From Methanolobus sp. WCC4 (lineage in GTDB: Archaea; Halobacteriota; Methanosarcinia; Methanosarcinales; Methanosarcinaceae), in contig NZ_CP150629.1 of assembly GCF_038022665.1 (NCBI RefSeq), positions 558,001-622,000 of the forward strand: a stretch of 64,000 nt of DNA, in the 5' to 3' direction. Shown piece after piece: positions 1 through 64,000 of this stretch. Both the position numbers and the translations under genes were made by a program. The notes below the pieces were generated by a model. The model was given only the letters and a program-made list of their open reading frames with translations. It was not told the origin of the DNA and did not search any database. Each line of letters begins with the position of its first letter. Position 1 is the first letter of the stretch.

Positions 1-183
1 CCAGAAATCCATGAAACTTCCCCTTGGACACAGGTTACCACAGAACCAGCGACCCCTGAACGGGGCTATCAGGAAGATGGCACCGAACACAAGCAGCATG
101 AAATAACCTAGCAGAGGTTGCCACAGTCCTGCTATTGAGACGATTATGACCAGAGGTCCCATATATGGTGTTATCTTTAGCAT
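1..183 (-). CDS. 4Fe-4S binding membrane protein (partial, 3' part off the left edge)
   Basis: Reading the minus strand from an ATG at 181-183 gives 61 codons with no stop, running off the window edge. The first 40 residues form one or two hydrophobic membrane segments, followed by a C-G-N-L-C-P motif and an F-R-G-R-W-F-C stretch. This is typical of NapH/YccM-like membrane proteins that carry cysteine clusters for 4Fe-4S binding. Upstream, an AAAGGTGA ribosome site and an AT-rich TATA region (about 200-235) support the start. Only the N-terminus is visible, so the exact family and electron-transfer role are open. Confidence 0.65.
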   Translation of the reverse strand, partial: MLKITPYMGPLVIIVSIAGLWQPLLGYFMLLVFGAIFLIAPFRGRWFCGNLCPRGSFMDFW

Positions 184-434
184 GAGTTCACCTTTATGAT
201 ATTTTTATACACTTTTTATATCCTTATTTTTATAAAGGCTTATTGGTTTTCATGTCACTGGAAAATAAGCTGAACTGAAAATCTCAGGAATAGTGCTTCT
301 GTCACTGTAAATCAAAGATTCCCGTTGAAACCGGAGTGACAGATATAAGAGTAAGCGGGAAAAGCAATAGAAAAAGAACAAAGAGAAGAAGAACAGGTAG
401 CTGAACTACCTGCTCTGTTGATCATCCAGTAGGG

Positions 435-1217
435 TCACTGAGACTTTACGATCCCTTCAGCGATCTTTGCTGCATTGGCTCCGGACTGCAGCATACCGCC
501 AAAGGTCGGTCCCATTCTTGAAAGACCGAAATAGGTCGCTACTGCCATACCTGTGACAACAAGACCTGGGAAGACCTCAGAAGCATTGTTCGCCACAGCA
601 TCCTCGGAGTTCTCTACATCCATTCCTGAAAAGCCCTTCATATTGATCAGGCCACGGTCCTGAAGGGAATTTGCTACAACTGCATCATGGCCTGTTGCAT
701 CGATGACGCACTTTGTCTCAATGGCCACAGGGTCGACACATGTGATCGCACGTGGAAGAGCGGAAACAGGGGTCCAGTTGGTCACAGCACCACAAACACG
801 ACCATCCTTGAGGACGACATCATCGAACTTGTTCATGTTCAGCATGAAAGCTCCGGCATCACATGCAGCGGAGATGAGTTTAGAACATGCTGAAGGTGCA
901 TCTGCCACGTAAAGACCTTCCTGGTACTCCTTGTAAGCAACACCGAGCTCATCGAAGAATCTCTGCGCAGGAGCCCTTACAGTGACCTTGTTCATGAGGT
1001 AACCGCCTAACCAGAATCCACCGCCGAAGTAATTGTTGCTCTCAAGAACCACTGTCTTTAAACCACTTGAAGCAAGGTCACGGGCAGCCACAAGACCACT
1101 TGGCCCTCCGCCAACGATTATCACATCACTTTCAATGTGGTTAAGGAAATCATTTGTAAATTCTTCAACTATCGAACGTGTTATGTCTTTTTCAGTAGCT
1201 TTTGCGAATTGATTCAT
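435..1217 (-). CDS. thi4: Thiazole synthase, Thi4 family (sulfide-dependent ADP-thiazole synthase type)
   Basis: This 260-residue protein should build the thiazole half of thiamine (ADP-thiazole) from NAD, glycine and sulfide. It has the Rossmann dinucleotide motif GGGPSG at residues 36-41, the family ATGHD segment near 174-178, and the C-terminal R-M-G-P-T-F-G-G-M segment typical of Thi4. In yeast Thi4 a cysteine shortly after GHD donates its sulfur in a suicide reaction. No cysteine occurs there here, so the archaeal sulfide-dependent, multi-turnover form is expected (family knowledge). Archaeal homologues were once annotated as ribose-1,5-bisphosphate isomerase. An AAAGGTG ribosome site precedes the ATG. 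Two tandem palindromes lie about 110-130 bp upstream. Confidence 0.88.
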
Positions 1218-1324
1218 TTCTACACCTTTGAAGGTTCTGCAGTTCCCGGACCGGAAAGATATTTGTCACAGAGCATGCTTTGCCAAATGCATGATCGTCA
1301 CAGTGTAGGGTCTGGGTTTTGAAA

Positions 1325-1350
1325 TCACAATTGTGACTTCACGATTGTGA
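1325..1350. promoter_or_regulatory. Tandem 12-bp palindromes upstream of thi4
   Basis: TCACAATTGTGA (1325-1336) and TCACGATTGTGA (1339-1350) are two near-identical palindromes, 14 bp centre to centre. They lie 108-133 bp upstream of the thi4 start codon and about 150 bp before the divergent gene at 1499. The arrangement suggests a dimeric repressor or activator binding two adjacent sites. The regulator is unknown. An archaeal thiamine regulator of the ThiR type is one candidate, but that is inference. Confidence 0.5.
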
Positions 1351-1498
1351 ATCGTAGATGTTTTATTTAGCTGTTACGCTTAATAAGAAAAAACAGGGTG
1401 TTACACTCAACAATCCAGCCCCTTTACTTCAAACATGAAATGAAAAAGAGCAAGATAATTTCAATATATATATAAATAAACATGTACAATATATTCCC

Positions 1499-3175
1499 AT
1501 GCAGATCCTGATACCGGACATCGTTGACACAGCCCTTATTAGTGGAATCATATCGGTCTTTCTCATTGCAGATATTCTGGTAAAGAACCACCTCAAGCTC
1601 GATCTCAGGGATGTTGGTGCCGACCTTGCCATAGGGGCACTGGTCATGCAGATCGCCTTCATCGCAACCATACTAAAAGGACAGCAAATGGACTTATTCT
1701 GGAACAACATCGTCCTTGCGATATGCTTCGCGCTATTCTGGGTAACATGTCTCTGGCTTGCCGGTAAGAGGGATGCGCTGACCGACATGTTCTCCTACAC
1801 CATAGGGACATTCGCCCTTGCAGCATCGATCATGCATTTTCTGGGAACGTTCAGACCTACCGGAATGGTCATACTGCTTGCTTATTCATTTATCCTTTCA
1901 GTGCTGGCCTTCCTCTTAGCCGACTATTTGAGAACGGAAGCGGTGAAACTCAATTTCGGGAAGTTCACAAAGGACCTGCAGATATACGATATGAATGAGA
2001 GTTACAGGAAACTGGAATCAGGAACAGGGAACATTGACCCATTGCAACCTGTGATCGATCTCATTCGCGGAGCTATCAGGAACAGGGATAATTTCACAGC
2101 CACCGTGGGTATCAGAAGAATCCCGGAGATCTGCTCAAAAGTGCTGGCTTCCAGTGGAAATAAAGCCCTTATCATAAAATACCTCAACACCCATCTCTAC
2201 CAGCTGGCAATCCTCGCAGAAGAAGAGAAGGACAGGTTCGCGCTGATGGAAGTCATCGACTCCTTTGGTTCTATTGGAAAACAGTGTGCTGAAGCCAATA
2301 TGGAGAGTTTCGTATTGCATACTATCGAAAGTATGAACAACTTCTTCGATCTGTATTGCGAAAGACAGCGCTTTTCTAAAATGAACATACTGTCACAGAT
2401 CAAGCGTTCAAAGGGCCCGAAGGACCTTGTTGACATAGTCACCAACAAAGTGATATCAACCCCCATGCACAAACTCTCAATTGCCACAGGTGAGATCGGA
2501 AAGACAACTGCAGGGAAGGATATGCTGGAACCCACCGAGAACGCTGTAATACTCCTGAAAAAGATAGCCCTTGATGCTGCTTCAAATGCAGATACGGCTA
2601 CCCTTGAGAATATCAGGAAGGTACTTCTGGAGTTTGCAAGGACCGTGGACAACAAGGACCAGGAGCATCTGAAGAAGCTCATCATCTATGCCCTGAGAGA
2701 TATAGGTATCAAGACCATCCATGAATCTCCTGACCTCAAGAAGCATGATTGTCTTGACAAAGTGATTGAGACCTTAAAAGAGATAGGGGATATCTTCGGG
2801 GAAGGCTCGATCCCTGATATAACGAATGCCCTGAAGGATATAGGGGTTGTTGCCGCAAGGAAACACTCTGATAAGAAGGTCTCAAGTGTGATCCCTGTAA
2901 TGGAACATTTCTGTACGGTTGCCGCAGAGGGTCATCATGAGGAACACGCCTCGAATGCCGTCAGTGCCATACTGGAGGTATGTGAGATCTCAATTCGTGA
3001 GCAGATGGTGGAATCCACAGCCAGTTCCTCAAAGAGCCTGGCGAGTCTATCTAATATAGAAGCGGTATCTGTCTTTGTCAATGAAGCGGTCTTTGAGCTG
3101 GGCAAGTACAGGGAGATCGACAGGGAGATGTTCGCACTTTTTGATAAGACATATCGCAAATCGGGCGGAAGATGA
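1499..3175 (+). CDS. Membrane-anchored protein with long helical repeat region, unknown function
   Basis: A 558-residue protein that I do not recognise. The first 145 residues contain about five hydrophobic segments (roughly 7-27, 40-60, 67-90, 96-115 and 121-143), so it is an integral membrane protein. The remaining 400 residues are soluble, rich in Leu, Ile, Lys and Glu, and fall into repeated amphipathic helices such as L-K-E-I-G-D-I and L-K-D-I-G-V-V. They look like HEAT or ARM-type repeats and suggest a cytoplasmic scaffold for protein contacts. A strong TATA-like run (1464-1482) lies only about 20 bp before the ATG, so the transcript may be nearly leaderless. It is divergent from thi4. 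Confidence 0.7.
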   Translation: MQILIPDIVDTALISGIISVFLIADILVKNHLKLDLRDVGADLAIGALVMQIAFIATILKGQQMDLFWNNIVLAICFALFWVTCLWLAGKRDALTDMFSYTIGTFALAASIMHFLGTFRPTGMVILLAYSFILSVLAFLLADYLRTEAVKLNFGKFTKDLQIYDMNESYRKLESGTGNIDPLQPVIDLIRGAIRNRDNFTATVGIRRIPEICSKVLASSGNKALIIKYLNTHLYQLAILAEEEKDRFALMEVIDSFGSIGKQCAEANMESFVLHTIESMNNFFDLYCERQRFSKMNILSQIKRSKGPKDLVDIVTNKVISTPMHKLSIATGEIGKTTAGKDMLEPTENAVILLKKIALDAASNADTATLENIRKVLLEFARTVDNKDQEHLKKLIIYALRDIGIKTIHESPDLKKHDCLDKVIETLKEIGDIFGEGSIPDITNALKDIGVVAARKHSDKKVSSVIPVMEHFCTVAAEGHHEEHASNAVSAILEVCEISIREQMVESTASSSKSLASLSNIEAVSVFVNEAVFELGKYREIDREMFALFDKTYRKSGGR

Positions 3176-3305
3176 TCTGCTTTTGACAGCTTTTATCCTG
3201 CTTTTCGAAGAGTATATATTGTAATTGTGTTTTATTACTGCAATAGTTATGGTGACATCCCGATGTTCACTACTATAATTTAATTTCAACTTTAGAGGTA
3301 CTATT

Positions 3306-4199
3306 ATGGAAATCAATGGAGTAGAAATCGAAGATACTTTCGCAGAAGCGTTCCCGATCAAGATCTCAAGAGTACTTATCACCGCAGCAACAAAACGCTG
3401 GGCAGAGATAGCTGCACTTGAAGCAACAGGATTCGGTACATCTGTTATTATGTGCCCTGCAGAGGCAGGTATTGAGAAGTTCGTAGGTCCTGATGAGACC
3501 CCTGACGGAAGACCTGGTGTATATGTCCAGTTCTGTACTTTCGGATACGAGTCACTTGAACACCAGTTACTTGAGCGCCTTGGCCAGTGTGTACTTACAG
3601 CACCAACAACAGCTGTCTTCAACGGTATGCCTGAAGCTGAGAAGCAGTTCAACGTAGGTTTCAAACTCAAGTTCTTCGGTGACGGAATGGAATCCGAGAC
3701 CGAGGTCGGCGGTCGCAAGATGTACAGCATCCCTATCATGGAAGGCGACTTCCTCGTAGAAGAGAACATCGGCGCTGTAGCAGGTATCGCTGGCGGTAAC
3801 TTCTTTATCTTCGGTGACAGCCAGATGACAGCACTTACAGCAGCAGAGGTTGCAGTAGACGCTATCAAGGACCTTGAAGGTACCATCACCCCATTCCCAG
3901 GCGGAATAGTTGCAAGTGGTTCCAAGGCTGGTTTTAACAACTACAAGTTCATGAAGGCAACCGCGAACGAGAAGTTCTGCCCATCCATCAGGGACAAGGT
4001 AGAAGGTACCGAGATCCCAGAAGGTGTAAAGGCAGTTTACGAGCTTGTCATTAACGGTGTCGACGAGGATGCAATCCAGAAAGCAATGAAAGCAGGTATC
4101 GAAGCAGCTATCGCAGTTCCTGGTGTCTCAAAGATCACCGCAGGAAACTACGGCGGCAAACTCGGTAAGTACCAGTTCCACCTGAAAGACCTCATTTAA
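3306..4199 (+). CDS. ftr: Formylmethanofuran:tetrahydromethanopterin formyltransferase
   Basis: This enzyme moves the formyl group between formylmethanofuran and tetrahydrosarcinapterin. It is a core C1 step that runs in the oxidative direction when methanogens disproportionate methylamines. The 297-residue length and the whole sequence match Ftr: the N-terminal [16 protein letters not shown] segment, the [14 protein letters not shown] region, and the acidic, Gly-rich body typical of this soluble cytoplasmic enzyme. An AGAGGT ribosome site precedes the ATG. It is a single-gene unit, with a hairpin and T-run directly at its stop codon. Confidence 0.95.
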
Positions 4200-4216
4200 G
4201 GGTCTTTCTTTTTTCA
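4185..4216 (+). terminator. Hairpin plus T-run after ftr
   Basis: AAAGACC (4185-4191) pairs with GGTCTTT (4201-4207), and the loop contains the ftr stop codon. A T-rich run follows to 4216 and beyond. Confidence 0.6.
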
Positions 4217-4279
4217 TCTTTTTTTGTTTTTGAATTACTTTTATCCACGTATCTTTTCGGATTACTTCTGTTCGTACAG

Positions 4280-4810
4280 TTATGAGAATCTGGACGGAAT
4301 CTCTTCTGCAAACGCTTTCTGGAATCTCAATTTCTTCTGCTGATGGTCTTCCTGATCTTCGATCAAAAGATTACCATATGTAGGAGCAAAAGTGTATCCA
4401 CTTTCATCATCCCCTCTGGTAACAAAAAGATAGGTCTCTCCCGGCTGGAGCAATTCATCATCCTCCGCAAGTGTCAGATACTTCCAGACGAAAACATACT
4501 CATAGCCGCCGAACTGTTTTACGATGACATTCCCGGTAGCATTGCCTTTTATCGTTTCTATAACCTCTACACTGAAACGAGTTTGCAGATATGGTTCGGT
4601 TGACGTACCATCCTGTTCTATCACCTTACCAATGAATATATCACTGGATGAACCAACCAGTTCTCTATCATCAGAAACATTGATCACGTAATCTATATGG
4701 GCAATCCCCTGTTGGTTGTCAAAGTAGTTTACCTGAACCAGGCAGGCAGTTGCTCCCAGAAGTCCTGCAACGATTAGGAAGGCTAGAAGAATATTGGATT
4801 TGTTGGCCAT
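4280..4810 (-). CDS. Secreted or lipid-anchored protein of unknown function
   Basis: A 176-residue protein with an N-terminal hydrophobic signal (residues about 8-22) ending L-L-G-A-T-A-C, which resembles a lipoprotein-type cleavage site. The rest is soluble with several beta-strand-like stretches. A segment reading V-G-S-S-D-I-F-I-G-K-V, followed later by V-I-K-Q-F-G-G and L-L-Q-P-G-E-T-Y-L-F-V, resembles small secreted proteins of Gram-positive bacteria and archaea whose function is unknown. It lies in a block of exported proteins of the same strand (4.3-6.9 kb). No function is proposed. Confidence 0.65.
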   Translation of the reverse strand: MANKSNILLAFLIVAGLLGATACLVQVNYFDNQQGIAHIDYVINVSDDRELVGSSSDIFIGKVIEQDGTSTEPYLQTRFSVEVIETIKGNATGNVIVKQFGGYEYVFVWKYLTLAEDDELLQPGETYLFVTRGDDESGYTFAPTYGNLLIEDQEDHQQKKLRFQKAFAEEIPSRFS

Positions 4811-4836
4811 GTATGTTTCTCAAGTGATGTATCTAA

Positions 4837-5256
4837 TTACTCAATGGCAATGCCTAGTTCCAGAGGTTCCTCAGGATATGGATTCAACCTGATTATCAAA
4901 AACTCCCAGCTTAGATCATTGGGATTCTTTCCTGTGACCTCTGTTTTCGTTATATTGTTGTCTAAAGTTATTTCATACAAATAAGTGTCTTTTTTCAGAC
5001 TGACTGAGATTGGTTTCAGTCTTTCATCCGGAGCTATATCGTATGATTTGTTAAATCTGGAGCTATTGTTCAGGTCGAGTATTTCTACCGTTACTGTGTG
5101 GTTTACAGTATCGTAGTTGCGTATGAGAAAACGCAGAGTACCGTTTTCATCTTTTGTAGTATTAGTTTTATCAGAAAATGAGAGCAAAGCAAAGAAGAGA
5201 GCTGACATTAATACACAGATAGCTAAAAATATACTGAGATATGTCCTTTTCTCCAT
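4837..5256 (-). CDS. Membrane-anchored protein with Ig-like domain, unknown function
   Basis: 139 residues: one N-terminal membrane anchor (about 7-27) and an extracellular domain rich in Asn and Thr with several N-x-S/T sites. The domain pattern F-L-I-R-N, H-T-V-T-V-E-I-L-D, then Y-x-x-E-I-T-L-D-N-N closely resembles the C-terminal domain of the protein at 8001-8906 (H-T-I-S-V-E-L-F-D and F-K-V-T-L-D-N-N). The two therefore seem to share a beta-sandwich fold. It ends 26 bp before the 4280-4810 gene and starts 33 bp after the NosD-like gene ends, so the three may be co-transcribed. Confidence 0.6.
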   Translation of the reverse strand: MEKRTYLSIFLAICVLMSALFFALLSFSDKTNTTKDENGTLRFLIRNYDTVNHTVTVEILDLNNSSRFNKSYDIAPDERLKPISVSLKKDTYLYEITLDNNITKTEVTGKNPNDLSWEFLIIRLNPYPEEPLELGIAIE

Positions 5257-5289
5257 ATTATTTTCACCTGTTTCAGTGACTTTCTCTTA

Positions 5290-6930
5290 TTATCTCAAAT
5301 CAATATTATCAGAAAGACCTCCAAGCAACTCCCACTTTATTTCCCCAGAGGTAGGATGTGGATATGGAAGCTCTCTCCTCAATTTAACTTCGACATCATA
5401 TGCATACGTCTTTCCAGATTCCATATCAATTGTACATTCATAGTGATTGGAACCTAAGTACTCTAAGACCACTTGTTCCTCAAATATCAATTCCGTATCT
5501 TCATCTGAGTATGAACCATCAGCAGGTGTGGAAGCACTTACCTGAACAAAGACCGGAAGGTTATCGATCATATCTCCTGTATTGTTGTTATAAAGGTAAG
5601 CATCCTTGTTTTGATAGTTCAGGTTCATTGAAATCGTTACTCTTGAATATGTTTCGTTCAGTGGAACAATGCTTTCTTCGAGATTCTCAACGTAAACGTT
5701 GTTGTCTGGAAGACCGTGGCTAAATGGGTAGTACCATGCAATAATTAGAATAAATGTTATTACAAGAAGTACAACCAGTCCTGCAATGCCCTTCTTCAAC
5801 CAGGAGAGATTGAAGTAAAAGGCAATTACAGTTGCTACGATGAGAATAACAAAGAAGATGAAAATTTGCTGGAAAATTGTGAATTCTATGTTTTCAGAAC
5901 GGTTATCTGAGAATGAATTGTCCTCAATGGTATTTTTGTCTCCTGGAAATAAATGATAAATGCCATATTCTTCATTTGAATTGAATGCATTGTTTTTGAT
6001 AATATTATTGTCAGAATTCTCAATTGATATCCCATGAAAATTATTTGACAGAGTATTTCCATCTAAAACGTTATTTGCAGAAGTAGATGATATCAGGGTG
6101 ATGCCAGAATCCCTGTTTTCTGCAAGAACATTGCTCTTTAAGGTATTCGAACCTGAATCCCACAAGAGAGATCCCTGATCCTTATTATTGCTGACGTTAT
6201 TACCAGTAATTGAATTCTTGTCAGATGAAGTAAGGCTTAAACCAATGCTATTGAGGAACAGTTGATTGTTTGTAATCTCATTAGTATTTGATTTTCTAAG
6301 TGCAAGTCCATAAAACTGGTTGTTGTTAATCTCATTGCCAGTAATAATATTTTCATCAGAGATGTCTAAGTAAAGACCACGCTTATTACTTTGAATAATA
6401 TTATTTTCCAGGGTGTTCAGCCCAGAGTCAAGAAGATATATCCCATGCTCAGTATTTGAGAGCATAGTATTATTCTGAATCTCATTTCCTGAAGAGGACT
6501 CGATATAAAGACCATTCTGAGTCTTAGAGATTATGTTGTTACTTACAAGAGAGTTCTTTACATTCCCGATGGCTATACCTGCAACAACAGGATTGTCACT
6601 ATCTCCTTCAATCGTCAGACCACTTACCTTAACATTATCTGCTGTAATGTGAATGATCGGAGCAGACGAGTTATTAGAAGTAATAACAACATCTTTAGGG
6701 TCAGGAGAAAAGGAGCTTATGCTTAAAGGTTTGTCTACAACGAGAGTTTCAGAATAAGTTCCACTGTAGATGACTATAGAATCATTCTTTTGAGCCTGAT
6801 CTATGGCATCCTGAATAGAGGTAAAAGAAGCGTTTATGCTATCATTGTTGCTGAATGTTATTGTAGTTGCAGAGGCACAACTAATAGTGAGAAGCAATAA
6901 AAATATGACTGTGATTATTTTCAGACCCAC
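5290..6930 (-). CDS. NosD-like parallel beta-helix surface protein
   Basis: A 546-residue exported protein. A signal peptide occupies about residues 1-21. Residues about 30-345 hold many repeats of about 22-24 residues with N-N-I-I, G-N-x-I-x-N-N and G-I-x-L motifs, which form a right-handed parallel beta helix of the NosD/pectate-lyase type. Two hydrophobic segments follow (about 350-376 and 382-404), then a soluble C-terminal domain. Such proteins in Methanosarcinaceae are cell-surface proteins, and a catalytic role cannot be read from the sequence. The first codon is GTG (6928-6930) behind an AAAGGAC site. No in-frame ATG lies before the signal peptide. Confidence 0.75.
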   Translation of the reverse strand: MGLKIITVIFLLLLTISCASATTITFSNNDSINASFTSIQDAIDQAQKNDSIVIYSGTYSETLVVDKPLSISSFSPDPKDVVITSNNSSAPIIHITADNVKVSGLTIEGDSDNPVVAGIAIGNVKNSLVSNNIISKTQNGLYIESSSGNEIQNNTMLSNTEHGIYLLDSGLNTLENNIIQSNKRGLYLDISDENIITGNEINNNQFYGLALRKSNTNEITNNQLFLNSIGLSLTSSDKNSITGNNVSNNKDQGSLLWDSGSNTLKSNVLAENRDSGITLISSTSANNVLDGNTLSNNFHGISIENSDNNIIKNNAFNSNEEYGIYHLFPGDKNTIEDNSFSDNRSENIEFTIFQQIFIFFVILIVATVIAFYFNLSWLKKGIAGLVVLLVITFILIIAWYYPFSHGLPDNNVYVENLEESIVPLNETYSRVTISMNLNYQNKDAYLYNNNTGDMIDNLPVFVQVSASTPADGSYSDEDTELIFEEQVVLEYLGSNHYECTIDMESGKTYAYDVEVKLRRELPYPHPTSGEIKWELLGGLSDNIDLR

Positions 6931-7202
6931 GATTTTTGTCCTTTAAGTTCAGATAGTGGCAAAAGTTCTTTACTTCATATTGATTTTTATTAGTTCTCTA
7001 TAAATCTTTTGTGGTTCCTGCATCAATTTAAACTAAATTGTTAATTCCAGTTGCAAAAAAGCTCCTGTCCTACAATCTGAGCTGGAAGTTGTGACCACAA
7101 TTAATAAATAAATTGTTTGTAATTATTAAATAATTTTAACTATTGGGTAAAATACTGATAGATAGCCAATTGTATGCAGAACAGGATAACAGGAAAAGCT
7201 AC

Positions 7203-7571
7203 ATGAAAACAAGAGCTGAAACAATATTTGGGATTGCTGGTGGTTTTTTTGGCAGCCTCATAGCCGCCTTCATTTTTTATGCAACGCTGGTTAATATCTG
7301 GCCAGGAGGAGCGCACACGATGTATGCCACTTCCAGTGTTTTCGGATATTCTGACCCTTTCGTGATAATGCTGGGTATTGGCACAATAACACTAATATTG
7401 GGTTTAATGGGAATTGCCGGTGGAATTCTTGCTAAAACTGATAGGAAAAAGGGTGGAAAATTAATGCTGACAGCCGGCATACTTGGATTTCTCTTATTTT
7501 TCTGGACGTGGATCCTCCCTGGAATACTGCTTACAACCGGTGGGATCATGGCAATACGAGCTAGTGAGTAA
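7203..7571 (+). CDS. Small multi-pass membrane protein, DUF4064-like
   Basis: The frame is open from a TTG at 7143, but the ATG at 7203 is preferred. It gives a 122-residue protein starting M-K-T-R-A-E-T-I-F-G-I-A-G-G-F-F-G, the usual beginning of DUF4064 membrane proteins, with a CAGGAAAAG ribosome-site-like stretch just upstream. Four hydrophobic segments alternate with a basic T-D-R-K-K-G-G-K loop before the last pair. No biochemical role is known for this family. It starts a plus-strand run with the two following exported proteins. Confidence 0.6.
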   Translation: MKTRAETIFGIAGGFFGSLIAAFIFYATLVNIWPGGAHTMYATSSVFGYSDPFVIMLGIGTITLILGLMGIAGGILAKTDRKKGGKLMLTAGILGFLLFFWTWILPGILLTTGGIMAIRASE

Positions 7572-7612
7572 ACTATGCTAAAAATATCTTAACTTTTTAT
7601 GAAGGAAAAAAG

Positions 7613-7969
7613 ATGAAACAAAATACCAATCTAAAGACCATTGCAGGAATATTTGTATTTTTAGCTGTGTTCCTACTGGCCATCTTCTTTTCAGTGATAT
7701 ATCTTTCAGGACCAGGTCTCTATGTATATGCAGAACAAATCTCAGAGGAACCGGACAATTTTATGGAACTTAGCCGATCTGAACTGGAAAACTATCCATA
7801 TATACAGAAAGCGGTGTCCTCTCCTGGAACAGAGATCAAAGTCCCTTATAAGGATGTAGAAGTTATGAAAAACATTGATGAATTTGGTGAGCTTCTTCAG
7901 AACAATGAAACCTATTTCCTGAAAGTTGGAGATGGCTACTATAATATTCACGTTGAGTGGGCAGACTGA
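7613..7969 (+). CDS. Membrane-anchored protein of unknown function
   Basis: 118 residues with one N-terminal membrane segment (about 11-33) and a short extracellular domain containing V-P-Y-K-D-V-E and Y-F-L-K-V-G-D-G-Y-Y-N-I-H. A good ribosome site (GAAGGAAAAAAG) lies directly before the ATG. It starts 41 bp after the DUF4064-like gene, so the two are probably in one transcript. The family is not recognised. Confidence 0.6.
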   Translation: MKQNTNLKTIAGIFVFLAVFLLAIFFSVIYLSGPGLYVYAEQISEEPDNFMELSRSELENYPYIQKAVSSPGTEIKVPYKDVEVMKNIDEFGELLQNNETYFLKVGDGYYNIHVEWAD

Positions 7970-8000
7970 AATGATGGAGTTAAGGGGTTTTAGAGTGAGC

Positions 8001-8906
8001 ATGAAAATCAGTAAGAATAAATTGTTGCTATTGGTCGTAATATTAGTTATTGCATGCGTAGCTTTGGTGTTCACAGTAACTTCGTACTCTGGAAACACTA
8101 AGTACGAGCATCCTGAAGGATATATTCAAAACATTGATCCGGCATCTTACGAAGAAAGTAGCATTGACATTCCATCAATAATAACAAAATATGAACTGAT
8201 CACAATAGATGCTGTAGAGTTCAAACAAACTGCAGATACAGGAACAATGGAACTCAATCTTGCAGGAACCGGTTTCGTTTTAGAAATGGAACCCGGTATC
8301 TGGGTAAATGAAGGGGTCAAAGGATTATTTGATGATGAAAATGGAACCACCCTTGAAAGGGAAATGGAAGCTATCTATCAATACAATGGAATGGTCAGGG
8401 ACAAACCAGAAACAAGTAAAGTCCTTTTTACTATGGACGATCAAACTGTTCTGGGAACCATCGATTCAAACAATGAACGATATGTGATAGAGCAAATTGG
8501 ATGGGTAATGGACAACAATACTAAAAGAACAGTATACATTGCTTACAAAGAATCAGATATTAAATATACGATCAGTTCATACCCTTCCGGAAAAGAATTC
8601 CCCCTGGAATTTTTGGTCTCCAATGGTGACGAATATCCACATACGATCTCGGTTGAATTATTTGATTCAGCAGGAACCCTACTATACACGAATATATACA
8701 CATTGGAGCCTCATGAATATGTACACCCTCCAGAGATGGAAAACACTGATGAAAATTACATATTCAAAGTAACCTTAGATAATAATGTCAGCGGCACGTA
8801 TAATTTCACACCTGATACATATGACTATTCTGCAGCTGATATATACATAACTAATGACTCTGATACCGGAAAAGCATACATAAGCTTTGGTATGATGGTG
8901 TCATAA
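8001..8906 (+). CDS. Exported protein with C-terminal Ig-like domain, unknown function
   Basis: The open frame extends back to 7926, where it would overlap the previous gene. The ATG at 8001 gives a 301-residue protein with an immediate basic start and a clear signal or anchor (M-K-I-S-K-N-K followed by 20 hydrophobic residues), so this start is preferred. The body is soluble. The last 110 residues match the small protein at 4837-5256 in pattern (F-L-V-S-N, H-T-I-S-V-E-L-F-D, T-L-D-N-N-V), indicating a shared extracellular beta-sandwich domain. It ends 22 bp before the transglutaminase-like gene. Confidence 0.6.
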   Translation: MKISKNKLLLLVVILVIACVALVFTVTSYSGNTKYEHPEGYIQNIDPASYEESSIDIPSIITKYELITIDAVEFKQTADTGTMELNLAGTGFVLEMEPGIWVNEGVKGLFDDENGTTLEREMEAIYQYNGMVRDKPETSKVLFTMDDQTVLGTIDSNNERYVIEQIGWVMDNNTKRTVYIAYKESDIKYTISSYPSGKEFPLEFLVSNGDEYPHTISVELFDSAGTLLYTNIYTLEPHEYVHPPEMENTDENYIFKVTLDNNVSGTYNFTPDTYDYSAADIYITNDSDTGKAYISFGMMVS

Positions 8907-8928
8907 ATCTCTACAATAGTTGAAAATC

Positions 8929-9528
8929 ATGACAGCACTACACGATTACCTCAGACCGACACCAATCATCGACTTCGACCATCCTGCCGTCATGAAAAAA
9001 GCAAAGGAACTCGCAGGGAACAACCAGAACCAGACAGAGATAGCCAGACTCTGCTTCGAGTTCGTCAGGGATGAGATCAAACACAGCCATGACCACCGGA
9101 TGAACCCTGTCACCCTGAAAGCATCCGAGGTATTGGAACATGTAACAGGCTATTGCTATGCTAAAAGTCATCTCCTTGCAGCACTTCTCAGAGCTAGCTC
9201 AATTCCGGCAGGTATCTGCTACCAGCGTCTGAGCAGGGATGACAATGCAGAAGGCGGACCATTCTGTTTGCACGCCCTGAATGCTGTTCATCTGGAAGGG
9301 ATTGGATGGTACCGGATGGATGCCAGAGGGAATAAGGAAGGTGTTAATGCTCAGTTCAACCCACCTCATGAGCAGCTTGCATATGAGATAAGGATCGAAG
9401 GAGAGGCAGACCTTCCTGAGATATGGGCGGACTCACTTCCGGTTGTTGTGGAAGTTCTGAGAAAGTACAGGAGCTACGATGAGGTTTACGCGAACCTGCC
9501 GGATGTTCCCTTGATAACTGAAAAGTGA
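8929..9528 (+). CDS. Transglutaminase-like cysteine protease-fold protein
   Basis: 199 residues from the ATG at 8929 (a TTG at 8920 is also possible). The transglutaminase catalytic triad is visible: Cys76 in G-Y-C-Y-A-K-S, His115 in L-H-A-L-N-A-V-H, and Asp131 in R-M-D-A-R-G. The L-L-A-A-L-L-R-A-S-S-I-P-A-G segment after the cysteine is typical of the family. No signal peptide is present, so it acts in the cytoplasm. Members cleave or transfer amide bonds, and the substrate here is unknown. Confidence 0.8.
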   Translation: MTALHDYLRPTPIIDFDHPAVMKKAKELAGNNQNQTEIARLCFEFVRDEIKHSHDHRMNPVTLKASEVLEHVTGYCYAKSHLLAALLRASSIPAGICYQRLSRDDNAEGGPFCLHALNAVHLEGIGWYRMDARGNKEGVNAQFNPPHEQLAYEIRIEGEADLPEIWADSLPVVVEVLRKYRSYDEVYANLPDVPLITEK

Positions 9529-9562
9529 GAGGATTGGAAGCGAAACAAGGGAGGGAGATTGC

Positions 9563-9922
9563 ATGCGTCCAAAAGAACTTATAGAAAAATGGGTTGAATC
9601 CTTTAACAATGCAGACTCAGACGGACTTGCTGATATGTACAGTGAGGACGCTGTCAACTATCAGGTTCCTGAGGAACCGGTGGAAGGTAAAGAAGCTATC
9701 AGGAAGATGTTCGAGGAAGAGTTTGCCAGAGCTGAGATGGTCTGCATAGTTGAGAATATCTTTGAGGATGGTGAGTGGGCGATTCTGGAGTGGAAAGACC
9801 CCCTGGGATTGCGTGGTTGTGGATTTTTCCATATTGTGAAGGATAAGATAATCTTCCAGAGAGGTTACTGGGATAAGCTCTCATTTTTGAGACAACACGG
9901 TCTTCAGGTTCCTGATGTTTAG
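9563..9922 (+). CDS. SnoaL-like / NTF2-fold protein
   Basis: 119 residues with the NTF2-like pattern: W-V-E-S-F-N-N-A-D, then L-A-D-M-Y-S-E-D-A-V-N-Y, then a G-K-E-A-I-R-K-M-F segment and beta strands E-W-A-I-L-E-W-K-D. Family members are small cytoplasmic proteins that act as isomerases or ligand binders, and the ligand is not evident. A ribosome site GGGAGGGAG precedes the ATG. It ends at TAG, one of only two genes outside the methyltransferases seen here to do so, and the frame stays open beyond the TAG up to and through the sod start 24 codons later. Confidence 0.7.
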   Translation: MRPKELIEKWVESFNNADSDGLADMYSEDAVNYQVPEEPVEGKEAIRKMFEEEFARAEMVCIVENIFEDGEWAILEWKDPLGLRGCGFFHIVKDKIIFQRGYWDKLSFLRQHGLQVPDV

Positions 9923-9994
9923 AAAGAATGTTTCCATAGGCTTATATTTCCGCCCTTTAAAACATTCTATATTAGCATATCAGGGAGTGGAAAT

Positions 9995-10615
9995 ATGGCT
10001 AAAGAACTGTACAAACTACCGGCTTTAAAATATGGCTTTTCAGACCTGGAGCCTTACATCTCAAAAGAACAGCTGCAGATACACTATGAGAAACACCATC
10101 AGGGTTATGTGAACAATGTGAACTCTCTCCTGCAGATGATGGACAAGGCAAGAGAAGAGGGAACCGACTTCGACTACAAGACAACCGCAAAGGCCCTGTC
10201 CTTTAATCTGGGAGGACACGTGCTTCACAATTATTTCTGGTGGGAAATGACAACTCCGGAAAAGGCAGGTGAAGAACCTGTGGGAGAACTGGCTGACGCT
10301 ATCAAAGAGGATTTTAAGAGCTTTGAAAGGTTCAGGAAGGAATTCAGCCAGGTGGCATCGACCGTTGAGGGTTCCGGCTGGGCGGCACTTACTTTCTGCA
10401 ACGACACAAAAAGGCTCGGTATCATGCAGATAGAAAAGCACAATGTGAACCTTATCCCGGATTTCCCTATAATTATGGCAATCGATGTGTGGGAACACGC
10501 CTACTATCTGGACTATAAGAATGAGAGGGCTAAGTTCATTGATGCCTTCTGGAATATAGTCGACTGGGAAGAGCTTAACGGCTGGTTCAAAAAGGTCCGG
10601 GATCTAATGGGATAA
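9995..10615 (+). CDS. sod: Superoxide dismutase, iron/manganese type
   Basis: A 206-residue cytoplasmic enzyme that turns superoxide into oxygen and hydrogen peroxide. All four metal ligands are visible: His30, His78 (in G-G-H-V-L-H-N-Y-F-W), Asp164 and His168 (in I-D-V-W-E-H-A-Y-Y). The length fits the Fe/Mn family. Whether iron or manganese is used cannot be read with certainty. A TATA-like box (TTATATTT, 9942-9949) and a GGGAGTGG ribosome site show that it has its own promoter and start, although the upstream SnoaL-like frame is in phase with it. Confidence 0.92.
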   Translation: MAKELYKLPALKYGFSDLEPYISKEQLQIHYEKHHQGYVNNVNSLLQMMDKAREEGTDFDYKTTAKALSFNLGGHVLHNYFWWEMTTPEKAGEEPVGELADAIKEDFKSFERFRKEFSQVASTVEGSGWAALTFCNDTKRLGIMQIEKHNVNLIPDFPIIMAIDVWEHAYYLDYKNERAKFIDAFWNIVDWEELNGWFKKVRDLMG

Positions 10616-10696
10616 GACAGGGATACCCGAAGAAGAGTTAAGAATAATCCAAAAAATAGTTGAATGGGAACTCTGTTCCCTGATCTGTATTTTAAT

Positions 10697-12103
10697 TTAT
10701 CCCAATCCAAGAACTGCAAGCCCGGCACTGATACCGTTACTTATCAGTTCCTGCGGGTCGATACCTGTTACCTCAAGCATTACGTACACTCCCAGGAACG
10801 TACCGATCATACTTCCAAGGTTTGCCAGTGCAGCCACCATTACCACGCGGAAAAGGTTGTTCTGCATCATGTCCGAAGTGGTCTCGATCTCCACCAGTTC
10901 CTTGAAGTCATCTGTGGTAGGACTGCGATATTTGGCCTCGGTCAGGCCTGCGAACCAGCCGGCTGCCATCATAGGGTTAAGGGATGTGAGCCATGCCACT
11001 GAAAATGCGGTAAGCACGGAATATGGATGGCCTCTTGCCATTATGGCTCCGGCAGCACTGAGCACTCCGTTTATTATGAACCACCAGCCAAAGGCGATAG
11101 CAAGGGTCTCAAGTGGAACTCCTGACAGAATTAGCAATGCGAAAGTTCCAAGGGCAATCGCGACCACCAGCGCTCCGAAGAGCTTCATGATGTTGAATCG
11201 CTTCTTTGGTGCCTCCACTGCATAGTTTGCACGGGGAATGGTCTTCGGGTTCTCAAGGTAATTCTGGATCCCGGCCCTGTGGCCTGCGCCTACAACAGCG
11301 ACTATCTTTTTGTTACCACCAACGGCAGCCCTCACAAGATTATTGGCCATGTATGCGTCCCTTTCATCGATAAGGACCTTCACGGCATTAGGTGACGTGT
11401 CCCTGAACTCCTCAACCAGCATGGAGACCATATCCTGATTGGTTATGTTATCCATGTCGATGTCCTGGGTACCGCCTATACCAAGGACGGCAGCTATGAG
11501 ACCGCCAAGCATCTTCAGCTTCTCGATGAAACCCATCTTGCTCCAGAAACGCTGCAGTGTGATCTGCACATCCCTGTCGATGAGAAGTACCTGTGCACCA
11601 TTGGCCTCGGCAGCCTCGATGGCACTTATCATCTCAGCACCGGGCTGGACACCCATCTCATCAGCGAACTTCTTCTGGATATGTGCCAGCAGCATGTGAA
11701 CAAGATAGAAATAGACCTTGCCTTCCTTTAGAAGCTCCTTTACCGGTATGTCAGCATTCCTGACATTACCCTTGATAGCCTCATACCTGGAACGGCAGAG
11801 CTCAACTGCAACGATGTCCGGCTTTTCCCTCTCGATCGCTTCATTTACCTCCCTGACACTCTTCTCAGATACGTGTGCCGTACCCACGAGTATTATCTCG
11901 CTTGGCCTGTCCGTCTCTTCGTTACTTTCTCCCGATACTGGCTTTTCAGATGGTATAAGCTCTTTGACCACCTGGATCTCAGTTGGGCCTGAGCTTGAAA
12001 AAGACGGATTCCCGGAGTCTTCCGAATATATGTCCGCACCAGAACTGGTGTAGTCATAATCAGAAACGTTCTCCTGTGAATCATTTAAATTATCACGTTT
12101 CAA
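10697..12103 (-). CDS. TraB/PrgY family membrane protein
   Basis: A protein of about 468 residues. After an acidic, Ser-rich N-terminal 65 residues comes the TraB domain, starting with I-I-L-V-G-T-A-H-V-S and D-I-V-A-V-E-L-C-R-S-R-Y. It also has V-A-V-V-G-A-G-H-x-x-G-I and four to five C-terminal membrane segments. TraB proteins were named for pheromone shutdown in Enterococcus, and their archaeal role is unknown. No ATG occurs before residue about 135. The start used is TTG at 12101-12103 behind an AGAGGA sequence. The frame is open upstream to two TAG codons that end the M50 protease gene, so the true start is uncertain. Confidence 0.75.
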   Translation of the reverse strand: MKRDNLNDSQENVSDYDYTSSGADIYSEDSGNPSFSSSGPTEIQVVKELIPSEKPVSGESNEETDRPSEIILVGTAHVSEKSVREVNEAIEREKPDIVAVELCRSRYEAIKGNVRNADIPVKELLKEGKVYFYLVHMLLAHIQKKFADEMGVQPGAEMISAIEAAEANGAQVLLIDRDVQITLQRFWSKMGFIEKLKMLGGLIAAVLGIGGTQDIDMDNITNQDMVSMLVEEFRDTSPNAVKVLIDERDAYMANNLVRAAVGGNKKIVAVVGAGHRAGIQNYLENPKTIPRANYAVEAPKKRFNIMKLFGALVVAIALGTFALLILSGVPLETLAIAFGWWFIINGVLSAAGAIMARGHPYSVLTAFSVAWLTSLNPMMAAGWFAGLTEAKYRSPTTDDFKELVEIETTSDMMQNNLFRVVMVAALANLGSMIGTFLGVYVMLEVTGIDPQELISNGISAGLAVLGLG

Positions 12104-12139
12104 TGTAGGTCCTCTTTTCAGAATACTTGAACTCTAGAA

Positions 12140-13231
12140 CTACTCGCTTGACAGCATCAACAAACGCATGAGGTCCGTTCTGGAGAGAATACCTGCAACA
12201 TTGTCACCATCCACTACCAGAACACGTCCTATGTTGTTCATGGTCATTGTTTTGAAAGCCTCTGCCGCATTAGCATCTGAAGACACTGAAATGATATCCT
12301 TTTTCATTACATCGGAAACAAGGGTAGCATATCGCTCATGCGGAAGAATATTTCGTATGTCTGTAAAGGTCACGATCCCTTTTAAAGAATTGCCCTTCAT
12401 AACAGGATAGCCAAGATGTTTGTTCTCGAACATGAAATGTGAGAGCTCCTCTAAGGTCATCTCAGGTTCTACAGAGATAACATCCTTTGTCATCACATCC
12501 GATATCCTGAACTTCTCAAGACTTACGGTGACAGTCGTTGACTTGTCCTCCTCAGAGGCACCGATGTAAACGAAAAAGGCTATCAATATCAACCATGCGT
12601 TCGAAAGCAGACCGATTATACCCATGATGAATGCGAACATCTTACCCACCGTCGCTGCATAGTGGGTTGCCTTGACATAGCTCATTCTCTTTGCGTACCA
12701 GGAACGAAGGAGCCTTCCACCGTCCATGGGGAATGCAGGTATAAGATTGAAGAGTGCCAGTATTATATTGATAGAGGCCAGGATGCCAACCATCAGGTAG
12801 ATGGAAGTACCCTGGTATGCCGGCATCACTGTCACCGCAACGATATTGGCACCCAGAAGAGCGAAACCAATGATAAAACTGACAAGCGGACCTGCAAAGG
12901 CCATCTTGAATTCCTGTGAAGGTTCCCTTGGGATCTCCTCCATGGATGATACGCCGCCAAAAAGCAACAGGGTTATGTCCCTTATCTCAACACCATAGCT
13001 TTTGGCTATGTATGAATGCCCCAGCTCATGAAGAAGGATGCACCCGAACAATAATATGGTTGTCAGGAGGGAAAGCGCATAGCTCTCCGTTGTTGAGCCA
13101 ATATCCGCAAAACCGAATGGTTGCGGATTCGTTGCAAAAACAAGAGCAAAAACGGGAAGTATAAGCAGAAAAGTGATATGTAGTTTTATAGGGATCCCCA
13201 TTATGCTTCCGATCTTTATTGAGCTGCTCAT
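12140..13231 (-). CDS. Site-2-protease-like M50 metalloprotease with tandem CBS domains
   Basis: A 363-residue integral membrane zinc protease. H-E-L-G-H at 68-72 and the M-D-G-G-R motif (Asp170) form the metal site. At least five hydrophobic segments surround them. Residues about 243-360 hold two CBS domains, which usually bind adenine nucleotides and could tune the protease. Members cleave membrane-bound substrates within the bilayer, and the substrate here is unknown. A TATA-like AATATTAA about 30 bp upstream of the ATG suggests a leaderless transcript. It ends with TAG, followed two codons later by another in-frame TAG and then by the TraB frame. Confidence 0.88.
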   Translation of the reverse strand: MSSSIKIGSIMGIPIKLHITFLLILPVFALVFATNPQPFGFADIGSTTESYALSLLTTILLFGCILLHELGHSYIAKSYGVEIRDITLLLFGGVSSMEEIPREPSQEFKMAFAGPLVSFIIGFALLGANIVAVTVMPAYQGTSIYLMVGILASINIILALFNLIPAFPMDGGRLLRSWYAKRMSYVKATHYAATVGKMFAFIMGIIGLLSNAWLILIAFFVYIGASEEDKSTTVTVSLEKFRISDVMTKDVISVEPEMTLEELSHFMFENKHLGYPVMKGNSLKGIVTFTDIRNILPHERYATLVSDVMKKDIISVSSDANAAEAFKTMTMNNIGRVLVVDGDNVAGILSRTDLMRLLMLSSE

Positions 13232-13523
13232 AACAGGATGTTAGATGGATTAATATTTATTCTTATCTAAAATCCTTATCTTATTTTTAGAAGTTAACCT
13301 GAGAACAGTCTTATTGAATACTTTCACCCCGCTTGGCTCAGAAGTATATGTACAGAGATCGTATCCTGAATTACAACAGGCAAGATGAACACACGCCTTA
13401 CACGCTTCAAGGCCAGGTGTCATCAAGCCTTATCCCCTCGTTTTTTTTTATTTGGCTGGAATGCTATGTCACAAAAATAAAAAGGATATAAGAAAATACA
13501 CAAAAAAAGAAAAAAGGGATGGC

Positions 13524-14669
13524 TTAAATAGTTTCAAGGACCGTTCTCAGATCCTGCACAAAAGAATCTATCATTTCTATGGTCACATGGGGCATTATCA
13601 CAAGTCTGAGGCCATGTGGGTTCTGTGTGATGGAGACCTGCCAGTTGAAGTCCTTTGCCAGTGTACTTCTTATAAGATCAGCTTTCGGGATATCCAGTGC
13701 AACCACATTCATCACCGGTTCTATCAATGGATAGATGCCGATCTCAGCAAGTCTGTCTAATAGATAGTATGTAGCTTCCATACAATCCGCGACAATTTTT
13801 CTGTAACCTTCTTTTCCCAGGAAGTTCATAACCGCATATGTGGCTGCCACCGCAGCTCCGCTTCTGGTTCCGGTCAAAGTATACTGGGTCGAGACCGTCA
13901 GATAAGGAGTATCGGCCCTGAGACTCTCAAGCTGCCCCGGATCACGGAAAAGAAGAACTCCTGCCGGGATAGTGCTCAGGCCCATCTTATGAGGGTCAAT
14001 TGCTATCGATGTTACTCCGGGCAATTTGAAATCGAAATCATGTTGCTCTTCAAGGAAAGGAAGTACATAGCCCCCGAACGCAGCATCAACATGAAGGAAG
14101 ATGTTGTTCTCAAGCGCAATATCAGAAAGGATATCTATCTGGTCCACCTGGCCGAATTCCGTTGAACCTGCGATCGCAACCATGCCTATAGTGTTATCAT
14201 CGATGAGAGATCTGACAGAATCGATCGAAACTTTCAGGTCCTTATCAAGAGTAGCTTTTCGAAGTTCGATATCAAGGATATCGGATACTTTATCAAATGA
14301 GAAATGCGCTGAATCAGGAACGACAAGATTGGGTTTATGACATTTGTCCTTCCTCTGGAATATGTTCCTCATTGACCGGATCGCCTGGATATTGGATTCT
14401 GTTCCTCCGGTTGTCATGTAACCTGATACTTCAGGATGATGAAGAAGTTCTCCCAGAGATCTCAGGACTGATACTTCAAGGTCATATGTACCTCTGAAAA
14501 GACCAAAATCACCCATATTGGATTCCATGAACTGCATATGTGCATGAATAGCTATCTCATGGGGATAAGTACACATAGAACTAAGAACCCTGTTGTACTT
14601 CAGATCCTCTGATTTTGATTTATTAAGAACAGAGATTATTTCCTCTCTTTCCAGACCTTTTTCATTCAT
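13524..14669 (-). CDS. mfnA: Tyrosine/aspartate decarboxylase MfnA
   Basis: A 381-residue PLP enzyme of the group II decarboxylases. The PLP lysine is Lys228 in A-I-D-P-H-K-M-G, and T-T-G-G-T-E-S-N-I (86-94) and H-V-D-A-A-F-G-G (193-200) are the cofactor segments. In methanogens MfnA decarboxylates tyrosine to tyramine for methanofuran, and in some archaea aspartate to beta-alanine for CoA. The sequence alone does not separate these. Methanofuran is the substrate carrier of Ftr, also in this window. It lies beside the replication origin, divergent from orc1. Confidence 0.87.
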
Positions 14670-14764
14670 TTCAAGACATGAATAAGACAGGATACTTAAA
14701 TCAATTTTGTTTCATTCCTGTGTTCTGTTCTTAATTCTTTTAAGAAAAGGATGAACATATCAGG

Positions 14765-14858
14765 AACCCCTTGGTTTCGACTGGACATCTGGATTTTATG
14801 TCACATTTTTTTTGTTGAAATTCTATGTATGAGAGTCACCCCATTGTTTCAACTGGAA
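14765..14858 (-). repeat. Two left-facing ORB repeats
   Basis: On the minus strand the copies read GTCCAGTCGAAACCAAGGGG (from 14786) and TTCCAGTTGAAACAATGGGG (from 14858). They differ by a few bases from each other and from the right-hand cluster and point in the opposite sense. Each is a likely Orc1 binding site. Confidence 0.85.
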
Positions 14859-15074
14859 CTTATGTAGAAAACGCAACATCTGGTTTTTTGGTGCATCTTT
14901 GATCGCTTTCAGCTTAACTTTTAATTAAATTTTTAGTTTAGAATTATTTTTTAAAATTTTAAGTTAATTTACTTGCTTAAATTTAAGAAAAGTTTATATA
15001 CTTTATTGTTGATACATACACCGCCATCTTTTTTTCAAAATTTAAAAAAAAGATAGTCATATCTTTTTTCTTGC

Positions 15075-15270
15075 TTCCAGTCGAAATCATAGGGTTGCTG
15101 TGGTTTATAAATATTCCAGTCGAAATCAAGGGGTTATACTCCAAAGGAAAGAGATTTGTTTGATTTTGCTTATAAGTCAATCAAATGCTTATAGTATGAA
15201 TGTCTTTACTGTATCTTTTTTTTCTTGACCATTTTATTTTTGCCCCTTTTTCCAGTTGAAGTCAAGGGGT
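15075..15270 (+). repeat. Three right-facing ORB repeats
   Basis: Copies at 15075-15096, 15114-15135 and 15250-15270. The best reads TTCCAGTCGAAATCAAGGGG and is followed by TT. The first two are 39 bp apart start to start, close to four helical turns, which would place bound Orc1 on one face. The third sits near the orc1 promoter and could also allow autoregulation (inference). Confidence 0.85.
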
Positions 15271-15498
15271 CTAAACCACAAACATTAATAACCCCCACTT
15301 CCTTTGTATCATCTGGAATAGAGAGAGTGCAATAATCCCATCATGGTTGTTGGATGAGGATAATTGTTGATTGTTAATTGTCAGGTAGATCGTTGTAAAA
15401 AACACTTTGGATTTGTTTTCTTTCAGTGTTTCTTCTGTGACTATCACGATTTCAATAACCTTATAAGATCATATTTACAGGAAGGGTGAAGTAAGTAA

Positions 15499-16734
15499 AT
15501 GGAAAGTAAATCATTAGATGGGTTATTCCAGGAACTTCTGGAAAATGAACCTATTTTTAAAAATAAAGAGGTTTTAAGGCATTCATATACTCCTGATTCT
15601 CTTGTACACCGTGACGATCAGATAAATGGTCTGGCGTCAATTCTTGTTTCAGCTCTCAGGGGAGATACACCTTCTAATATACTTATCTACGGAAAGACCG
15701 GGACAGGTAAGACCGCTGTAACAAGGCACGTCGGTATCGAACTTGAAAGAAAAGGAGAATCACTTGGTCTTTCCTGTAAGGTCGTTTACCTGAACTGTGA
15801 GGTTATCGACACCCAGTACAGACTTCTTGCAAACCTGACACGTCAGTTCGGTGAAGATGTCCCGATGACGGGTTGGCCGACCGACCAGGTCTTCTTCAAG
15901 TTCAAGGAGACGATCGATAATGAAAGACAGGTTGTCATTATAATTCTCGATGAGATCGATAAGCTCATTAAAAAAGGTGATGACGTACTTTACAATCTTT
16001 CAAGGATCAACACGGACCTCAAGAATGCAAAGGTCAGTATGATCGGCGTTTCCAATGACCTGAAATTCACGGAGTTCCTGGATCCGAGGGTAAAGAGTTC
16101 ACTTGGTGAAGAAGAGATAATCTTCCCGCCCTATGATGCTGACCAGATAAGTGATATCCTTCATGAAAGGGCTGACATCGCCTACAAGCCTGAAGCCCTT
16201 GATGAAATGGTCATTCCACTCTGTGCTGCATTCGCTGCTCAGGAACATGGTGATGCAAGGCGCGCACTTGACCTCCTCAGAGTTGCAGGTGAGATCGCTG
16301 AGAGAGAGAACCTTCCACGTGTCGAAGAACAGCATGTTAAAGGCGCTCAGGAAAAGATCGAGGTCGACCGTGTTGTTGAGGTTGTACGCACACTTCCGAC
16401 CCAGTCAAAACTTGCTCTTTACAGCGTAATGCTCCTGCGCAATAATGGTTACAAGAACGTCACAACAGGTGAGGTATACAACGTGTACCGCCAGTTATGC
16501 CTGCAGGTGGACATGGACATCCTTACTCAGCGCAGGGTCACTGACCTTATGTCCGAACTCGATATGCTCGGCATCGTGAATGCCGTCGTGGTGAGTAAGG
16601 GAAGATACGGCAGGACCAAGGAGATCGCTCTGAGCGTTCCTATAGAAAGTACCAAGAAGGTGTTGTTCGAGGATTACAGGCTCAAACCACTTGAGTTCTT
16701 CAAGCCTGTCCTGACAACCCAGTTACATCTTTGA
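15499..16734 (+). CDS. orc1: Orc1/Cdc6 replication initiator
   Basis: A 411-residue AAA+ ATPase that binds ORB repeats at the origin and loads the MCM helicase. Walker A is G-K-T-G-T-G-K-T (65-72) and Walker B is I-I-L-D-E-I-D-K-L (Asp151 to Asp154). The I-N-T-D-L sensor region and a C-terminal winged helix (about 300-400) follow. It begins 230 bp after the last origin box, with a GAAGGGTGA ribosome site. It faces away from the origin, as euryarchaeal cdc6 genes usually do. Confidence 0.95.
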   Translation: MESKSLDGLFQELLENEPIFKNKEVLRHSYTPDSLVHRDDQINGLASILVSALRGDTPSNILIYGKTGTGKTAVTRHVGIELERKGESLGLSCKVVYLNCEVIDTQYRLLANLTRQFGEDVPMTGWPTDQVFFKFKETIDNERQVVIIILDEIDKLIKKGDDVLYNLSRINTDLKNAKVSMIGVSNDLKFTEFLDPRVKSSLGEEEIIFPPYDADQISDILHERADIAYKPEALDEMVIPLCAAFAAQEHGDARRALDLLRVAGEIAERENLPRVEEQHVKGAQEKIEVDRVVEVVRTLPTQSKLALYSVMLLRNNGYKNVTTGEVYNVYRQLCLQVDMDILTQRRVTDLMSELDMLGIVNAVVVSKGRYGRTKEIALSVPIESTKKVLFEDYRLKPLEFFKPVLTTQLHL

Positions 16735-16780
16735 ACCCGGGACAAAGAAAAAAAGAAAAATAAAAAGCAGAAGACTGGGA

Positions 16781-17344
16781 TCAGAAGCTTGGTATCATCA
16801 ATCTGAGGTACCCGAGGTATGGTACCTTATAACGTGCGATGCCAATGATCCATTCTTCCTTGACCGGCATCAGATAGCTCACCTGACCCTGCTGGTCATA
16901 GTATCTGTTAGTCACCGAGTTATCGCCCTTTGTAATATATCCGGCATGAGGTGCCTCAGGTCCGCCTTCCCACATGGGGTCGCCCTTCTCTACGTAATAC
17001 ATTGCACGATGGATGATGGGTGTGACACCTTCCTGGCCATAGGGTTTGTACAGTATCACATTCCCATAGTTCTCGAACGTTGAAAATGAACTGTCGCTGC
17101 CGTCCTCATAAGTAACAACCTCTGTCCGGTCAATGCTCTGGATGAAGATTATGTCCCCGATGTTCATGTGCGGTTCCATACTTCCTGATTCCACGGCTAC
17201 CATGGGTGTCCACATCCCAAAGACGATCTGGGAGAAGGTTGCGAATACCAGCACGGCTCCCAGGACGGTCAAAATGTCACGCGCGAGCGAAACGAAGAAA
17301 TCATCGCTTTCTTTGAAAGCGTGGTAAGACTCTTTTAAGCTCAT
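16781..17344 (-). CDS. Type I signal peptidase (archaeal/ER type)
   Basis: A 187-residue membrane protease that removes signal peptides from exported proteins. A membrane segment at about 24-43 precedes the catalytic Ser55 in V-E-S-G-S-M-E-P. His112 in T-P-I-I-H-R replaces the lysine of bacterial enzymes, as is typical of archaeal and eukaryotic ER signal peptidases. The conserved G-Y-I-T-K-G-D-N segment supplies the acidic residue. The gene is convergent with orc1 and divergent from the PolD small subunit gene. Confidence 0.9.
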   Translation of the reverse strand: MSLKESYHAFKESDDFFVSLARDILTVLGAVLVFATFSQIVFGMWTPMVAVESGSMEPHMNIGDIIFIQSIDRTEVVTYEDGSDSSFSTFENYGNVILYKPYGQEGVTPIIHRAMYYVEKGDPMWEGGPEAPHAGYITKGDNSVTNRYYDQQGQVSYLMPVKEEWIIGIARYKVPYLGYLRLMIPSF

Positions 17345-17487
17345 TGTTCATACCTGTGTTATGTCTGAATAAAAGAATGTATTTATGAGTTAAGCAATAT
17401 ATTTGAGAAAATAAAATGTTAACGGCATCAGATAATTTTGTAAGTTATTTTATTGTAGCATAATTCCCATTTAAACCTGTTATTGAT

Positions 17488-19050
17488 ATGAATGAGATCG
17501 ATGTTCTAACAGCCTTCATCGAGGAAGGCTATCAGATAAGTCCTGAAGCAGTGGACCTCATATGCTCCCATTGTTCCCCGAGGGAACTTGTGGCGTACGT
17601 ACTTGAAAATGTGGATCTCTCAGTTCTTGTTATCGATGTAGAGCATATCGACCTTGAGGGTTTCAGTTCTCCGGTCCATGTGAACGAGGAGACCTTCCAT
17701 CTGTCTGAGGAACTTCCCCCAGGTCATCCTGAAAGCTCATTCGACTCTTCATATCAGGCGCCTTCAATGCCTGAAGGATTCAAGAGTAACTATTGTAATG
17801 TTGAGAGTCCTGTATCTGTCCTCTCTGATATAACTGACAATTCCACATGTGTAGGGGAATACATGGAGTTCGTGCAGTTCTTCAGGAACCGCTACAGCAG
17901 GCTGAGTGATATCATCCGTAGCAGGATAACATCCCGTCCGATCGAGAGCCTGAAAAAAGGGAAGGGTACTAATTTCAGGGGAAGCCGGGAAGCCGGTGAG
18001 GTATCGATAATCGGAATGATATCCGATATAAAGAGCACCAGTAACGGTCATAAGATAATTGAGGTGGAGGATCCCACCGGTTCATTCTCGGTACTTATTC
18101 GCATGGCTGACAAGGACCTTTTCGAGCAGGCAAGTCATTTCGTACTGGATGAGGTTGTGGGATTCACAGGAAACCTGACAAACGATGGCAATCTCATGAT
18201 CGTCCAGAAGGTCACTCTCCCTGACCTTCCTGCAGTGAATCCGAAAAAGACCGGAACTTTTGGAAAAGCGGTTCTGACCTCCGATATTCACATAGGCAGT
18301 AACACATTTCTTGAGGAGCCATGGGAGAAATTCCTCGATTTTCTTAACGGCGACACTGATAATGAGGCCCTGGCAGCTATCTCAAAGGAGATCCGTTATC
18401 TTCTGGTGGCAGGTGACCTTGTTGACGGGGTTGGCATCTATCCGGGACAGGATGAGGAACTCTCAATTCTGGATGTCTATGATCAATACAAAAAGGCCGG
18501 TGAATACTTCTCAATGATCCCGAAGCACATAGAGATCATCATCTCTCCCGGGAACCATGATGCAGTAAGGCAGGCCGAGCCACAGCCCCGACTTCCTGAG
18601 AACATAAGGGACTATTTCCCTGATAATGTGACTTTCGTAGGTAATCCTTCTATTGTGGACCTTGATGGCGTTAAAGTGATGCTCTATCACGGCCGTTCCA
18701 TTGACGACCTTGTAGCTTCGGTTCCCGGTGTATCATACGGTGAACCCACAAAGGCAATGGTAGAGATGATGAAGTTCAGGCATCTCTCACCGACCTACGG
18801 AAGCCGTGTTTCCATTGCACCTGAAAAGAATGATTATTTCGTTATCGGGAATGTACCTGACATACTCCACTGTGGTCACGTTCATACCATAGGTGTTGAA
18901 TGGTACAAGAACGTCCTTTTGATAAATTCCGGTACCTGGCAGGACCAGACGGAATTCCAGAAAAGGGTGAATGTGGTCCCCACGCCTGCACAGGTACCTG
19001 TGGTGGACCTTGAGACCCTGAAGACCACTATTCTGAAGTTCGATGAATGA
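17488..19050 (+). CDS. polB: DNA polymerase D small subunit (DP1)
   Basis: The 520-residue exonuclease subunit of the euryarchaeal replicative polymerase D. The N-terminal region is followed by an OB fold (about 170-245). Next comes a calcineurin-like phosphoesterase domain: S-D-I-H-I-G-S (Asp266 and His268), A-G-D-L-V-D-G near 309-314, S-P-G-N-H-D-A, and H-C-G-H-V-H-T. These residues give Mn-dependent 3'-5' exonuclease activity. The gene sits next to orc1 and oriC, a conserved euryarchaeal arrangement. It starts about 140 bp from the divergent signal peptidase gene. Confidence 0.95.
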   Translation: MNEIDVLTAFIEEGYQISPEAVDLICSHCSPRELVAYVLENVDLSVLVIDVEHIDLEGFSSPVHVNEETFHLSEELPPGHPESSFDSSYQAPSMPEGFKSNYCNVESPVSVLSDITDNSTCVGEYMEFVQFFRNRYSRLSDIIRSRITSRPIESLKKGKGTNFRGSREAGEVSIIGMISDIKSTSNGHKIIEVEDPTGSFSVLIRMADKDLFEQASHFVLDEVVGFTGNLTNDGNLMIVQKVTLPDLPAVNPKKTGTFGKAVLTSDIHIGSNTFLEEPWEKFLDFLNGDTDNEALAAISKEIRYLLVAGDLVDGVGIYPGQDEELSILDVYDQYKKAGEYFSMIPKHIEIIISPGNHDAVRQAEPQPRLPENIRDYFPDNVTFVGNPSIVDLDGVKVMLYHGRSIDDLVASVPGVSYGEPTKAMVEMMKFRHLSPTYGSRVSIAPEKNDYFVIGNVPDILHCGHVHTIGVEWYKNVLLINSGTWQDQTEFQKRVNVVPTPAQVPVVDLETLKTTILKFDE

Positions 19051-19067
19051 CCGGGCGACACCAGACT

Positions 19068-19088
19068 ACCCGTTGATCTCCACTGGAA
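19068..19088 (-). repeat. Isolated ORB-like repeat after the PolD small subunit gene
   Basis: On the minus strand this reads TTCCAGTGGAGATCAACGGG, then T. That keeps the TTCCAGTGGA half of the archaeal origin box and a shortened G-tract. It lies 3.8 kb from the last box of the origin, between two convergent genes. Confidence 0.65.
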
Positions 19089-19104
19089 CTTTAATGATTT
19101 ATCA

Positions 19105-20730
19105 TTATACTTCTTTTATCTTCAGCAGTGAATGGTTCATCGTCTGCACCGGACAGATCGTCACACAACGTTTGCAGCTGCTACCAAGGCAGTGCTGACT
19201 GTCGATATTGACAATCCTCTTTCCCTCAGTTTCAATTATCTCCAGTGCATCCTCAGGGCATTCCTTCTCGCACTGGTGACAGAGCGTACACTTTTCCACC
19301 GGAGCCTCAAGCCTGATACCGATATCCTTCACAATATCAAGACCAAGGTATCCCACATCATCGATATCCCTGGAGACCCTCCTTTCGATCTCAACCTCTT
19401 CGAGGTCTTCCGGGAATACAGGGATACCGTACATTTCCAGCATCTGGGCGTACATCTCAGCAGGCATTCCCTGTTGCCAGGTGGACAGTTCGCAGACATA
19501 GATATCCTTGAAAGTCTCGCTGGTGGCCATCATCAGGTGGTCTGCATGTATCCTTTTTGCAACCTCGATGACCTCATCCAGTTTTGACACATCAATGGCA
19601 AGCTTCCTTGCAAGTCCTATGGAAGTATTGCCGAACTGGATTATTCCCTTGGAGAAACCGGGAACAGAACCAATATGGCGTGCCTTGTTTGCATCCACAT
19701 AGGTGCCTGTGGCCCCTGACATGTATGAGTACCTGAGGTCCTCATACTTCAGGCCGGATTCCACCATGAGTGTCATGTGAGCGGCGCGGATGGCACCGAT
19801 GGCCTTGCCGACCTCCTCCACATCCTTATCCGTGATAATTATACTATCCCCAAGTATCAGTTTTCCATTGGGAAGATTCGGAAGTTTCTCGATAAGTCCT
19901 TCCTTGATCGCCAGTGCCATTGTGGAAATGACCCCTGTACCTGTGATCCCCTTTGGGATGACTTCTCCTTCCTCGATCGTCTCGCCGCTGACGGGGTCTA
20001 CAAGAGGTCCCTTTCCGGGATTCATTGTGCTGTCAAGGACAGTGAGTCTCCAGTGGCCTTTCTCAACGTTGATATCACTGATAGCCCCCGGACCTGCAAG
20101 CATTCCGCATGCTATTCCCTGTCCCTCTATGGCAGGACCTGCTGCAGCGCTTGCTGTTATTATCCTCTCACCGATCTTCAGTGCCATCTCGGCATTGGTG
20201 CCGTAATCAGTTACAAGACAGGGTTCTGTCTGGTGGATGAAATCCGTTTCCAGCATCATGGCAAGTGCATCGGCACCTATCTCGTGCTTGATCGCTGGTG
20301 GAATGACTATCTCGCAGTTGTCCATGGGGTAGATATCCCCGAAGAGTTCGTTGGCAGGGAATATCCTTGCATCTCTCTTCACATCCTTAACACCAAGAGC
20401 TAACTGTTTATTCTCGCCTGCATACGCGAGGTCCCTGATCTCCATGTTCTGGAAAAGTGAGAGTTGTATGGGATTCCCGCATACTGCTATGCGCTGTACC
20501 TTCTCAGGCTGCACATCGAATTTTTCCAGTATCTCCTTCACTGTTTCGATCAGCAGTCTGTGGGCAACATCCACGCCGGTAACAATAGCAAAATCCAGAT
20601 GGTCCATTACGTTACCACCTGGAAGAGGATGTCCCATTGTGATAACGGTCTTAACGGTCTCGTTCTTATCCAGGTCTATTAACTGTGACCTGAAACCGCT
20701 CGTTCCAAGGTCCAGGGAGATCACATACAT
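19105..20730 (-). CDS. ramA: Methylamine methyltransferase corrinoid protein reductive activase RamA
   Basis: A 541-residue iron-sulfur ATPase that reduces Co(II) corrinoid proteins (MtmC, MtbC, MttC) back to active Co(I), with ATP hydrolysis. The body is an ASKHA-type fold starting D-L-G-T-S-G-F-R. The last 60 residues hold two 4Fe-4S ferredoxin clusters: Cys481, 484, 487 and 491, and Cys514, 519, 522 and 526. The length and layout match Methanosarcina RamA. It starts 35 bp after pylD on the same strand, so it is probably the last gene of a pylS-pylB-pylC-pylD-ramA operon. That joins amber decoding and enzyme activation in one transcript. Confidence 0.93.
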   Translation of the reverse strand: MYVISLDLGTSGFRSQLIDLDKNETVKTVITMGHPLPGGNVMDHLDFAIVTGVDVAHRLLIETVKEILEKFDVQPEKVQRIAVCGNPIQLSLFQNMEIRDLAYAGENKQLALGVKDVKRDARIFPANELFGDIYPMDNCEIVIPPAIKHEIGADALAMMLETDFIHQTEPCLVTDYGTNAEMALKIGERIITASAAAGPAIEGQGIACGMLAGPGAISDINVEKGHWRLTVLDSTMNPGKGPLVDPVSGETIEEGEVIPKGITGTGVISTMALAIKEGLIEKLPNLPNGKLILGDSIIITDKDVEEVGKAIGAIRAAHMTLMVESGLKYEDLRYSYMSGATGTYVDANKARHIGSVPGFSKGIIQFGNTSIGLARKLAIDVSKLDEVIEVAKRIHADHLMMATSETFKDIYVCELSTWQQGMPAEMYAQMLEMYGIPVFPEDLEEVEIERRVSRDIDDVGYLGLDIVKDIGIRLEAPVEKCTLCHQCEKECPEDALEIIETEGKRIVNIDSQHCLGSSCKRCVTICPVQTMNHSLLKIKEV

Positions 20731-20765
20731 TCTTTCAGCACTCCGTTTCCAATTTTATTTTGATA

Positions 20766-21551
20766 TCAATTCTGCAGCACAGAATACAGCATTGAAGCCA
20801 CTCCGATAACAAGAGGCTCCATCACAAGGTCCACATGATACTTCTTCCCGACCTCAGGTGGCAGTCCGCAGGGGATTCCCGGGGTCGATACAAGGCATCT
20901 CTCCTCGATCATACCCTCGGATATGGTATTGGCATTGGGTGTTGCCTCGAATACCATTGAGAACTTCTTCCTGTCATCACTGCAATATGGCCTGATGCCA
21001 AGCTCATCCACGGCCTTCTGGAGGAATTCCTTGTTAGGGTCACATGCATAGACATTGAATCCCTTGTTCACCAGGTGACATGCTCCGGCATAACCGACCC
21101 GGCCAAGTCCTATGACAAGTATATCCTTCGATGTGGCTTCCTGGAACCTTGAAGCTATATCTGCGTATATCACGCCTGTAGCAATGTGGTTGCTCACGAT
21201 CTTCTCATTCCTCAGGTTATGAGCTGTGAAGATGTGGTCGTCAGCCATCATTATGATATCAGCACCCTGAGAAACGGCTTCATAGTACCCTGTGACATCC
21301 GGGTGCTCGGTTATGAACCCTTCAAAACCGAAGTATTCGACTATGTACAGGAGGGATGACGTAAAATTGCTGATAACGCCATTACCAGCGGTTATCGGGA
21401 TGATGCCAACTTTCTCAGAACCAGGTTCCGTTCCATAAAGTGCCTCGCATATCCCTCTTATGTCAAGACCTGTGACCCTCCTTGCTATCTCGTCGTTCTC
21501 CTCAAGCTGCATTGAAAGGTTCTCAAGGTCTTCCGGTGTTAAAAGTGCCAT
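20766..21551 (-). CDS. pylD: Pyrrolysine synthase PylD
   Basis: The last step of pyrrolysine synthesis: NAD-dependent oxidation of 3-methylornithyl-N6-lysine to a semialdehyde that cyclises to pyrrolysine. The frame opens at 21569, but the ATG at 21551 is preferred. It follows a perfect GGAGGA ribosome site inside the pylC end and gives M-A-L-L-T-P-E-D-L, the usual PylD start. The protein has 261 residues. The Rossmann segment I-L-V-I-G-L-G-R-V-G-Y-A-G-A is seen in the middle. The start lies one base beyond the pylC stop codon, indicating translational coupling. Confidence 0.93.
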   Translation of the reverse strand: MALLTPEDLENLSMQLEENDEIARRVTGLDIRGICEALYGTEPGSEKVGIIPITAGNGVISNFTSSLLYIVEYFGFEGFITEHPDVTGYYEAVSQGADIIMMADDHIFTAHNLRNEKIVSNHIATGVIYADIASRFQEATSKDILVIGLGRVGYAGACHLVNKGFNVYACDPNKEFLQKAVDELGIRPYCSDDRKKFSMVFEATPNANTISEGMIEERCLVSTPGIPCGLPPEVGKKYHVDLVMEPLVIGVASMLYSVLQN

Positions 21552-21552
21552 T

Positions 21553-22653
21553 TTATTCCTCCTGTTCATTACTGAAATGACCGGTGATCATTTCCATTCC
21601 ATTCTGTCTTATCTTTTCAGTCCCTTCTCTGTCAGTTCCGTAGCTTATGAGGGTAAAGACACTGTTCCTGTTCTCCCCTCTTGATTCGAATATCTCGAGT
21701 CCTTCAGAAGCGTGGAATTGTACGTATTCATCTCCCTGCGAGAGCACGTGCTCTCCAACAGGTTTCAGCATATCATTTTCAAGTAGCAGATGTTCGTAGA
21801 TGCAATAATTCGTCTCGGGGATGATGTCCGTTTCCTGAACCTCTCCTGAGAATGCCTGCATTAACAACTCCACAAGATTGACCCCTGTTGAGTGATACAC
21901 GGCTGTGGGTGTCTGGCTCGGGAACCTTGCATCGATCTCGAGAACCTTCAGTCCCTTCGGGCTGTCTATCGCCTCTACATCCATTATCCCGCAAAGGTTC
22001 ATGTTCCTGGCAAGCTCATAACTGATCTTCCTGAACTCAGGATAGTTATCGATGGGTGTTACCATATGGCAGTCGTAGGTGTCATCGATGTGTATCTTCG
22101 TTTCCTTTAAAACCGCAAAGTGACTGCCATCCCCGATAACCTCAAGGGAGATCACATCGCCCTCTACGTATTCCTCGATGAGCATTGAAGGGTCGAGTCC
22201 TTCCAACCCGGTATCATCATATATTATAGAGGTCCCGATACTGCTGCTCTCACATGGTGGTTTCACGAAATAGGGCGGGCTGGTTGGCTTATCTGCAGGT
22301 GTTGGGATGTCTATGGAATTGAAGTAGTCCTTGGAACGCTTCTTGTCCATACTGGTATGATAGGCATCGAAATCAAAGAGCACAGGACATGCAAGCTCGT
22401 CCTTTATTTCCCTGAGAAACTCTATGGTCTCAAGGTTCTCGTTCACAGGGATGATGGCATCCACATTCTCTGAGAGTTCCCTCAGTCTTTCAGGTTCCCT
22501 GACGACGTCGAAACAGTGGAAACTGTCAACAACATTACGTATCAGAGGCTTCTCCCTGCGGTCCACAAGTACGACATCCATACCTGCCTTGTGTGCAAGA
22601 TAAGTTACCTCAAAACCCTGTAGTTTGCCACCGATAATGCATATCGATGTCAT
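21553..22653 (-). CDS. pylC: 3-methylornithine-lysine ligase PylC
   Basis: A 366-residue ATP-grasp ligase that joins (3R)-3-methyl-D-ornithine to the epsilon amine of lysine. The N-terminal nucleotide-like fold starts I-C-I-I-G-G-K-L-Q-G. The ATP-grasp core includes F-V-K-P-P-C-E-S-S-S-I-G, L-I-E-E-Y-V-E-G-D-V and V-L-E-I-D-A-R-F-P. Its start overlaps the pylB stop as ATGA, so the two are translated together. Confidence 0.94.
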   Translation of the reverse strand: MTSICIIGGKLQGFEVTYLAHKAGMDVVLVDRREKPLIRNVVDSFHCFDVVREPERLRELSENVDAIIPVNENLETIEFLREIKDELACPVLFDFDAYHTSMDKKRSKDYFNSIDIPTPADKPTSPPYFVKPPCESSSIGTSIIYDDTGLEGLDPSMLIEEYVEGDVISLEVIGDGSHFAVLKETKIHIDDTYDCHMVTPIDNYPEFRKISYELARNMNLCGIMDVEAIDSPKGLKVLEIDARFPSQTPTAVYHSTGVNLVELLMQAFSGEVQETDIIPETNYCIYEHLLLENDMLKPVGEHVLSQGDEYVQFHASEGLEIFESRGENRNSVFTLISYGTDREGTEKIRQNGMEMITGHFSNEQEE

Positions 22654-23741
22654 AGTGCTGCCACCGGTATCCTTACGGGCTTTACAGGCTGCTTCTCAAT
22701 GATCCTGTTGAACTCGGCCTGGCTTGCAGGTTCCATGCCCATGGTCCTCAGGCGTTTGATCACACTTCTGGAGTCCCTGTCCCTTTCCTCGAGTTCCCTG
22801 TCATAATTGACGACGCCTTCAAGTGATGAATCTGAGGATATTATGGAAGTTACCACATTTGCACCGGCATTCAGGCGGTGTACCATACCATCGATACCTT
22901 CAAGGTCAAGGGATGCCGGTATGAGCCTGTCAGGGAACATCAGTCTGAGAACTGAGATTATCTTCAGCTCTGAGAGACTGGATTCCTGGTCCACTTTCTC
23001 AAGGGGGGTTCCTTCCTGTGGAACGAAGGTCATGACACGTACCATATCAGGCTGTCCTTTTTCCATTCCCCTGAGTGACTTTATGGTAGATGCGATATCG
23101 TTTCCGACACCTGTCAGTATACCGTCCTCAACACAGTAGCCTATGTTCTTTGCGAATTCACGGGCGTGGTTCCTTTCATTAAAGGATTGTCCCACCCTCA
23201 GTTTCTGGTAGAGGTCCTTATCGTGTGTTTCCTGATAGAGAGCAAGGAAATTCGCCCCGTTCTCATGGAGTCTGGTAAGGGTTTCGTCATCCATGACACC
23301 TGGAGATATCATGATCGGGAGTCCTGTCTCTTCCTTCACCGCCCTTACAACATCAACGAATCTCTCAGGATCATTGTGGAAATAGGGGTCCTCTCCCATG
23401 GTAAGGTCTACCATGTGGATGTTCTCATTCTTCACCGCTCTTGCTATGCTGCGTATCTCGTCCATGTCCAGACGGTAGCGCTCTATATCGTTGCACCTGT
23501 TGTAGTAACAGAAGGCGCAGTTGTTCCTGCAGTGTGTGGAAAAGTAAACGAAACTGTAGAGGAAGACCCGGTTGCTGAAGAAGTGGTCCCTCACTTTCCT
23601 TGCAACATAGTGCAGTTTCTCTATGTCCTCTTCCTCTGTCAGGGAAAGGAGTTCCCTCAGGTCATCGTCTGTGAGCTTATGTCCTCTTATTATGTCCTGA
23701 GCAACGGTATCGAGGTCCCAGCGATCTGTGTTCTTTATCAT
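22650..23741 (-). CDS. pylB: Methylornithine synthase PylB
   Basis: A 363-residue radical SAM mutase that converts lysine into (3R)-3-methyl-D-ornithine, the first step of pyrrolysine synthesis. The 4Fe-4S and SAM motif is C-R-N-N-C-A-F-C (Cys71, Cys75 and Cys78). The M-V-D-L-T-M-G-E-D segment follows in the barrel. The overall length equals known PylB. It starts only 9 bp beyond the end of pylS and overlaps pylC by 4 bp. Confidence 0.95.
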   Translation of the reverse strand: MIKNTDRWDLDTVAQDIIRGHKLTDDDLRELLSLTEEEDIEKLHYVARKVRDHFFSNRVFLYSFVYFSTHCRNNCAFCYYNRCNDIERYRLDMDEIRSIARAVKNENIHMVDLTMGEDPYFHNDPERFVDVVRAVKEETGLPIMISPGVMDDETLTRLHENGANFLALYQETHDKDLYQKLRVGQSFNERNHAREFAKNIGYCVEDGILTGVGNDIASTIKSLRGMEKGQPDMVRVMTFVPQEGTPLEKVDQESSLSELKIISVLRLMFPDRLIPASLDLEGIDGMVHRLNAGANVVTSIISSDSSLEGVVNYDRELEERDRDSRSVIKRLRTMGMEPASQAEFNRIIEKQPVKPVRIPVAAL

Positions 23742-23750
23742 GATGGCACC

Positions 23751-25177
<1,427 letters not shown>

Positions 25178-25267
25178 TGGTTCTCTTCCTTTTGGTTTGT
25201 TAATTCTGTGTTGTTCCGGTCGATACACTGTATTGACCATAACACTATGCTAATCTTGGTCATCGAC

Positions 25268-25346
25268 ATATATATATATTGTCCATATTGGACGGTATAT
25301 ATAGTTTTCTAGATGGAAATCAGAAATCATGTATATATAGTTTTCT
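25268..25346 (-). promoter_or_regulatory. Tandem promoters of the pylSBCD-ramA operon
   Basis: On the minus strand the same element, AGAAAACTATATATAC, occurs twice (25331-25346 and 25295-25310), 36 bp apart. Each has an A-rich BRE directly before a TATA box. A third TATA run lies at 25268-25280. Between the last two sits GTCCATATTGGAC (25281-25293), an inverted repeat with 5-bp arms that could be an operator overlapping the promoter. Confidence 0.55.
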
Positions 25347-25466
25347 TTCTTTCATTTCCAAATGGATGATATGCGTGCATTTTTGCGTCTATTATAAATG
25401 AGAAATTGCCTCCTCATCCTGAATACAAGATTGGTCTCTGGCTATTTATCTTGATCTTAGTGCAAG

Positions 25467-25485
25467 ATTACAACGGCGTTGTAAT
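25467..25485. promoter_or_regulatory. Palindromic operator candidate, copy 1
   Basis: ATTACAAC-GGC-GTTGTAAT is a perfect inverted repeat with 8-bp arms and a 3-bp spacer. It lies in the shared upstream region of pylS (minus) and the mini-ORF/permease pair (plus). The same palindrome occurs at 30947-30969 before mtmC1 and is not seen elsewhere in the window. Confidence 0.6.
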
Positions 25486-25527
25486 AATACAATAGCAATC
25501 AAATGTTTTCATGTAATTCTTGAAAAA

Positions 25528-25554
25528 ACAGTATCAATAAACCTTTTTTATTAT
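25528..25554 (+). repeat. ACAGTATCA element, copy 1
   Basis: ACAGTATCAATAAACC followed by a T-run and ATTAT, about 205 bp before the mini-ORF/permease start. It matches copies at 45425, 59158 and 59470, all on the plus strand. Confidence 0.4.
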
Positions 25555-25733
25555 TTATTGCAGGAATGGACCGGCAACGTTCTTTTGTAGATAACTATTA
25601 TTCAGATAACTATTACCGTTATTTTTAAATATTATTTACAGGAATTACTATTCCGCAAAATATAAGTACCGTGCTTGAAGTCACATATATATTTATTGTT
25701 CAGGTCGGCTGCTTTGAATCACTAGGTGTTAGA

Positions 25734-25883
25734 ATGAACAAAATGATCTTTACAAAGGAATCCGTGGATCAGCATGTCCACGAGTATTGTCCTGTAGCTG
25801 GAATATAGGCCGGAACTGGCTACCCGATGGGTATGCCTCTTTCCCGGAGAACGAACCTGAGCTATCATGAGGTGGGTGCATGA
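25734..25883 (+). CDS. Pyrrolysine-containing mini-ORF, mtbB-related, coupled to the permease
   Basis: A 49-codon frame with an in-frame TAG at 25806-25808 (codon 25). It starts at ATG 25734 with AGGTG five bases upstream and a TATA run at 25684-25695. After the TAG come 24 codons, ending at TGA 25881-25883, which overlaps the permease ATG as ATGA. The sequence around the TAG, V-A-G-I-(Pyl)-A-G-T-G-Y-P-M-G-M-P-L-S, matches MtbB at its pyrrolysine, V-D-G-I-(Pyl)[12 protein letters not shown], also at DNA level. The early I-F-T-K-E resembles MtbB I-F-M-T-K-E. It may be an internally deleted mtbB kept as a UAG-sensing leader peptide, or just a remnant. The similarity and the overlap are seen; the function is inference. 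Confidence 0.55.
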
Positions 25884-27418
25884 GCAATAAAACGGATGCA
25901 TCCCAGTCCGGTATCGACTGGGAACATGGTGCCCAGTGTGCTAAGAATATGTGTGATCCTCAGGAACTTGAGAGATCCATCGACTGGAAACAGGGTCTTG
26001 CAATAGCATTAGGTGTTCCACTGCTTATCCTTCCTTCCATCGGATATCTTACAAGCTATGTCTGGTCCTTCGCAATAGTAATATGGGGAGCCACTGTGCT
26101 CCTTGGTTTTTTACAGAACTTCGCATTCGGAGAACTGGCAACGGTTTTCCCAAAGGCATCGGGTCTTCCTGGTTATACGCAAACGGTCTTTGGTTCGGAT
26201 AAGGACAAGAACAACAAAGGAAAGTTCAAGTTCGGTAAGTTCATTGGTGGTTTCAGTGCCTGGAGCTACTGGTTCGGATGGAGTCCTGTCCTTGCGATCT
26301 ATGCCATACTGATCTCAAGTTACATTCAGGGAATGGTTCCCTCACTTGCAGGTATCAACTCAACACTTATGGCACTGGTAGTAGGAGGTTTCATCTTCGG
26401 TTCCCTTGCGATCATCAATGCAAAGGGACTCAAGAACGGAGCAGCTGCCGGAGTTATCTTAGCTGCTATTTCCCTGGTACCTCTTCTGGTAATTACCATT
26501 GCACCGTTCTTTACAGGCGATTTCCAGATGGCGAACATCACAAATTCATGGTTCCCTACAGACTGGAGCTGGGACTGGGAGCACATACTTATCCTTCTCG
26601 GACTTCTGGCAATGGCTGAATGGAGTGCTGCTGCATGGGAAACCGCTGCTATCTATGGTCCTGAATACAAGAAGCCGAATTCCGATATACCAAAAGCACT
26701 GCTTGTCTGTGGGGCAATATGCCTTGTTCTTTACGTACTTGTACAGACATCCGTTATTGGTGCTCTCGGTGTTGAAGGAGTACTTGCAGAGCCTATCTCA
26801 CCAATGCTTCCACTGGCAAACATGTCACTTGGTCCTATTGGTGCTTCCATTTCAATTGTAATGTTGATAGGTGCAATGCTTCTGATCATCCAGACAGCTT
26901 TCCTTTCATCTGCACGTTCCATATATTCAATGTCAGTTGAAGGTAATCTGCCATCAGTTCTGAGTAAGTTGAACAAGCACGGCCATCCAATGAATGCTAT
27001 GCTCGCTGATGCAGGATTCAACATGTTCCTTATCCTTCTTGGAACACCGACAGCTATCCTTGCAGCATCTGCAATTGGTTACATCTGTGCAAACGGTATC
27101 AGTCTTTACACCTATGTAAAGGTCAGGAACGATCCTGAACTCTCTAAGCTGGAAAGACCTTTCAAGGCTCCAAGGGGATGGAAGAAAGTTGCTCTGGCAA
27201 CAACTATACTGAACACTCCATTCTTCCTGATAGGTATAATCTACCTCAACAGTCTTGAACTTGGATGGGCAACAACCGGTGTTGGATTCTTCATGCTCTG
27301 TCTCTTCATTCCACTCTGGATGTATTCCCAGCGTGAGAACAGGAACAGAATGCCTGCAGTTGCAGGACACAGGGAACATGGCATATTTGAACCGGAACCG
27401 GTTCCTTTAGAGGAATGA
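25880..27418 (+). CDS. APC-family permease, probable methylamine transporter
   Basis: A 512-residue protein with about 12-14 membrane segments. It shows the APC superfamily layout: helix 1 G-L-A-I-A-L-G-V-P-L-L-I-L-P-S-I-G-Y, then a long series of hydrophobic helices with small loops and a hydrophilic C-terminal tail. APC permeases linked to methylamine methyltransferases occur in Methanosarcina and are thought to import methylamines, and the mtbB-like mini-ORF in front points to dimethylamine. The ATG follows GAGGTGGG and overlaps the mini-ORF stop. Transport of another amine or amino acid cannot be excluded. Confidence 0.82.
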   Translation: MSNKTDASQSGIDWEHGAQCAKNMCDPQELERSIDWKQGLAIALGVPLLILPSIGYLTSYVWSFAIVIWGATVLLGFLQNFAFGELATVFPKASGLPGYTQTVFGSDKDKNNKGKFKFGKFIGGFSAWSYWFGWSPVLAIYAILISSYIQGMVPSLAGINSTLMALVVGGFIFGSLAIINAKGLKNGAAAGVILAAISLVPLLVITIAPFFTGDFQMANITNSWFPTDWSWDWEHILILLGLLAMAEWSAAAWETAAIYGPEYKKPNSDIPKALLVCGAICLVLYVLVQTSVIGALGVEGVLAEPISPMLPLANMSLGPIGASISIVMLIGAMLLIIQTAFLSSARSIYSMSVEGNLPSVLSKLNKHGHPMNAMLADAGFNMFLILLGTPTAILAASAIGYICANGISLYTYVKVRNDPELSKLERPFKAPRGWKKVALATTILNTPFFLIGIIYLNSLELGWATTGVGFFMLCLFIPLWMYSQRENRNRMPAVAGHREHGIFEPEPVPLEE

Positions 27419-27441
27419 ACAGGATACAATGAGTGACATAG

Positions 27442-27468
27442 GAACCTGATATTAAGGATATCAGGTTC
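27442..27468 (+). terminator. Hairpin after the permease gene
   Basis: GAACCTGATAT (27442-27452) and ATATCAGGTTC (27458-27468) form a perfect 11-bp stem with a 5-nt loop, 24 bp after the permease stop. No long T-run follows, so this may be a 3'-end stabiliser rather than a terminator. Confidence 0.45.
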
Positions 27469-27528
27469 ATCCTGTTCGTTATAGCTTAAAGTATTATAAC
27501 CGGACGGAGATGGTTTCTAGTAAGGGTA

Positions 27529-28314
27529 TCAGTTCTTATCGACGATTTCGGATCTCTCTTTATAGTAATCGAAGAGCTCCCTGCTCCACTCAAGAGCATG
27601 GGTATCAAAACTCATGAGTATCGTATGATCATACTGGCCCTGCTCGTTGAAGAAACACAGGAAAAGGAAGCGGTCCGTGCTAACAAGAGTTGCCAGTCCG
27701 GTCTTGTCGCCGGATACTCTCAGTTCTGTTGAGTCGAAGCTGTTGAACTTCTCAATATCATCTGTAAAATCCTGTTCCATCCTCTCATAGACGGAATCAG
27801 TGAAAATAAGTGAGATATCGATCCCCTTCTCGGCGAGCTTAGAGTACATAGCAGGGTATTCAGGATGGAAATAAGCATTGAATGCCATAATGTATTCGGA
27901 TTTTGCTATGTTCTCGGTGAACTCCTTTGGGAACTCGAACAGGTAGTTCAGGTCGGGCTCTATAATAAGACAGTTACCAAGCTCACCGAATCTCTTCAGC
28001 AGTGACTTTGGTATCCCGTTAAGATTGCGGTTCTGCCAGTAATCGCTGTTCTCCTCGAAGACCTCGACCACATTCAGCAGAGGGAGCATGTTCTCAACAA
28101 GCACTTCTCCCATATTGGTCAGGATGTAGTAGTCACCGTTCTGTATGACAAGTCCACGCTCCTTGAGTATCTTTATCTGAGGGATAAGGGCAGTGGAAGT
28201 CACATTCAGACTCGTTTTGATCTCCTCACGGCTCTTTTGTCCTTCGATGAGAAGTAAAAGGACATTCTTGCGTTTTTCAGAGTTGAGGATAACATCGACA
28301 AGTGAACTTTTCAT
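27529..28314 (-). CDS. Winged-helix regulator with FilR1 domain (Msr-like)
   Basis: 261 residues from the ATG at 28314 (a TTG at 28323 is also open). The start M-K-S-S-L-V-D-V-I-L-N-S-E-K-R-K-N and the following winged helix (about 1-75, with S-R-E-E-I-K and T-S-T-A-L-I-P-Q-I-K-I-L-K-E-R-G-L-V) are typical of euryarchaeal regulators with a C-terminal FilR1 (DUF1724) domain. The Msr proteins of Methanosarcina that control methyltransferase genes belong to this family. Its place between the permease and the mtmC1B1 region makes it a candidate regulator of methylamine genes (inference). Confidence 0.78.
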   Translation of the reverse strand: MKSSLVDVILNSEKRKNVLLLLIEGQKSREEIKTSLNVTSTALIPQIKILKERGLVIQNGDYYILTNMGEVLVENMLPLLNVVEVFEENSDYWQNRNLNGIPKSLLKRFGELGNCLIIEPDLNYLFEFPKEFTENIAKSEYIMAFNAYFHPEYPAMYSKLAEKGIDISLIFTDSVYERMEQDFTDDIEKFNSFDSTELRVSGDKTGLATLVSTDRFLFLCFFNEQGQYDHTILMSFDTHALEWSRELFDYYKERSEIVDKN

Positions 28315-28386
28315 TTGGATCAACTGCTTTTATCCTTTATATAGATGTTTTATATAATAACCATTTGGTGACCAGTATAAATGTTG

Positions 28387-28794
28387 TCACTCATCACTTA
28401 CCGGTTTATTCATACCGAACCTGTAGAGTGCTATCTCAATGTTGCTCTTAAGGTCATTGGCCTTGAATGGCTTGACTATGTAACCATAAGGCTCTGTCTT
28501 CTTTGCCCTTTCAAGTACATTGTCGTCGGAGTAGGCTGTCAGGAATATCACAGGAATGTCAAAACGCTTGCGGATCTCCTCAGCGGTCTGTATCCCATCC
28601 ATTTCCCCTTTTAGTCTTACATCCATGAGAATAAGGTCCGGGAAAGTTATCTCTGCCATCTTGATGGCTTCCTCTCCGGTTGTGGCCAGTGCCGGGACCG
28701 TGTACCCAAAACTCTTGAGCTTCTTCTTTATGTTTAAAGCAATTATGCTTTCATCTTCTACTACTAATATTTTAATATCCTTTGCTTCTTCCAT
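28387..28794 (-). CDS. Single-domain response regulator
   Basis: A 135-residue receiver domain with no output domain. The acidic pocket is V-V-E-D-E-S, the phosphate acceptor is in D-L-I-L-M-D-V-R-L, and the conserved V-I-F-L-T-A-Y and G-Y-I-V-K-P-F segments follow. It starts 40 bp after the sensor kinase gene on the same strand, so the two form a two-component pair. With no DNA-binding part it must signal through protein contacts. Confidence 0.9.
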
Positions 28795-28834
28795 CCTTAT
28801 CGCCTGTCAATGACCTGTAATAATAGTTATTAAA

Positions 28835-30877
28835 TTAATTGAGTCTGATCCTGAATTTAGTTCCCTCGCTTTTGTCGAGTTCTATAATACCGTTTATCTG
28901 GGACGTCAATGTCGTTACAAGTTGTAATCCCAGTGAATCTGTCACAGTGAAGTCAACGTCTTCAGGGAACCCTACACCGGTATCACCTACTGTCAACGTC
29001 AGTTTCCCATCCGTCAGGTCGAGATCAACGAATATCTCTCCTTCCTCTCCGGGTTTGAATGCATGTTTCAGTGAGTTGGAAATAAGTTCGTTGACTATCA
29101 TTCCCAATGGGATTGCAGTGTCCATATCGATGAAAACAATATCAAGGTCAAGTTTTACTTTGATATTCTCTTTTTCTATCATATATGAATAGGATAGCTC
29201 GTTCACAAGTTTCATCAGGTAATCCGAGAAGTCAATACTTTCCATATCCTGTGACTTGTAGAGCTCTTCGTGTACAAGTGCCATTGAGATCACACGGTTC
29301 TGGCTCTCTCTGAAGGCTTCGATAACCGTATCATCATTGAACTTCTCAGATTCAAGATCAAGCAAGCTTGAAATGACCTGAAGATTGTTCTTGATACGAT
29401 GGTGGATCTCCTTCTTACGTACCTCTTCCAGTTTCTTGCGTTCATCCATGATCTGGGCAAGAGTGATCCTTGTTTCTTCAATACCTTCCGTTAGAATACC
29501 AAAGTCACCTTCACCGTGAACCTCTATCTTCTGTGAGAAATCATTATGCTGGAATGCGGTAAGCACCCTATTGGAATCCTCAATCATGGTATCCAGGGAT
29601 TCTGCAAAGTTATCAAGTGTGTCTGAAAGCTGCTTGAACTCTCCCTTAGCTTCCATTTTTGACCTTTCAGAAAGTTTTCCATGTGAAAGGGAGGTTGTGA
29701 GGTTAATGGTATCGTGGATCGGGTTGATCACCGCATCAAGGATCTCATTCAGACCTATAGGTATCTCCTTGAAGTCTTCCTCAACATCCGTTTTTGCTCT
29801 GGAATATAGCCTGCCCATAACGGCATCCTTTGATATCTTCTTGAAATCGTAGACAATCTCTTTGATCGTGTTCGTAAATGAGAGTGCTATGAGATAGGAG
29901 AAAACCCCCATGAAAATAATAGCTACAAATGATATCATCATCAGTTTGTGAGTGAGGTTCTGTACACCTGCAAATATCTCATCCCGTGGGACCACAAGTA
30001 TGAAAGAGAAACCACCTGCTTCAACCGGTTCGTAGAACATGACCACATCTTCACCGGTATTGGAATCCACTGTTTCGAGATGACCGCTGTTTCCATTGTA
30101 TATATCATCGGCTATAAGTGAATAATCATCTATTCCCAGGTCATAGAGCGTCTTCTTACCGATCCAGTCCTTGTTATATGGATATGTTACAAGTACTCCT
30201 TCCTTGTCCACAACAAAAGCGTATCCGGTTTCGAATGCCTGCACGTCGCTGATATCTTCATCAAGATAGTTGAGTGAAACATCCACTCCCGATATTCCAG
30301 CAAATTCACCATCTTTCATTATCGGGGCAACATAGCTCACAATGAAGAGCTTTTCATAGAAGTAAGGCTCAGTGATAACGTTCTCTTTTGTTGCTTTTGG
30401 ACCCTGGTAATAACTAAGGTCCTCGTAGTTGATCAGAGGGTAGAGCTTGACGGTTCCTTCCATTGTATTCCAGTAAGGAATGAAACGCCCTGTAGAGTCA
30501 TGGCCTGATGTGTTCGCATAGAGACTGTCCTGTCCGTCAAAGGCATCCGGTTCATAGCCTACATACACTCCCACAAGCTGAGGGTGCGTTATCAGGGTTT
30601 CCCGAAGCATGGCATTTGCCTCATCCCTGCTCAGGGACTCAAAACTTCCAACTGTAGCGGCATTTGTCTCTGCAATGGCCAGGTATTCTTCCATATCGCC
30701 ATTGAAGTCGTTAGCATGTTTTCCTGCGATCTGGACCGCCTGTTCGTAAGCAAGCTCCTCTTCCTGGTTCGTGACCGTTGTAATGGTCATGGCAGTACTT
30801 GTTGCCAGTACTATGATGGTCCCGACCACTATGTACAGTATCAGTTTGAATTTCAGGGATCTGTTTTCAAGTTTCAT
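28835..30877 (-). CDS. Sensor histidine kinase with dCache-type sensor domain
   Basis: 680 residues. Membrane segment 1 lies at about 11-33 and segment 2 at about 312-335. Between them is a large extracellular dCache-like domain (Y-V-G-Y-E-P-D-A-F-D-G-Q-D, and W-I-G-K near its end) that binds small ligands in related kinases. A HAMP-like linker leads to a HisKA_2 box, E-I-H-H-R-I-K-N-N-L-Q-V-I-S-S-L-L, and an ATPase domain with N-E-L-I-S-N-S-L-K-H-A-F and G-D-T-G-V-G-F. It is divergent from mtmC1 and shares the 30947-30969 palindrome region, which suggests a link to methylamine use. The ligand is unknown. Confidence 0.88.
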   Translation of the reverse strand: MKLENRSLKFKLILYIVVGTIIVLATSTAMTITTVTNQEEELAYEQAVQIAGKHANDFNGDMEEYLAIAETNAATVGSFESLSRDEANAMLRETLITHPQLVGVYVGYEPDAFDGQDSLYANTSGHDSTGRFIPYWNTMEGTVKLYPLINYEDLSYYQGPKATKENVITEPYFYEKLFIVSYVAPIMKDGEFAGISGVDVSLNYLDEDISDVQAFETGYAFVVDKEGVLVTYPYNKDWIGKKTLYDLGIDDYSLIADDIYNGNSGHLETVDSNTGEDVVMFYEPVEAGGFSFILVVPRDEIFAGVQNLTHKLMMISFVAIIFMGVFSYLIALSFTNTIKEIVYDFKKISKDAVMGRLYSRAKTDVEEDFKEIPIGLNEILDAVINPIHDTINLTTSLSHGKLSERSKMEAKGEFKQLSDTLDNFAESLDTMIEDSNRVLTAFQHNDFSQKIEVHGEGDFGILTEGIEETRITLAQIMDERKKLEEVRKKEIHHRIKNNLQVISSLLDLESEKFNDDTVIEAFRESQNRVISMALVHEELYKSQDMESIDFSDYLMKLVNELSYSYMIEKENIKVKLDLDIVFIDMDTAIPLGMIVNELISNSLKHAFKPGEEGEIFVDLDLTDGKLTLTVGDTGVGFPEDVDFTVTDSLGLQLVTTLTSQINGIIELDKSEGTKFRIRLN

Positions 30878-30946
30878 TTGAACTGGTCTTACTTTAAGCT
30901 CTTTGAACTTTAAATACTCGCAAGCAAAAATTGTAATGTAATTGTA

Positions 30947-30969
30947 TCATTACAACAGCGTTGTAATGA
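30947..30969. promoter_or_regulatory. Palindromic operator candidate, copy 2
   Basis: TCATTACAAC-AGC-GTTGTAATGA is a perfect inverted repeat with 10-bp arms and a 3-bp spacer between the sensor kinase gene and mtmC1. An extra half-like TTGTAATG lies at 30931-30938. The core equals the palindrome upstream of pylS and the permease. Confidence 0.65.
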
Positions 30970-31040
30970 TCAGATGATAACGTAACATTTTCTTTGTAAA
31001 TACGAATTCAACAGAGACGGATACATTTTGCTGAGTTTAT

Positions 31041-31050
31041 GATATATAAT
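31041..31050 (+). promoter_or_regulatory. TATA box of mtmC1B1
   Basis: GATATATAAT lies 78 bp before the mtmC1 ATG. A transcript starting about 25 bp downstream would have a leader of about 50-60 nt ending in GGAGGC. Confidence 0.45.
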
Positions 31051-31127
31051 ATCTTTGTCTATTGAGAACTGTTCCTCAAGGGCCCAGACCTTAAAAACGT
31101 AAAAAGGGACAACTACGGAGGCTAAAT

Positions 31128-31781
31128 ATGTCAAATCAGGAAATGTTAGACACACTCAGAGACACTGTCGTTACACAGAATATCAACGGCTGTGCAGAAG
31201 CTACCCAGGCAGCCCTGGATGCAGGACTTACTGCAGTTGAGATCATCAATGACGGCCTTTCTCCAGGAATGAAGATAGTAGGAGACAAGTTCGAGGCAGC
31301 AGAGATCTACCTTCCACAGATCATGATGTCTGCAAAGGCAATGAACGCAGCAATGGAACTTCTTTTACCTGTACTTGAGCAGGAGAAAGGAAACACCGAC
31401 GGTGTAGGTCTTGCTATCACCTACGTACAGGAAGGCGACATCCACGATATCGGTCACCGCCTTGTAACAACCATGCTTGAAGCAAACGGTTTCAAGATCG
31501 TTGACATGGGCGTAGACGTACCAAATGAAAAGGTTGCAGAAGAAGTTGCAAAGAACAAGGACAAGAAACTCCTGCTCGTTGGTTCAGCACTCATGACAAC
31601 CTCAATGCTTGGCCAGAAGGACACAGTTTCCATGCTTGTAGAAGAAGGCCTTAGAGACTCTGTTAAGATCATGTTCGGTGGAGCACCAGTATCAGACGCA
31701 TGGATCGCAGAGATCGGAGCAGACGCAACAGCAGAGAACGCAGCAGATGCAGCACGTGTTGCACTCAGCCTTATGGAATAA
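31128..31781 (+). CDS. mtmC: Monomethylamine corrinoid protein MtmC (copy 1)
   Basis: This 217-residue cytoplasmic B12 protein accepts the methyl group from MtmB and passes it to MtbA. The helical cap (about 1-90) is followed by the cobalamin domain with D-I-H-D-I-G-H-R-L-V, where His106 is the lower cobalt ligand. The S-A-L-M-T-T-S-M and F-G-G-A-P-V-S segments hold the cofactor tail. The H-R-L-V-T-T-M sequence after the His motif distinguishes MtmC from MtbC and MttC. A GGAGGC site lies before the ATG. It is followed after 43 bp by mtmB. Confidence 0.95.
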   Translation: MSNQEMLDTLRDTVVTQNINGCAEATQAALDAGLTAVEIINDGLSPGMKIVGDKFEAAEIYLPQIMMSAKAMNAAMELLLPVLEQEKGNTDGVGLAITYVQEGDIHDIGHRLVTTMLEANGFKIVDMGVDVPNEKVAEEVAKNKDKKLLLVGSALMTTSMLGQKDTVSMLVEEGLRDSVKIMFGGAPVSDAWIAEIGADATAENAADAARVALSLME

Positions 31782-31824
31782 TCCCGATCATTTGATAATT
31801 ATCTGATATTTGAGGTGAAGAAGA

Positions 31825-33201
31825 ATGACATTCGCAAGATCAATGGATTGTTTTGAGTTCTATGAGAGAGCAAAGAAGGGAGAGAAGACAACCCAGGATG
31901 ACTGGGACCTTATGACCATCCCAATGAAGGCAATGGAACTCAAGCAGAAGTACAACCTTGACTTCAAGGGTGAGTTCGTACCAACTGACAAGGACATGAT
32001 GGAGAACCTCTTCAAGGCAGGTTTCGAGATGCTCCTTGACTGTGGTATCTTCTGTACAGACACAAGCCGTGTAGTGAAGTACACAGAGGACGAGATCTGG
32101 GACGCTATCAACAACGTCCAGAAAGAGTTCACATTGGGAACCGGCAGGGACGCTGTCAGGGTCCAGAAGAGAAGTGTTGGTGACAAGAGAAAGCCAATAG
32201 TCCAGGGTGGTCCAACAGGTTCCCCAATTTCCGAGGACATGTTCATGCCAGTTCACATGAGCTATGCTCTTGAGAAGGAAGTCGACACAATTGTCAACGG
32301 TGTCATGATGACAGTCCGTGGCAAGCCACCTATCCCAAAGAGCCCATATGAGGTCCTTGCAGCAAAGACCGAGACCAGGCTCATCAAGGCAGCAGCAGCA
32401 ATGGCCGGAAGGCCAGGCATGGGCATATAGGGACCAGAGACTTCCCTGTCCGCTCAGGGAAATATCTCTGCTGACTGTGCCGGTGGCATGGTTTGCAGTG
32501 ACAGTCACGAAGTATCCCAGCTCAATGAGCTTAAGATCGACCTTGATGCTATCAGTGTGATGGCACACTATCAGGGTAACAGTGACATCATCATGGATGA
32601 ACAGATGCCTATCTTTGGTGGATATGCCGGTGGCATAGAAGAAACCACAATAGTCAACATCGCAACCCACATCAACGCATTTGTAATGAGCAATGCAAGC
32701 TGGCACCTTGACGGTCCGGTCCACATCCGCTGGGGATCCACAAACACCCGTGAGACCCTCATGATCGCAGGATGGGCATGTGCAACTATCTCAGAGTTCA
32801 CAGACATGATCTCAGGTAACCAGTACTACCCATGTGCAGGTCCATGTACCGAGATGTGTCTGCTCGAAGCATCCGCTCAGTCCATCACCGACACAGCTTC
32901 AGGCCGTGAGATCCTCTCCGGTGTAGCATCCGCAAAGGGTGTCGTTCAGGACAAGACAACCGGTATGGAAGCAAGGATGATGGGAGAGGTTGCAAGGGCA
33001 ACAGCAGGAATGGATATTTCTGAGGTCAACAAGGTCCTTGATGCTCTTGTCAGTTCCTATGAAGGCAACTATGCGAATGCACCACAGGGTAAGACCTTCC
33101 AGGAATGTTACGACATTGCTACCGTAACACCAACTGACGAGTACATGAAGGTCTACGCTGATGCTCGCAGGAAGCTCGAAGAGTTCGGTCTTTCATTCTA
33201 A
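31825..33201 (+). CDS. mtmB: Monomethylamine methyltransferase MtmB (copy 1), UAG-encoded pyrrolysine at 202
   Basis: One continuous 458-residue gene in which TAG at 32428-32430 is read as pyrrolysine 202, the same length and position as in M. barkeri MtmB. The enzyme methylates Co(I)-MtmC with monomethylamine; pyrrolysine binds and presents the amine. The part after TAG is clearly coding and conserved (G-P-E-T-S-L-S-A-Q-G-N and C-T-E-M-C-L-L-E-A-S-A-Q), so this is not a pseudogene. The true stop is TAA at 33199-33201. It is very close to mtmB2 at 53062. Confidence 0.96.
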
Positions 33202-33245
33202 GACATTTTGTATCGATAAGACAGAAACTATGACCTCCACTCTCA

Positions 33246-33273
33246 GATGACTGGTGTGTAAATGCCGGTCATC
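33246..33273 (+). terminator. Hairpin between mtmB1 and mtbA1
   Basis: GATGACTGG (33246-33254) pairs with CCGGTCATC (33265-33273), nine pairs including one G-U, followed by a pyrimidine run TCTTCTTC. It may end or attenuate the mtmC1B1 transcript before mtbA1. Confidence 0.5.
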
Positions 33274-33293
33274 TCTTCTTCAGGAGTCCGATC

Positions 33294-34313
33294 ATGACAG
33301 AATATACCCCAAAAGAAAGATTATCCCGTGCACTGACCGGTCAGTCTGTTGACAGGATGCCTGCTGTTTGTGTTACCCAGACAGGCACTGTTGAGCAGAT
33401 GGAGGCCTGTGGTGCTTTCTGGCCAGAGGCCAATAATGATGCGGAAAAAATGGCAACACTTGCTGAAGCAGGTCACACCGTAGTTGGATTCGAGGCTGTC
33501 CGTGTGCCTTTCGATATAACTGCGGAAGCTGAGTTCTTCGGTTGTGAGATAAAGGATGGTACATTGGAGCAGCAGCCATCCGTAGTGGGCCATGTTGTAA
33601 AAACAGTAGAGGATATCGAGAAGCTCAAAGGCTATGATCTCAGTGAAGGCAGGATCGGTGTTGTTTGTGATGCTATTAAGATACTTGCAGACAAGTATGG
33701 TGATGAACTTCCAATAATGGGCAGTATGATCGGTCCTTTCTCACTTGCACAGCACATCAATGGCGATGAGTGGTTCATGGCTATCTTTACAGACGAGGCA
33801 TTCGGCCTTGCTCTTATGGAGTTCACAACTGACTTCTGCGTTGCTTACGCAAAAAGAATGGTTGAGAACGGTGCCGACACCATGGTCATCATCGACCCTA
33901 CAGCAAGTTACCAGCTGATAGGTGCTGAGTTCTATGAGAAGTTCGTGGTTCCTTTCCACAAAAAGATAATCGATGCAATGCATGAGGTCAATGTACCTGT
34001 AGTATTGCACATCTGTGGTGATACCACTCAGGGTCTCTCACTTATGGAATCATGTGGTGTTGACTCCATCAGTGTGGACCAGAACGTTGATGCAGCAGCA
34101 GCTGTGGCCAATGTCGAAAAGGCTGTCATTGTAGGGAACCTTGACCCTGTGAACATGCTCTGGAACCAGACACCTGAGACCATCAAAGAGCAGTCACAGA
34201 AAGTCATTGACGCAGGAATAGGATTGCTTGCACCCGGATGTGGTACTGTGAGCAAGACACCTACCGTCAATCTCCAGGCAATGATAGAAGTGGCAAAGAG
34301 CCACAGATATTGA
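33294..34313 (+). CDS. mtbA: Methylcobalamin:coenzyme M methyltransferase MtbA (copy 1)
   Basis: A 339-residue zinc enzyme that moves the methyl group from methyl-MtmC, methyl-MtbC or methyl-MttC to coenzyme M, giving methyl-CoM for methanogenesis. It has the uroporphyrinogen decarboxylase-like barrel of the MtaA/MtbA family. The zinc ligands His239 and Cys241 lie in V-L-H-I-C-G-D, and Cys316 in A-P-G-C-G. An AGGAGTCC site precedes the ATG. A second, very similar copy lies at 59667. The assignment to MtbA rather than MtaA rests on the methylamine context. Confidence 0.9.
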
Positions 34314-34494
34314 AAACGTTGAAACAATTGCAAAGTCGCTTATTTCTCCGGGTCGGATCCTTCTGATGAATTGCCCCCTTTCCCGGAGATCCTTTTTCTT
34401 TTATTATTGACCTTACATCGTTAAGTATCCTGAGTATCTATTACTATTACTGTATTGACTAAAAGTATCAGAATCCTGTCATAGTGTGGTAAGT

Positions 34495-35799
34495 ATGGAT
34501 AATCTCAGGGATCATATCAGTGAGTTTTTCGGATTTATGAAAAAAGCGACAACAGCAGTTCAGACAGTGGATACCATAAGAGAACGTCTGGATGCCGAGG
34601 GCTTTACAGAATTGCATATGAACGGATCATGGGAACTGGATGCAGCAGGGAAATACTATCTGGCTCCTTATCCTTCCATGCTGGTGGCATTTACTATCGG
34701 AAACACTCAGGACCTGACAAAAGGTGTGAGGATGATCGCTGCCCACACGGACAGTCCCGGATTCAGGATAAAACCAGATCCCGAGGTTAACAGTGAAGGG
34801 ATGCTGACCTTGAATGTGGAACGCTACGGAGGACCTATCCTGAACACATGGTTCGACCGTCCCCTGTCCATTGCCGGAAGGATAGCTGTTAGGTCCGATG
34901 AGGTGCTGAGGCCTGAAGTTATCCATCTGGACCTTCAGAGACCGGTACTTATCATACCCAATCTGGCTATCCACATGAACTACGAGATCAATAAAGGTCT
35001 GGAGATCAAGGTTCAAAAAGAGATGCAGCCTCTCCTGACACAGCTGATGGAGGATGCGGTCAAAGAAGGTTATCTGCTGGATATGATCGCAAAGGAAGTG
35101 GGGGTCGGTCCGGAGGATATCCTTGATATGGACCTGAACGTCTATTGCTGCGAGGAAGGAATTCTGGTGGGTTCAAAGGAGGAGTTCATCTCCTGTCCGA
35201 GGATCGATGACCTGTCCATGGTGTATGCTGCTATGGAAGCTCTTGTGGGGTCGATGCAAGAGGACGGGCTCAATGTGGTGGCGTTCATGGATAATGAAGA
35301 GATCGGCTCAACGACAAGGCAGGGAGCTGACTCCATAATGCTGAGTTCTATTCTGGAAAGGATCTGCAGGGGTATGGAGGGAACCGAACAATGGTCCAGC
35401 TGTCATATGCCGGACTTCTTTGTGATCTCGGCTGATGGTGCCCATGGACTGCATCCTAATTACGCTGAAAAGAACGATATCACCAACAAGCCTGTCATGA
35501 ACAAAGGGATGACAATTAAGATCAGTGGGAACCGTTCATATGCTTCGGAAGTGGAGACCATTGCGGCTTTCCAGCAACTGTGCGATAAGTCCGGTGTGAA
35601 GTATCAGAAATTCGTGAACCATTCAGACCAGCGTGGAGGAACTACCCTGGGTCCTCTGTTGAGCAGATATATGCCTGTCCATGTTGTTGATGTAGGGGTT
35701 CCGATGCTGGCAATGCATTCTGCCAGGGAGCTGATGGGTAAACAGGACTTCCTGGATTCTATTGAGATATTCAGGACATTCTTCCAGCTGGAAGAATGA
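34495..35799 (+). CDS. M18-family aspartyl-type aminopeptidase
   Basis: 434 residues from the ATG at 34495 (a GTG at 34486 is also open). Zinc ligands are visible in A-A-H-T-D-S-P-G (His84 and Asp86), in F-M-D-N-E-E-I-G-S, and in a C-terminal L-A-M-H-S-A-R-E segment. A-D-G-A-H-G-L-H-P-N-Y matches the conserved family loop. These dinuclear-zinc, usually dodecameric peptidases remove N-terminal acidic residues from peptides in the cytoplasm. It is convergent with pylT. Confidence 0.9.
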   Translation: MDNLRDHISEFFGFMKKATTAVQTVDTIRERLDAEGFTELHMNGSWELDAAGKYYLAPYPSMLVAFTIGNTQDLTKGVRMIAAHTDSPGFRIKPDPEVNSEGMLTLNVERYGGPILNTWFDRPLSIAGRIAVRSDEVLRPEVIHLDLQRPVLIIPNLAIHMNYEINKGLEIKVQKEMQPLLTQLMEDAVKEGYLLDMIAKEVGVGPEDILDMDLNVYCCEEGILVGSKEEFISCPRIDDLSMVYAAMEALVGSMQEDGLNVVAFMDNEEIGSTTRQGADSIMLSSILERICRGMEGTEQWSSCHMPDFFVISADGAHGLHPNYAEKNDITNKPVMNKGMTIKISGNRSYASEVETIAAFQQLCDKSGVKYQKFVNHSDQRGGTTLGPLLSRYMPVHVVDVGVPMLAMHSARELMGKQDFLDSIEIFRTFFQLEE

Positions 35800-36145
35800 T
35801 ACTATTTTTACAAACGAAAAGAAGGTATATTATCCACTAAGGAACTGAGATAATAAAACAAAAAAGGTTTTGTCATCATGTGACTGTGTCACACAATGAT
35901 ACTATATGGCGGAAACCCCGGGAATTTAACCCGACTGAACGGATTTAGAGTCCATTCGATCAACATGATCTGATTTCCATGATGATTGAATCTAACTCTT
36001 AGTAGGGTTTATTCATATTTGTATTTTACGCTTAAATTGCCATTTATTCTGTTAATAGTGCTTATTGATATCGTTCTTATAAGATATTCTCTATTTATCA
36101 TACGCAATATACATATAATCGAAGTAAAAAGAAGACAAAAAGTCT
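35800..36145. other. Intergenic region around pylT
   Basis: Apart from the tRNA-Pyl gene, this 346-bp stretch between the M18 peptidase and the HyuA-like gene is AT-rich. It shows only the likely pylT promoter (about 36003-36020). No other gene is seen. Confidence 0.5.
35907..35978 (-). tRNA. pylT: tRNA-Pyl, anticodon CUA (amber suppressor)
   Basis: A 72-nt tRNA on the minus strand, with CCA encoded (its last base is at 35907). It shows tRNA-Pyl traits: acceptor GGAAATC pairing with GGTTTCC (one G-U), a short D arm GATC-ATGTT-GATC, a six-pair anticodon stem ATGGA/TCCGTT-like with loop CTCTAAA giving anticodon CUA, a very short variable region, and a T arm CGGGTTAAATTCCCG without the usual TTC. 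The anticodon loop lies near 35944-35950. It is about 10.8 kb from pylS and on the same strand. A possible TATA sequence (AATATGAATA on the minus strand) lies 30-40 bp upstream. Confidence 0.95.
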
Positions 36146-38074
36146 TCATTTATCTGCATCTGGCCTTCCCGTTCCCAGGAAAATGAGCTTTGTCTCTATA
36201 GGGGCACCGCCGTCGTCATCCATTGTGATATCCTCTCTTTTGATCTCTATACTCACATCCTCAGGTCTGATATCCGAGTCTTCCATATACTTCATGATAA
36301 GCTCCCTGCCGTGCTGGTTTGCGTATTCAATGGCTTCGGAATGAGTTGAGAACTCCCTTCTTTCCACTGGAGAGAATACCAGGATGGTCCTTTCGGTCTT
36401 CTTGTAGAACGACTTGACAAGTATCTCTATGTTCTTGACGCCTTTACCCACAAGAGCTCCCACAGCATTACCAACCTCGGCATATTCGGGAACTATGATA
36501 TCAGCAACCAGCATCCTGTTAAGTTCCTCAACGTATGAGTGAACAGGTCCTCCGAGCAGTACCACCGGGACATTCACCTTGAACTGTGAGAGGAAATCCC
36601 CCCGTATCATCTTCTCGATCTCGGACTTCGAGACCCCTTTGTACATGAAGCTCATGAGGTCCAGTGCCATATTGATGGCCACTTCCTTCTTGATGAGCCT
36701 GCAAAGCTCCATCTCATCCATTGGTGTGTGCCTTGCAAGTATCCTTGCACCGGTGAGCGAGGCTTCCCTGTTCCACTGGGTGTATTCTCCAAGTACATGG
36801 AGCACATCGGTAGGGGTGAACCCTATGGCCTGGACAAGTCTTTTCTGTATAAGTGAGTCAACACTGTCCGGGGATATCGGCTTTCCGATCTTCCAGAAGA
36901 TGTCATTGAGGGAGACAGGTTCCTCCCCTATTATCTCCAGAAGTTCTTTCTCAAATGAACTCACGTTCACGGCCTCCTTTCCAGTGCTTACAAAGAACTT
37001 TGTGGGCTGGACATTTTCCGCGAGCATGACCCTTGAAGGTGTCCTGCCGGACCTCAAAAGGTCCATGAATCCCGGGTACTTTACAGCAGCAAGGCAGAGT
37101 GGGACGACCCTGCGAGGTCCGATATTGACATTGCGGCTCTTTATCCATACGTGGCTGTCACCGCCCATTGCTGACGTTTCCATGCGTATGGCCTTGACCT
37201 TCGTATGCCAGCCACCGACCACGGCTCCAGTATCCACAAGTTCCGGCAGGCCGTTGTAGTTGAGCGAGACATCGGTGCTGGTCCCACCGACATCGATTAC
37301 GGCACATGTATCATTGCCTGAGAGGAATGAAGCACCCATGAGACTTGCAGCAGGTCCTGAGAATATGGATTCTATAGGCCTTTCCATGGCCTCGTGGATA
37401 CCTATAACAGAGCCGTCACATTTGAGCATCATGAGCTTTGCATCAATGCCTCTTTTCTTGATATCTGTCTGGATCGCGTGGATGAACTGGTCAGCTATGG
37501 GGAGCAGTTGTGCATTCAGGTATGCAGTGACCCCCCTTTCGTATGCTCCAAGGTCCTGTGACAGTTCATGTCCGCAGACGATCGGGAGTCCTGTGAGTTC
37601 CGCGATCATATCCCTCACCCTTATCTCATGTTCGGGATTACGGATGCTGAAATATGAGGATACTGCAAAGGCCGATACCCTGTCCTTTACCTTCAGTGCA
37701 TATTCCCTGATCGTCTCAATATCGAGAATATCATCCTCAAGGCCGGCAACGTTGTGTCCGCCCTTTACCACGATATAATCATCGATAGGGGGATTCGCGG
37801 GAAGGGTATGCTGCCCTATCAGGACAAGGGCAACAGGATAACCCGTTTTCTCAAGTATCGTGTTTGTAGCGAGGGTGGTGGATACTGATACGAGCCTGAT
37901 GTCAGGCAGGTACTTGCTGTCCAGCCCGTCAATGGCGTTCTCAATACCTGTCAACAGGTCAGGATAGGTTGTGAGCGCCTTGTTCGAATCAACGACCTTC
38001 CTGTCCGAGTCCCTTACTATCACTGCATCGGTGTATGTCCCACCGGCATCTATTCCAAGACTGTATTGGATCAT
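36146..38074 (-). CDS. Hydantoinase/oxoprolinase HyuA-like ATPase, paralogue 1
   Basis: 642 residues. The N-terminal Hydant_A_N domain starts L-G-I-D-A-G-G-T-Y-T-D-A-V, an ASKHA ATP-binding loop. The hydantoinase A domain has I-F-S-G-P-A-A-S-L-M-G-A and V-I-D-V-G-G-T-S-T-D-V-S. Known family members hydrolyse cyclic amides such as N-methylhydantoin or 5-oxoproline using ATP, usually with a HyuB partner, which is absent here. The start overlaps the preceding paralogue as ATGA, so the pair is translationally coupled. Being placed among methylamine genes and made from the same ATPase superfamily as RamA, it might make amines available or act on corrinoid proteins. Both are guesses. Confidence 0.8.
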   Translation of the reverse strand: MIQYSLGIDAGGTYTDAVIVRDSDRKVVDSNKALTTYPDLLTGIENAIDGLDSKYLPDIRLVSVSTTLATNTILEKTGYPVALVLIGQHTLPANPPIDDYIVVKGGHNVAGLEDDILDIETIREYALKVKDRVSAFAVSSYFSIRNPEHEIRVRDMIAELTGLPIVCGHELSQDLGAYERGVTAYLNAQLLPIADQFIHAIQTDIKKRGIDAKLMMLKCDGSVIGIHEAMERPIESIFSGPAASLMGASFLSGNDTCAVIDVGGTSTDVSLNYNGLPELVDTGAVVGGWHTKVKAIRMETSAMGGDSHVWIKSRNVNIGPRRVVPLCLAAVKYPGFMDLLRSGRTPSRVMLAENVQPTKFFVSTGKEAVNVSSFEKELLEIIGEEPVSLNDIFWKIGKPISPDSVDSLIQKRLVQAIGFTPTDVLHVLGEYTQWNREASLTGARILARHTPMDEMELCRLIKKEVAINMALDLMSFMYKGVSKSEIEKMIRGDFLSQFKVNVPVVLLGGPVHSYVEELNRMLVADIIVPEYAEVGNAVGALVGKGVKNIEILVKSFYKKTERTILVFSPVERREFSTHSEAIEYANQHGRELIMKYMEDSDIRPEDVSIEIKREDITMDDDGGAPIETKLIFLGTGRPDADK

Positions 38075-40014
38075 TCTACCTCCATTTTTCTTCCGGCCTC
38101 ACCGATGCCGGAGAAGATGAGCTTTGTTTCCACAGGAAGTCCACCTTCATGTGTAACGATATCATTCCGATGCATATCTATGCTGACCTCAGAAGTATCA
38201 AGACCGGCATCGCTCATGTAGTTCATGATAAGTTTGCTGCCGATCTCTTCCCCGAACTCCAGGGCTTCATGATATGATGCGAACTCTTCCCTGCCTCCCG
38301 GGAAGAAGGTAACAAAAGATGATGTTTTAAGATTGTATTTCGATTCGGTGTAGTTGGCCTTTATGAGAACCTCGAGTTTCCTGGCTCCTTTTCCTGCCAC
38401 TGCTCCAACGGCATTCCCGACGTTACAGTGTTCGGGTACTATGATCTCCGCATCTATGAATTCCGCGAGTTCCTCTGCATAGGCTCTTACCGGTCCGCCA
38501 AGAAGCACAACAGGGAGGTCCACCTTGAATCCGGCAAAGAACTTTCCTCTGAGTACTTTCTCTATCTCTTCCCTGCTTACATCCTCAAGCAGGAATGCGA
38601 TGAGGTTCAATGCCATGTTCCTTGCAACATCTTTCTTTATACTGAAGCAAAGCTCATCTTCATCGGTATCGGAAAGTGATGCCAGTATACCGGCTCCGAT
38701 AACCGAGGCTTCCCTGTTCCATTGGGTGTATTCCCCAAGGACATGAAGTGCATCTGTGGGTGTGAAACCTATCGTCTTGACAAGCCTCTTCTGTATGAGC
38801 AGGTCGAGGGTTCCGGGATTTGGCAACCTGTTCTCATTCCAGTATATCTCACTGACAGTCAGCGGTCTGTCCCCTATCCTTGAGAGCAGTTCCTCTTCGG
38901 CAGGACTGAGATCGGTCGCTTTGAGTCCGGATCGCAGGAAGAACTTGGTGGGCTGGAGATTCTCTCCCATCTGGTTACGAAGGATCACCTGGTTCTGCCT
39001 GAGCTTTTCGATTAGCTCAGGGAATTCCACAGCGGCAAGGCAAAGAGGTATGACCCTTCGAGGCCCTATATTGACAATGTGGTTCCTGATCCATACATGG
39101 CTGTCACCGCCCATTGCGGATGTCTCCATCCTTATGGCCCTGACCTTTGTCTGCCAGCCACCGACCACGGCACCGGATTCGCTGAGTTCGGGTACTCCAC
39201 GGTGTATCAGGGAAACATCGGTACTTGTTCCTCCAACGTCGATAACGACGCAATCCTCATTCTCTGAGAGATATGCTGCTCCCACAAGACTTGCAGCAGG
39301 CCCCGAGAATATGGATTCTATGGGTCTTTTCAGGGCTTCGCTGATACCGACCACAGAGCCGTCACATTTGAGCATCATCAGTTTCGCATCGATCTTCCTT
39401 CTTCTCATCTCGGAACTGACGGCTTCCATGAAATGACTGGATATAGGAATGAGTCTGGCATTCAGGTAAGCAGTGATCCCTCTTTCGTATGCTCCGAGGT
39501 CCTGTGAAAGCTCGTGTCCGCAGACAACCGGAAGTCCGCTCAGTTCCTTGATAAGTTCCTTTATTCTCAGTTCATGGTCCGGGTTACGTACACTGAAGTA
39601 GGACGAGACAGCAAAGGCAGAGACCTTATCTTTAACACTGAGTACAAAATCCCGAACAGGTTCCAGTTCAAGAGGACATACCTCATTTCCGGCACTGTTG
39701 TGTCCTCCTTTCACAAGGGTGAAATGTTCTATCTTTGCCCTGTTCGGTATGTCTGAATCGTTGGCAAGGATAAGCGCAACGGGATAACCTGTCCTTTCCA
39801 GGACACTGTTAGTTGCAAGGGTAGTAGAAACAGATGCGTAACGGACATGTTCCAGATAATGGGGGTCCAGTTCGTTAAGTGTGTTCCTGATACCTGTCAA
39901 AAGGTCAGGATATGTTGTGAGTGATTTATTTGAATCTATTATCTTCCCGTCAGAGTCCCTGATAATAACAGCATCAGTATAGGTGCCTCCGGCATCTATC
40001 CCCAGGCTGTACAT
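38071..40014 (-). CDS. Hydantoinase/oxoprolinase HyuA-like ATPase, paralogue 2
   Basis: 647 residues, closely similar to paralogue 1 along its whole length (S-L-G-I-D-A-G-G-T-Y-T-D-A-V start, F-S-G-P-A-A-S-L-V-G-A-A, D-V-G-G-T-S-T-D-V-S-L, and the E-T-S-A-M-G-G-D-S-H-V-W segment). It is therefore a tandem duplication. A GGAGGT site sits before the ATG. A TATA-like TATTTATC lies about 150 bp upstream, next to a long inverted repeat at 40177-40245. No HyuB-like gene is near. The substrate is unknown. Confidence 0.8.
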   Translation of the reverse strand: MYSLGIDAGGTYTDAVIIRDSDGKIIDSNKSLTTYPDLLTGIRNTLNELDPHYLEHVRYASVSTTLATNSVLERTGYPVALILANDSDIPNRAKIEHFTLVKGGHNSAGNEVCPLELEPVRDFVLSVKDKVSAFAVSSYFSVRNPDHELRIKELIKELSGLPVVCGHELSQDLGAYERGITAYLNARLIPISSHFMEAVSSEMRRRKIDAKLMMLKCDGSVVGISEALKRPIESIFSGPAASLVGAAYLSENEDCVVIDVGGTSTDVSLIHRGVPELSESGAVVGGWQTKVRAIRMETSAMGGDSHVWIRNHIVNIGPRRVIPLCLAAVEFPELIEKLRQNQVILRNQMGENLQPTKFFLRSGLKATDLSPAEEELLSRIGDRPLTVSEIYWNENRLPNPGTLDLLIQKRLVKTIGFTPTDALHVLGEYTQWNREASVIGAGILASLSDTDEDELCFSIKKDVARNMALNLIAFLLEDVSREEIEKVLRGKFFAGFKVDLPVVLLGGPVRAYAEELAEFIDAEIIVPEHCNVGNAVGAVAGKGARKLEVLIKANYTESKYNLKTSSFVTFFPGGREEFASYHEALEFGEEIGSKLIMNYMSDAGLDTSEVSIDMHRNDIVTHEGGLPVETKLIFSGIGEAGRKMEVE

Positions 40015-40673
40015 CAGAGTACCTCCTAGCTACTTTTCACTTTTGGGAGCTTATTCTCAGAAACGGTACATAGCATCATGGTCAGGATGCTTTCAAAATG
40101 AGGGGTCATAATATTCATTGTTTTTACAAACGACATCTACAAACCTCAAGATCAGATAGATAAATACAAGGAAATGGGAAATTCCTGCTCCTTTCTGTTC
40201 TAGTGGAGGTAGAACGAAGGAGCAATTGAAGGAGGTAGAATTTCCACAGAGATGACCGCCTGATGTAGACCCAATTTAAATCAAGGCAAATTGTTCAATC
40301 TCCGATTTCAATTATGTGTTTTCTAATATTTATATTTTTGCTTTCAGTGGGATACTTATGTCTACTACTGAATAATGAAATGGGTATATTGTTACTGTTT
40401 TTTGTAAATCGTTATGCAGTTCCCGTTTTCCAACGCAAAGGAAAGATATATATATGTGAATATGATGTGAGTGATCGATCCATGGCTTTGCCCCTGTTGA
40501 TATATTTATCCCATCTGTCAGATAATGTTCTTTTTTGAATATGGGAAACATTCTCCTCTGATCGATCTCTTTATATATTTTGTGTATAGTTCCGCAACAC
40601 TGCATTAAGCTGAACTTACTTTCTTAAGAAGGTCTATTCATCGTGTTTTTTTTAATTATGGCAACCTTTATCT
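40015..40673. other. Intergenic region between HyuA paralogue 2 and the PAS/GAF gene
   Basis: A 659-bp AT-rich divergent spacer. It contains the inverted repeat at 40177-40245, a TATA-like sequence for the minus-strand HyuA pair (about 40157-40167), and several TATA-like runs at 40325-40460 that could serve the plus-strand gene. The short frames inside look random. Confidence 0.5.
40177..40245. repeat. Long inverted repeat upstream of HyuA paralogue 2
   Basis: GGAAATTC (40177-40184) pairs with GAATTTCC (40238-40245). Inside, TGCTCCTT and GTTCTA pair with TAGAAC and AAGGAGCA, separated by a small bulge, around a GTGGAGG loop. GGAGGTAGAA also occurs twice as a direct repeat. It lies just upstream of the minus-strand TATA box, so an operator is more likely than a terminator. 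Confidence 0.5.
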
Positions 40674-43391
40674 ATGATCAGAAGAACATTTTATTCGTTA
40701 ATATTATATACTGCAAGATCTCTTCCAATGACAGAGACTCTAAAGGTCAATAATTCATCCAGTGAACCGGTGTTTTTGTTTCCCTTACAGGGATGCCTGG
40801 GAAATGAATACAAGTTCGGGAGCTATAAAATGTCAGATGCTAGAATATCGGGAAAAAATGGACTTCATGGGGGTGCTATGCCCGCTTCTATGGATAAGAG
40901 ATTAGAGGCTGTCTATAACAGCAGTCCTGTGATATCTTTCATCTGGAAGGCAGAAGGTGAATGGCCTGTTGAATATGTATCCGGCAACATCACCCAACTG
41001 GGTTATTTCCCTGAGGATTTCCTTTCCGGAAAGTTGCTCTATGGTGATATCGTTCATCCTGATGATCTTGACAGGATCCATATGGAAGTGAACAAGCACT
41101 CCGGGAAAAAGAACACATCCTACTTCTCTCTTAATTACCGAATTCTCACAAAGTCAGATGAGGTTCGCTGGGTCACTGAAAGGTCTTTCATAAAGCGGGA
41201 TGAAGATGGCAACATCACTCACTTCCAGGGAATAATCATCGACAATACCGAACTCGAGAAGACCGAAAGGGAACTGCTGGAGACCGGTAAGAAATACCAG
41301 ATAATATTTGAGAGGTCCCCGGTAGGTATTCTCTATTTTGATGAGAATGGGATCATAACTCACTGTAATAAGAGTTGTTCCGATATCATAGGCGCTCCTG
41401 TAAAGAAGATAGTCGGTTTCAGTGTTCTTTCCTCCCTTAACGATGAAAATCTTAAAGGAGCTGTGGATGTTGTTTTTCTGGGAAATCCCGGCTATTATGA
41501 AGGAGAGTATATTTCCAGCATAAGTGGGAAGAAGCTGAAGATCAGGGCTAGTTTCACGCCTATCATGGATGATGATGGTTCTCTGCTTGGCGGTATTGGC
41601 ATACTTGAGGATATCTCTACCGATGAAGAATCAAAGGAGTTACTGGTCCTGAACGAGAGGCGTCTGGAAGCCCTGCTGGAACTGTATCAGATGCAGGATC
41701 ATCCTATGAACGAGATATCCGAATATGCGATACAAATGGCTGCCGAGCTCACCAACAGTACAACAGGCTATCTTGAATTCCTCAATGAGGATGAGAATGT
41801 ACTGGAAACATATCACTGGCCGATGGACTCGGAGGACCACTTCCTGAGTGATAATGAACCATTCATCCATCCTGTAAAATCTGCCGGTTTCTGGGGTGAA
41901 GCAATACGTGAACGAAAGCCGGTGATAGTCAATAAGCAATATGCTTCTGATAGTGTCGATGATATCTATCCGGGCAAAAAGGAGCGGATGGTTCGACACA
42001 TAACTATTCCGGTATTTGAGAGTGATCAGATAGTTGCAGTTGCCAGTGTTGCTAACAAGGCAAAGGACTACGATGAATCCGATGTTCGTCAACTGACACT
42101 TCTTATGGAAGGAATGTGGAAGCTTGTCCAGTACAAGAACACAAGTGGGATCCTCAATGAGGCATTGAGGATGCGCAGGGTGCTCGAATCTATTATGAGT
42201 TCCAGCCCTGCAATAGTATTCCTCTGGAAACCTGAACAGGACTGGCCTGTGGAGTTCGTTTCTGATAATATCAGACAGTTCGGTTATACTGTTAATGATT
42301 TCATCACCGGGAAGATAATCTATGGTGATATCATCCATCCTTCTGACCTGCAAAGGGTAAGGGATGAAGTGGAAAGGGCCTCAAGGGAAGGTTTCTCTGA
42401 TTTCAGTCAGGAATACAGGATACTTACCAAGTCAGGTGATGTCAGGTGGGTCGATGAAAGGACCATGCTACACTATGACGGGGCTGGCAGGGTGGATTAC
42501 CTTCAGGGTATCATTGTGGATATAACCGAACGCAAGCAAGCTAACAATTTCATCCGTATAGAATGTGATCTTGACAACGTCCTTGGAGAGACAGGCGGAC
42601 TTGAGGAAACATTCGAAAAGCTCCTTGACCTAACTCTTGAAGGAAAGGCAATAGATTCAGGTATCATATACGTGGTTGATGAACTGACCGGAGATTTCGA
42701 GGCTATATCATACCGCGGTCTTTCAGAGGACTTCGTGGGATCCCTTTCCCATTTCGGACCCAACACGCTCATGGCTCGTCTTTTTACCACAGGTTTCCCT
42801 GTTTACAAGTACTTCTCCGAGATCAATATGATGATGCCGGCTGTGAATCTTGATTATGAGGGTTTGCAGGCAATGGCGTTCATTCCCGTAAAGTTCAGTG
42901 ATAGGATTGTTGCAGCTATAGTTCTTGGTTCTCATACGGATCTTGAGATCCCTGCAAATTCCAGGAACCTTGTGGAGACCATAGCGAATCAGGTAGGTAT
43001 AATCATATCCCGTATGAAGAAGGACTCTGGCATCCAGAAAAGTAAGAACAATATGAATTCCCTGCTTGATGCACTTGATGAGATCGTATTCATTATGGAT
43101 CTGCAAGGGCAGATACTTCACATAAATGGGACGCTGACCGAGGTCCTCAACTACCCGGCAAGGGAGCTTGAGATGAATGATTTTCTGATACTCTATCCTG
43201 AGGACTGGGAGGATGAGGTCCTTTCCACCCTGGATGAGATCATGGCAGGCAAGCTGTCCACATGTGACATCCCGCTGGTGAGTAAAGAAGGTATACTTGT
43301 TCCTGTAAGATCAAAGTTCACAATAGGTGACTGGGGAGGACAGGATGTCCTCATATCGATATCCACGCCTGTGAAGGAACCCGGGGTTTAA
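40674..43391 (+). CDS. Multi-domain PAS/GAF sensor without a transmitter domain
   Basis: 905 residues in this frame, with alternative ATG starts at 40830 and 40878 that remove a non-conserved N-terminus. Order of domains: PAS (about 75-195), PAS (207-315), GAF (335-490), PAS (498-622), GAF (625-780) and PAS (795-900). The first and third PAS are near copies (F-I-W-K-A-E-G-E-W-P-V-E-Y-V-S against F-L-W-K-P-E-Q-D-W-P-V-E-F-V-S), so the protein arose partly by internal duplication. No kinase, ATPase, HTH or membrane domain is present. It must act by protein contacts. It is cytoplasmic and sits among HyuA and methylamine genes. Confidence 0.82.
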   Translation: MIRRTFYSLILYTARSLPMTETLKVNNSSSEPVFLFPLQGCLGNEYKFGSYKMSDARISGKNGLHGGAMPASMDKRLEAVYNSSPVISFIWKAEGEWPVEYVSGNITQLGYFPEDFLSGKLLYGDIVHPDDLDRIHMEVNKHSGKKNTSYFSLNYRILTKSDEVRWVTERSFIKRDEDGNITHFQGIIIDNTELEKTERELLETGKKYQIIFERSPVGILYFDENGIITHCNKSCSDIIGAPVKKIVGFSVLSSLNDENLKGAVDVVFLGNPGYYEGEYISSISGKKLKIRASFTPIMDDDGSLLGGIGILEDISTDEESKELLVLNERRLEALLELYQMQDHPMNEISEYAIQMAAELTNSTTGYLEFLNEDENVLETYHWPMDSEDHFLSDNEPFIHPVKSAGFWGEAIRERKPVIVNKQYASDSVDDIYPGKKERMVRHITIPVFESDQIVAVASVANKAKDYDESDVRQLTLLMEGMWKLVQYKNTSGILNEALRMRRVLESIMSSSPAIVFLWKPEQDWPVEFVSDNIRQFGYTVNDFITGKIIYGDIIHPSDLQRVRDEVERASREGFSDFSQEYRILTKSGDVRWVDERTMLHYDGAGRVDYLQGIIVDITERKQANNFIRIECDLDNVLGETGGLEETFEKLLDLTLEGKAIDSGIIYVVDELTGDFEAISYRGLSEDFVGSLSHFGPNTLMARLFTTGFPVYKYFSEINMMMPAVNLDYEGLQAMAFIPVKFSDRIVAAIVLGSHTDLEIPANSRNLVETIANQVGIIISRMKKDSGIQKSKNNMNSLLDALDEIVFIMDLQGQILHINGTLTEVLNYPARELEMNDFLILYPEDWEDEVLSTLDEIMAGKLSTCDIPLVSKEGILVPVRSKFTIGDWGGQDVLISISTPVKEPGV

Positions 43392-43402
43392 CTGTAGTCA
43401 GG

Positions 43403-45322
43403 TCAGTTGTCCCTGTTCCCAACACCCAGTACAACAAGTTTCGTTTCCATTGGTGTTTCCCATCCCAGAGGAATTACCTCATCTTTTTTAATATCTATCT
43501 TTATGTTATCGGGCTCAAGACCTGCTTCTTTCATATAACTGAGGACAGTGTTCTCTCCCAGGTTTACCGCATAGTCCAGAGCCTCCTGGTATTCATAGAA
43601 ATTGCTCTTCCCGTGTTCTGAGAAAACTAGGAACTCCCAGTCAGGAGCAGCCATGGATGCGGGCCTGATCAGCACTTCGAATCTCCTGATCCCCTTGGCA
43701 GCAAGTGCACCGGCTGCGTTCCCGACACTCGAGTATTCAGGAAGTATTATCTCTGCATCCAGTATATCCTGTATCTCGTCCACAAAGGCTGTAACAGGCC
43801 CACCTATCAATACGACCGGTACTTCGATCTTGAACTTTGCAGGTGACTGGATATCGAATATCTTCCTGACCTCTGACTTTTCCACACCATCCAGGAAGAA
43901 CGAGACAAGGTCACATGCCATGTTCTTTGCGAACTCTTTTTTGATATACCGGGCAAATTCCTGCCTGTCCATTCCGGCGAGCGAACCGAGCATATCGGCG
44001 CCGGTATTTGCAGCTTCGACATCTCGTTCTGTGTATTCTCCAAGTACGTGGAGTGCATCGGTAAGTGTGAATCCGATGGGTTGCAGTAACCTCTTTTGTA
44101 TGAGACTGTCGAATACCTTGCTTGATGGATACTTCTTTATGCGGTTGAATATCTCTGTGGTTGATGTAGGATGTTTCTTAACCGCATCCAGTACTTCTTT
44201 TTCCTCAGGACTTGCTTCCATTGCCTCATAGTCTGTTCTCAGATAGAACTTCGTTGGCTGGTAGTTGATCCCTAACCTCACTTTTGAAGGCATGGGATTC
44301 GCTTTGAGCTGTTCCAGAAGATCAGGGTATAGTACGGCAGCCCGGCACAGTGGTATGACCCTTCTTGGACCTATGCTTATCTCTCCTCCTTTGACCCATA
44401 CATGACTGTCCCCTCCCATTGCTGATGTTTCCATCTTGATGGCTTTCACCCTTGTCTTCCATCCACCTACCACGGCTCCTGAATCGCTCATTTCAGGAAC
44501 TCCGCTGTATATCACTGAGATATCGGTGCTGGTGCCACCCACATCTATTACTGCGCATGTTTCTCTTTCTGCAAGGAAGGAGGCTCCTACCAGACTTCCT
44601 GCGGGTCCTGAGAATATGGATTCGATGGGTTTTTTCAGGGCACTCTTTATGCCGATGACCGACCCATCGCATTTGAGCATGAACACTTTTGCATCGATCC
44701 CTCTTCCTCTTATTTCGGACTCGACAGTTGTCATGAATCTCTCGGTCACAGGTATCAGTTGAGCATTCAGGAAGGCTGTGACAGCTCTTTCGAACGCCCC
44801 GAGGTCCTGCGATAGTTCGTAGCTGCAGACCACCGGGCTTCCGGTAAGCTCTATAATGATGTCCTTTGTCCGGAGTTCATGATCATGGTTCCTGACACTG
44901 AAGTACGAGGATATTGCAAAGGCTGAGACTTTATCTTTGACCTGAAGGACAAACTCTTTGATGCTGTCCTCATCGAGGATCTCAGTCTCAATTCCATTAT
45001 GGTCATGTCCGCCGTTGACCTGCAGGAAGTGTTTCGTAGGAAGTTCCTGCCTGATGTCATAGTTGCCGATAAGTATCATGGCGACCGGGGAACCGGTTCC
45101 TTCAAGGATACTGTTCGTAGAAAGTGTGGTGGATACCGACACCACTTTGACATCATTCAGGCACGCGGCATCAAGTCCATCGATAGCTTTTGTTATCCCG
45201 TCCAGAGGGTCCGGATAGCTGGTCAGGGCCTTATTGGACTGGATTATGGTGTTATCCTCATCTTTTAAAAGAACCGCATCGGTATACGTTCCTCCTGCAT
45301 CTATGCCAAGGCTGTAACTCAT
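43403..45322 (-). CDS. Hydantoinase/oxoprolinase HyuA-like ATPase, paralogue 3
   Basis: 639 residues with the same layout as the other two copies: S-L-G-I-D-A-G-G-T-Y-T-D-A-V, F-S-G-P-A-G-S-L-V-G-A-S-F-L and D-V-G-G-T-S-T-D-I-S. It is more diverged than copies 1 and 2 are from each other. A GGAG site precedes the ATG. Upstream, within the promoter, lies TGGAC-AGTT-GTCCA (45357-45370) next to a TATA run. It is divergent from mttB, sharing a 630-bp regulatory region, which is the best context evidence that the family belongs to methylamine metabolism. Confidence 0.8.
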   Translation of the reverse strand: MSYSLGIDAGGTYTDAVLLKDEDNTIIQSNKALTSYPDPLDGITKAIDGLDAACLNDVKVVSVSTTLSTNSILEGTGSPVAMILIGNYDIRQELPTKHFLQVNGGHDHNGIETEILDEDSIKEFVLQVKDKVSAFAISSYFSVRNHDHELRTKDIIIELTGSPVVCSYELSQDLGAFERAVTAFLNAQLIPVTERFMTTVESEIRGRGIDAKVFMLKCDGSVIGIKSALKKPIESIFSGPAGSLVGASFLAERETCAVIDVGGTSTDISVIYSGVPEMSDSGAVVGGWKTRVKAIKMETSAMGGDSHVWVKGGEISIGPRRVIPLCRAAVLYPDLLEQLKANPMPSKVRLGINYQPTKFYLRTDYEAMEASPEEKEVLDAVKKHPTSTTEIFNRIKKYPSSKVFDSLIQKRLLQPIGFTLTDALHVLGEYTERDVEAANTGADMLGSLAGMDRQEFARYIKKEFAKNMACDLVSFFLDGVEKSEVRKIFDIQSPAKFKIEVPVVLIGGPVTAFVDEIQDILDAEIILPEYSSVGNAAGALAAKGIRRFEVLIRPASMAAPDWEFLVFSEHGKSNFYEYQEALDYAVNLGENTVLSYMKEAGLEPDNIKIDIKKDEVIPLGWETPMETKLVVLGVGNRDN

Positions 45323-45954
45323 TCTTGTGAACTCCTTTCTATCTTCTCTTTTTCAATGGACAGTTGTCCATATCCATATTATATATATTTTTTGCACGCC
45401 CAATTAACGCCGTGAATCCAAATAACAGTATCAGTATGCTTGTTTTTATTATGAGCTCCATATGTACATAGGATGTTTCTAGTAAAATTTATATACGATA
45501 ATTATGTGATGTGATCTTATCTGTAAGGTGCTTTGCAAAGTAATGTGAAAATATACTGAAACCATCCTCTTTTTCATTTTAGATATAAATGAAAGTGGAT
45601 TTTCAGAAAAGTTTATATATTATATATGCTGCCTGGTCGATGGTAAAGTATTTATGCTACAAAGCAATCTGTATCTTTGCACAGATGGGCATATTCTGGG
45701 TGTTTATTGAAAAACACTATCTACTGAAGTTATGTATCTAAATGCTCTCCTTTTTTGTTCGTCATCTTTATATACTCTTCCTCAAAACACTCCAATAGCA
45801 AAATATAAATACTGAATTAGCAAGAAAAGCTTATATACATGCACATTATACCTATTCAGCAGGAACAAACTGCTCAATGCATGTTCAATCCTTTCCGGGA
45901 ATCTCTCAAGTATCTAAATTATCCCGGAAAAATTCAAATTGGAGGTTAAAGAAA
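45323..45954. promoter_or_regulatory. mttB promoter region: Divergent regulatory region of HyuA paralogue 3 and the mtt operon
   Basis: A 632-bp spacer. On the plus strand, TATA-like boxes occur at 45488-45497, 45611-45626, 45766-45777, 45801-45810 and 45829-45840. The last fits a TSS near 45862 and a leader of about 90 nt ending in TTGGAGGTT. On the minus strand, a TATA run (45376-45392) and the TGGAC-AGTT-GTCCA inverted repeat (45357-45370) serve the HyuA gene. A shared ACAGTATCA element lies at 45425-45452. Confidence 0.5.
45425..45452 (+). repeat. ACAGTATCA element, copy 2
   Basis: ACAGTATCAGTATGCTTG followed by a T-run and ATTAT, in the divergent spacer upstream of mttB. Confidence 0.4.
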
Positions 45955-47445
45955 ATGGTAAACCACTATTACCCAGGTAGAAGCCCATTAGATGGTGTAA
46001 GTCTGGAGTTATTCTCTGAGGACGATCTCAGGGCTCTGCACTATGCTACGATGGATGTCTTCATCAACACTGGTATCCAGGTATCAGACGCTGAAGCAAG
46101 GGCTATCTTCAAAGAAGGTGGCTGTCTTGTTGACGAAAAAACACACATCGTTAAGATCCCTGAATTTGTAGTTAACAGGGCACTGCGTGACTGTCCTTCA
46201 AAGTTCGTCCTCTGGGGACGTGACAAGAAGAACAACGTCAAGCAGGAACACAAAGGAAAGGTACACTGGACCTGTTTCGGTACCGGTGTCAAGATGTGCA
46301 ATTATGAGGCACCAGGCAAGTACGTGACTGTTGACTCAACAGACAAAGACCTTGCAGACACAGCAAAGATCTGTGACTGGGCAGAGAACATCGACTACTA
46401 TTCACTGGCAGTTTCCGCAAGGGACTGGGCAGGAAAGGGTGCACAGGACGTACACGAGACCCTGACACCTTTGATGAACACAACAAAGCACTTCCACCAC
46501 ATCGACCCTGTAGGCGAGAACGTAGAATACTACCAGCAGATCGCAACAGCATACTATGGTGGAGATGACGAGGAAGCACGTAAAAAGCCTATTTTCTCAA
46601 CACTGCTCTGTCCAACAAGCCCTCTTGAGCTTGGTGACAATGCATGTCAGGTCATCATAAAGGGTGCAAGATTCGGTACACCTGTGAATGTACTCAGTAT
46701 GGCAATGGCCGGAGGTTCATCACCAGTACACCTTGCAGGTACACTCGTTACACACAACGCTGAGGTACTTTCCGGTATCGTACTCGCACAGCTGGTCCAG
46801 CCAGGTGCACCAGTATGGTACGGTAGCTCAACCACAACATTCGATCTTAAGAAAGGAACAGCACCAGTAGGTTCACCAGAACTCGGACTTATCAGTGCAG
46901 CTGTTGCAAAGCTCGGTCAGTACTACGGTCTGCCAACATTCGTTGCTGGTTCGTAGGCAGATGCCAAGATACCTGATGGCCAGGCTGGTCATGAGAAGAC
47001 AATGACAACAATTCTTCCATCCTTTGCAGGTGCAAACACCCTGTACGGAGCAGGTATGCTTGAGCTCGGTATGACATTCTCACTCGAACAGCTCGTTCTT
47101 GACAATGATATGATCTCCATGACAAAGAAGGCAATGCAGGGAATCCCTGTAAGCGAAGAGACCCTTGCAGTTGAATCCATTGACCAGGTTGGTATTGGAA
47201 ACAACTTCCTTGCACACAAGACAACAAGACAGAACATCGATCTCCCATCCAGCCCAATGATCATTGACAGGCTCATGTTCGGAGACTGGGAAATGGCAGG
47301 TGCAAAGGACATCGCAACGGTTGCTCATGAAAAGGTCGTTGACATCATGAAGAACCACGAAGTCGCACCAATAGACGCTGACCTGCTCAAGGATATGCAG
47401 GCAGTTGTAGAGAAGGCTGACAAGGCATTCAGGGCCAGCATGTAA
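45955..47445 (+). CDS. mttB: Trimethylamine methyltransferase MttB, UAG-encoded pyrrolysine at 334
   Basis: The frame is open from 45877, but the ATG at 45955 with TTGGAGGTT upstream gives the usual MttB start. TAG at 46954-46956 is codon 334, as in M. barkeri MttB, and the gene continues in the same frame to TAA at 47443-47445 (496 residues). It methylates Co(I)-MttC with trimethylamine. The part after TAG is conserved coding sequence ([14 protein letters not shown]). First gene of the mtt operon; mttC starts 16 bp later. Confidence 0.96.
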
Positions 47446-47461
47446 AACAGGAGGTTTAAAA

Positions 47462-48109
47462 ATGGCAACAAAAGAAGAAATTATTGCAAAAGCAAAAGCA
47501 GCTATTCTTGATTTTGATGATGAAGCAGCAGCAGCAGCAGCCCAGGAAGGGCTTGATGCAGATGTAGATCCTGTTGCTCTTATTCAGGATGGCTTCACAG
47601 CAGCTATGAACGAGGTTGGTGACCAGTTCGAAGCAGGTACTCTATTCCTTCCACACGTCATTGCAGCATCAGAGGCAATGAGCGCAGGAGTGGCTGTACT
47701 TACACCAGCACTTGAAGCAAAGGGCGCAGAGACAGAGAGCAAAGGAACTATCGTTATCGGTACAATTGAGGGAGATATCCACTCCATCGGTAAGGATATT
47801 GTTGCAACAATGCTCAAGATCGCCGGATTCAAGGTAGTCGACCTTGGAAGGGATGTTCCTATCAAGAAGTATGTAGAGGAAGCAAAAGAGGTCGGTGCAG
47901 ACATAGTAGCTTCATCAGCTCTTATGACCACAACAATGGTCAACCAGATACAGATCGAGGAACAGCTCAAGGAAGCAGGTATCCGTGACTCACTCAAGAC
48001 AATGGTCGGCGGTGCACCTGTAACCCAGGACTGGGCAACCAAGATCGGTGCAGACATCTACGGTGAGAATGCCACTGATGTGGTCTCCAAGCTTAACGCA
48101 ATGTTCTGA
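47462..48109 (+). CDS. mttC: Trimethylamine corrinoid protein MttC
   Basis: A 215-residue corrinoid carrier for the methyl group from MttB. Cobalt ligand His107 lies in G-D-I-H-S-I-G-K-D-I-V, after a helical cap (about 1-90) with a run of seven alanines near its start. S-S-A-L-M-T-T-T-M and V-G-G-A-P-V-T hold the B12 tail. An AGGAGGTT site precedes the ATG. The methylated protein is demethylated by MtbA. A series of hairpins follows the gene. Confidence 0.95.
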   Translation: MATKEEIIAKAKAAILDFDDEAAAAAAQEGLDADVDPVALIQDGFTAAMNEVGDQFEAGTLFLPHVIAASEAMSAGVAVLTPALEAKGAETESKGTIVIGTIEGDIHSIGKDIVATMLKIAGFKVVDLGRDVPIKKYVEEAKEVGADIVASSALMTTTMVNQIQIEEQLKEAGIRDSLKTMVGGAPVTQDWATKIGADIYGENATDVVSKLNAMF

Positions 48110-48135
48110 GACAAAAAAGGAGAATTTAGAGAATT

Positions 48136-48354
48136 GGTTGTGAGGATGTATATCGAGTACAATCTCACAACCGGGAGACAATTCTTGCGCGTATTGTCTC
48201 CCTCTAATTGGTGCTACATGGATATCACTTTTCCGTTGTAGCACCCTCAAAAGAAGATGGTTTCTGTCAGGTTTGATCAGGAGCCACCAGTGATCGTCTT
48301 CTTTTGAGTAACACCTTCCGGTTGTCCGGGGGTGTCAACAGGCCATTAATGGCC
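48136..48354 (+). repeat. Six consecutive inverted repeats between mttC and mttP
   Basis: Stems: GGTTGTGAG/CTCACAACC (48136-48144 with 48164-48172); GGGAGACAAT/ATTGTCTCCC (48173-48182 with 48193-48202); GGTGCTACA/TGTAGCACC (48210-48218 with 48237-48245); CTCAAAAGAAGA/TCTTCTTTTGAG (48246-48257 with 48297-48308); ACACC/GGTGT with an inner CCGG pair (48311-48335); and the palindrome GGCCATTAATGGCC (48341-48354). Neighbouring stems abut almost without spacers, and four of them have 9-12 perfect pairs. In RNA this would be a row of hairpins. Confidence 0.75.
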
Positions 48355-48391
48355 ATTATAATTATGAAGGTTTGAAATTGGAGGTATTGAC

Positions 48392-49438
48392 TTGGATCTA
48401 AAAGCTTTAAAAAAGCAAGAACATCAGAAGAGGGTCAAGTTCGGTTATATGTGGGCTCTTTTCTGTGCAGTTCTCTGGGGTATGTGGTATATCCCTGGTA
48501 CAACGGTATGGGTACTTAACCCATTCGATGAGATGTACGGCGAGATCGCTGCAGGAAGCGGCGATGGTATGGCACTGGTAATAGTGGCAGTGTTAATTAC
48601 AGCGTTCAACGCATTAACAGTTATTCTGGCTCTTGCCGTCTGGAACGGCGTGCTTGGTAAGTTCGGTGAGATGAAGAGAACAGTGAAGGAATTCCATCCA
48701 TGTTCTAAATGGTTCTTCCTGGCCTCTATCTTTGGCGGTCCTATGGCCATTCTTGGTTCATTTATCGCAATGGGATTCGTCGGAGGTGCTTTTGCAGCTG
48801 TTGCAGCACTTATGTATCCTGTTATAGGTTCTATCCTTGCCCAGAAATGGTATGGTGAGAAGATCTCAAAGAGGGCTTATCTTGGTATTGCTTTCATCAT
48901 TGCTGGTGGTATCACCATATTCGGTGGCGGACTGCTCAGTGAGCTTGGAAGCGGTAATGTAGTATGGATCGGTTACCTCGGTGGTCTCATGGCAGCAGCT
49001 GGATGGGGAATTGAAGGCGCGATCGCAGGAAAGGGTCTTGATATCGCAGAACCTGATGTAGGTCTGACACTGAGGTTCCTTGGTGAGAACATCATCTGGT
49101 GGATTCTCATTGTTCCTGCTCTTGCAATTGCAGGATTCCCAATGTTCAAGTATGCACTTCTCGCATTCGAGCCACTCACACTTCTGGTACTTGTCTTTGC
49201 AGGTATAACATTTGGTTTCTGTTATGTTGCCTGGTACAAGTCCTTCCCACTCATAGGTGTGGGCAGAGGACAGGGTATTGGTAACCTGTATGGTCTGTTC
49301 GCTGTGATATTCATCTTCCTCTTCTTCGGAGATGTTCCTGCATGGACCATCCTTCTGGGAGGTGCTCTCTGTCTTGGAGGTAGTACTATAATGTTCTCCG
49401 AGGACACAGGCGAAATGGAATCACTGAGAGGTGACTGA
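48392..49438 (+). CDS. mttP: MttP-type trimethylamine permease
   Basis: A 348-residue membrane protein with about ten hydrophobic segments, in a DMT-like layout, starting at TTG 48392. The TTG is supported by a GGAGGT site six bases upstream, and no ATG is suitably placed. Residues 20-45 include Y-M-W-A-L-F-C-A-V-L-W-G-M-W-Y-I-P-G. Genes of this type (mttP) stand after mttC in Methanosarcina and are thought to import trimethylamine. It is separated from mttC by the hairpin array, and the next gene starts at its stop codon. Confidence 0.83.
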   Translation: MDLKALKKQEHQKRVKFGYMWALFCAVLWGMWYIPGTTVWVLNPFDEMYGEIAAGSGDGMALVIVAVLITAFNALTVILALAVWNGVLGKFGEMKRTVKEFHPCSKWFFLASIFGGPMAILGSFIAMGFVGGAFAAVAALMYPVIGSILAQKWYGEKISKRAYLGIAFIIAGGITIFGGGLLSELGSGNVVWIGYLGGLMAAAGWGIEGAIAGKGLDIAEPDVGLTLRFLGENIIWWILIVPALAIAGFPMFKYALLAFEPLTLLVLVFAGITFGFCYVAWYKSFPLIGVGRGQGIGNLYGLFAVIFIFLFFGDVPAWTILLGGALCLGGSTIMFSEDTGEMESLRGD

Positions 49439-49439
49439 A

Positions 49440-49730
49440 ATGGCAGGACAACGTCCGATAAAGTTCAGGATACTTGAGCTTTGCAACAGTGGCAAATGGA
49501 ACTATGAGATCGTCCAGCAGATCCAGAAAGAATATGGTCTGAAAGGAAATTTCCAGAGGGATTCCATCAACTTCGATATAATCGAGCTTGCATCAGGTGG
49601 AATGCTCAGGGATGTCGAGGTCAAGGTCGATGAAGAAGGGATCTACAAGAAAGGTTTCCTTCTGCACAAGTACGAACTGACAGACTTTGGAAAAGTTAGG
49701 GCTGCAGATGCCTGTTTAATGTATGTTTAA
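49440..49730 (+). CDS. Small winged-helix-like protein of the mtt operon
   Basis: 96 residues from the ATG at 49440 (a GTG at 49431 is also possible). The ATG almost touches the mttP TGA, so the two are coupled. The pattern K-F-R-I-L-E-L-C-N-S-G-K-W-N-Y-E-I-V-Q-Q-I-Q-K-E, and later G-F-L-L-H-K-Y-E-L-T-D-F-G-K, resembles a PadR-like or other small winged-helix DNA-binding domain. It might sense or regulate methylamine genes. The function is not known. Confidence 0.7.
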   Translation: MAGQRPIKFRILELCNSGKWNYEIVQQIQKEYGLKGNFQRDSINFDIIELASGGMLRDVEVKVDEEGIYKKGFLLHKYELTDFGKVRAADACLMYV

Positions 49731-49744
49731 GGAGTGAAAAGAAA

Positions 49745-49894
49745 ATGGTACAGACACAAGCTGCAATGGAAGCTTACAATGCTTACTGGGTGAACTCACC
49801 TCTGCCAGCTGCTGATGTTATGTGGATGGTCGCCATCCTGGTCGTAGCATTACTGGCACTCTGGCAGGCGAGAACGTTCGTTTCACAGTTCTAA
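49745..49894 (+). CDS. 49-residue single-span membrane protein of the mtt operon
   Basis: A short gene with a good ribosome site (AAGGAGTG, 10 bp before the ATG) 14 bp after the HTH gene, ending TAA. The protein has an amphipathic N-terminus, then one membrane helix at about 26-40 (M-W-M-V-A-I-L-V-V-A-L-L-A-L-W) and a short Q-A-R-T-F-V-S-Q-F tail. Its place after mttP suggests a small subunit or stabiliser of the permease, like other small membrane proteins of transporters (inference). I do not recognise the family. Confidence 0.65.
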   Translation: MVQTQAAMEAYNAYWVNSPLPAADVMWMVAILVVALLALWQARTFVSQF

Positions 49895-50228
49895 GGAGGG
49901 TTCTGAAAAGTATCCTTTTAAGATCAGTTGAGTAGATGGGCACAGTGAGGTTGCAGGTCATTATCCCATGGCTATGCTTGTGACGGACCTGTGCCTGTTA
50001 ATATTTATCTTATCTACTATCCCGAAAGCGCTGCAAGTCAATATAATAGAAAAATATAAATACTAGATAACATGAGCTCTCATGGGTTAACTTTAAATAA
50101 TGATGCTAAACGCAGTATTTATATGTATTGCATGACTGTGCAGCTTAACTTTCGGGTTATATCTCCAACTTCAAACCGGAATCAAATAAGAATTGTCTAA
50201 AATCATCATAAATCAATGAGGTATATAA
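49895..50228. other. Intergenic region before mtbC
   Basis: 334 bp. It holds an imperfect hairpin (GGCACAG near 49939 with CTGTGCC near 49990, inside GTAGAT/ATCTAC) that may end the mttP transcript. TATA-like runs AAAATATAAATAC (about 50050-50062) and TATTTATATG (about 50115-50124) are likely mtbC promoters. The first resembles the mttB box at 45799-45811. Confidence 0.5.
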
Positions 50229-50873
50229 ATGAGCAAAGAAGAAACGTTCAAAGAACTTTCAGATGCTGTTGTCACCTGCAAGAAAGACGTAGTGATAGCA
50301 GCAGTCGAGAAGGCAAAGGGCGAGGGCATCCCTGCACCCGAGATCATTGAAAAAGGTCTTGCAGTAGGAATGAACGAAGTAGGCGTCCTTTTTGAAAGAG
50401 GAAAGTTATTCCTTCCTCACGTAATGATGGCAGCAGGTGCAATGGAAGAGGGTGTCAAGCTCCTTGAAGCAGACCTTCCTGCAGAATCCGTTAGCCAGAA
50501 GCTTGGTGTAATTGTGAACGGTACTGTTGAAGGTGACGTCCACGACATCGGAAAGTCAATTGTATCAACCATGCTCCAGTCAGCAGGCTTTGAGGTCCAT
50601 GATATTGGCAGGGACGTTCCACTGCAGGACTTCATCGACAAGATAAAAGAGACCAATGCAGACATGGTAGGTCTTTCCGCACTTATGACCACCACCCTCC
50701 AGGGACAGAAGGATGTCATCGAGATGCTCAAAGAAAATGGCATGAGAGATGATGTCAAGGTCATGGTCGGCGGTGCTCCTGCAACCCAGGCATGGGCTGA
50801 GAAGATAGGTGCAGACTGCTATGCAGAAAATGCAAGTGAAGCTGTTGTAAAGGCAAAGGAGCTACTGCTCTAA
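50229..50873 (+). CDS. mtbC: Dimethylamine corrinoid protein MtbC
   Basis: 214 residues. It accepts the methyl group of dimethylamine from MtbB. Cobalt ligand His105 lies in [10 protein letters not shown], the B12 domain segments L-S-A-L-M-T-T-T and V-G-G-A-P-A-T follow, and a helical cap precedes. A weak TGAGGTATA ribosome site is present. mtbB starts 13 bp after its stop, so they form one operon. Confidence 0.95.
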
Positions 50874-50886
50874 GCGAGGTCTTATC

Positions 50887-52290
50887 ATGACAACAGAATA
50901 CAAATTGAGAATGGGAGATGGAAAGCGCATCTTCATGACAAAGGAGCAGATAATCGCTGACCTTAAGGAAGGTATGGCAGATGCTGCAGACCTTGGTGAC
51001 ATTCCAGATCTAACTGAAGATGAGATCGACAAGCTCGTAGATATACTTACCATGCCTTCAAGGATGGTCGGTGTCGAGCAGGGTATGGAAGTACCTGTGA
51101 CCCACGATATCGGAACCATCAGGATCGATGGTGACCAGGGTAACAGTGGTGTAGGTATTCCATCCAGCAGGCTCGTCGGTGCAATGATGCACGAGCGTGC
51201 ATTTGGTGCAGACACAATGGAACTTGGTCATATCGACTACAGTTACAAGCCTGCAAAGCCTGTTATTGCACAGGAGATGCAGACAATGGAAGTCTGCCAG
51301 CAGAACATGGTTGTCCCTCTCCTTTACGGTGCAATGCCTAACATGGGTCTTTACTACACACCTGATGGTCCTTTCGAGAACCCTGGTGACCTTATGAAGG
51401 CATTCAAGATCGACGAAGCAAGGGAGTCCATGGAACACTCTGCAAAGCACCTTACAAGGGACATTGTCTGGATCATGCAGAGGATGATGTCATCAGGTTC
51501 CGATGGTGTGAACTTCGATACTATCGGTGCAGCAGGTGACGGTGACATGTATGCATCACTCCATGCTATCGAAGCACTGAGAAAGCAGTTCCCTGATATC
51601 TACATTGAAGCAGGTATGGCAGGAGAACTTATGCTTGGAATGCACGGTGAGCTTGAATATGATGGTGTGACCCTTGCAGGTCTCTGGCCACATGAGCAGG
51701 CAGCACTTGTTGCAAAGGCAGGAGCAAACGTTTTTGGTCCTGTTGTGAACACCAATACCAGCAAAACATCAGCATGGAACCTTGGAAGGGCTGTTACATT
51801 CATCAAACAGGCTGTTAAAGATTCAACAATTCCATGTCATGTGAACATGGGTATGGGTGTCGGTGGTATCCCAATGCTCGAGACCCCTACAATTGACGCT
51901 GTATCAAGAGCCAGCAAGGCGATGGTAGAAATTGCTGGCGTGGATGGTATATAGATAGGGGTCGGCGACCCGATGGGTATGCCGATCTCCCACATAATGA
52001 CCTCCGGAATGAGCGGGATCAGAGCAGCAGGTGACCTTGTTGCAAGAATGGAATTCTCAAAGGGTATGAGAATTGGAGAAGCAAAGGATTACGTTGCAAA
52101 GAAGCTGGACGTTACCACTGCAGACCTCAGTGACGAGTATGTGATGAGGGAACTGAGAGAAGAGCTCGGTATCGGTGTAATCACTTCAGTTGCAGGTGCT
52201 CCAAAGGGAATCGCAGCTAAGATGAACATCGAGAAACTGCTCGACCTTAAGATCAACAGCTGTGAGAAGTTCAGGGAACAGATAGCCTGA
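50887..52290 (+). CDS. mtbB: Dimethylamine methyltransferase MtbB, UAG-encoded pyrrolysine at 356
   Basis: A 467-residue gene with TAG at 51952-51954 read as pyrrolysine 356, the same length and position as M. barkeri MtbB. It transfers one methyl group from dimethylamine to Co(I)-MtbC, leaving monomethylamine for MtmB. The sequence past TAG continues in frame ([13 protein letters not shown]) to TGA at 52288-52290. The same amber context recurs in the mini-ORF at 25734. mtmC2 follows after about 100 bp. Confidence 0.96.
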
Positions 52291-52391
52291 ATCCATGGTG
52301 GTTCACTGTGATCGCCTGGGACGGTGTTCCAGGCCTCAACAGTTTTCCACTTTTTGATTTAAATATACTACTAATAACACAAGGTGAAATT

Positions 52392-53048
52392 ATGTCAAAT
52401 CAGGAAATGTTAGACAAACTCAGAGACACTATCGTTACACAGGATATCAACGGTTGTGCCGAAGCTACCCAGGAAGCCCTGGATGCCGGAATGACAGCTG
52501 TTGAGATCATCAACGATGGTCTTTCAGTAGGTATGAAGATAATCGGTGACAAGTTCGAAGCAGCAGAGGTCTACCTTCCGCAGATCATGATGTCTGCAAA
52601 GGCAATGAACGCTGCAATGGAGATCCTTGTTCCTGTACTCGCAGAAGAGAAGGGAGCAGATGACGAAGGTGTAGGACTTGCTGTCACCTATGTACAGGAA
52701 GGCGACATCCACGATATCGGTCACCGCCTCGTAACAACAATGCTTGAAGCAAACGGTTTCAGGATAATTGACATGGGCGTCGACGTACCAAATGACAATA
52801 TCGTTGAAGAGATTGCAAAACACAAGGGCAAGAAGGTACTGCTCGTTGGTTCAGCACTCATGACAACATCAATGCTCGGTCAGAAGGACACTGTATCAAT
52901 GCTTGCAGAAGAAGGTCTTCGTGATTATGTCAAGATCATGTTCGGTGGAGCACCGGTATCTGATGCATGGATCGCAGAGATCGGAGCAGATGCAACAGCA
53001 GAGAACGCAGCAGATGCAGCTCGTGTAGCTCTTGAGATTATGAAATAA
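52392..53048 (+). CDS. mtmC: Monomethylamine corrinoid protein MtmC (copy 2)
   Basis: 218 residues from the ATG at 52392, behind AAGGTGAAAT. The longer frame from 52308 is spacer. It is nearly the same as copy 1 with one inserted residue, and the cobalt ligand is His107 in D-I-H-D-I-G-H-R-L-V. A TATA-like TTAAATATAC just upstream (about 52359-52368) suggests a promoter of its own inside the mtb-mtm block, with a very short leader. Confidence 0.94.
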   Translation: MSNQEMLDKLRDTIVTQDINGCAEATQEALDAGMTAVEIINDGLSVGMKIIGDKFEAAEVYLPQIMMSAKAMNAAMEILVPVLAEEKGADDEGVGLAVTYVQEGDIHDIGHRLVTTMLEANGFRIIDMGVDVPNDNIVEEIAKHKGKKVLLVGSALMTTSMLGQKDTVSMLAEEGLRDYVKIMFGGAPVSDAWIAEIGADATAENAADAARVALEIMK

Positions 53049-53061
53049 GGGGTGTTCAAAG

Positions 53062-54438
53062 ATGACATTTTCAAGATCAATGGATTGTTTCGAGTTCTAT
53101 GAGCGTGCAAAGAAGGGAGAGAAGATGACCCAGGATGACTGGGACCTCATGACCATCCCTATGAAGGCAATGGAACTCAAGCAGAAGTACAACCTTGACT
53201 TCAAGAACGAATTCGTACCAACTGACAAGGACATGATGGAGAACCTCTTCAAGGCAGGTTTCGAGATGCTCCTTGACTGTGGTATCTTCTGTACAGACAC
53301 AAGCCGTGTAGTAAAATACACAGAGGATGAGATCTGGGACGCAATCAACAACGTCCAGAAGGAATTCGTGCTTGGAACCGGCAGGGACGCTGTCAGGGTC
53401 CAGAAGAGAAGTGTTGGCGACAAGAGAAAGCCAATAGTTCAGGGTGGTCCTACCGGTTCTCCTATCTCAGAAGAGATGTTCATGCCAGTTCACATGAGCT
53501 ATGCTCTTGAGAAGGAAGTAGATACCATCGTCAACGGTGTAATGATGACAGTGCGCGGAAAGCCACCAATTCCAAAGACACCATACGAAGTACTTGCTGC
53601 CAAGACCGAGACAAGGCTGATCAAGAATGCAGCTGCAATGGCCGGAAGGCCAGGCATGGGCATATAGGGACCAGAGACTTCCCTGTCCGCTCAGGGAAAT
53701 ATCGCTTCAGACTGCGTCGGTGGCCAGGTCTGCAGCGACAGTCACGAAGTATCCCAGCTCAATGAGCTTAAGATCGACCTTGATGCTATCAGTGTGATGG
53801 CACACTATCAGGGTAACAGTGACATCATCATGGATGAACAGATGCCTATCTTTGGTGGTTATGCCGGTGGCATAGAAGAGACCGCTATCGTAGATATCGC
53901 AACTCACATCAATGCATTTGTAATGAGCAATGCAAGCTGGCACCTTGATGGTCCAGTCCACATCCGCTGGGGATCCACAAACACCCGTGAGACCCTCATA
54001 ATCGCAGGATGGACATGTGCTACCATCTCAGAGTTCACAGACATGCTTTCCGGTAACCAGTACTACCCATGTGCAGGTCCATGTACCGAGATGTGTCTGC
54101 TTGAAGCATCCGCACAGTCCATCACCGACACAGCTTCAGGCCGTGAGATCCTCTCCGGTGTAGCAGCTGCAAAGGGTGTTGTCCAGGACAAGACCACAGG
54201 TATGGAAGCAAGGATGATGGGAGAAGTTGCAAGGGCAACAGCAGGAATGGATATTTCTGAGGTCAACAAGGTCCTTGATGCTCTTGTAAGTTCTTATGAG
54301 GGCAACTATGCAACTGCACCAGAAGGAAAGACCTTCCAGGAATGTTACGACATTGCAACCGTAACACCAACCGACGAGTACGTCAAGGTCTACGACGGTG
54401 CACGCAAGAAGCTCGAAGAATTCGGTCTTACTTTCTAA
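53062..54438 (+). CDS. mtmB: Monomethylamine methyltransferase MtmB (copy 2), UAG-encoded pyrrolysine at 202
   Basis: 458 residues with TAG at 53665-53667 as pyrrolysine 202. It is almost identical to copy 1. About 69 nt spanning the TAG and another block of about 120 nt just downstream show no difference between the copies, although flanking synonymous sites differ. The start is 13 bp after mtmC2 with AAGGGGTG as ribosome site. A strong terminator follows at 54490-54530. Confidence 0.96.
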
Positions 54439-54489
54439 GACCAATAATGAATCCCTGTGATAAATTAGTTTATCACTTCCCAACCAACA

Positions 54490-54530
54490 TGAGCCGGCGA
54501 CTTATCACCGCTGGCTCACCTTTGTTTTTT
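54490..54530 (+). terminator. Terminator of the mtb-mtm operon
   Basis: TGAGCCGGCG (54490-54499) pairs with CGCTGGCTCA (54509-54518), ten pairs with one G-U, followed by ACC and the run TTTGTTTTTT (54521-54530). Confidence 0.75.
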
Positions 54531-55045
54531 GTGATAATTTTTAGTTTAGAATATTCTGGATCTGTAGATTTTCTCATTTGGATGCAGAAATAAACTTTAA
54601 GCAACAGATGACATATCCATCTTTTTGGACCGTGCCAGCTTCGCCGGAACCCTCCGGGATGATTTTAGTTGTTTATGACTTCCGATAAGCCAAACTTATT
54701 GTTCCCTGCAGTCTCGTGTTCTGATAGTTCTACAAAAGATCATTGACAAACAAAGAACAATGCAGCCATCCGCCGCAGGCGGCGCGTTCCTTTACTACTA
54801 TCCTGAAGACTATCAAAATTGTGCAGTTATTGAAAAATGCTGAGTTCAAATTACAATTAGCAGGATTTCTACAGAGACGTTTTTTTGATGATCAATTAAT
54901 TTTTCCCAAACAAGAAGTTAAGTTAGCACTGATCTTCACTTGTTGAAAAAAGTAAATGTACATTTTTCTTCAGACTATATATATAAAGTATGAATGATCT
55001 TGTACGTTTTGTTCTCAAGCAGATGAAAATAATATATCTTTTAGC
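54531..55045. other. Intergenic region between mtmB2 and the mtmB-homologue fragment
   Basis: About 515 bp. A short open frame (54743-54946) ends in a Lys/Leu-rich stretch (I-V-Q-L-L-K-N-A-E-F-K-L) and might be a transposase scrap, but it has no clear family match. CCGCCGCAGGCGGCG (54769-54783) is a small GC-rich palindrome out of keeping with its surroundings. Nothing else is recognised. Confidence 0.35.
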
Positions 55046-55165
55046 TTAGACAGGTTCTCCTGGCACATCACCCATGATCTTATACGAGATCTTCCTGTAG
55101 AGTGACAGGTATTCATCGGTGGGTTCCATGTCGTATTCGGAGCGGATGTTTAGCACCTGTCAAAG
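55046..55165 (-). pseudogene. 3' fragment of a second Pyl-less mtmB homologue
   Basis: This segment is nearly identical to 57638-57757, the end of the Pyl-less mtmB homologue. On the minus strand it encodes N-I-R-S-E-Y-D-M-E-P-T-D-E-Y-L-S-L-Y-R-K followed by the same ending, with stop TAA at 55046-55048. The reading frame is broken upstream (a base is missing around GTGCTAAAC). The match ends where the sensor kinase gene begins, and the kinase stop codon (55160-55162) lies inside it. It marks a past tandem copy of the gene, now truncated. Confidence 0.85.
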
Positions 55166-57190
55166 GTTTTGTCTCTCGATCGGGATCCTGAAATAGAAAG
55201 TCGTTCCTACGTCCAATTCAGATTCGACCCACACCGTTCCTCCGTGAAGTTCAACAAACGACTTTACAATAGAAAGACCAAGTCCGGTACCTTCTTTGTC
55301 CCTTGAATCAAAATTATTTACCTGCCTGAAAGGATAGAAGATCTTTTTCTGGTCAGACTTAGAGATACCTTTGCCGGTATCTTTCACACTGACCAGAATA
55401 TCGCCGTTATCATGTGATGCACCAATGTTTACAGTACCTCCTTCAGATGTAAACTTAATAGAATTACTCACCAGATTGAACAAGATCTGCTTGAACTTCA
55501 TTTTGTCTGCATTGATGATTTCCGGGCAGTCATCAAGATCATATATTAAAGTCAGATCTTGCTTCATGGCCAATGGCATAAGGGTGGTTATTACATCATG
55601 AATAATAGGTATGGGTGGGAATGGTTCAATAGATAGTTCCATCCTTCCTGCTTCTACTTTGGAAAGGTCGAGTATTCCATTTATAAGTTCAAGCAAATGT
55701 TTTCCACTGGAAGATATATTGCTTACATATCTCTGCTGTTTTTCATTCAATTCTCCTGAAGTCTGCATCTCAAGTATTTCTGAAAAACCAATTACAGAAT
55801 TAAGCGGGGTTCTTAATTCATGGCTCATGTTCGCTAAGAACTCACTTTTTAGACGATTAGATTCTTCTGCACGTATCATTTCCTCTTTCATCATCTCTGT
55901 TTGCTTACGTTCTTCTATATCCCTGATCATTACCATTATAGCTCTCTTGCCATTATGTTCTATCAAAGAAGGACTTAGCTCGGCAACAAATGAACTTCCA
56001 TCTTTCCGTATTAATCTGATCTCATAGCTAGATGGAATATCAGGGCCTTCATTAGCTATCTTTTCATAGATCTTCGTCACAATATGTGCACTATCGTCTG
56101 AAACATAATTAAGAATAGATGTATTAAGAATAGAACCCAGGTCATAACCGATCATCTCTACAATTCTGTTATTGGCGAAAACAAGTACTTCATCCTGAAC
56201 AATAACAATACCTTCTTTGCTCCCTTCAACCAGTGTAAAGTACTTCTTTTTTGAGGCATTGAGTTCCTCATTCTTGGATAACAGTTCAGAAGTACGTTTG
56301 AGAACCTCTTTTCTGAGAACAACAGAGATTACGATAAAGATCAGGACCGCAAGGATCAATATGATAAGAAAAACCACTAACCATGCAGGTAATTCGAAAG
56401 GTTCTCCATAAGATAACCATTTATCCTCTATGTCGTAGTAAACTGAACCATTATCTGCTTTCAGATCACCAAGGTAAGTGTCAATGGTTGCAATAAGTTC
56501 CTGATTCTCTCCTTCAGTCGTTGCACAATGCAACGATATAGGGAAAGTCTCAATAGCAGTTTCTTTAAAGACCATTCCCAGACCATTATGTGATGCATAT
56601 GATCTGGCAAACATTCCTGCATCTACTTTTCCTTCACGAATATGGGACCTTACCGAATCAAAATCATCAACATAGACAAATTCGCAATCTACTCCATATT
56701 GTTGTGTAAGGTCAATTAGTCCAATAGCACCATAGGTATTTTCAACAACTGCAATTTTTTGACCATCAAGGTCACGTATTGAGTTGATATGAGAATCTTT
56801 CGAAGTAAAGACCTGGCTCCATTCAAGAGACATGCTATTATTCGTATAATCCAGATAAGAATCACGTTCTTTACTATAAGCGACTGCTATCAACAGATCA
56901 GAATCACCATTTTTGACACTTTCAAGACAATCTGCCCATGGTAACAAAGTATATTCGACCTGCCATCCTTCGGTCATTGCAATATGATTTATAATTTCAA
57001 CAGAGAAACCACTGTATATGTCTTTATCATCAACAAATGTCATTGGAGGGAACTGCTCAATGACAATAGAAATAGTATCATTGTCCTCTGCAACTGCTGA
57101 AGCCGGTAATATTACTATTAGTAGTAACATCAATATAAGAGATCTTGTAAAGGAAAATTGTACCCATTGAAAACCGTCTTTTCCACTCAT
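55160..57190 (-). CDS. Sensor histidine kinase with periplasmic-binding-protein sensor domain
   Basis: 676 residues. A signal/anchor (about 17-34) is followed by an extracellular SBP_bac_3-type domain (about 38-265) with F-P-P-M-T-F-V-D-D-K-D-I-Y-S-G-F-S-V-E and K-I-A-V-V-E-N-T-Y-G. Next come a membrane helix (about 273-298), a PAS domain (about 320-430), a HisKA box with M-S-H-E-L-R-T-P-L-N-S, and an ATPase domain with N-L-V-S-N-S-I-K-F-T, D-T-G-K-G-I and G-T-G-L-G-L-S-I-V. Such sensor domains bind amino acids or small polar solutes, so it may sense a methylated amine (inference). Its last codons run into the mtmB-homologue fragment. Confidence 0.88.
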   Translation of the reverse strand: MSGKDGFQWVQFSFTRSLILMLLLIVILPASAVAEDNDTISIVIEQFPPMTFVDDKDIYSGFSVEIINHIAMTEGWQVEYTLLPWADCLESVKNGDSDLLIAVAYSKERDSYLDYTNNSMSLEWSQVFTSKDSHINSIRDLDGQKIAVVENTYGAIGLIDLTQQYGVDCEFVYVDDFDSVRSHIREGKVDAGMFARSYASHNGLGMVFKETAIETFPISLHCATTEGENQELIATIDTYLGDLKADNGSVYYDIEDKWLSYGEPFELPAWLVVFLIILILAVLIFIVISVVLRKEVLKRTSELLSKNEELNASKKKYFTLVEGSKEGIVIVQDEVLVFANNRIVEMIGYDLGSILNTSILNYVSDDSAHIVTKIYEKIANEGPDIPSSYEIRLIRKDGSSFVAELSPSLIEHNGKRAIMVMIRDIEERKQTEMMKEEMIRAEESNRLKSEFLANMSHELRTPLNSVIGFSEILEMQTSGELNEKQQRYVSNISSSGKHLLELINGILDLSKVEAGRMELSIEPFPPIPIIHDVITTLMPLAMKQDLTLIYDLDDCPEIINADKMKFKQILFNLVSNSIKFTSEGGTVNIGASHDNGDILVSVKDTGKGISKSDQKKIFYPFRQVNNFDSRDKEGTGLGLSIVKSFVELHGGTVWVESELDVGTTFYFRIPIERQNL

Positions 57191-57633
57191 TTGATCGTGT
57201 ATCCGTTATATGAAATATACATTGAACTTATAATTAAGTATTTAGTAATTATTATATTATTTTGTTATTTTATAGTCTCTAATATCATTGATTCAGTAGT
57301 ACTCCTATTATATCTGTCAATATATTATTTTATATTATGTAACTTCTCTAAGACCTATGTTATTTTCAGCAATGATCATTTTTCTAACCGGGATTGCATA
57401 AGCAGATATGACCAATCTCTCTGGGTCTCATTCATTCTATTCTTAATACCACCTAACTCAAAAATTCCATTACCAGTTGTATTCTTAGTGTTCTTCAATA
57501 TTCCTCATACAACAAAAAAGATGATCATAAGGCAGATCTGCCTGGTCGGATAAGTAAAGGAAGTAGGAAAATAATCTAATATTTTTAAGGTCGATGACCA
57601 ACTAAAAAGTAGCGTATGATCATATTTTTATGA
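57191..57633. other. AT-rich spacer between the sensor kinase and the Pyl-less mtmB homologue
   Basis: 443 bp, strongly AT-rich, including the kinase upstream region. A plus-strand open frame (57158-57553) is long only because of base composition and antisense overlap. Nothing recognisable is seen. Confidence 0.45.
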
Positions 57634-59007
57634 TCACACCGGTTCCCCTGGCACATCACCCATGATCTCGTACGAGATCTTCCTGTAGAGTGACAGGTAT
57701 TCTTCGGTGGGTTCCATGTCGTATTCGGAGCGGATGTTGTAGCACTTGTCGAAGGGTTTGCCTTCAGGTGGACTTCTGATGCGGTCAGCGTATTTGGAAT
57801 ATATCTTGGCTACCAGTTTGTTTGCTTCAGTGAGAGTTAGCTGGGTTGCTAATTGTGCCATCTCACCCATGAATCTTGATTCAAGTCCCGATGAATGGTC
57901 CGGGGCACTTCCCAGACGTCCTGTTGGTCCAAGTAGTATATTCCTGCCGCAGACAGTATCACCGATCGCCTGTGCAGCAGTTTCGTAGAACATCATATCG
58001 GTGCAGATACCGGCGGAGTTCCAGTAGTATCTTGCAGTGTAATAGTTCATATTTCTGGAAATGGCAAGTGATGCCAGATTTGATGCCCACATTATCTCCT
58101 TTGAACTCGATGAGCCGGTTTCAGCATGTACTGCACCGGATGCATGTATGCTGGAGTGTGCCAGGACCTTGGATTGAAGTGTCTCTGCCACATCTATGAT
58201 GGCAAGTCCTTCAGGAGAACCGATACACGGTCCACCAAAAACAGGTACCTGTCCTGATATGTAGTGATTGCCATGTTCCTGATGATAGATACACTTTGAG
58301 AGCGTCTCATAATCCACCTTGAGGTCGTCCATATAGACTTCCTGCGGATCGGCGCTTGAGTAAAGCTCATCAGAAGAGACAAGTAAAGATGATGTTGTTA
58401 GCGTTGAGGTGCTCGGTCCCATAAGTGTAAGTCCTTCCCTGCCTGCGATCTTCGTTGCCAGTCTCTCATTTCTGGATGCTTTTAGCACAGCGAGCATTTC
58501 CAGTGGACTTTTGGGTTGTATATATTCTCCTCCAAACTGTTTCATGGCTCCACTGTAGATACCCTGCACAACGTTCTCCTGCACAGAACTAAGGTTAACA
58601 TAAAGGAAATTCTCTTCAGATACACTTCCTCCCATGGGTCCGCCTATGATCACAGGTGGAAAAGAGACCATTGGATAACGATGCGGAACTGCTATTTTCT
58701 CTTTAAGTCTTCCAATTTCAAGAGGATTTGTTATGTTCAGAGCCTTCAGGATATCCTCTTCATCTATGTTGATGACCCTTTTGGTGCTTTTACAGAATAT
58801 GCCTGTGGAATGAAGAAGTTCAATACCTGCCTCAAAGACTGCATCTGCAAGTTCAAGGTCATCAGGAACGAAGACTCCCGGGTCATATTCTATACCGTAT
58901 TTGAAAGCCAGCTCTTCTGATTTCTTGAATATAAGGATGTCATGCTCTCTTTCTGTTCGTTTTTCCCCCGCGATCGCATACTTGAGGTATTTGTAGATAT
59001 TTTGCAT
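57634..59007 (-). CDS. MtmB homologue lacking pyrrolysine (Met at the UAG position)
   Basis: 457 residues, co-linear with MtmB along its whole length: F-V-P-D-D-L-E-L-A-D-A-V-F-E-A-G, T-G-I-F-C-K-S-T, I-G-G-P-M-G-G-S-V-S-E-E-N-F, and Q-V-P-V-F-G-G. The segment I-A-G-R-E-G-L-T-L-M-G-P aligns with M-A-G-R-P-G-M-G-I-(Pyl)-G-P, so Met196 stands where MtmB has pyrrolysine. The frame has no TAG. Pyrrolysine binds the amine in MtmB, so this protein must use another methyl donor or chemistry. The parallel is MttB, whose Pyl-free relatives (MtgB and others) use glycine betaine and similar donors. AAAAGGAGAA precedes the ATG. No cognate corrinoid gene adjoins; mtbA2 is divergent. Confidence 0.85.
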   Translation of the reverse strand: MQNIYKYLKYAIAGEKRTEREHDILIFKKSEELAFKYGIEYDPGVFVPDDLELADAVFEAGIELLHSTGIFCKSTKRVINIDEEDILKALNITNPLEIGRLKEKIAVPHRYPMVSFPPVIIGGPMGGSVSEENFLYVNLSSVQENVVQGIYSGAMKQFGGEYIQPKSPLEMLAVLKASRNERLATKIAGREGLTLMGPSTSTLTTSSLLVSSDELYSSADPQEVYMDDLKVDYETLSKCIYHQEHGNHYISGQVPVFGGPCIGSPEGLAIIDVAETLQSKVLAHSSIHASGAVHAETGSSSSKEIMWASNLASLAISRNMNYYTARYYWNSAGICTDMMFYETAAQAIGDTVCGRNILLGPTGRLGSAPDHSSGLESRFMGEMAQLATQLTLTEANKLVAKIYSKYADRIRSPPEGKPFDKCYNIRSEYDMEPTEEYLSLYRKISYEIMGDVPGEPV

Positions 59008-59157
59008 GACAATTCTCCTTTTTTAGAAATAACACCTCTGTCGATGATGGCAGATGAGCAATTGATAGTTTTTCTTTAATAATGAATAGTGATTAGTTTC
59101 TAGTACTTATATTTTCCTATAATTTATTGGTATGTTTTTACCTGTTATTGATAAAAT

Positions 59158-59184
59158 ACATATCAGTATGCCTTTTTAATGTTA
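59158..59184 (+). repeat. ACAGTATCA element, copy 3
   Basis: ACATATCAGTATGCC followed by a T-run and AATGTTAT, between the Pyl-less mtmB homologue and mtbA2. Confidence 0.4.
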
Positions 59185-59469
59185 TTTTGTTTGGACAATT
59201 ACTCTTTTTTACTCAGTAAGACTTATATGTAAAAATCTTTTTAGACAGCGAGGTTCAGTGAACATTGCAGCATATATGTTTCATCTGCATAGTTCACGTT
59301 TATTTCCTCAATATAGGTATCTTTTATATGTAGAGTTGCGGCTGCTCGATGTTTTCTATTTATATTTTGTGCCTTATGTGTATCTGCTATAAATAGTATA
59401 ATAATTATGTCATATATACAAAAATGAACTAAGTAGTATACGATTATTGTCGCCGTATTTTTTAATAAA

Positions 59470-59498
59470 ACAGTATCAATGTGCCTTTTTAATTGTTT
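59470..59498 (+). repeat. ACAGTATCA element, copy 4
   Basis: ACAGTATCAATGTGCC followed by a T-run and AATTGTTT, about 197 bp before mtbA2. Confidence 0.4.
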
Positions 59499-59666
59499 AT
59501 TTATTGCCGGCAGACACAAAAAAGAATCCAGTCAATGATTATGTATTTATGTCTTTCCAGTCACTACCTGCTGTATGTTATATTTAAAGTTAACTGATCC
59601 CTTATGGTAAAATATATATGCTAGTGAACCAAACTTGGGCTTAATCACAATATGGAGATCATATCT

Positions 59667-60686
59667 ATGGCAGAATATACACCAAAAGAAAGATTAGCAA
59701 GAGCACTTACAGGCCAGCCTGTTGACAGGATGCCAGCAGTCTCAGTAACTCAGACCGGAACAGTTGACCAGATGGAAGCCTGTGGAGCTTCCTGGCCAGA
59801 AGCAAACTACGATGCCCAGCAGATGGCAACCCTCGCTGAAGCAGGTCACACTGTAGTAGGTTTTGAAGCTGTACGTGTGCCTTTTGACATCACTGCAGAA
59901 GCTGAGTTCTTCGGCTGTGAGATCAAGGACGGCACAAAGGAACAGCAGCCATCCGTAATTGGTCATGTTGTATCAAGCATGGAAGATATCGAAAAGCTCA
60001 AAGGCTACGATCTTAACGACGGCAGGATCAACGTCGTATGTGATGCGATCAAGATCCTTGCAGACAAATATGGAGATGAGCTTCCTATTATGGGCAGTAT
60101 GATCGGTCCTTTCTCCCTTGCACAGCACATCAATGGTGACAACTGGTTCATGGAGATCATGACAAATGAGGAATTTGGTCTTGCACTCATGGAATTCACA
60201 ACCGAGTTCAGTGTCGCATATGCAAAGAAGATGGTAGATAACGGTGCAGATACAATGGTCATCATAGACCCAACCGCAAGTCCGCAGCTTATCGGTAATG
60301 AGTTCTATGAGAAATTTGTGGTACCTTTCCACAAGAAGGTCTGTGATGAAATGCGTGAGCTTAATGTTGCAACAGTACTTCACGTATGTGGTGACACGAC
60401 AAAGGGTCTTGGAGTCATGGAAACATGTGGTGTGGACGCTATCAGTGTTGACCAGAATGTAGATGCTGCAACTGCTGTAGGGAACGTGAAAAATGCTGTC
60501 ATCATCGGTAATCTCGATCCTGTGAACATGCTCTGGAACCAGACTCCTGAAGCTATCAGGGAAGAATCACAGAAGGTACTGGATGCAGGCATAGGTCTTC
60601 TGGCTCCCGGATGTGGTATTGTCAGCAAGACACCTACTGAGAACCTCCAGGCAATGGTAGAGATGGCCAAGAGCCACAAATATTGA
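59667..60686 (+). CDS. mtbA: Methylcobalamin:coenzyme M methyltransferase MtbA (copy 2)
   Basis: 339 residues from the ATG at 59667, with GGAG eight bases upstream. An ATG at 59652 would add five residues not found in copy 1. Zinc ligands His239 and Cys241 (V-L-H-V-C-G-D) and Cys316 (A-P-G-C-G) are kept. It is very similar to copy 1 at 33294 and does the same methyl transfer to coenzyme M. It has its own promoter and terminator. Divergence from the Pyl-less MtmB homologue suggests the two may be used together. Confidence 0.9.
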
Positions 60687-60709
60687 GATACATCCGTATT
60701 TCATCCTCC

Positions 60710-60764
60710 GTAGCACCGGTCCTTTTTTCTATACTTTGGGGCCGGTGTTTGCTACTCTTTTCTT
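60710..60764 (+). terminator. Terminator of mtbA2
   Basis: GTAGC-ACCGG (60710-60719) pairs with CCGGT and GCTAC (60742-60746 and 60751-60755) around a 4-nt bulge, with a T6 in the loop and a TCTTTTCTT run after the stem. Confidence 0.55.
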
Positions 60765-60818
60765 AGATCTGTATTTTTCCACACATTTATATATACTGAA
60801 AATCTACTAGACCCAGAG

Positions 60819-61757
60819 ATGGCCCGAAGAAGAAAGAAAGATATTGAGATCACGGATTTCAAGAGCCTGCTGAAGAAGCAGGGCTACAGTCTTGCAGGAA
60901 AACATAGTGCTGTTAAGACATGTCTCTGGCTTCGTCGTTCCATCAAGGACGAAGGTGAGTGCTACAAATCCATCTTCTATGGGATTACTTCCCATCGCTG
61001 TCTCCAGATGACCCCCACTCTTATATGTAACCAGAAATGCCTGCACTGCTGGAGACCTACTGAAATAGACGTTGATATGCCTACAGACTATGATTCCCCG
61101 GAGGACATAGTCAGCTCCGCGATCGAGTCCCAGAGAAAACTGCTGACAGGATTCGGACATTCTGCTCCTCCCCACCTCTGGAAGGAAGGGAACGATCCAA
61201 AACATGTTGCGATATCCCTTTCCGGTGAACCAACACTTTTCCCGCATCTTCCTGAGCTCATAGAGGAGTTCAAAAGGAAAGGTTTCACAACTTTTGTTGT
61301 GAGCAACGGCACTGTGCCTGAAATGATGGCAAAGATAGACCCTGCTCAATTATATATGAGCCTTGATGCCCCTGACAGGGAGACCTACGAAAAGGTCTGT
61401 GTCCCCAACTCCCCCCGCCTGTGGGACAATATCCTCAGGTCACTGGAGATCCTCAGGGATAAGGAAACAAGGACTGTTATCCGTATCACCCTCATCAAAG
61501 GCGTCAATATGTTCGACCCGCAAGGCTATGCAGAACTTATAAAGATCGCAGATCCGGATTATATAGAGGTCAAAGCCTACATGCACCTTGGTTTCTCCAG
61601 GAAGAGACTCCCGCGTGAAGCTATGCCTTTACCTGAGGAGGTTCTTGAATTCTCAGAAGAACTGGCAGATCATCTTGGTTACAAGGTTGCAGGTAACGTT
61701 GAGGTCAGCAGGGTCGTACTGTTATCAAAAGATGGTTCTGTGACCCATCTGATGTGA
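60819..61757 (+). CDS. taw1: 4-demethylwyosine synthase TYW1
   Basis: A 312-residue radical SAM enzyme that condenses N1-methylguanosine at position 37 of tRNA-Phe with pyruvate to form the tricyclic wyosine base. The SAM cluster is Cys70, Cys74 and Cys77 in C-N-Q-K-C-L-H-C. Cys35, Cys48 and Cys61, spaced by 13 residues, provide the second 4Fe-4S cluster typical of archaeal TYW1. S-L-S-G-E-P-T-L-F-P and V-S-N-G-T fit the fold. A TATA box lies about 25 bp before the ATG, so the message may be almost leaderless. Confidence 0.94.
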   Translation: MARRRKKDIEITDFKSLLKKQGYSLAGKHSAVKTCLWLRRSIKDEGECYKSIFYGITSHRCLQMTPTLICNQKCLHCWRPTEIDVDMPTDYDSPEDIVSSAIESQRKLLTGFGHSAPPHLWKEGNDPKHVAISLSGEPTLFPHLPELIEEFKRKGFTTFVVSNGTVPEMMAKIDPAQLYMSLDAPDRETYEKVCVPNSPRLWDNILRSLEILRDKETRTVIRITLIKGVNMFDPQGYAELIKIADPDYIEVKAYMHLGFSRKRLPREAMPLPEEVLEFSEELADHLGYKVAGNVEVSRVVLLSKDGSVTHLM

Positions 61758-61872
61758 CATTCTTATCACGATCTGTCACAATCTATATTTATAGCAAGGG
61801 CGTAAAGCAACCAAAATAATCGAAGATATAGACTATCTCTTTACTTTATATTTCAAATGGAGTATTCACACA

Positions 61873-63117
61873 ATGTCAGAACAATCTGCTCATTCAAAAT
61901 ATGAATTTAAAAAGTCACTGGAGGAGCTACGTACCAAAAAAGGACGTGGTACAGAGCTTATCTCATTGTACATCCCTCCCACAAAGCAAATATCTGATGT
62001 AACATCACAGCTCAGGACAGAGCACGGTCAGGCTGCTAACATCAAATCAAAGGTAACTCGTGATAATGTACAGGGTGCACTTGAATCCCTGTTATCAAGG
62101 CTCAGATATGTGGAAGTCCCTGAGAACGGTATCGTTTTCTTCACAGGTGCTGTGGATATAGGCGCAAACAAGACCAATATGGAAACACGTATAGTCGAGC
62201 CTCCTCAGCCAATAGTGACCTATAGGTATCACTGCGATTCAGCCTTTTTCCTTGAACCTCTTGAGGAGATGCTGAAGGATGCAAAGACATATGGTCTTCT
62301 GGTGCTTGACAGAAGGGAAGCAACAGTAGGTCTTCTTGTTGGTAAGCGCATCGAACCTTCAAGGAACCTGACCTCTACGGTTCCTGGAAAGCAGAGGAAG
62401 GGTGGTCAGAGTGCACACAGGTTCCAGCAGCTCAGGCTTATCGCTATCCATGATTTCTACAAGCGTATCGGTGATGCTGCAAGTGAGGTCTTCCTGACAA
62501 TAGATCACAAGGACTTCCAGGGAGTGCTTATCGGCGGTCCTTCCCCTACAAAGGAAGAGTTCGAGTCAGGTGAGTTCCTGCACCATGAGATCCAGAAGAA
62601 GGTGCTTGGTCTCTTCGATGTTGCATACACTGACGAGTCCGGTCTTTCAGAACTGGTGAATGCTGCCAGTGACAGGCTTGCAGATATCGACCTCATGGTT
62701 GAGAAAAAGCTCATGCAGCGCTTCTTAACAGAACTCGTTGCTGATTCAGGCAAGGCTGCCTACGGTGAGGTACAGGTCCGTGAGAACCTGAACATCGGCG
62801 CTGTAGAGGTACTTATGATATCCGAGGGCCTGAGGGCAGAAAGACTCACCCTTAAGTGTCCGAATGGGGATTATGACAATGCTATCACCCGTAATTTCAA
62901 ACCGGGTGAAGAGGACACTTCGAATATCCCATGTCCTGTATGTGGAATGAATGTCGAGCTTGTAGAAAGGGTCGATATCGTGGATGAACTCTCAGAACTT
63001 GCCGACCAGATGGCAACGCAGGTGGAGTTCATATCAACCGACTTCGATGAAGGTTCCCAGCTCCTGAACGCATTCGGCGGAATAGTGGCTATCCTGAGGT
63101 TCAGTACCGGTGTCTGA
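61873..63117 (+). CDS. prf1: Peptide chain release factor aRF1
   Basis: A 414-residue release factor that reads stop codons in the ribosomal A site and frees the peptide. Stop recognition: N-I-K-S at 56-59 and the Y-x-C-x3-F motif Y-H-C-D-S-A-F at 119-125, both intact. Peptidyl hydrolysis: G-G-Q at 177-179. C-terminal cysteine pairs (K-C-P-N-G-D and C-P-V-C-G) form a zinc-ribbon-like subdomain. In this organism it competes with tRNA-Pyl for UAG. Nothing in the motifs shows that UAG recognition is lost. Confidence 0.94.
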   Translation: MSEQSAHSKYEFKKSLEELRTKKGRGTELISLYIPPTKQISDVTSQLRTEHGQAANIKSKVTRDNVQGALESLLSRLRYVEVPENGIVFFTGAVDIGANKTNMETRIVEPPQPIVTYRYHCDSAFFLEPLEEMLKDAKTYGLLVLDRREATVGLLVGKRIEPSRNLTSTVPGKQRKGGQSAHRFQQLRLIAIHDFYKRIGDAASEVFLTIDHKDFQGVLIGGPSPTKEEFESGEFLHHEIQKKVLGLFDVAYTDESGLSELVNAASDRLADIDLMVEKKLMQRFLTELVADSGKAAYGEVQVRENLNIGAVEVLMISEGLRAERLTLKCPNGDYDNAITRNFKPGEEDTSNIPCPVCGMNVELVERVDIVDELSELADQMATQVEFISTDFDEGSQLLNAFGGIVAILRFSTGV

Positions 63118-63171
63118 TCGGGCCGGTATCATTTTACTTTTTATTCTTATCCAGATAATGTAGGTGTTATT

Positions 63172-64000
63172 TTGTTCCTTGAATTTAAAAGACAGGTTAC
63201 AGAGGCTCTTGAGAATGCCCTTTCGTCCCTTGGTTACGAGACGGACGACCTGGGACTTGAGCCATCACAGCATGCAGATATCGCTTCAAAGGTCGCTTTC
63301 AGGCTGGCTGCACAGGCAAAGAGCAATCCTAAAGAGCTCGCTGAAAAGATAGTGGCTGCAATCGAACTTCCTGAAGGTTCCCTTATAGGCGATATCAAGA
63401 CCGTTGGTCCTTACATCAATATATCTGCAGGACGCAATTACGTTGACGACACGGTGAACGCCATACTTGATGAGAAGGAGGCTTTTGGAGGCAATTTCTG
63501 CGAAGGCAGGATACTCATAGAGCATACCTCTGCCAATCCTAATGGTCCACTCCATGTAGGCCACATCCGAAACTCGATTATCGGTGACACACTTGTACGT
63601 ATACTCAAGAAGGCGGGTTATGATGTCGAGACCCAGTACTATGTTAACGATATGGGTCGTCAGATAGCTATCGTTTCATGGGCACTCTCACTTTTCGAGT
63701 TCGACACGTCAAGAAAACCCGATCACGCAATAGCAGACGTTTACATCAAGGCAAATGCGATCCTCAATGAGGAACCTGACAAGGTAGCTGAGATCGACAA
63801 ACGCATGCAGCTTGTGGAAAGTGGAGATGAGGAGACCATCAAGAGCTTTGATGAAGCTGTGGAATTTGCAGTAACAGGTATCAAAGAGACCCTTCTGCGT
63901 ATGAATGTCAGCCATGACAGTTTCCCTCATGAATCCAGTTTCATCCGTTCCGGTGCCGTCTCCAGGATCGTTGAGGAGATAAAGGAAACCGGAAGGACAG
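63172..64000 (+). CDS. argS: Arginyl-tRNA synthetase (partial, 3' end off the right edge)
   Basis: The frame starts at TTG 63172 and runs to the window end (276 codons visible). The start M-F-L-E-F-K matches Methanosarcina ArgS, and no ATG lies nearby, so TTG is accepted. The N-terminal additional domain (Y-I-N-I-S-A-G-R) is followed by the class I signature region T-S-A-N-P-N-G-P-L-H-V-G-H-I-R-N-S and V-N-D-M-G-R-Q. The enzyme charges tRNA-Arg. It begins 54 bp after aRF1 on the same strand, so two translation genes may share a transcript. Confidence 0.93.
   Translation, partial: MFLEFKRQVTEALENALSSLGYETDDLGLEPSQHADIASKVAFRLAAQAKSNPKELAEKIVAAIELPEGSLIGDIKTVGPYINISAGRNYVDDTVNAILDEKEAFGGNFCEGRILIEHTSANPNGPLHVGHIRNSIIGDTLVRILKKAGYDVETQYYVNDMGRQIAIVSWALSLFEFDTSRKPDHAIADVYIKANAILNEEPDKVAEIDKRMQLVESGDEETIKSFDEAVEFAVTGIKETLLRMNVSHDSFPHESSFIRSGAVSRIVEEIKETGRT

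Follow-up and report, generated by a model that had tools for sequence, protein, structure and literature searches.

Does a 49-codon reading frame that contains an in-frame TAG, and whose end overlaps the start of an APC-family permease gene, control that gene by way of pyrrolysine, an amino acid known in nature from a few enzymes, most of them methyltransferases of methylamines? The frame lies at positions 25734-25883 (+) of a stretch of 64,000 nucleotides from Methanolobus sp. WCC4 that we analysed as a whole (the window). It reads MNKMIFTKESVDQHVHEYCPVAGIOAGTGYPMGMPLSRRTNLSYHEVGA*, where O stands at the TAG, codon 25 (25806-25808, +), which is predicted to be decoded either as pyrrolysine or as a stop and would be the switch point. 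A Shine-Dalgarno sequence, AGGTG (25724-25728, +), precedes the leader ATG by five nucleotides, and the leader TGA (25881-25883) overlaps the permease ATG (25880) as ATGA. An initial annotation of this DNA had listed the frame, its Shine-Dalgarno, the TAG codon and the overlap, and each of these sequence claims was borne out. The TATA box that it had named is also present upstream, within a BRE/TATA-like box, CCGCAAAATATAAGTA (25653-25668, +), which includes the TATA-like AAAATATAAGTA (about 25657-25668) and is kept in most species that carry the leader; its conservation in the DNA alignment suggests that it acts as the promoter.

The permease (25880-27418, +; 512 residues) matches Pfam AA_permease_2 (E=2e-45). 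Its top NCBIfam match is a TMAO permease model, which it matches far below the cut-off, and we therefore left its substrate unassigned. Its own Shine-Dalgarno, GAGGTG (25869-25874, +), lies within leader codons and is kept as GRGGTG in 7/7 leader species. The divergent neighbour of the leader-permease unit is pylS (23751-25082, −), present in all 27 genomes of the genus, and the genes on the minus strand with it (25082-20766) are those that we take, from their position and general knowledge, to be pylB, pylC and pylD. The window as a whole is a pyrrolysine/methylamine cluster, with mtmB at 31825 and 53062, mttB at 45742 and a full-length mtbB at 50887-52290 (+; TIGR02368 dimeth_PyL, 930 bits), and the UAGs of its methyltransferase genes match PYLIS_1, _2 and _3 in Rfam; the PYLIS_2 match of mtbB (51952-52051) scores 108.8 bits. 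ARAGORN reported no tRNA over the window. The sequence GGACTCTAAATCCGTT, which we take to be that of the tRNA-Pyl anticodon arm, has an exact match at 35938-35953 (−), which is probably pylT and lies some 11 kb away from pylS.

A search of 112 genomes of the family Methanosarcinaceae recovered a leader homologue immediately upstream of the permease in seven, the window included, all of the one genus Methanolobus; two of these are the Methanolobus vulcani strains B1d and PL 12/M. Matches in the six other genomes had E values from 8e-22 to 1e-3 per genome, and the permeases of the seven are about 94% identical or more. All seven leaders are 49 codons long, with TAG at codon 25, AGGTG or AGGTA before the ATG and a TGA overlapping the permease ATG, and in 7/7 species this overlap has the spacing of archaeal coupled pairs (−4 or −1 nt). 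The layout is of the attenuator type: a short ORF with its own Shine-Dalgarno and a single conserved UAG, ahead of a permease in a methylamine cluster.

According to the initial annotation, the frame would be a remnant without function if it were broken after the TAG while the permease was kept, or if close relatives had the permease without it. None of the seven leaders is broken in this way, so the leader survives that test. Relatives of the second kind do exist, in part: a permease at 88% identity or more occurs in ten genomes of the genus, of which three lack the leader, namely M. profundi (G043, locus L065), G042 and G051. In G042 the permease ATG aligns to the position of the leader ATG, and in M. 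profundi a full mtbC-mtbB pair stands ahead of the permease. On the permease tree, the leader group takes in M. profundi but neither G042 nor G051; support for its inner branches is weak. The topology of the pylS tree differs from that of the permease tree, from which we infer that leader and permease have probably moved between species together, as a unit.

Other candidates for a leader were rejected. A match in G052 arose by chance, within an unrelated gene; G044 and G048 contain larger fragments, which are pieces of genes; and sub-threshold PYLIS_2 matches in G041 and G059 are not leader-like; no leader-size mini-frames from mtmB, mttB or other mtbB copies were found in the genus. At one locus in G048 (L173, G048:C149:51000-53500), the 3' part of mtbB recurs behind the gene as a partial copy, and gene and copy both have PYLIS_2; this is either a partial duplication in tandem or an error of assembly. 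A divergent mtbC-mtbB pair, with an MtbB about 46% identical and a PYLIS_2 match, occurs in G062 (L171, contig C4) and G040 (L172, contig C10); in G062 it shares its contig with a second copy of pylS.

To see what selection keeps, we counted parsimony changes on the tree of the seven leaders and used permease fourfold sites, which show 1.06 changes per site, as the neutral yardstick. Leader codons 2-44 outside the core described below changed at 0.88 per site (87 changes in 99 nt). A 30-nt core around the UAG (codons 23-25 and 29-35), GGAATATAG - N9 - GGCNACCCGATGGGTANGCC(Y) at 25800-25838 (+), changed at only 0.10 per site: 3 changes were counted, where the fourfold rate predicts about 32. 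The limits of this core were set after inspection of the data, and the fair value is therefore that of a 21-nt window scan of the leader (permutation p=0.008); third positions in the core are also slower than the remaining leader third positions (p=0.005). The invariant residues are G23, I24, O25, G29, P31, M32, G33 and P35. Outside the core, the nonsynonymous fraction (0.757) is close to that under random substitution (0.738, P=0.63), and no purifying selection on amino acids was seen there across the seven leaders, codons 2-21 and 37-44 being unconstrained. Eight pairwise comparisons gave no indel in the 147-nt leader, and 0-9 per pair, several in most, in the 135 nt upstream. The open frame by itself is weak evidence, since no new stop arises by chance in about 0.14-0.24 of simulations. 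Length, frame and UAG context are retained while the peptide drifts, which, on these substitution patterns, is what would be expected of a regulatory leader ORF.

The core is also where the leader resembles mtbB. This resemblance, noted in the initial annotation, is real both in protein (GIO-x-G-x-G-x-PMGMP) and in DNA (ACCCGATGGGTATGCC), and we regard it as beyond chance because a homologue stands in the same place in six other Methanolobus genomes and the best Rfam match of the region is PYLIS_2 (RF02509), the pyrrolysine insertion sequence of mtbB. The match (25806-25899, +) scores 23.4 bits (E=0.0046), below the gathering threshold of 36 bits, which the leaders of the relatives miss as well: four other species match at the same position with 21.7-27.0 bits, and G061 with 17.4 bits. 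In five of seven species the match begins right at the leader UAG, which is in frame with the ATG and the TGA.

We compared 50 distinct mtbB genes, every one of which has TAG. Their synonymous variation is sharply reduced between codons −2 and +14, counted from the UAG (about −1.0 bit versus −0.3 elsewhere), which suggests that mtbB carries a cis element at the nucleotide level there, consistent with Rfam PYLIS_2. The frozen core of the leader consists of the same nucleotides as this peak of constraint. The leader retains ATATAG, a free spacer of 9 nt and then GGC-N-ACCCGAUGGGUA-N-GCC (also written GGC-N-ACCCGATGGGTA-N-GCC), the same block that follows the UAG in the mtbB element (a related analysis is given in PMC3639795). 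It differs from that element in standing in a 49-codon ORF and not in a methyltransferase gene, in its sub-threshold score and in not keeping the nine nucleotides after the UAG. A hairpin is predicted after the UAG (25812-25844, +), with an inner stem GGC-N-ACCC/GGGU-NN-GCC and an outer stem GGAA/UUCC. It is possible in all seven leaders; its seven inner pairs are invariant and its outer stem shows one compensatory pair, and covariation across the seven leaders did not exceed that of shuffles. Folding of the whole leader is not exceptional (z=0.3). In mtmB, according to a review (PMC2933860), replacement of PYLIS lowers the full-length product, yet the element is not essential. The Ile codon ahead of the mtbB UAG is ATA in 49/50 genes, which adds to the support for a cis element in mtbB itself.

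The initial annotation had derived the whole frame from mtbB. This holds for the UAG core, with the mtbB-like part limited to about 15 codons around the UAG in the middle of the leader, but not for the 5' third (25734-25775, +), which matches the start of mtbC instead. In an ungapped test, the leader start agrees with the Shine-Dalgarno and start of mtbC at 33-34/50 nt in G060, G062 and G046 (background 13 ± 3.2), the best or second-best of ~19,000 offsets; the window's own leader has drifted further (22/50 nt). We used the ungapped test, as gapped local alignment of the leader region with the sequence upstream of M. profundi mtbC gave a score too permissive to be informative. A search of the leader against NCBIfam, the MtbB model TIGR02368 included, gave no match.

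M. profundi has pylS (reverse), mtbC, mtbB, permease and regulator, while the window, G062 and G046 have pylS (reverse), leader and permease, followed by the regulator in the window and in G046. The simplest account of the origin, on this comparison, would be that deletions shrank an mtbC-mtbB pair ahead of the permease into a single 49-codon frame; alternatively, pieces of mtbC and mtbB may have been inserted at the start of a leaderless permease like that of G042. Given that mtbC-mtbB-permease stands beside pylS in M. profundi and that mtbB lies directly ahead of related permeases in many genomes, the leader would keep the permease behind a UAG frame. In passing, mtbC (L065:1905-1931; L033:6124-6150) has an apparent ATT start (GGAGGTATAATTATTAGCAAAGAAGAAATG), the nearest ATG being five codons downstream; either the start codon is an unusual one or the start has been misplaced.

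How might such a frame act on the permease? In the reading that we prefer, the leader ORF, apparently composed of an mtbC start and the mtbB UAG core and running into the start of the permease, would be loaded with ribosomes at its own Shine-Dalgarno, and these would arrive at the UAG of codon 25. With enough pyrrolysyl-tRNA, and helped by the copied, PYLIS_2-like context from mtbB, pyrrolysine would be inserted, and the ribosomes reading through would reach the TGA of the ATGA and restart on the permease. Without pyrrolysyl-tRNA they would terminate at the UAG with 71 nt still to go before the permease start, a distance probably too great for termination-reinitiation. In Haloferax, coupled genes are most often arranged with a −4 overlap (PMC10666635; review PMC12548453), and added stops that leave gaps of about 20 nt almost abolish coupling (PMC10666635). 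Taken with the two distances in the leader, 71 nt after a stop at the UAG versus a −4 overlap after readthrough, these data suggest that the leader is built like a gate, which decoding of the UAG would open. Permease output past a closed gate would be what its own Shine-Dalgarno recruits, and polarity on the untranslated RNA, for which FttA is named as the likely cause in archaea (PMC12548453), may lower it further. Translation across the frame would matter, and the peptide would not.

The initial annotation had stated that ribosomes reach the permease only if the TAG is read. This is too strong: the permease has its own Shine-Dalgarno, and no masking structure was found. Masking of that site by RNA structure is not supported, its predicted accessibility being at least as high as that of shuffled controls, and neither a terminator/antiterminator pair nor a masked Shine-Dalgarno, the alternative structures of attenuators, was found in the leader. 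As no masking was found, some uncoupled initiation at the permease, perhaps a substantial amount, is to be expected, and the gate would probably be a graded one. The proposal of a UAG-gated attenuator itself fared better. Conserved architecture, frozen UAG context, absence of indels and near-neutral change in the remainder of the frame across seven species make it the best-supported reading at present, with its regulatory step argued from sequence. We consider a leader ORF that ties permease translation to pyrrolysine decoding through its UAG to be the best explanation of the locus, and a probable one. A shade less firmly, we favour the view that it is a natural switch that senses the decoding of UAG as pyrrolysine, in which a minimal mtbB cassette in the leader would allow the transporter to be translated only with charged pyrrolysyl-tRNA.

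Neutral evolution of the peptide outside the core, the chance of 0.14-0.24 that stops are simply absent and the existence of leaderless relatives would all suit a functionless remnant, that is, a deletion scar of mtbC-mtbB that is open and overlapping by chance and is kept for the promoter and the permease Shine-Dalgarno. We think this unlikely, as a scar does not account for a core in which synonymous sites are frozen too, with a tenth of the changes expected, nor for a TAG kept in 7/7 leaders and a complete lack of indels over the 147 nt. The decayed mtbB that the initial annotation had offered as its alternative is likewise unlikely for the core. Gene conversion from mtbB could hardly have kept the core uniform, because clade-specific differences from mtbB persist in it (GGCT/GGCA versus GGCG).

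That the core is also the most conserved stretch of protein would fit a functional micropeptide, whose pyrrolysine-bearing loop, GIO-x2-3-G-x-PMGMP, acts by itself, for example by mimicking the active-site loop of MtbB. Such a peptide is quite improbable, for the synonymous sites of the core are equally frozen, codons 2-21 and 37-44 are free of amino-acid constraint and no family model matches. Conservation at the nucleotide level and the possible hairpin lend themselves to a non-coding RNA element instead, in which the core, by binding a protein or by folding, controls transcription or the stability of the mRNA while the frame itself plays no part. The constancy of the 49-codon length, frame, Shine-Dalgarno and ATGA overlap, together with the weak structure and covariation within controls, leaves this the least probable of the alternatives. 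The sign of control could also be the opposite: with the permease Shine-Dalgarno lying inside leader codons and without special masking, ribosomes reading through might occupy or disturb it, so that abundant pyrrolysyl-tRNA represses the permease. This carries as little weight with us as the micropeptide, since archaeal ATGA overlaps favour reinitiation (PMC10666635).

The attenuators of trp, his and similar operons consist of a short ORF whose control codon reports the charging of one tRNA, before a gene of the same pathway. The Methanolobus leader likewise is a short ORF with a control codon before a pathway gene; unlike them, its codon is a recoded stop at which ribosomes would terminate and not stall, and no attenuator hairpin was found. 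In the selAB leader of E. coli, a SECIS-like cis element for insertion of a rare amino acid is put to regulatory use in a 5' region, whereas the Methanolobus leader concerns another amino acid and involves a translated frame. The mtbC-mtbB-permease operons of Methanosarcinaceae, such as that of M. profundi (divergent from pylS), also place the permease behind a UAG frame, but do so with full methyltransferase and corrinoid genes in place of a 49-codon leader. Archaeal ATGA termination-reinitiation has the same −4 overlap, and in Haloferax upstream stops almost abolish the coupling (PMC10666635); in the leader, by contrast, the premature stop would be a natural, conditionally decoded codon in a short frame. 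By analogy, the leader would join the principle of leader peptides that sense an amino acid to that of ATGA coupling, with a recoded stop as its control codon.

Our search of an open-access library, in which subscription journals are mostly missing, found no earlier report of a leader peptide or upstream ORF with pyrrolysine. The rules of two earlier computational screens make it likely that they would pass over the leader: one demanded 100 nt in frame after the UAG (PMC3639795), and the other set aside one unknown candidate as probably a false positive, in part because it had an extension of roughly 20 residues (PMC1914089). If the proposal is true, the regulatory use of a pyrrolysine UAG would be new. 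The seven leaders also form a natural mutagenesis series for the nucleotides that are important near a pyrrolysine UAG, which bears on whether mtbB has a working insertion element, and the leader construct is short and amenable to reporters in a methanogen host.

A FilR1-like gene (PF08350; 27529-28323, −) lies directly 3' of the permease, an adjacency kept in several relatives, and is a candidate regulator of the leader-permease unit. Upstream of the leader, a perfect palindrome, TTACAACGGCGTTGTAA (TTACAAC-NN-CGTTGTAA; 25468-25484), is a possible operator. The pattern TTACAACNNCGTTGTAA has only two matches in the window, this one and one at 30950-30966, where a methylamine corrinoid protein gene lies downstream; shared by the two, it could be an operator of a methylamine regulon. 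A stretch similar to the palindrome lies upstream of mtbC in M. profundi.
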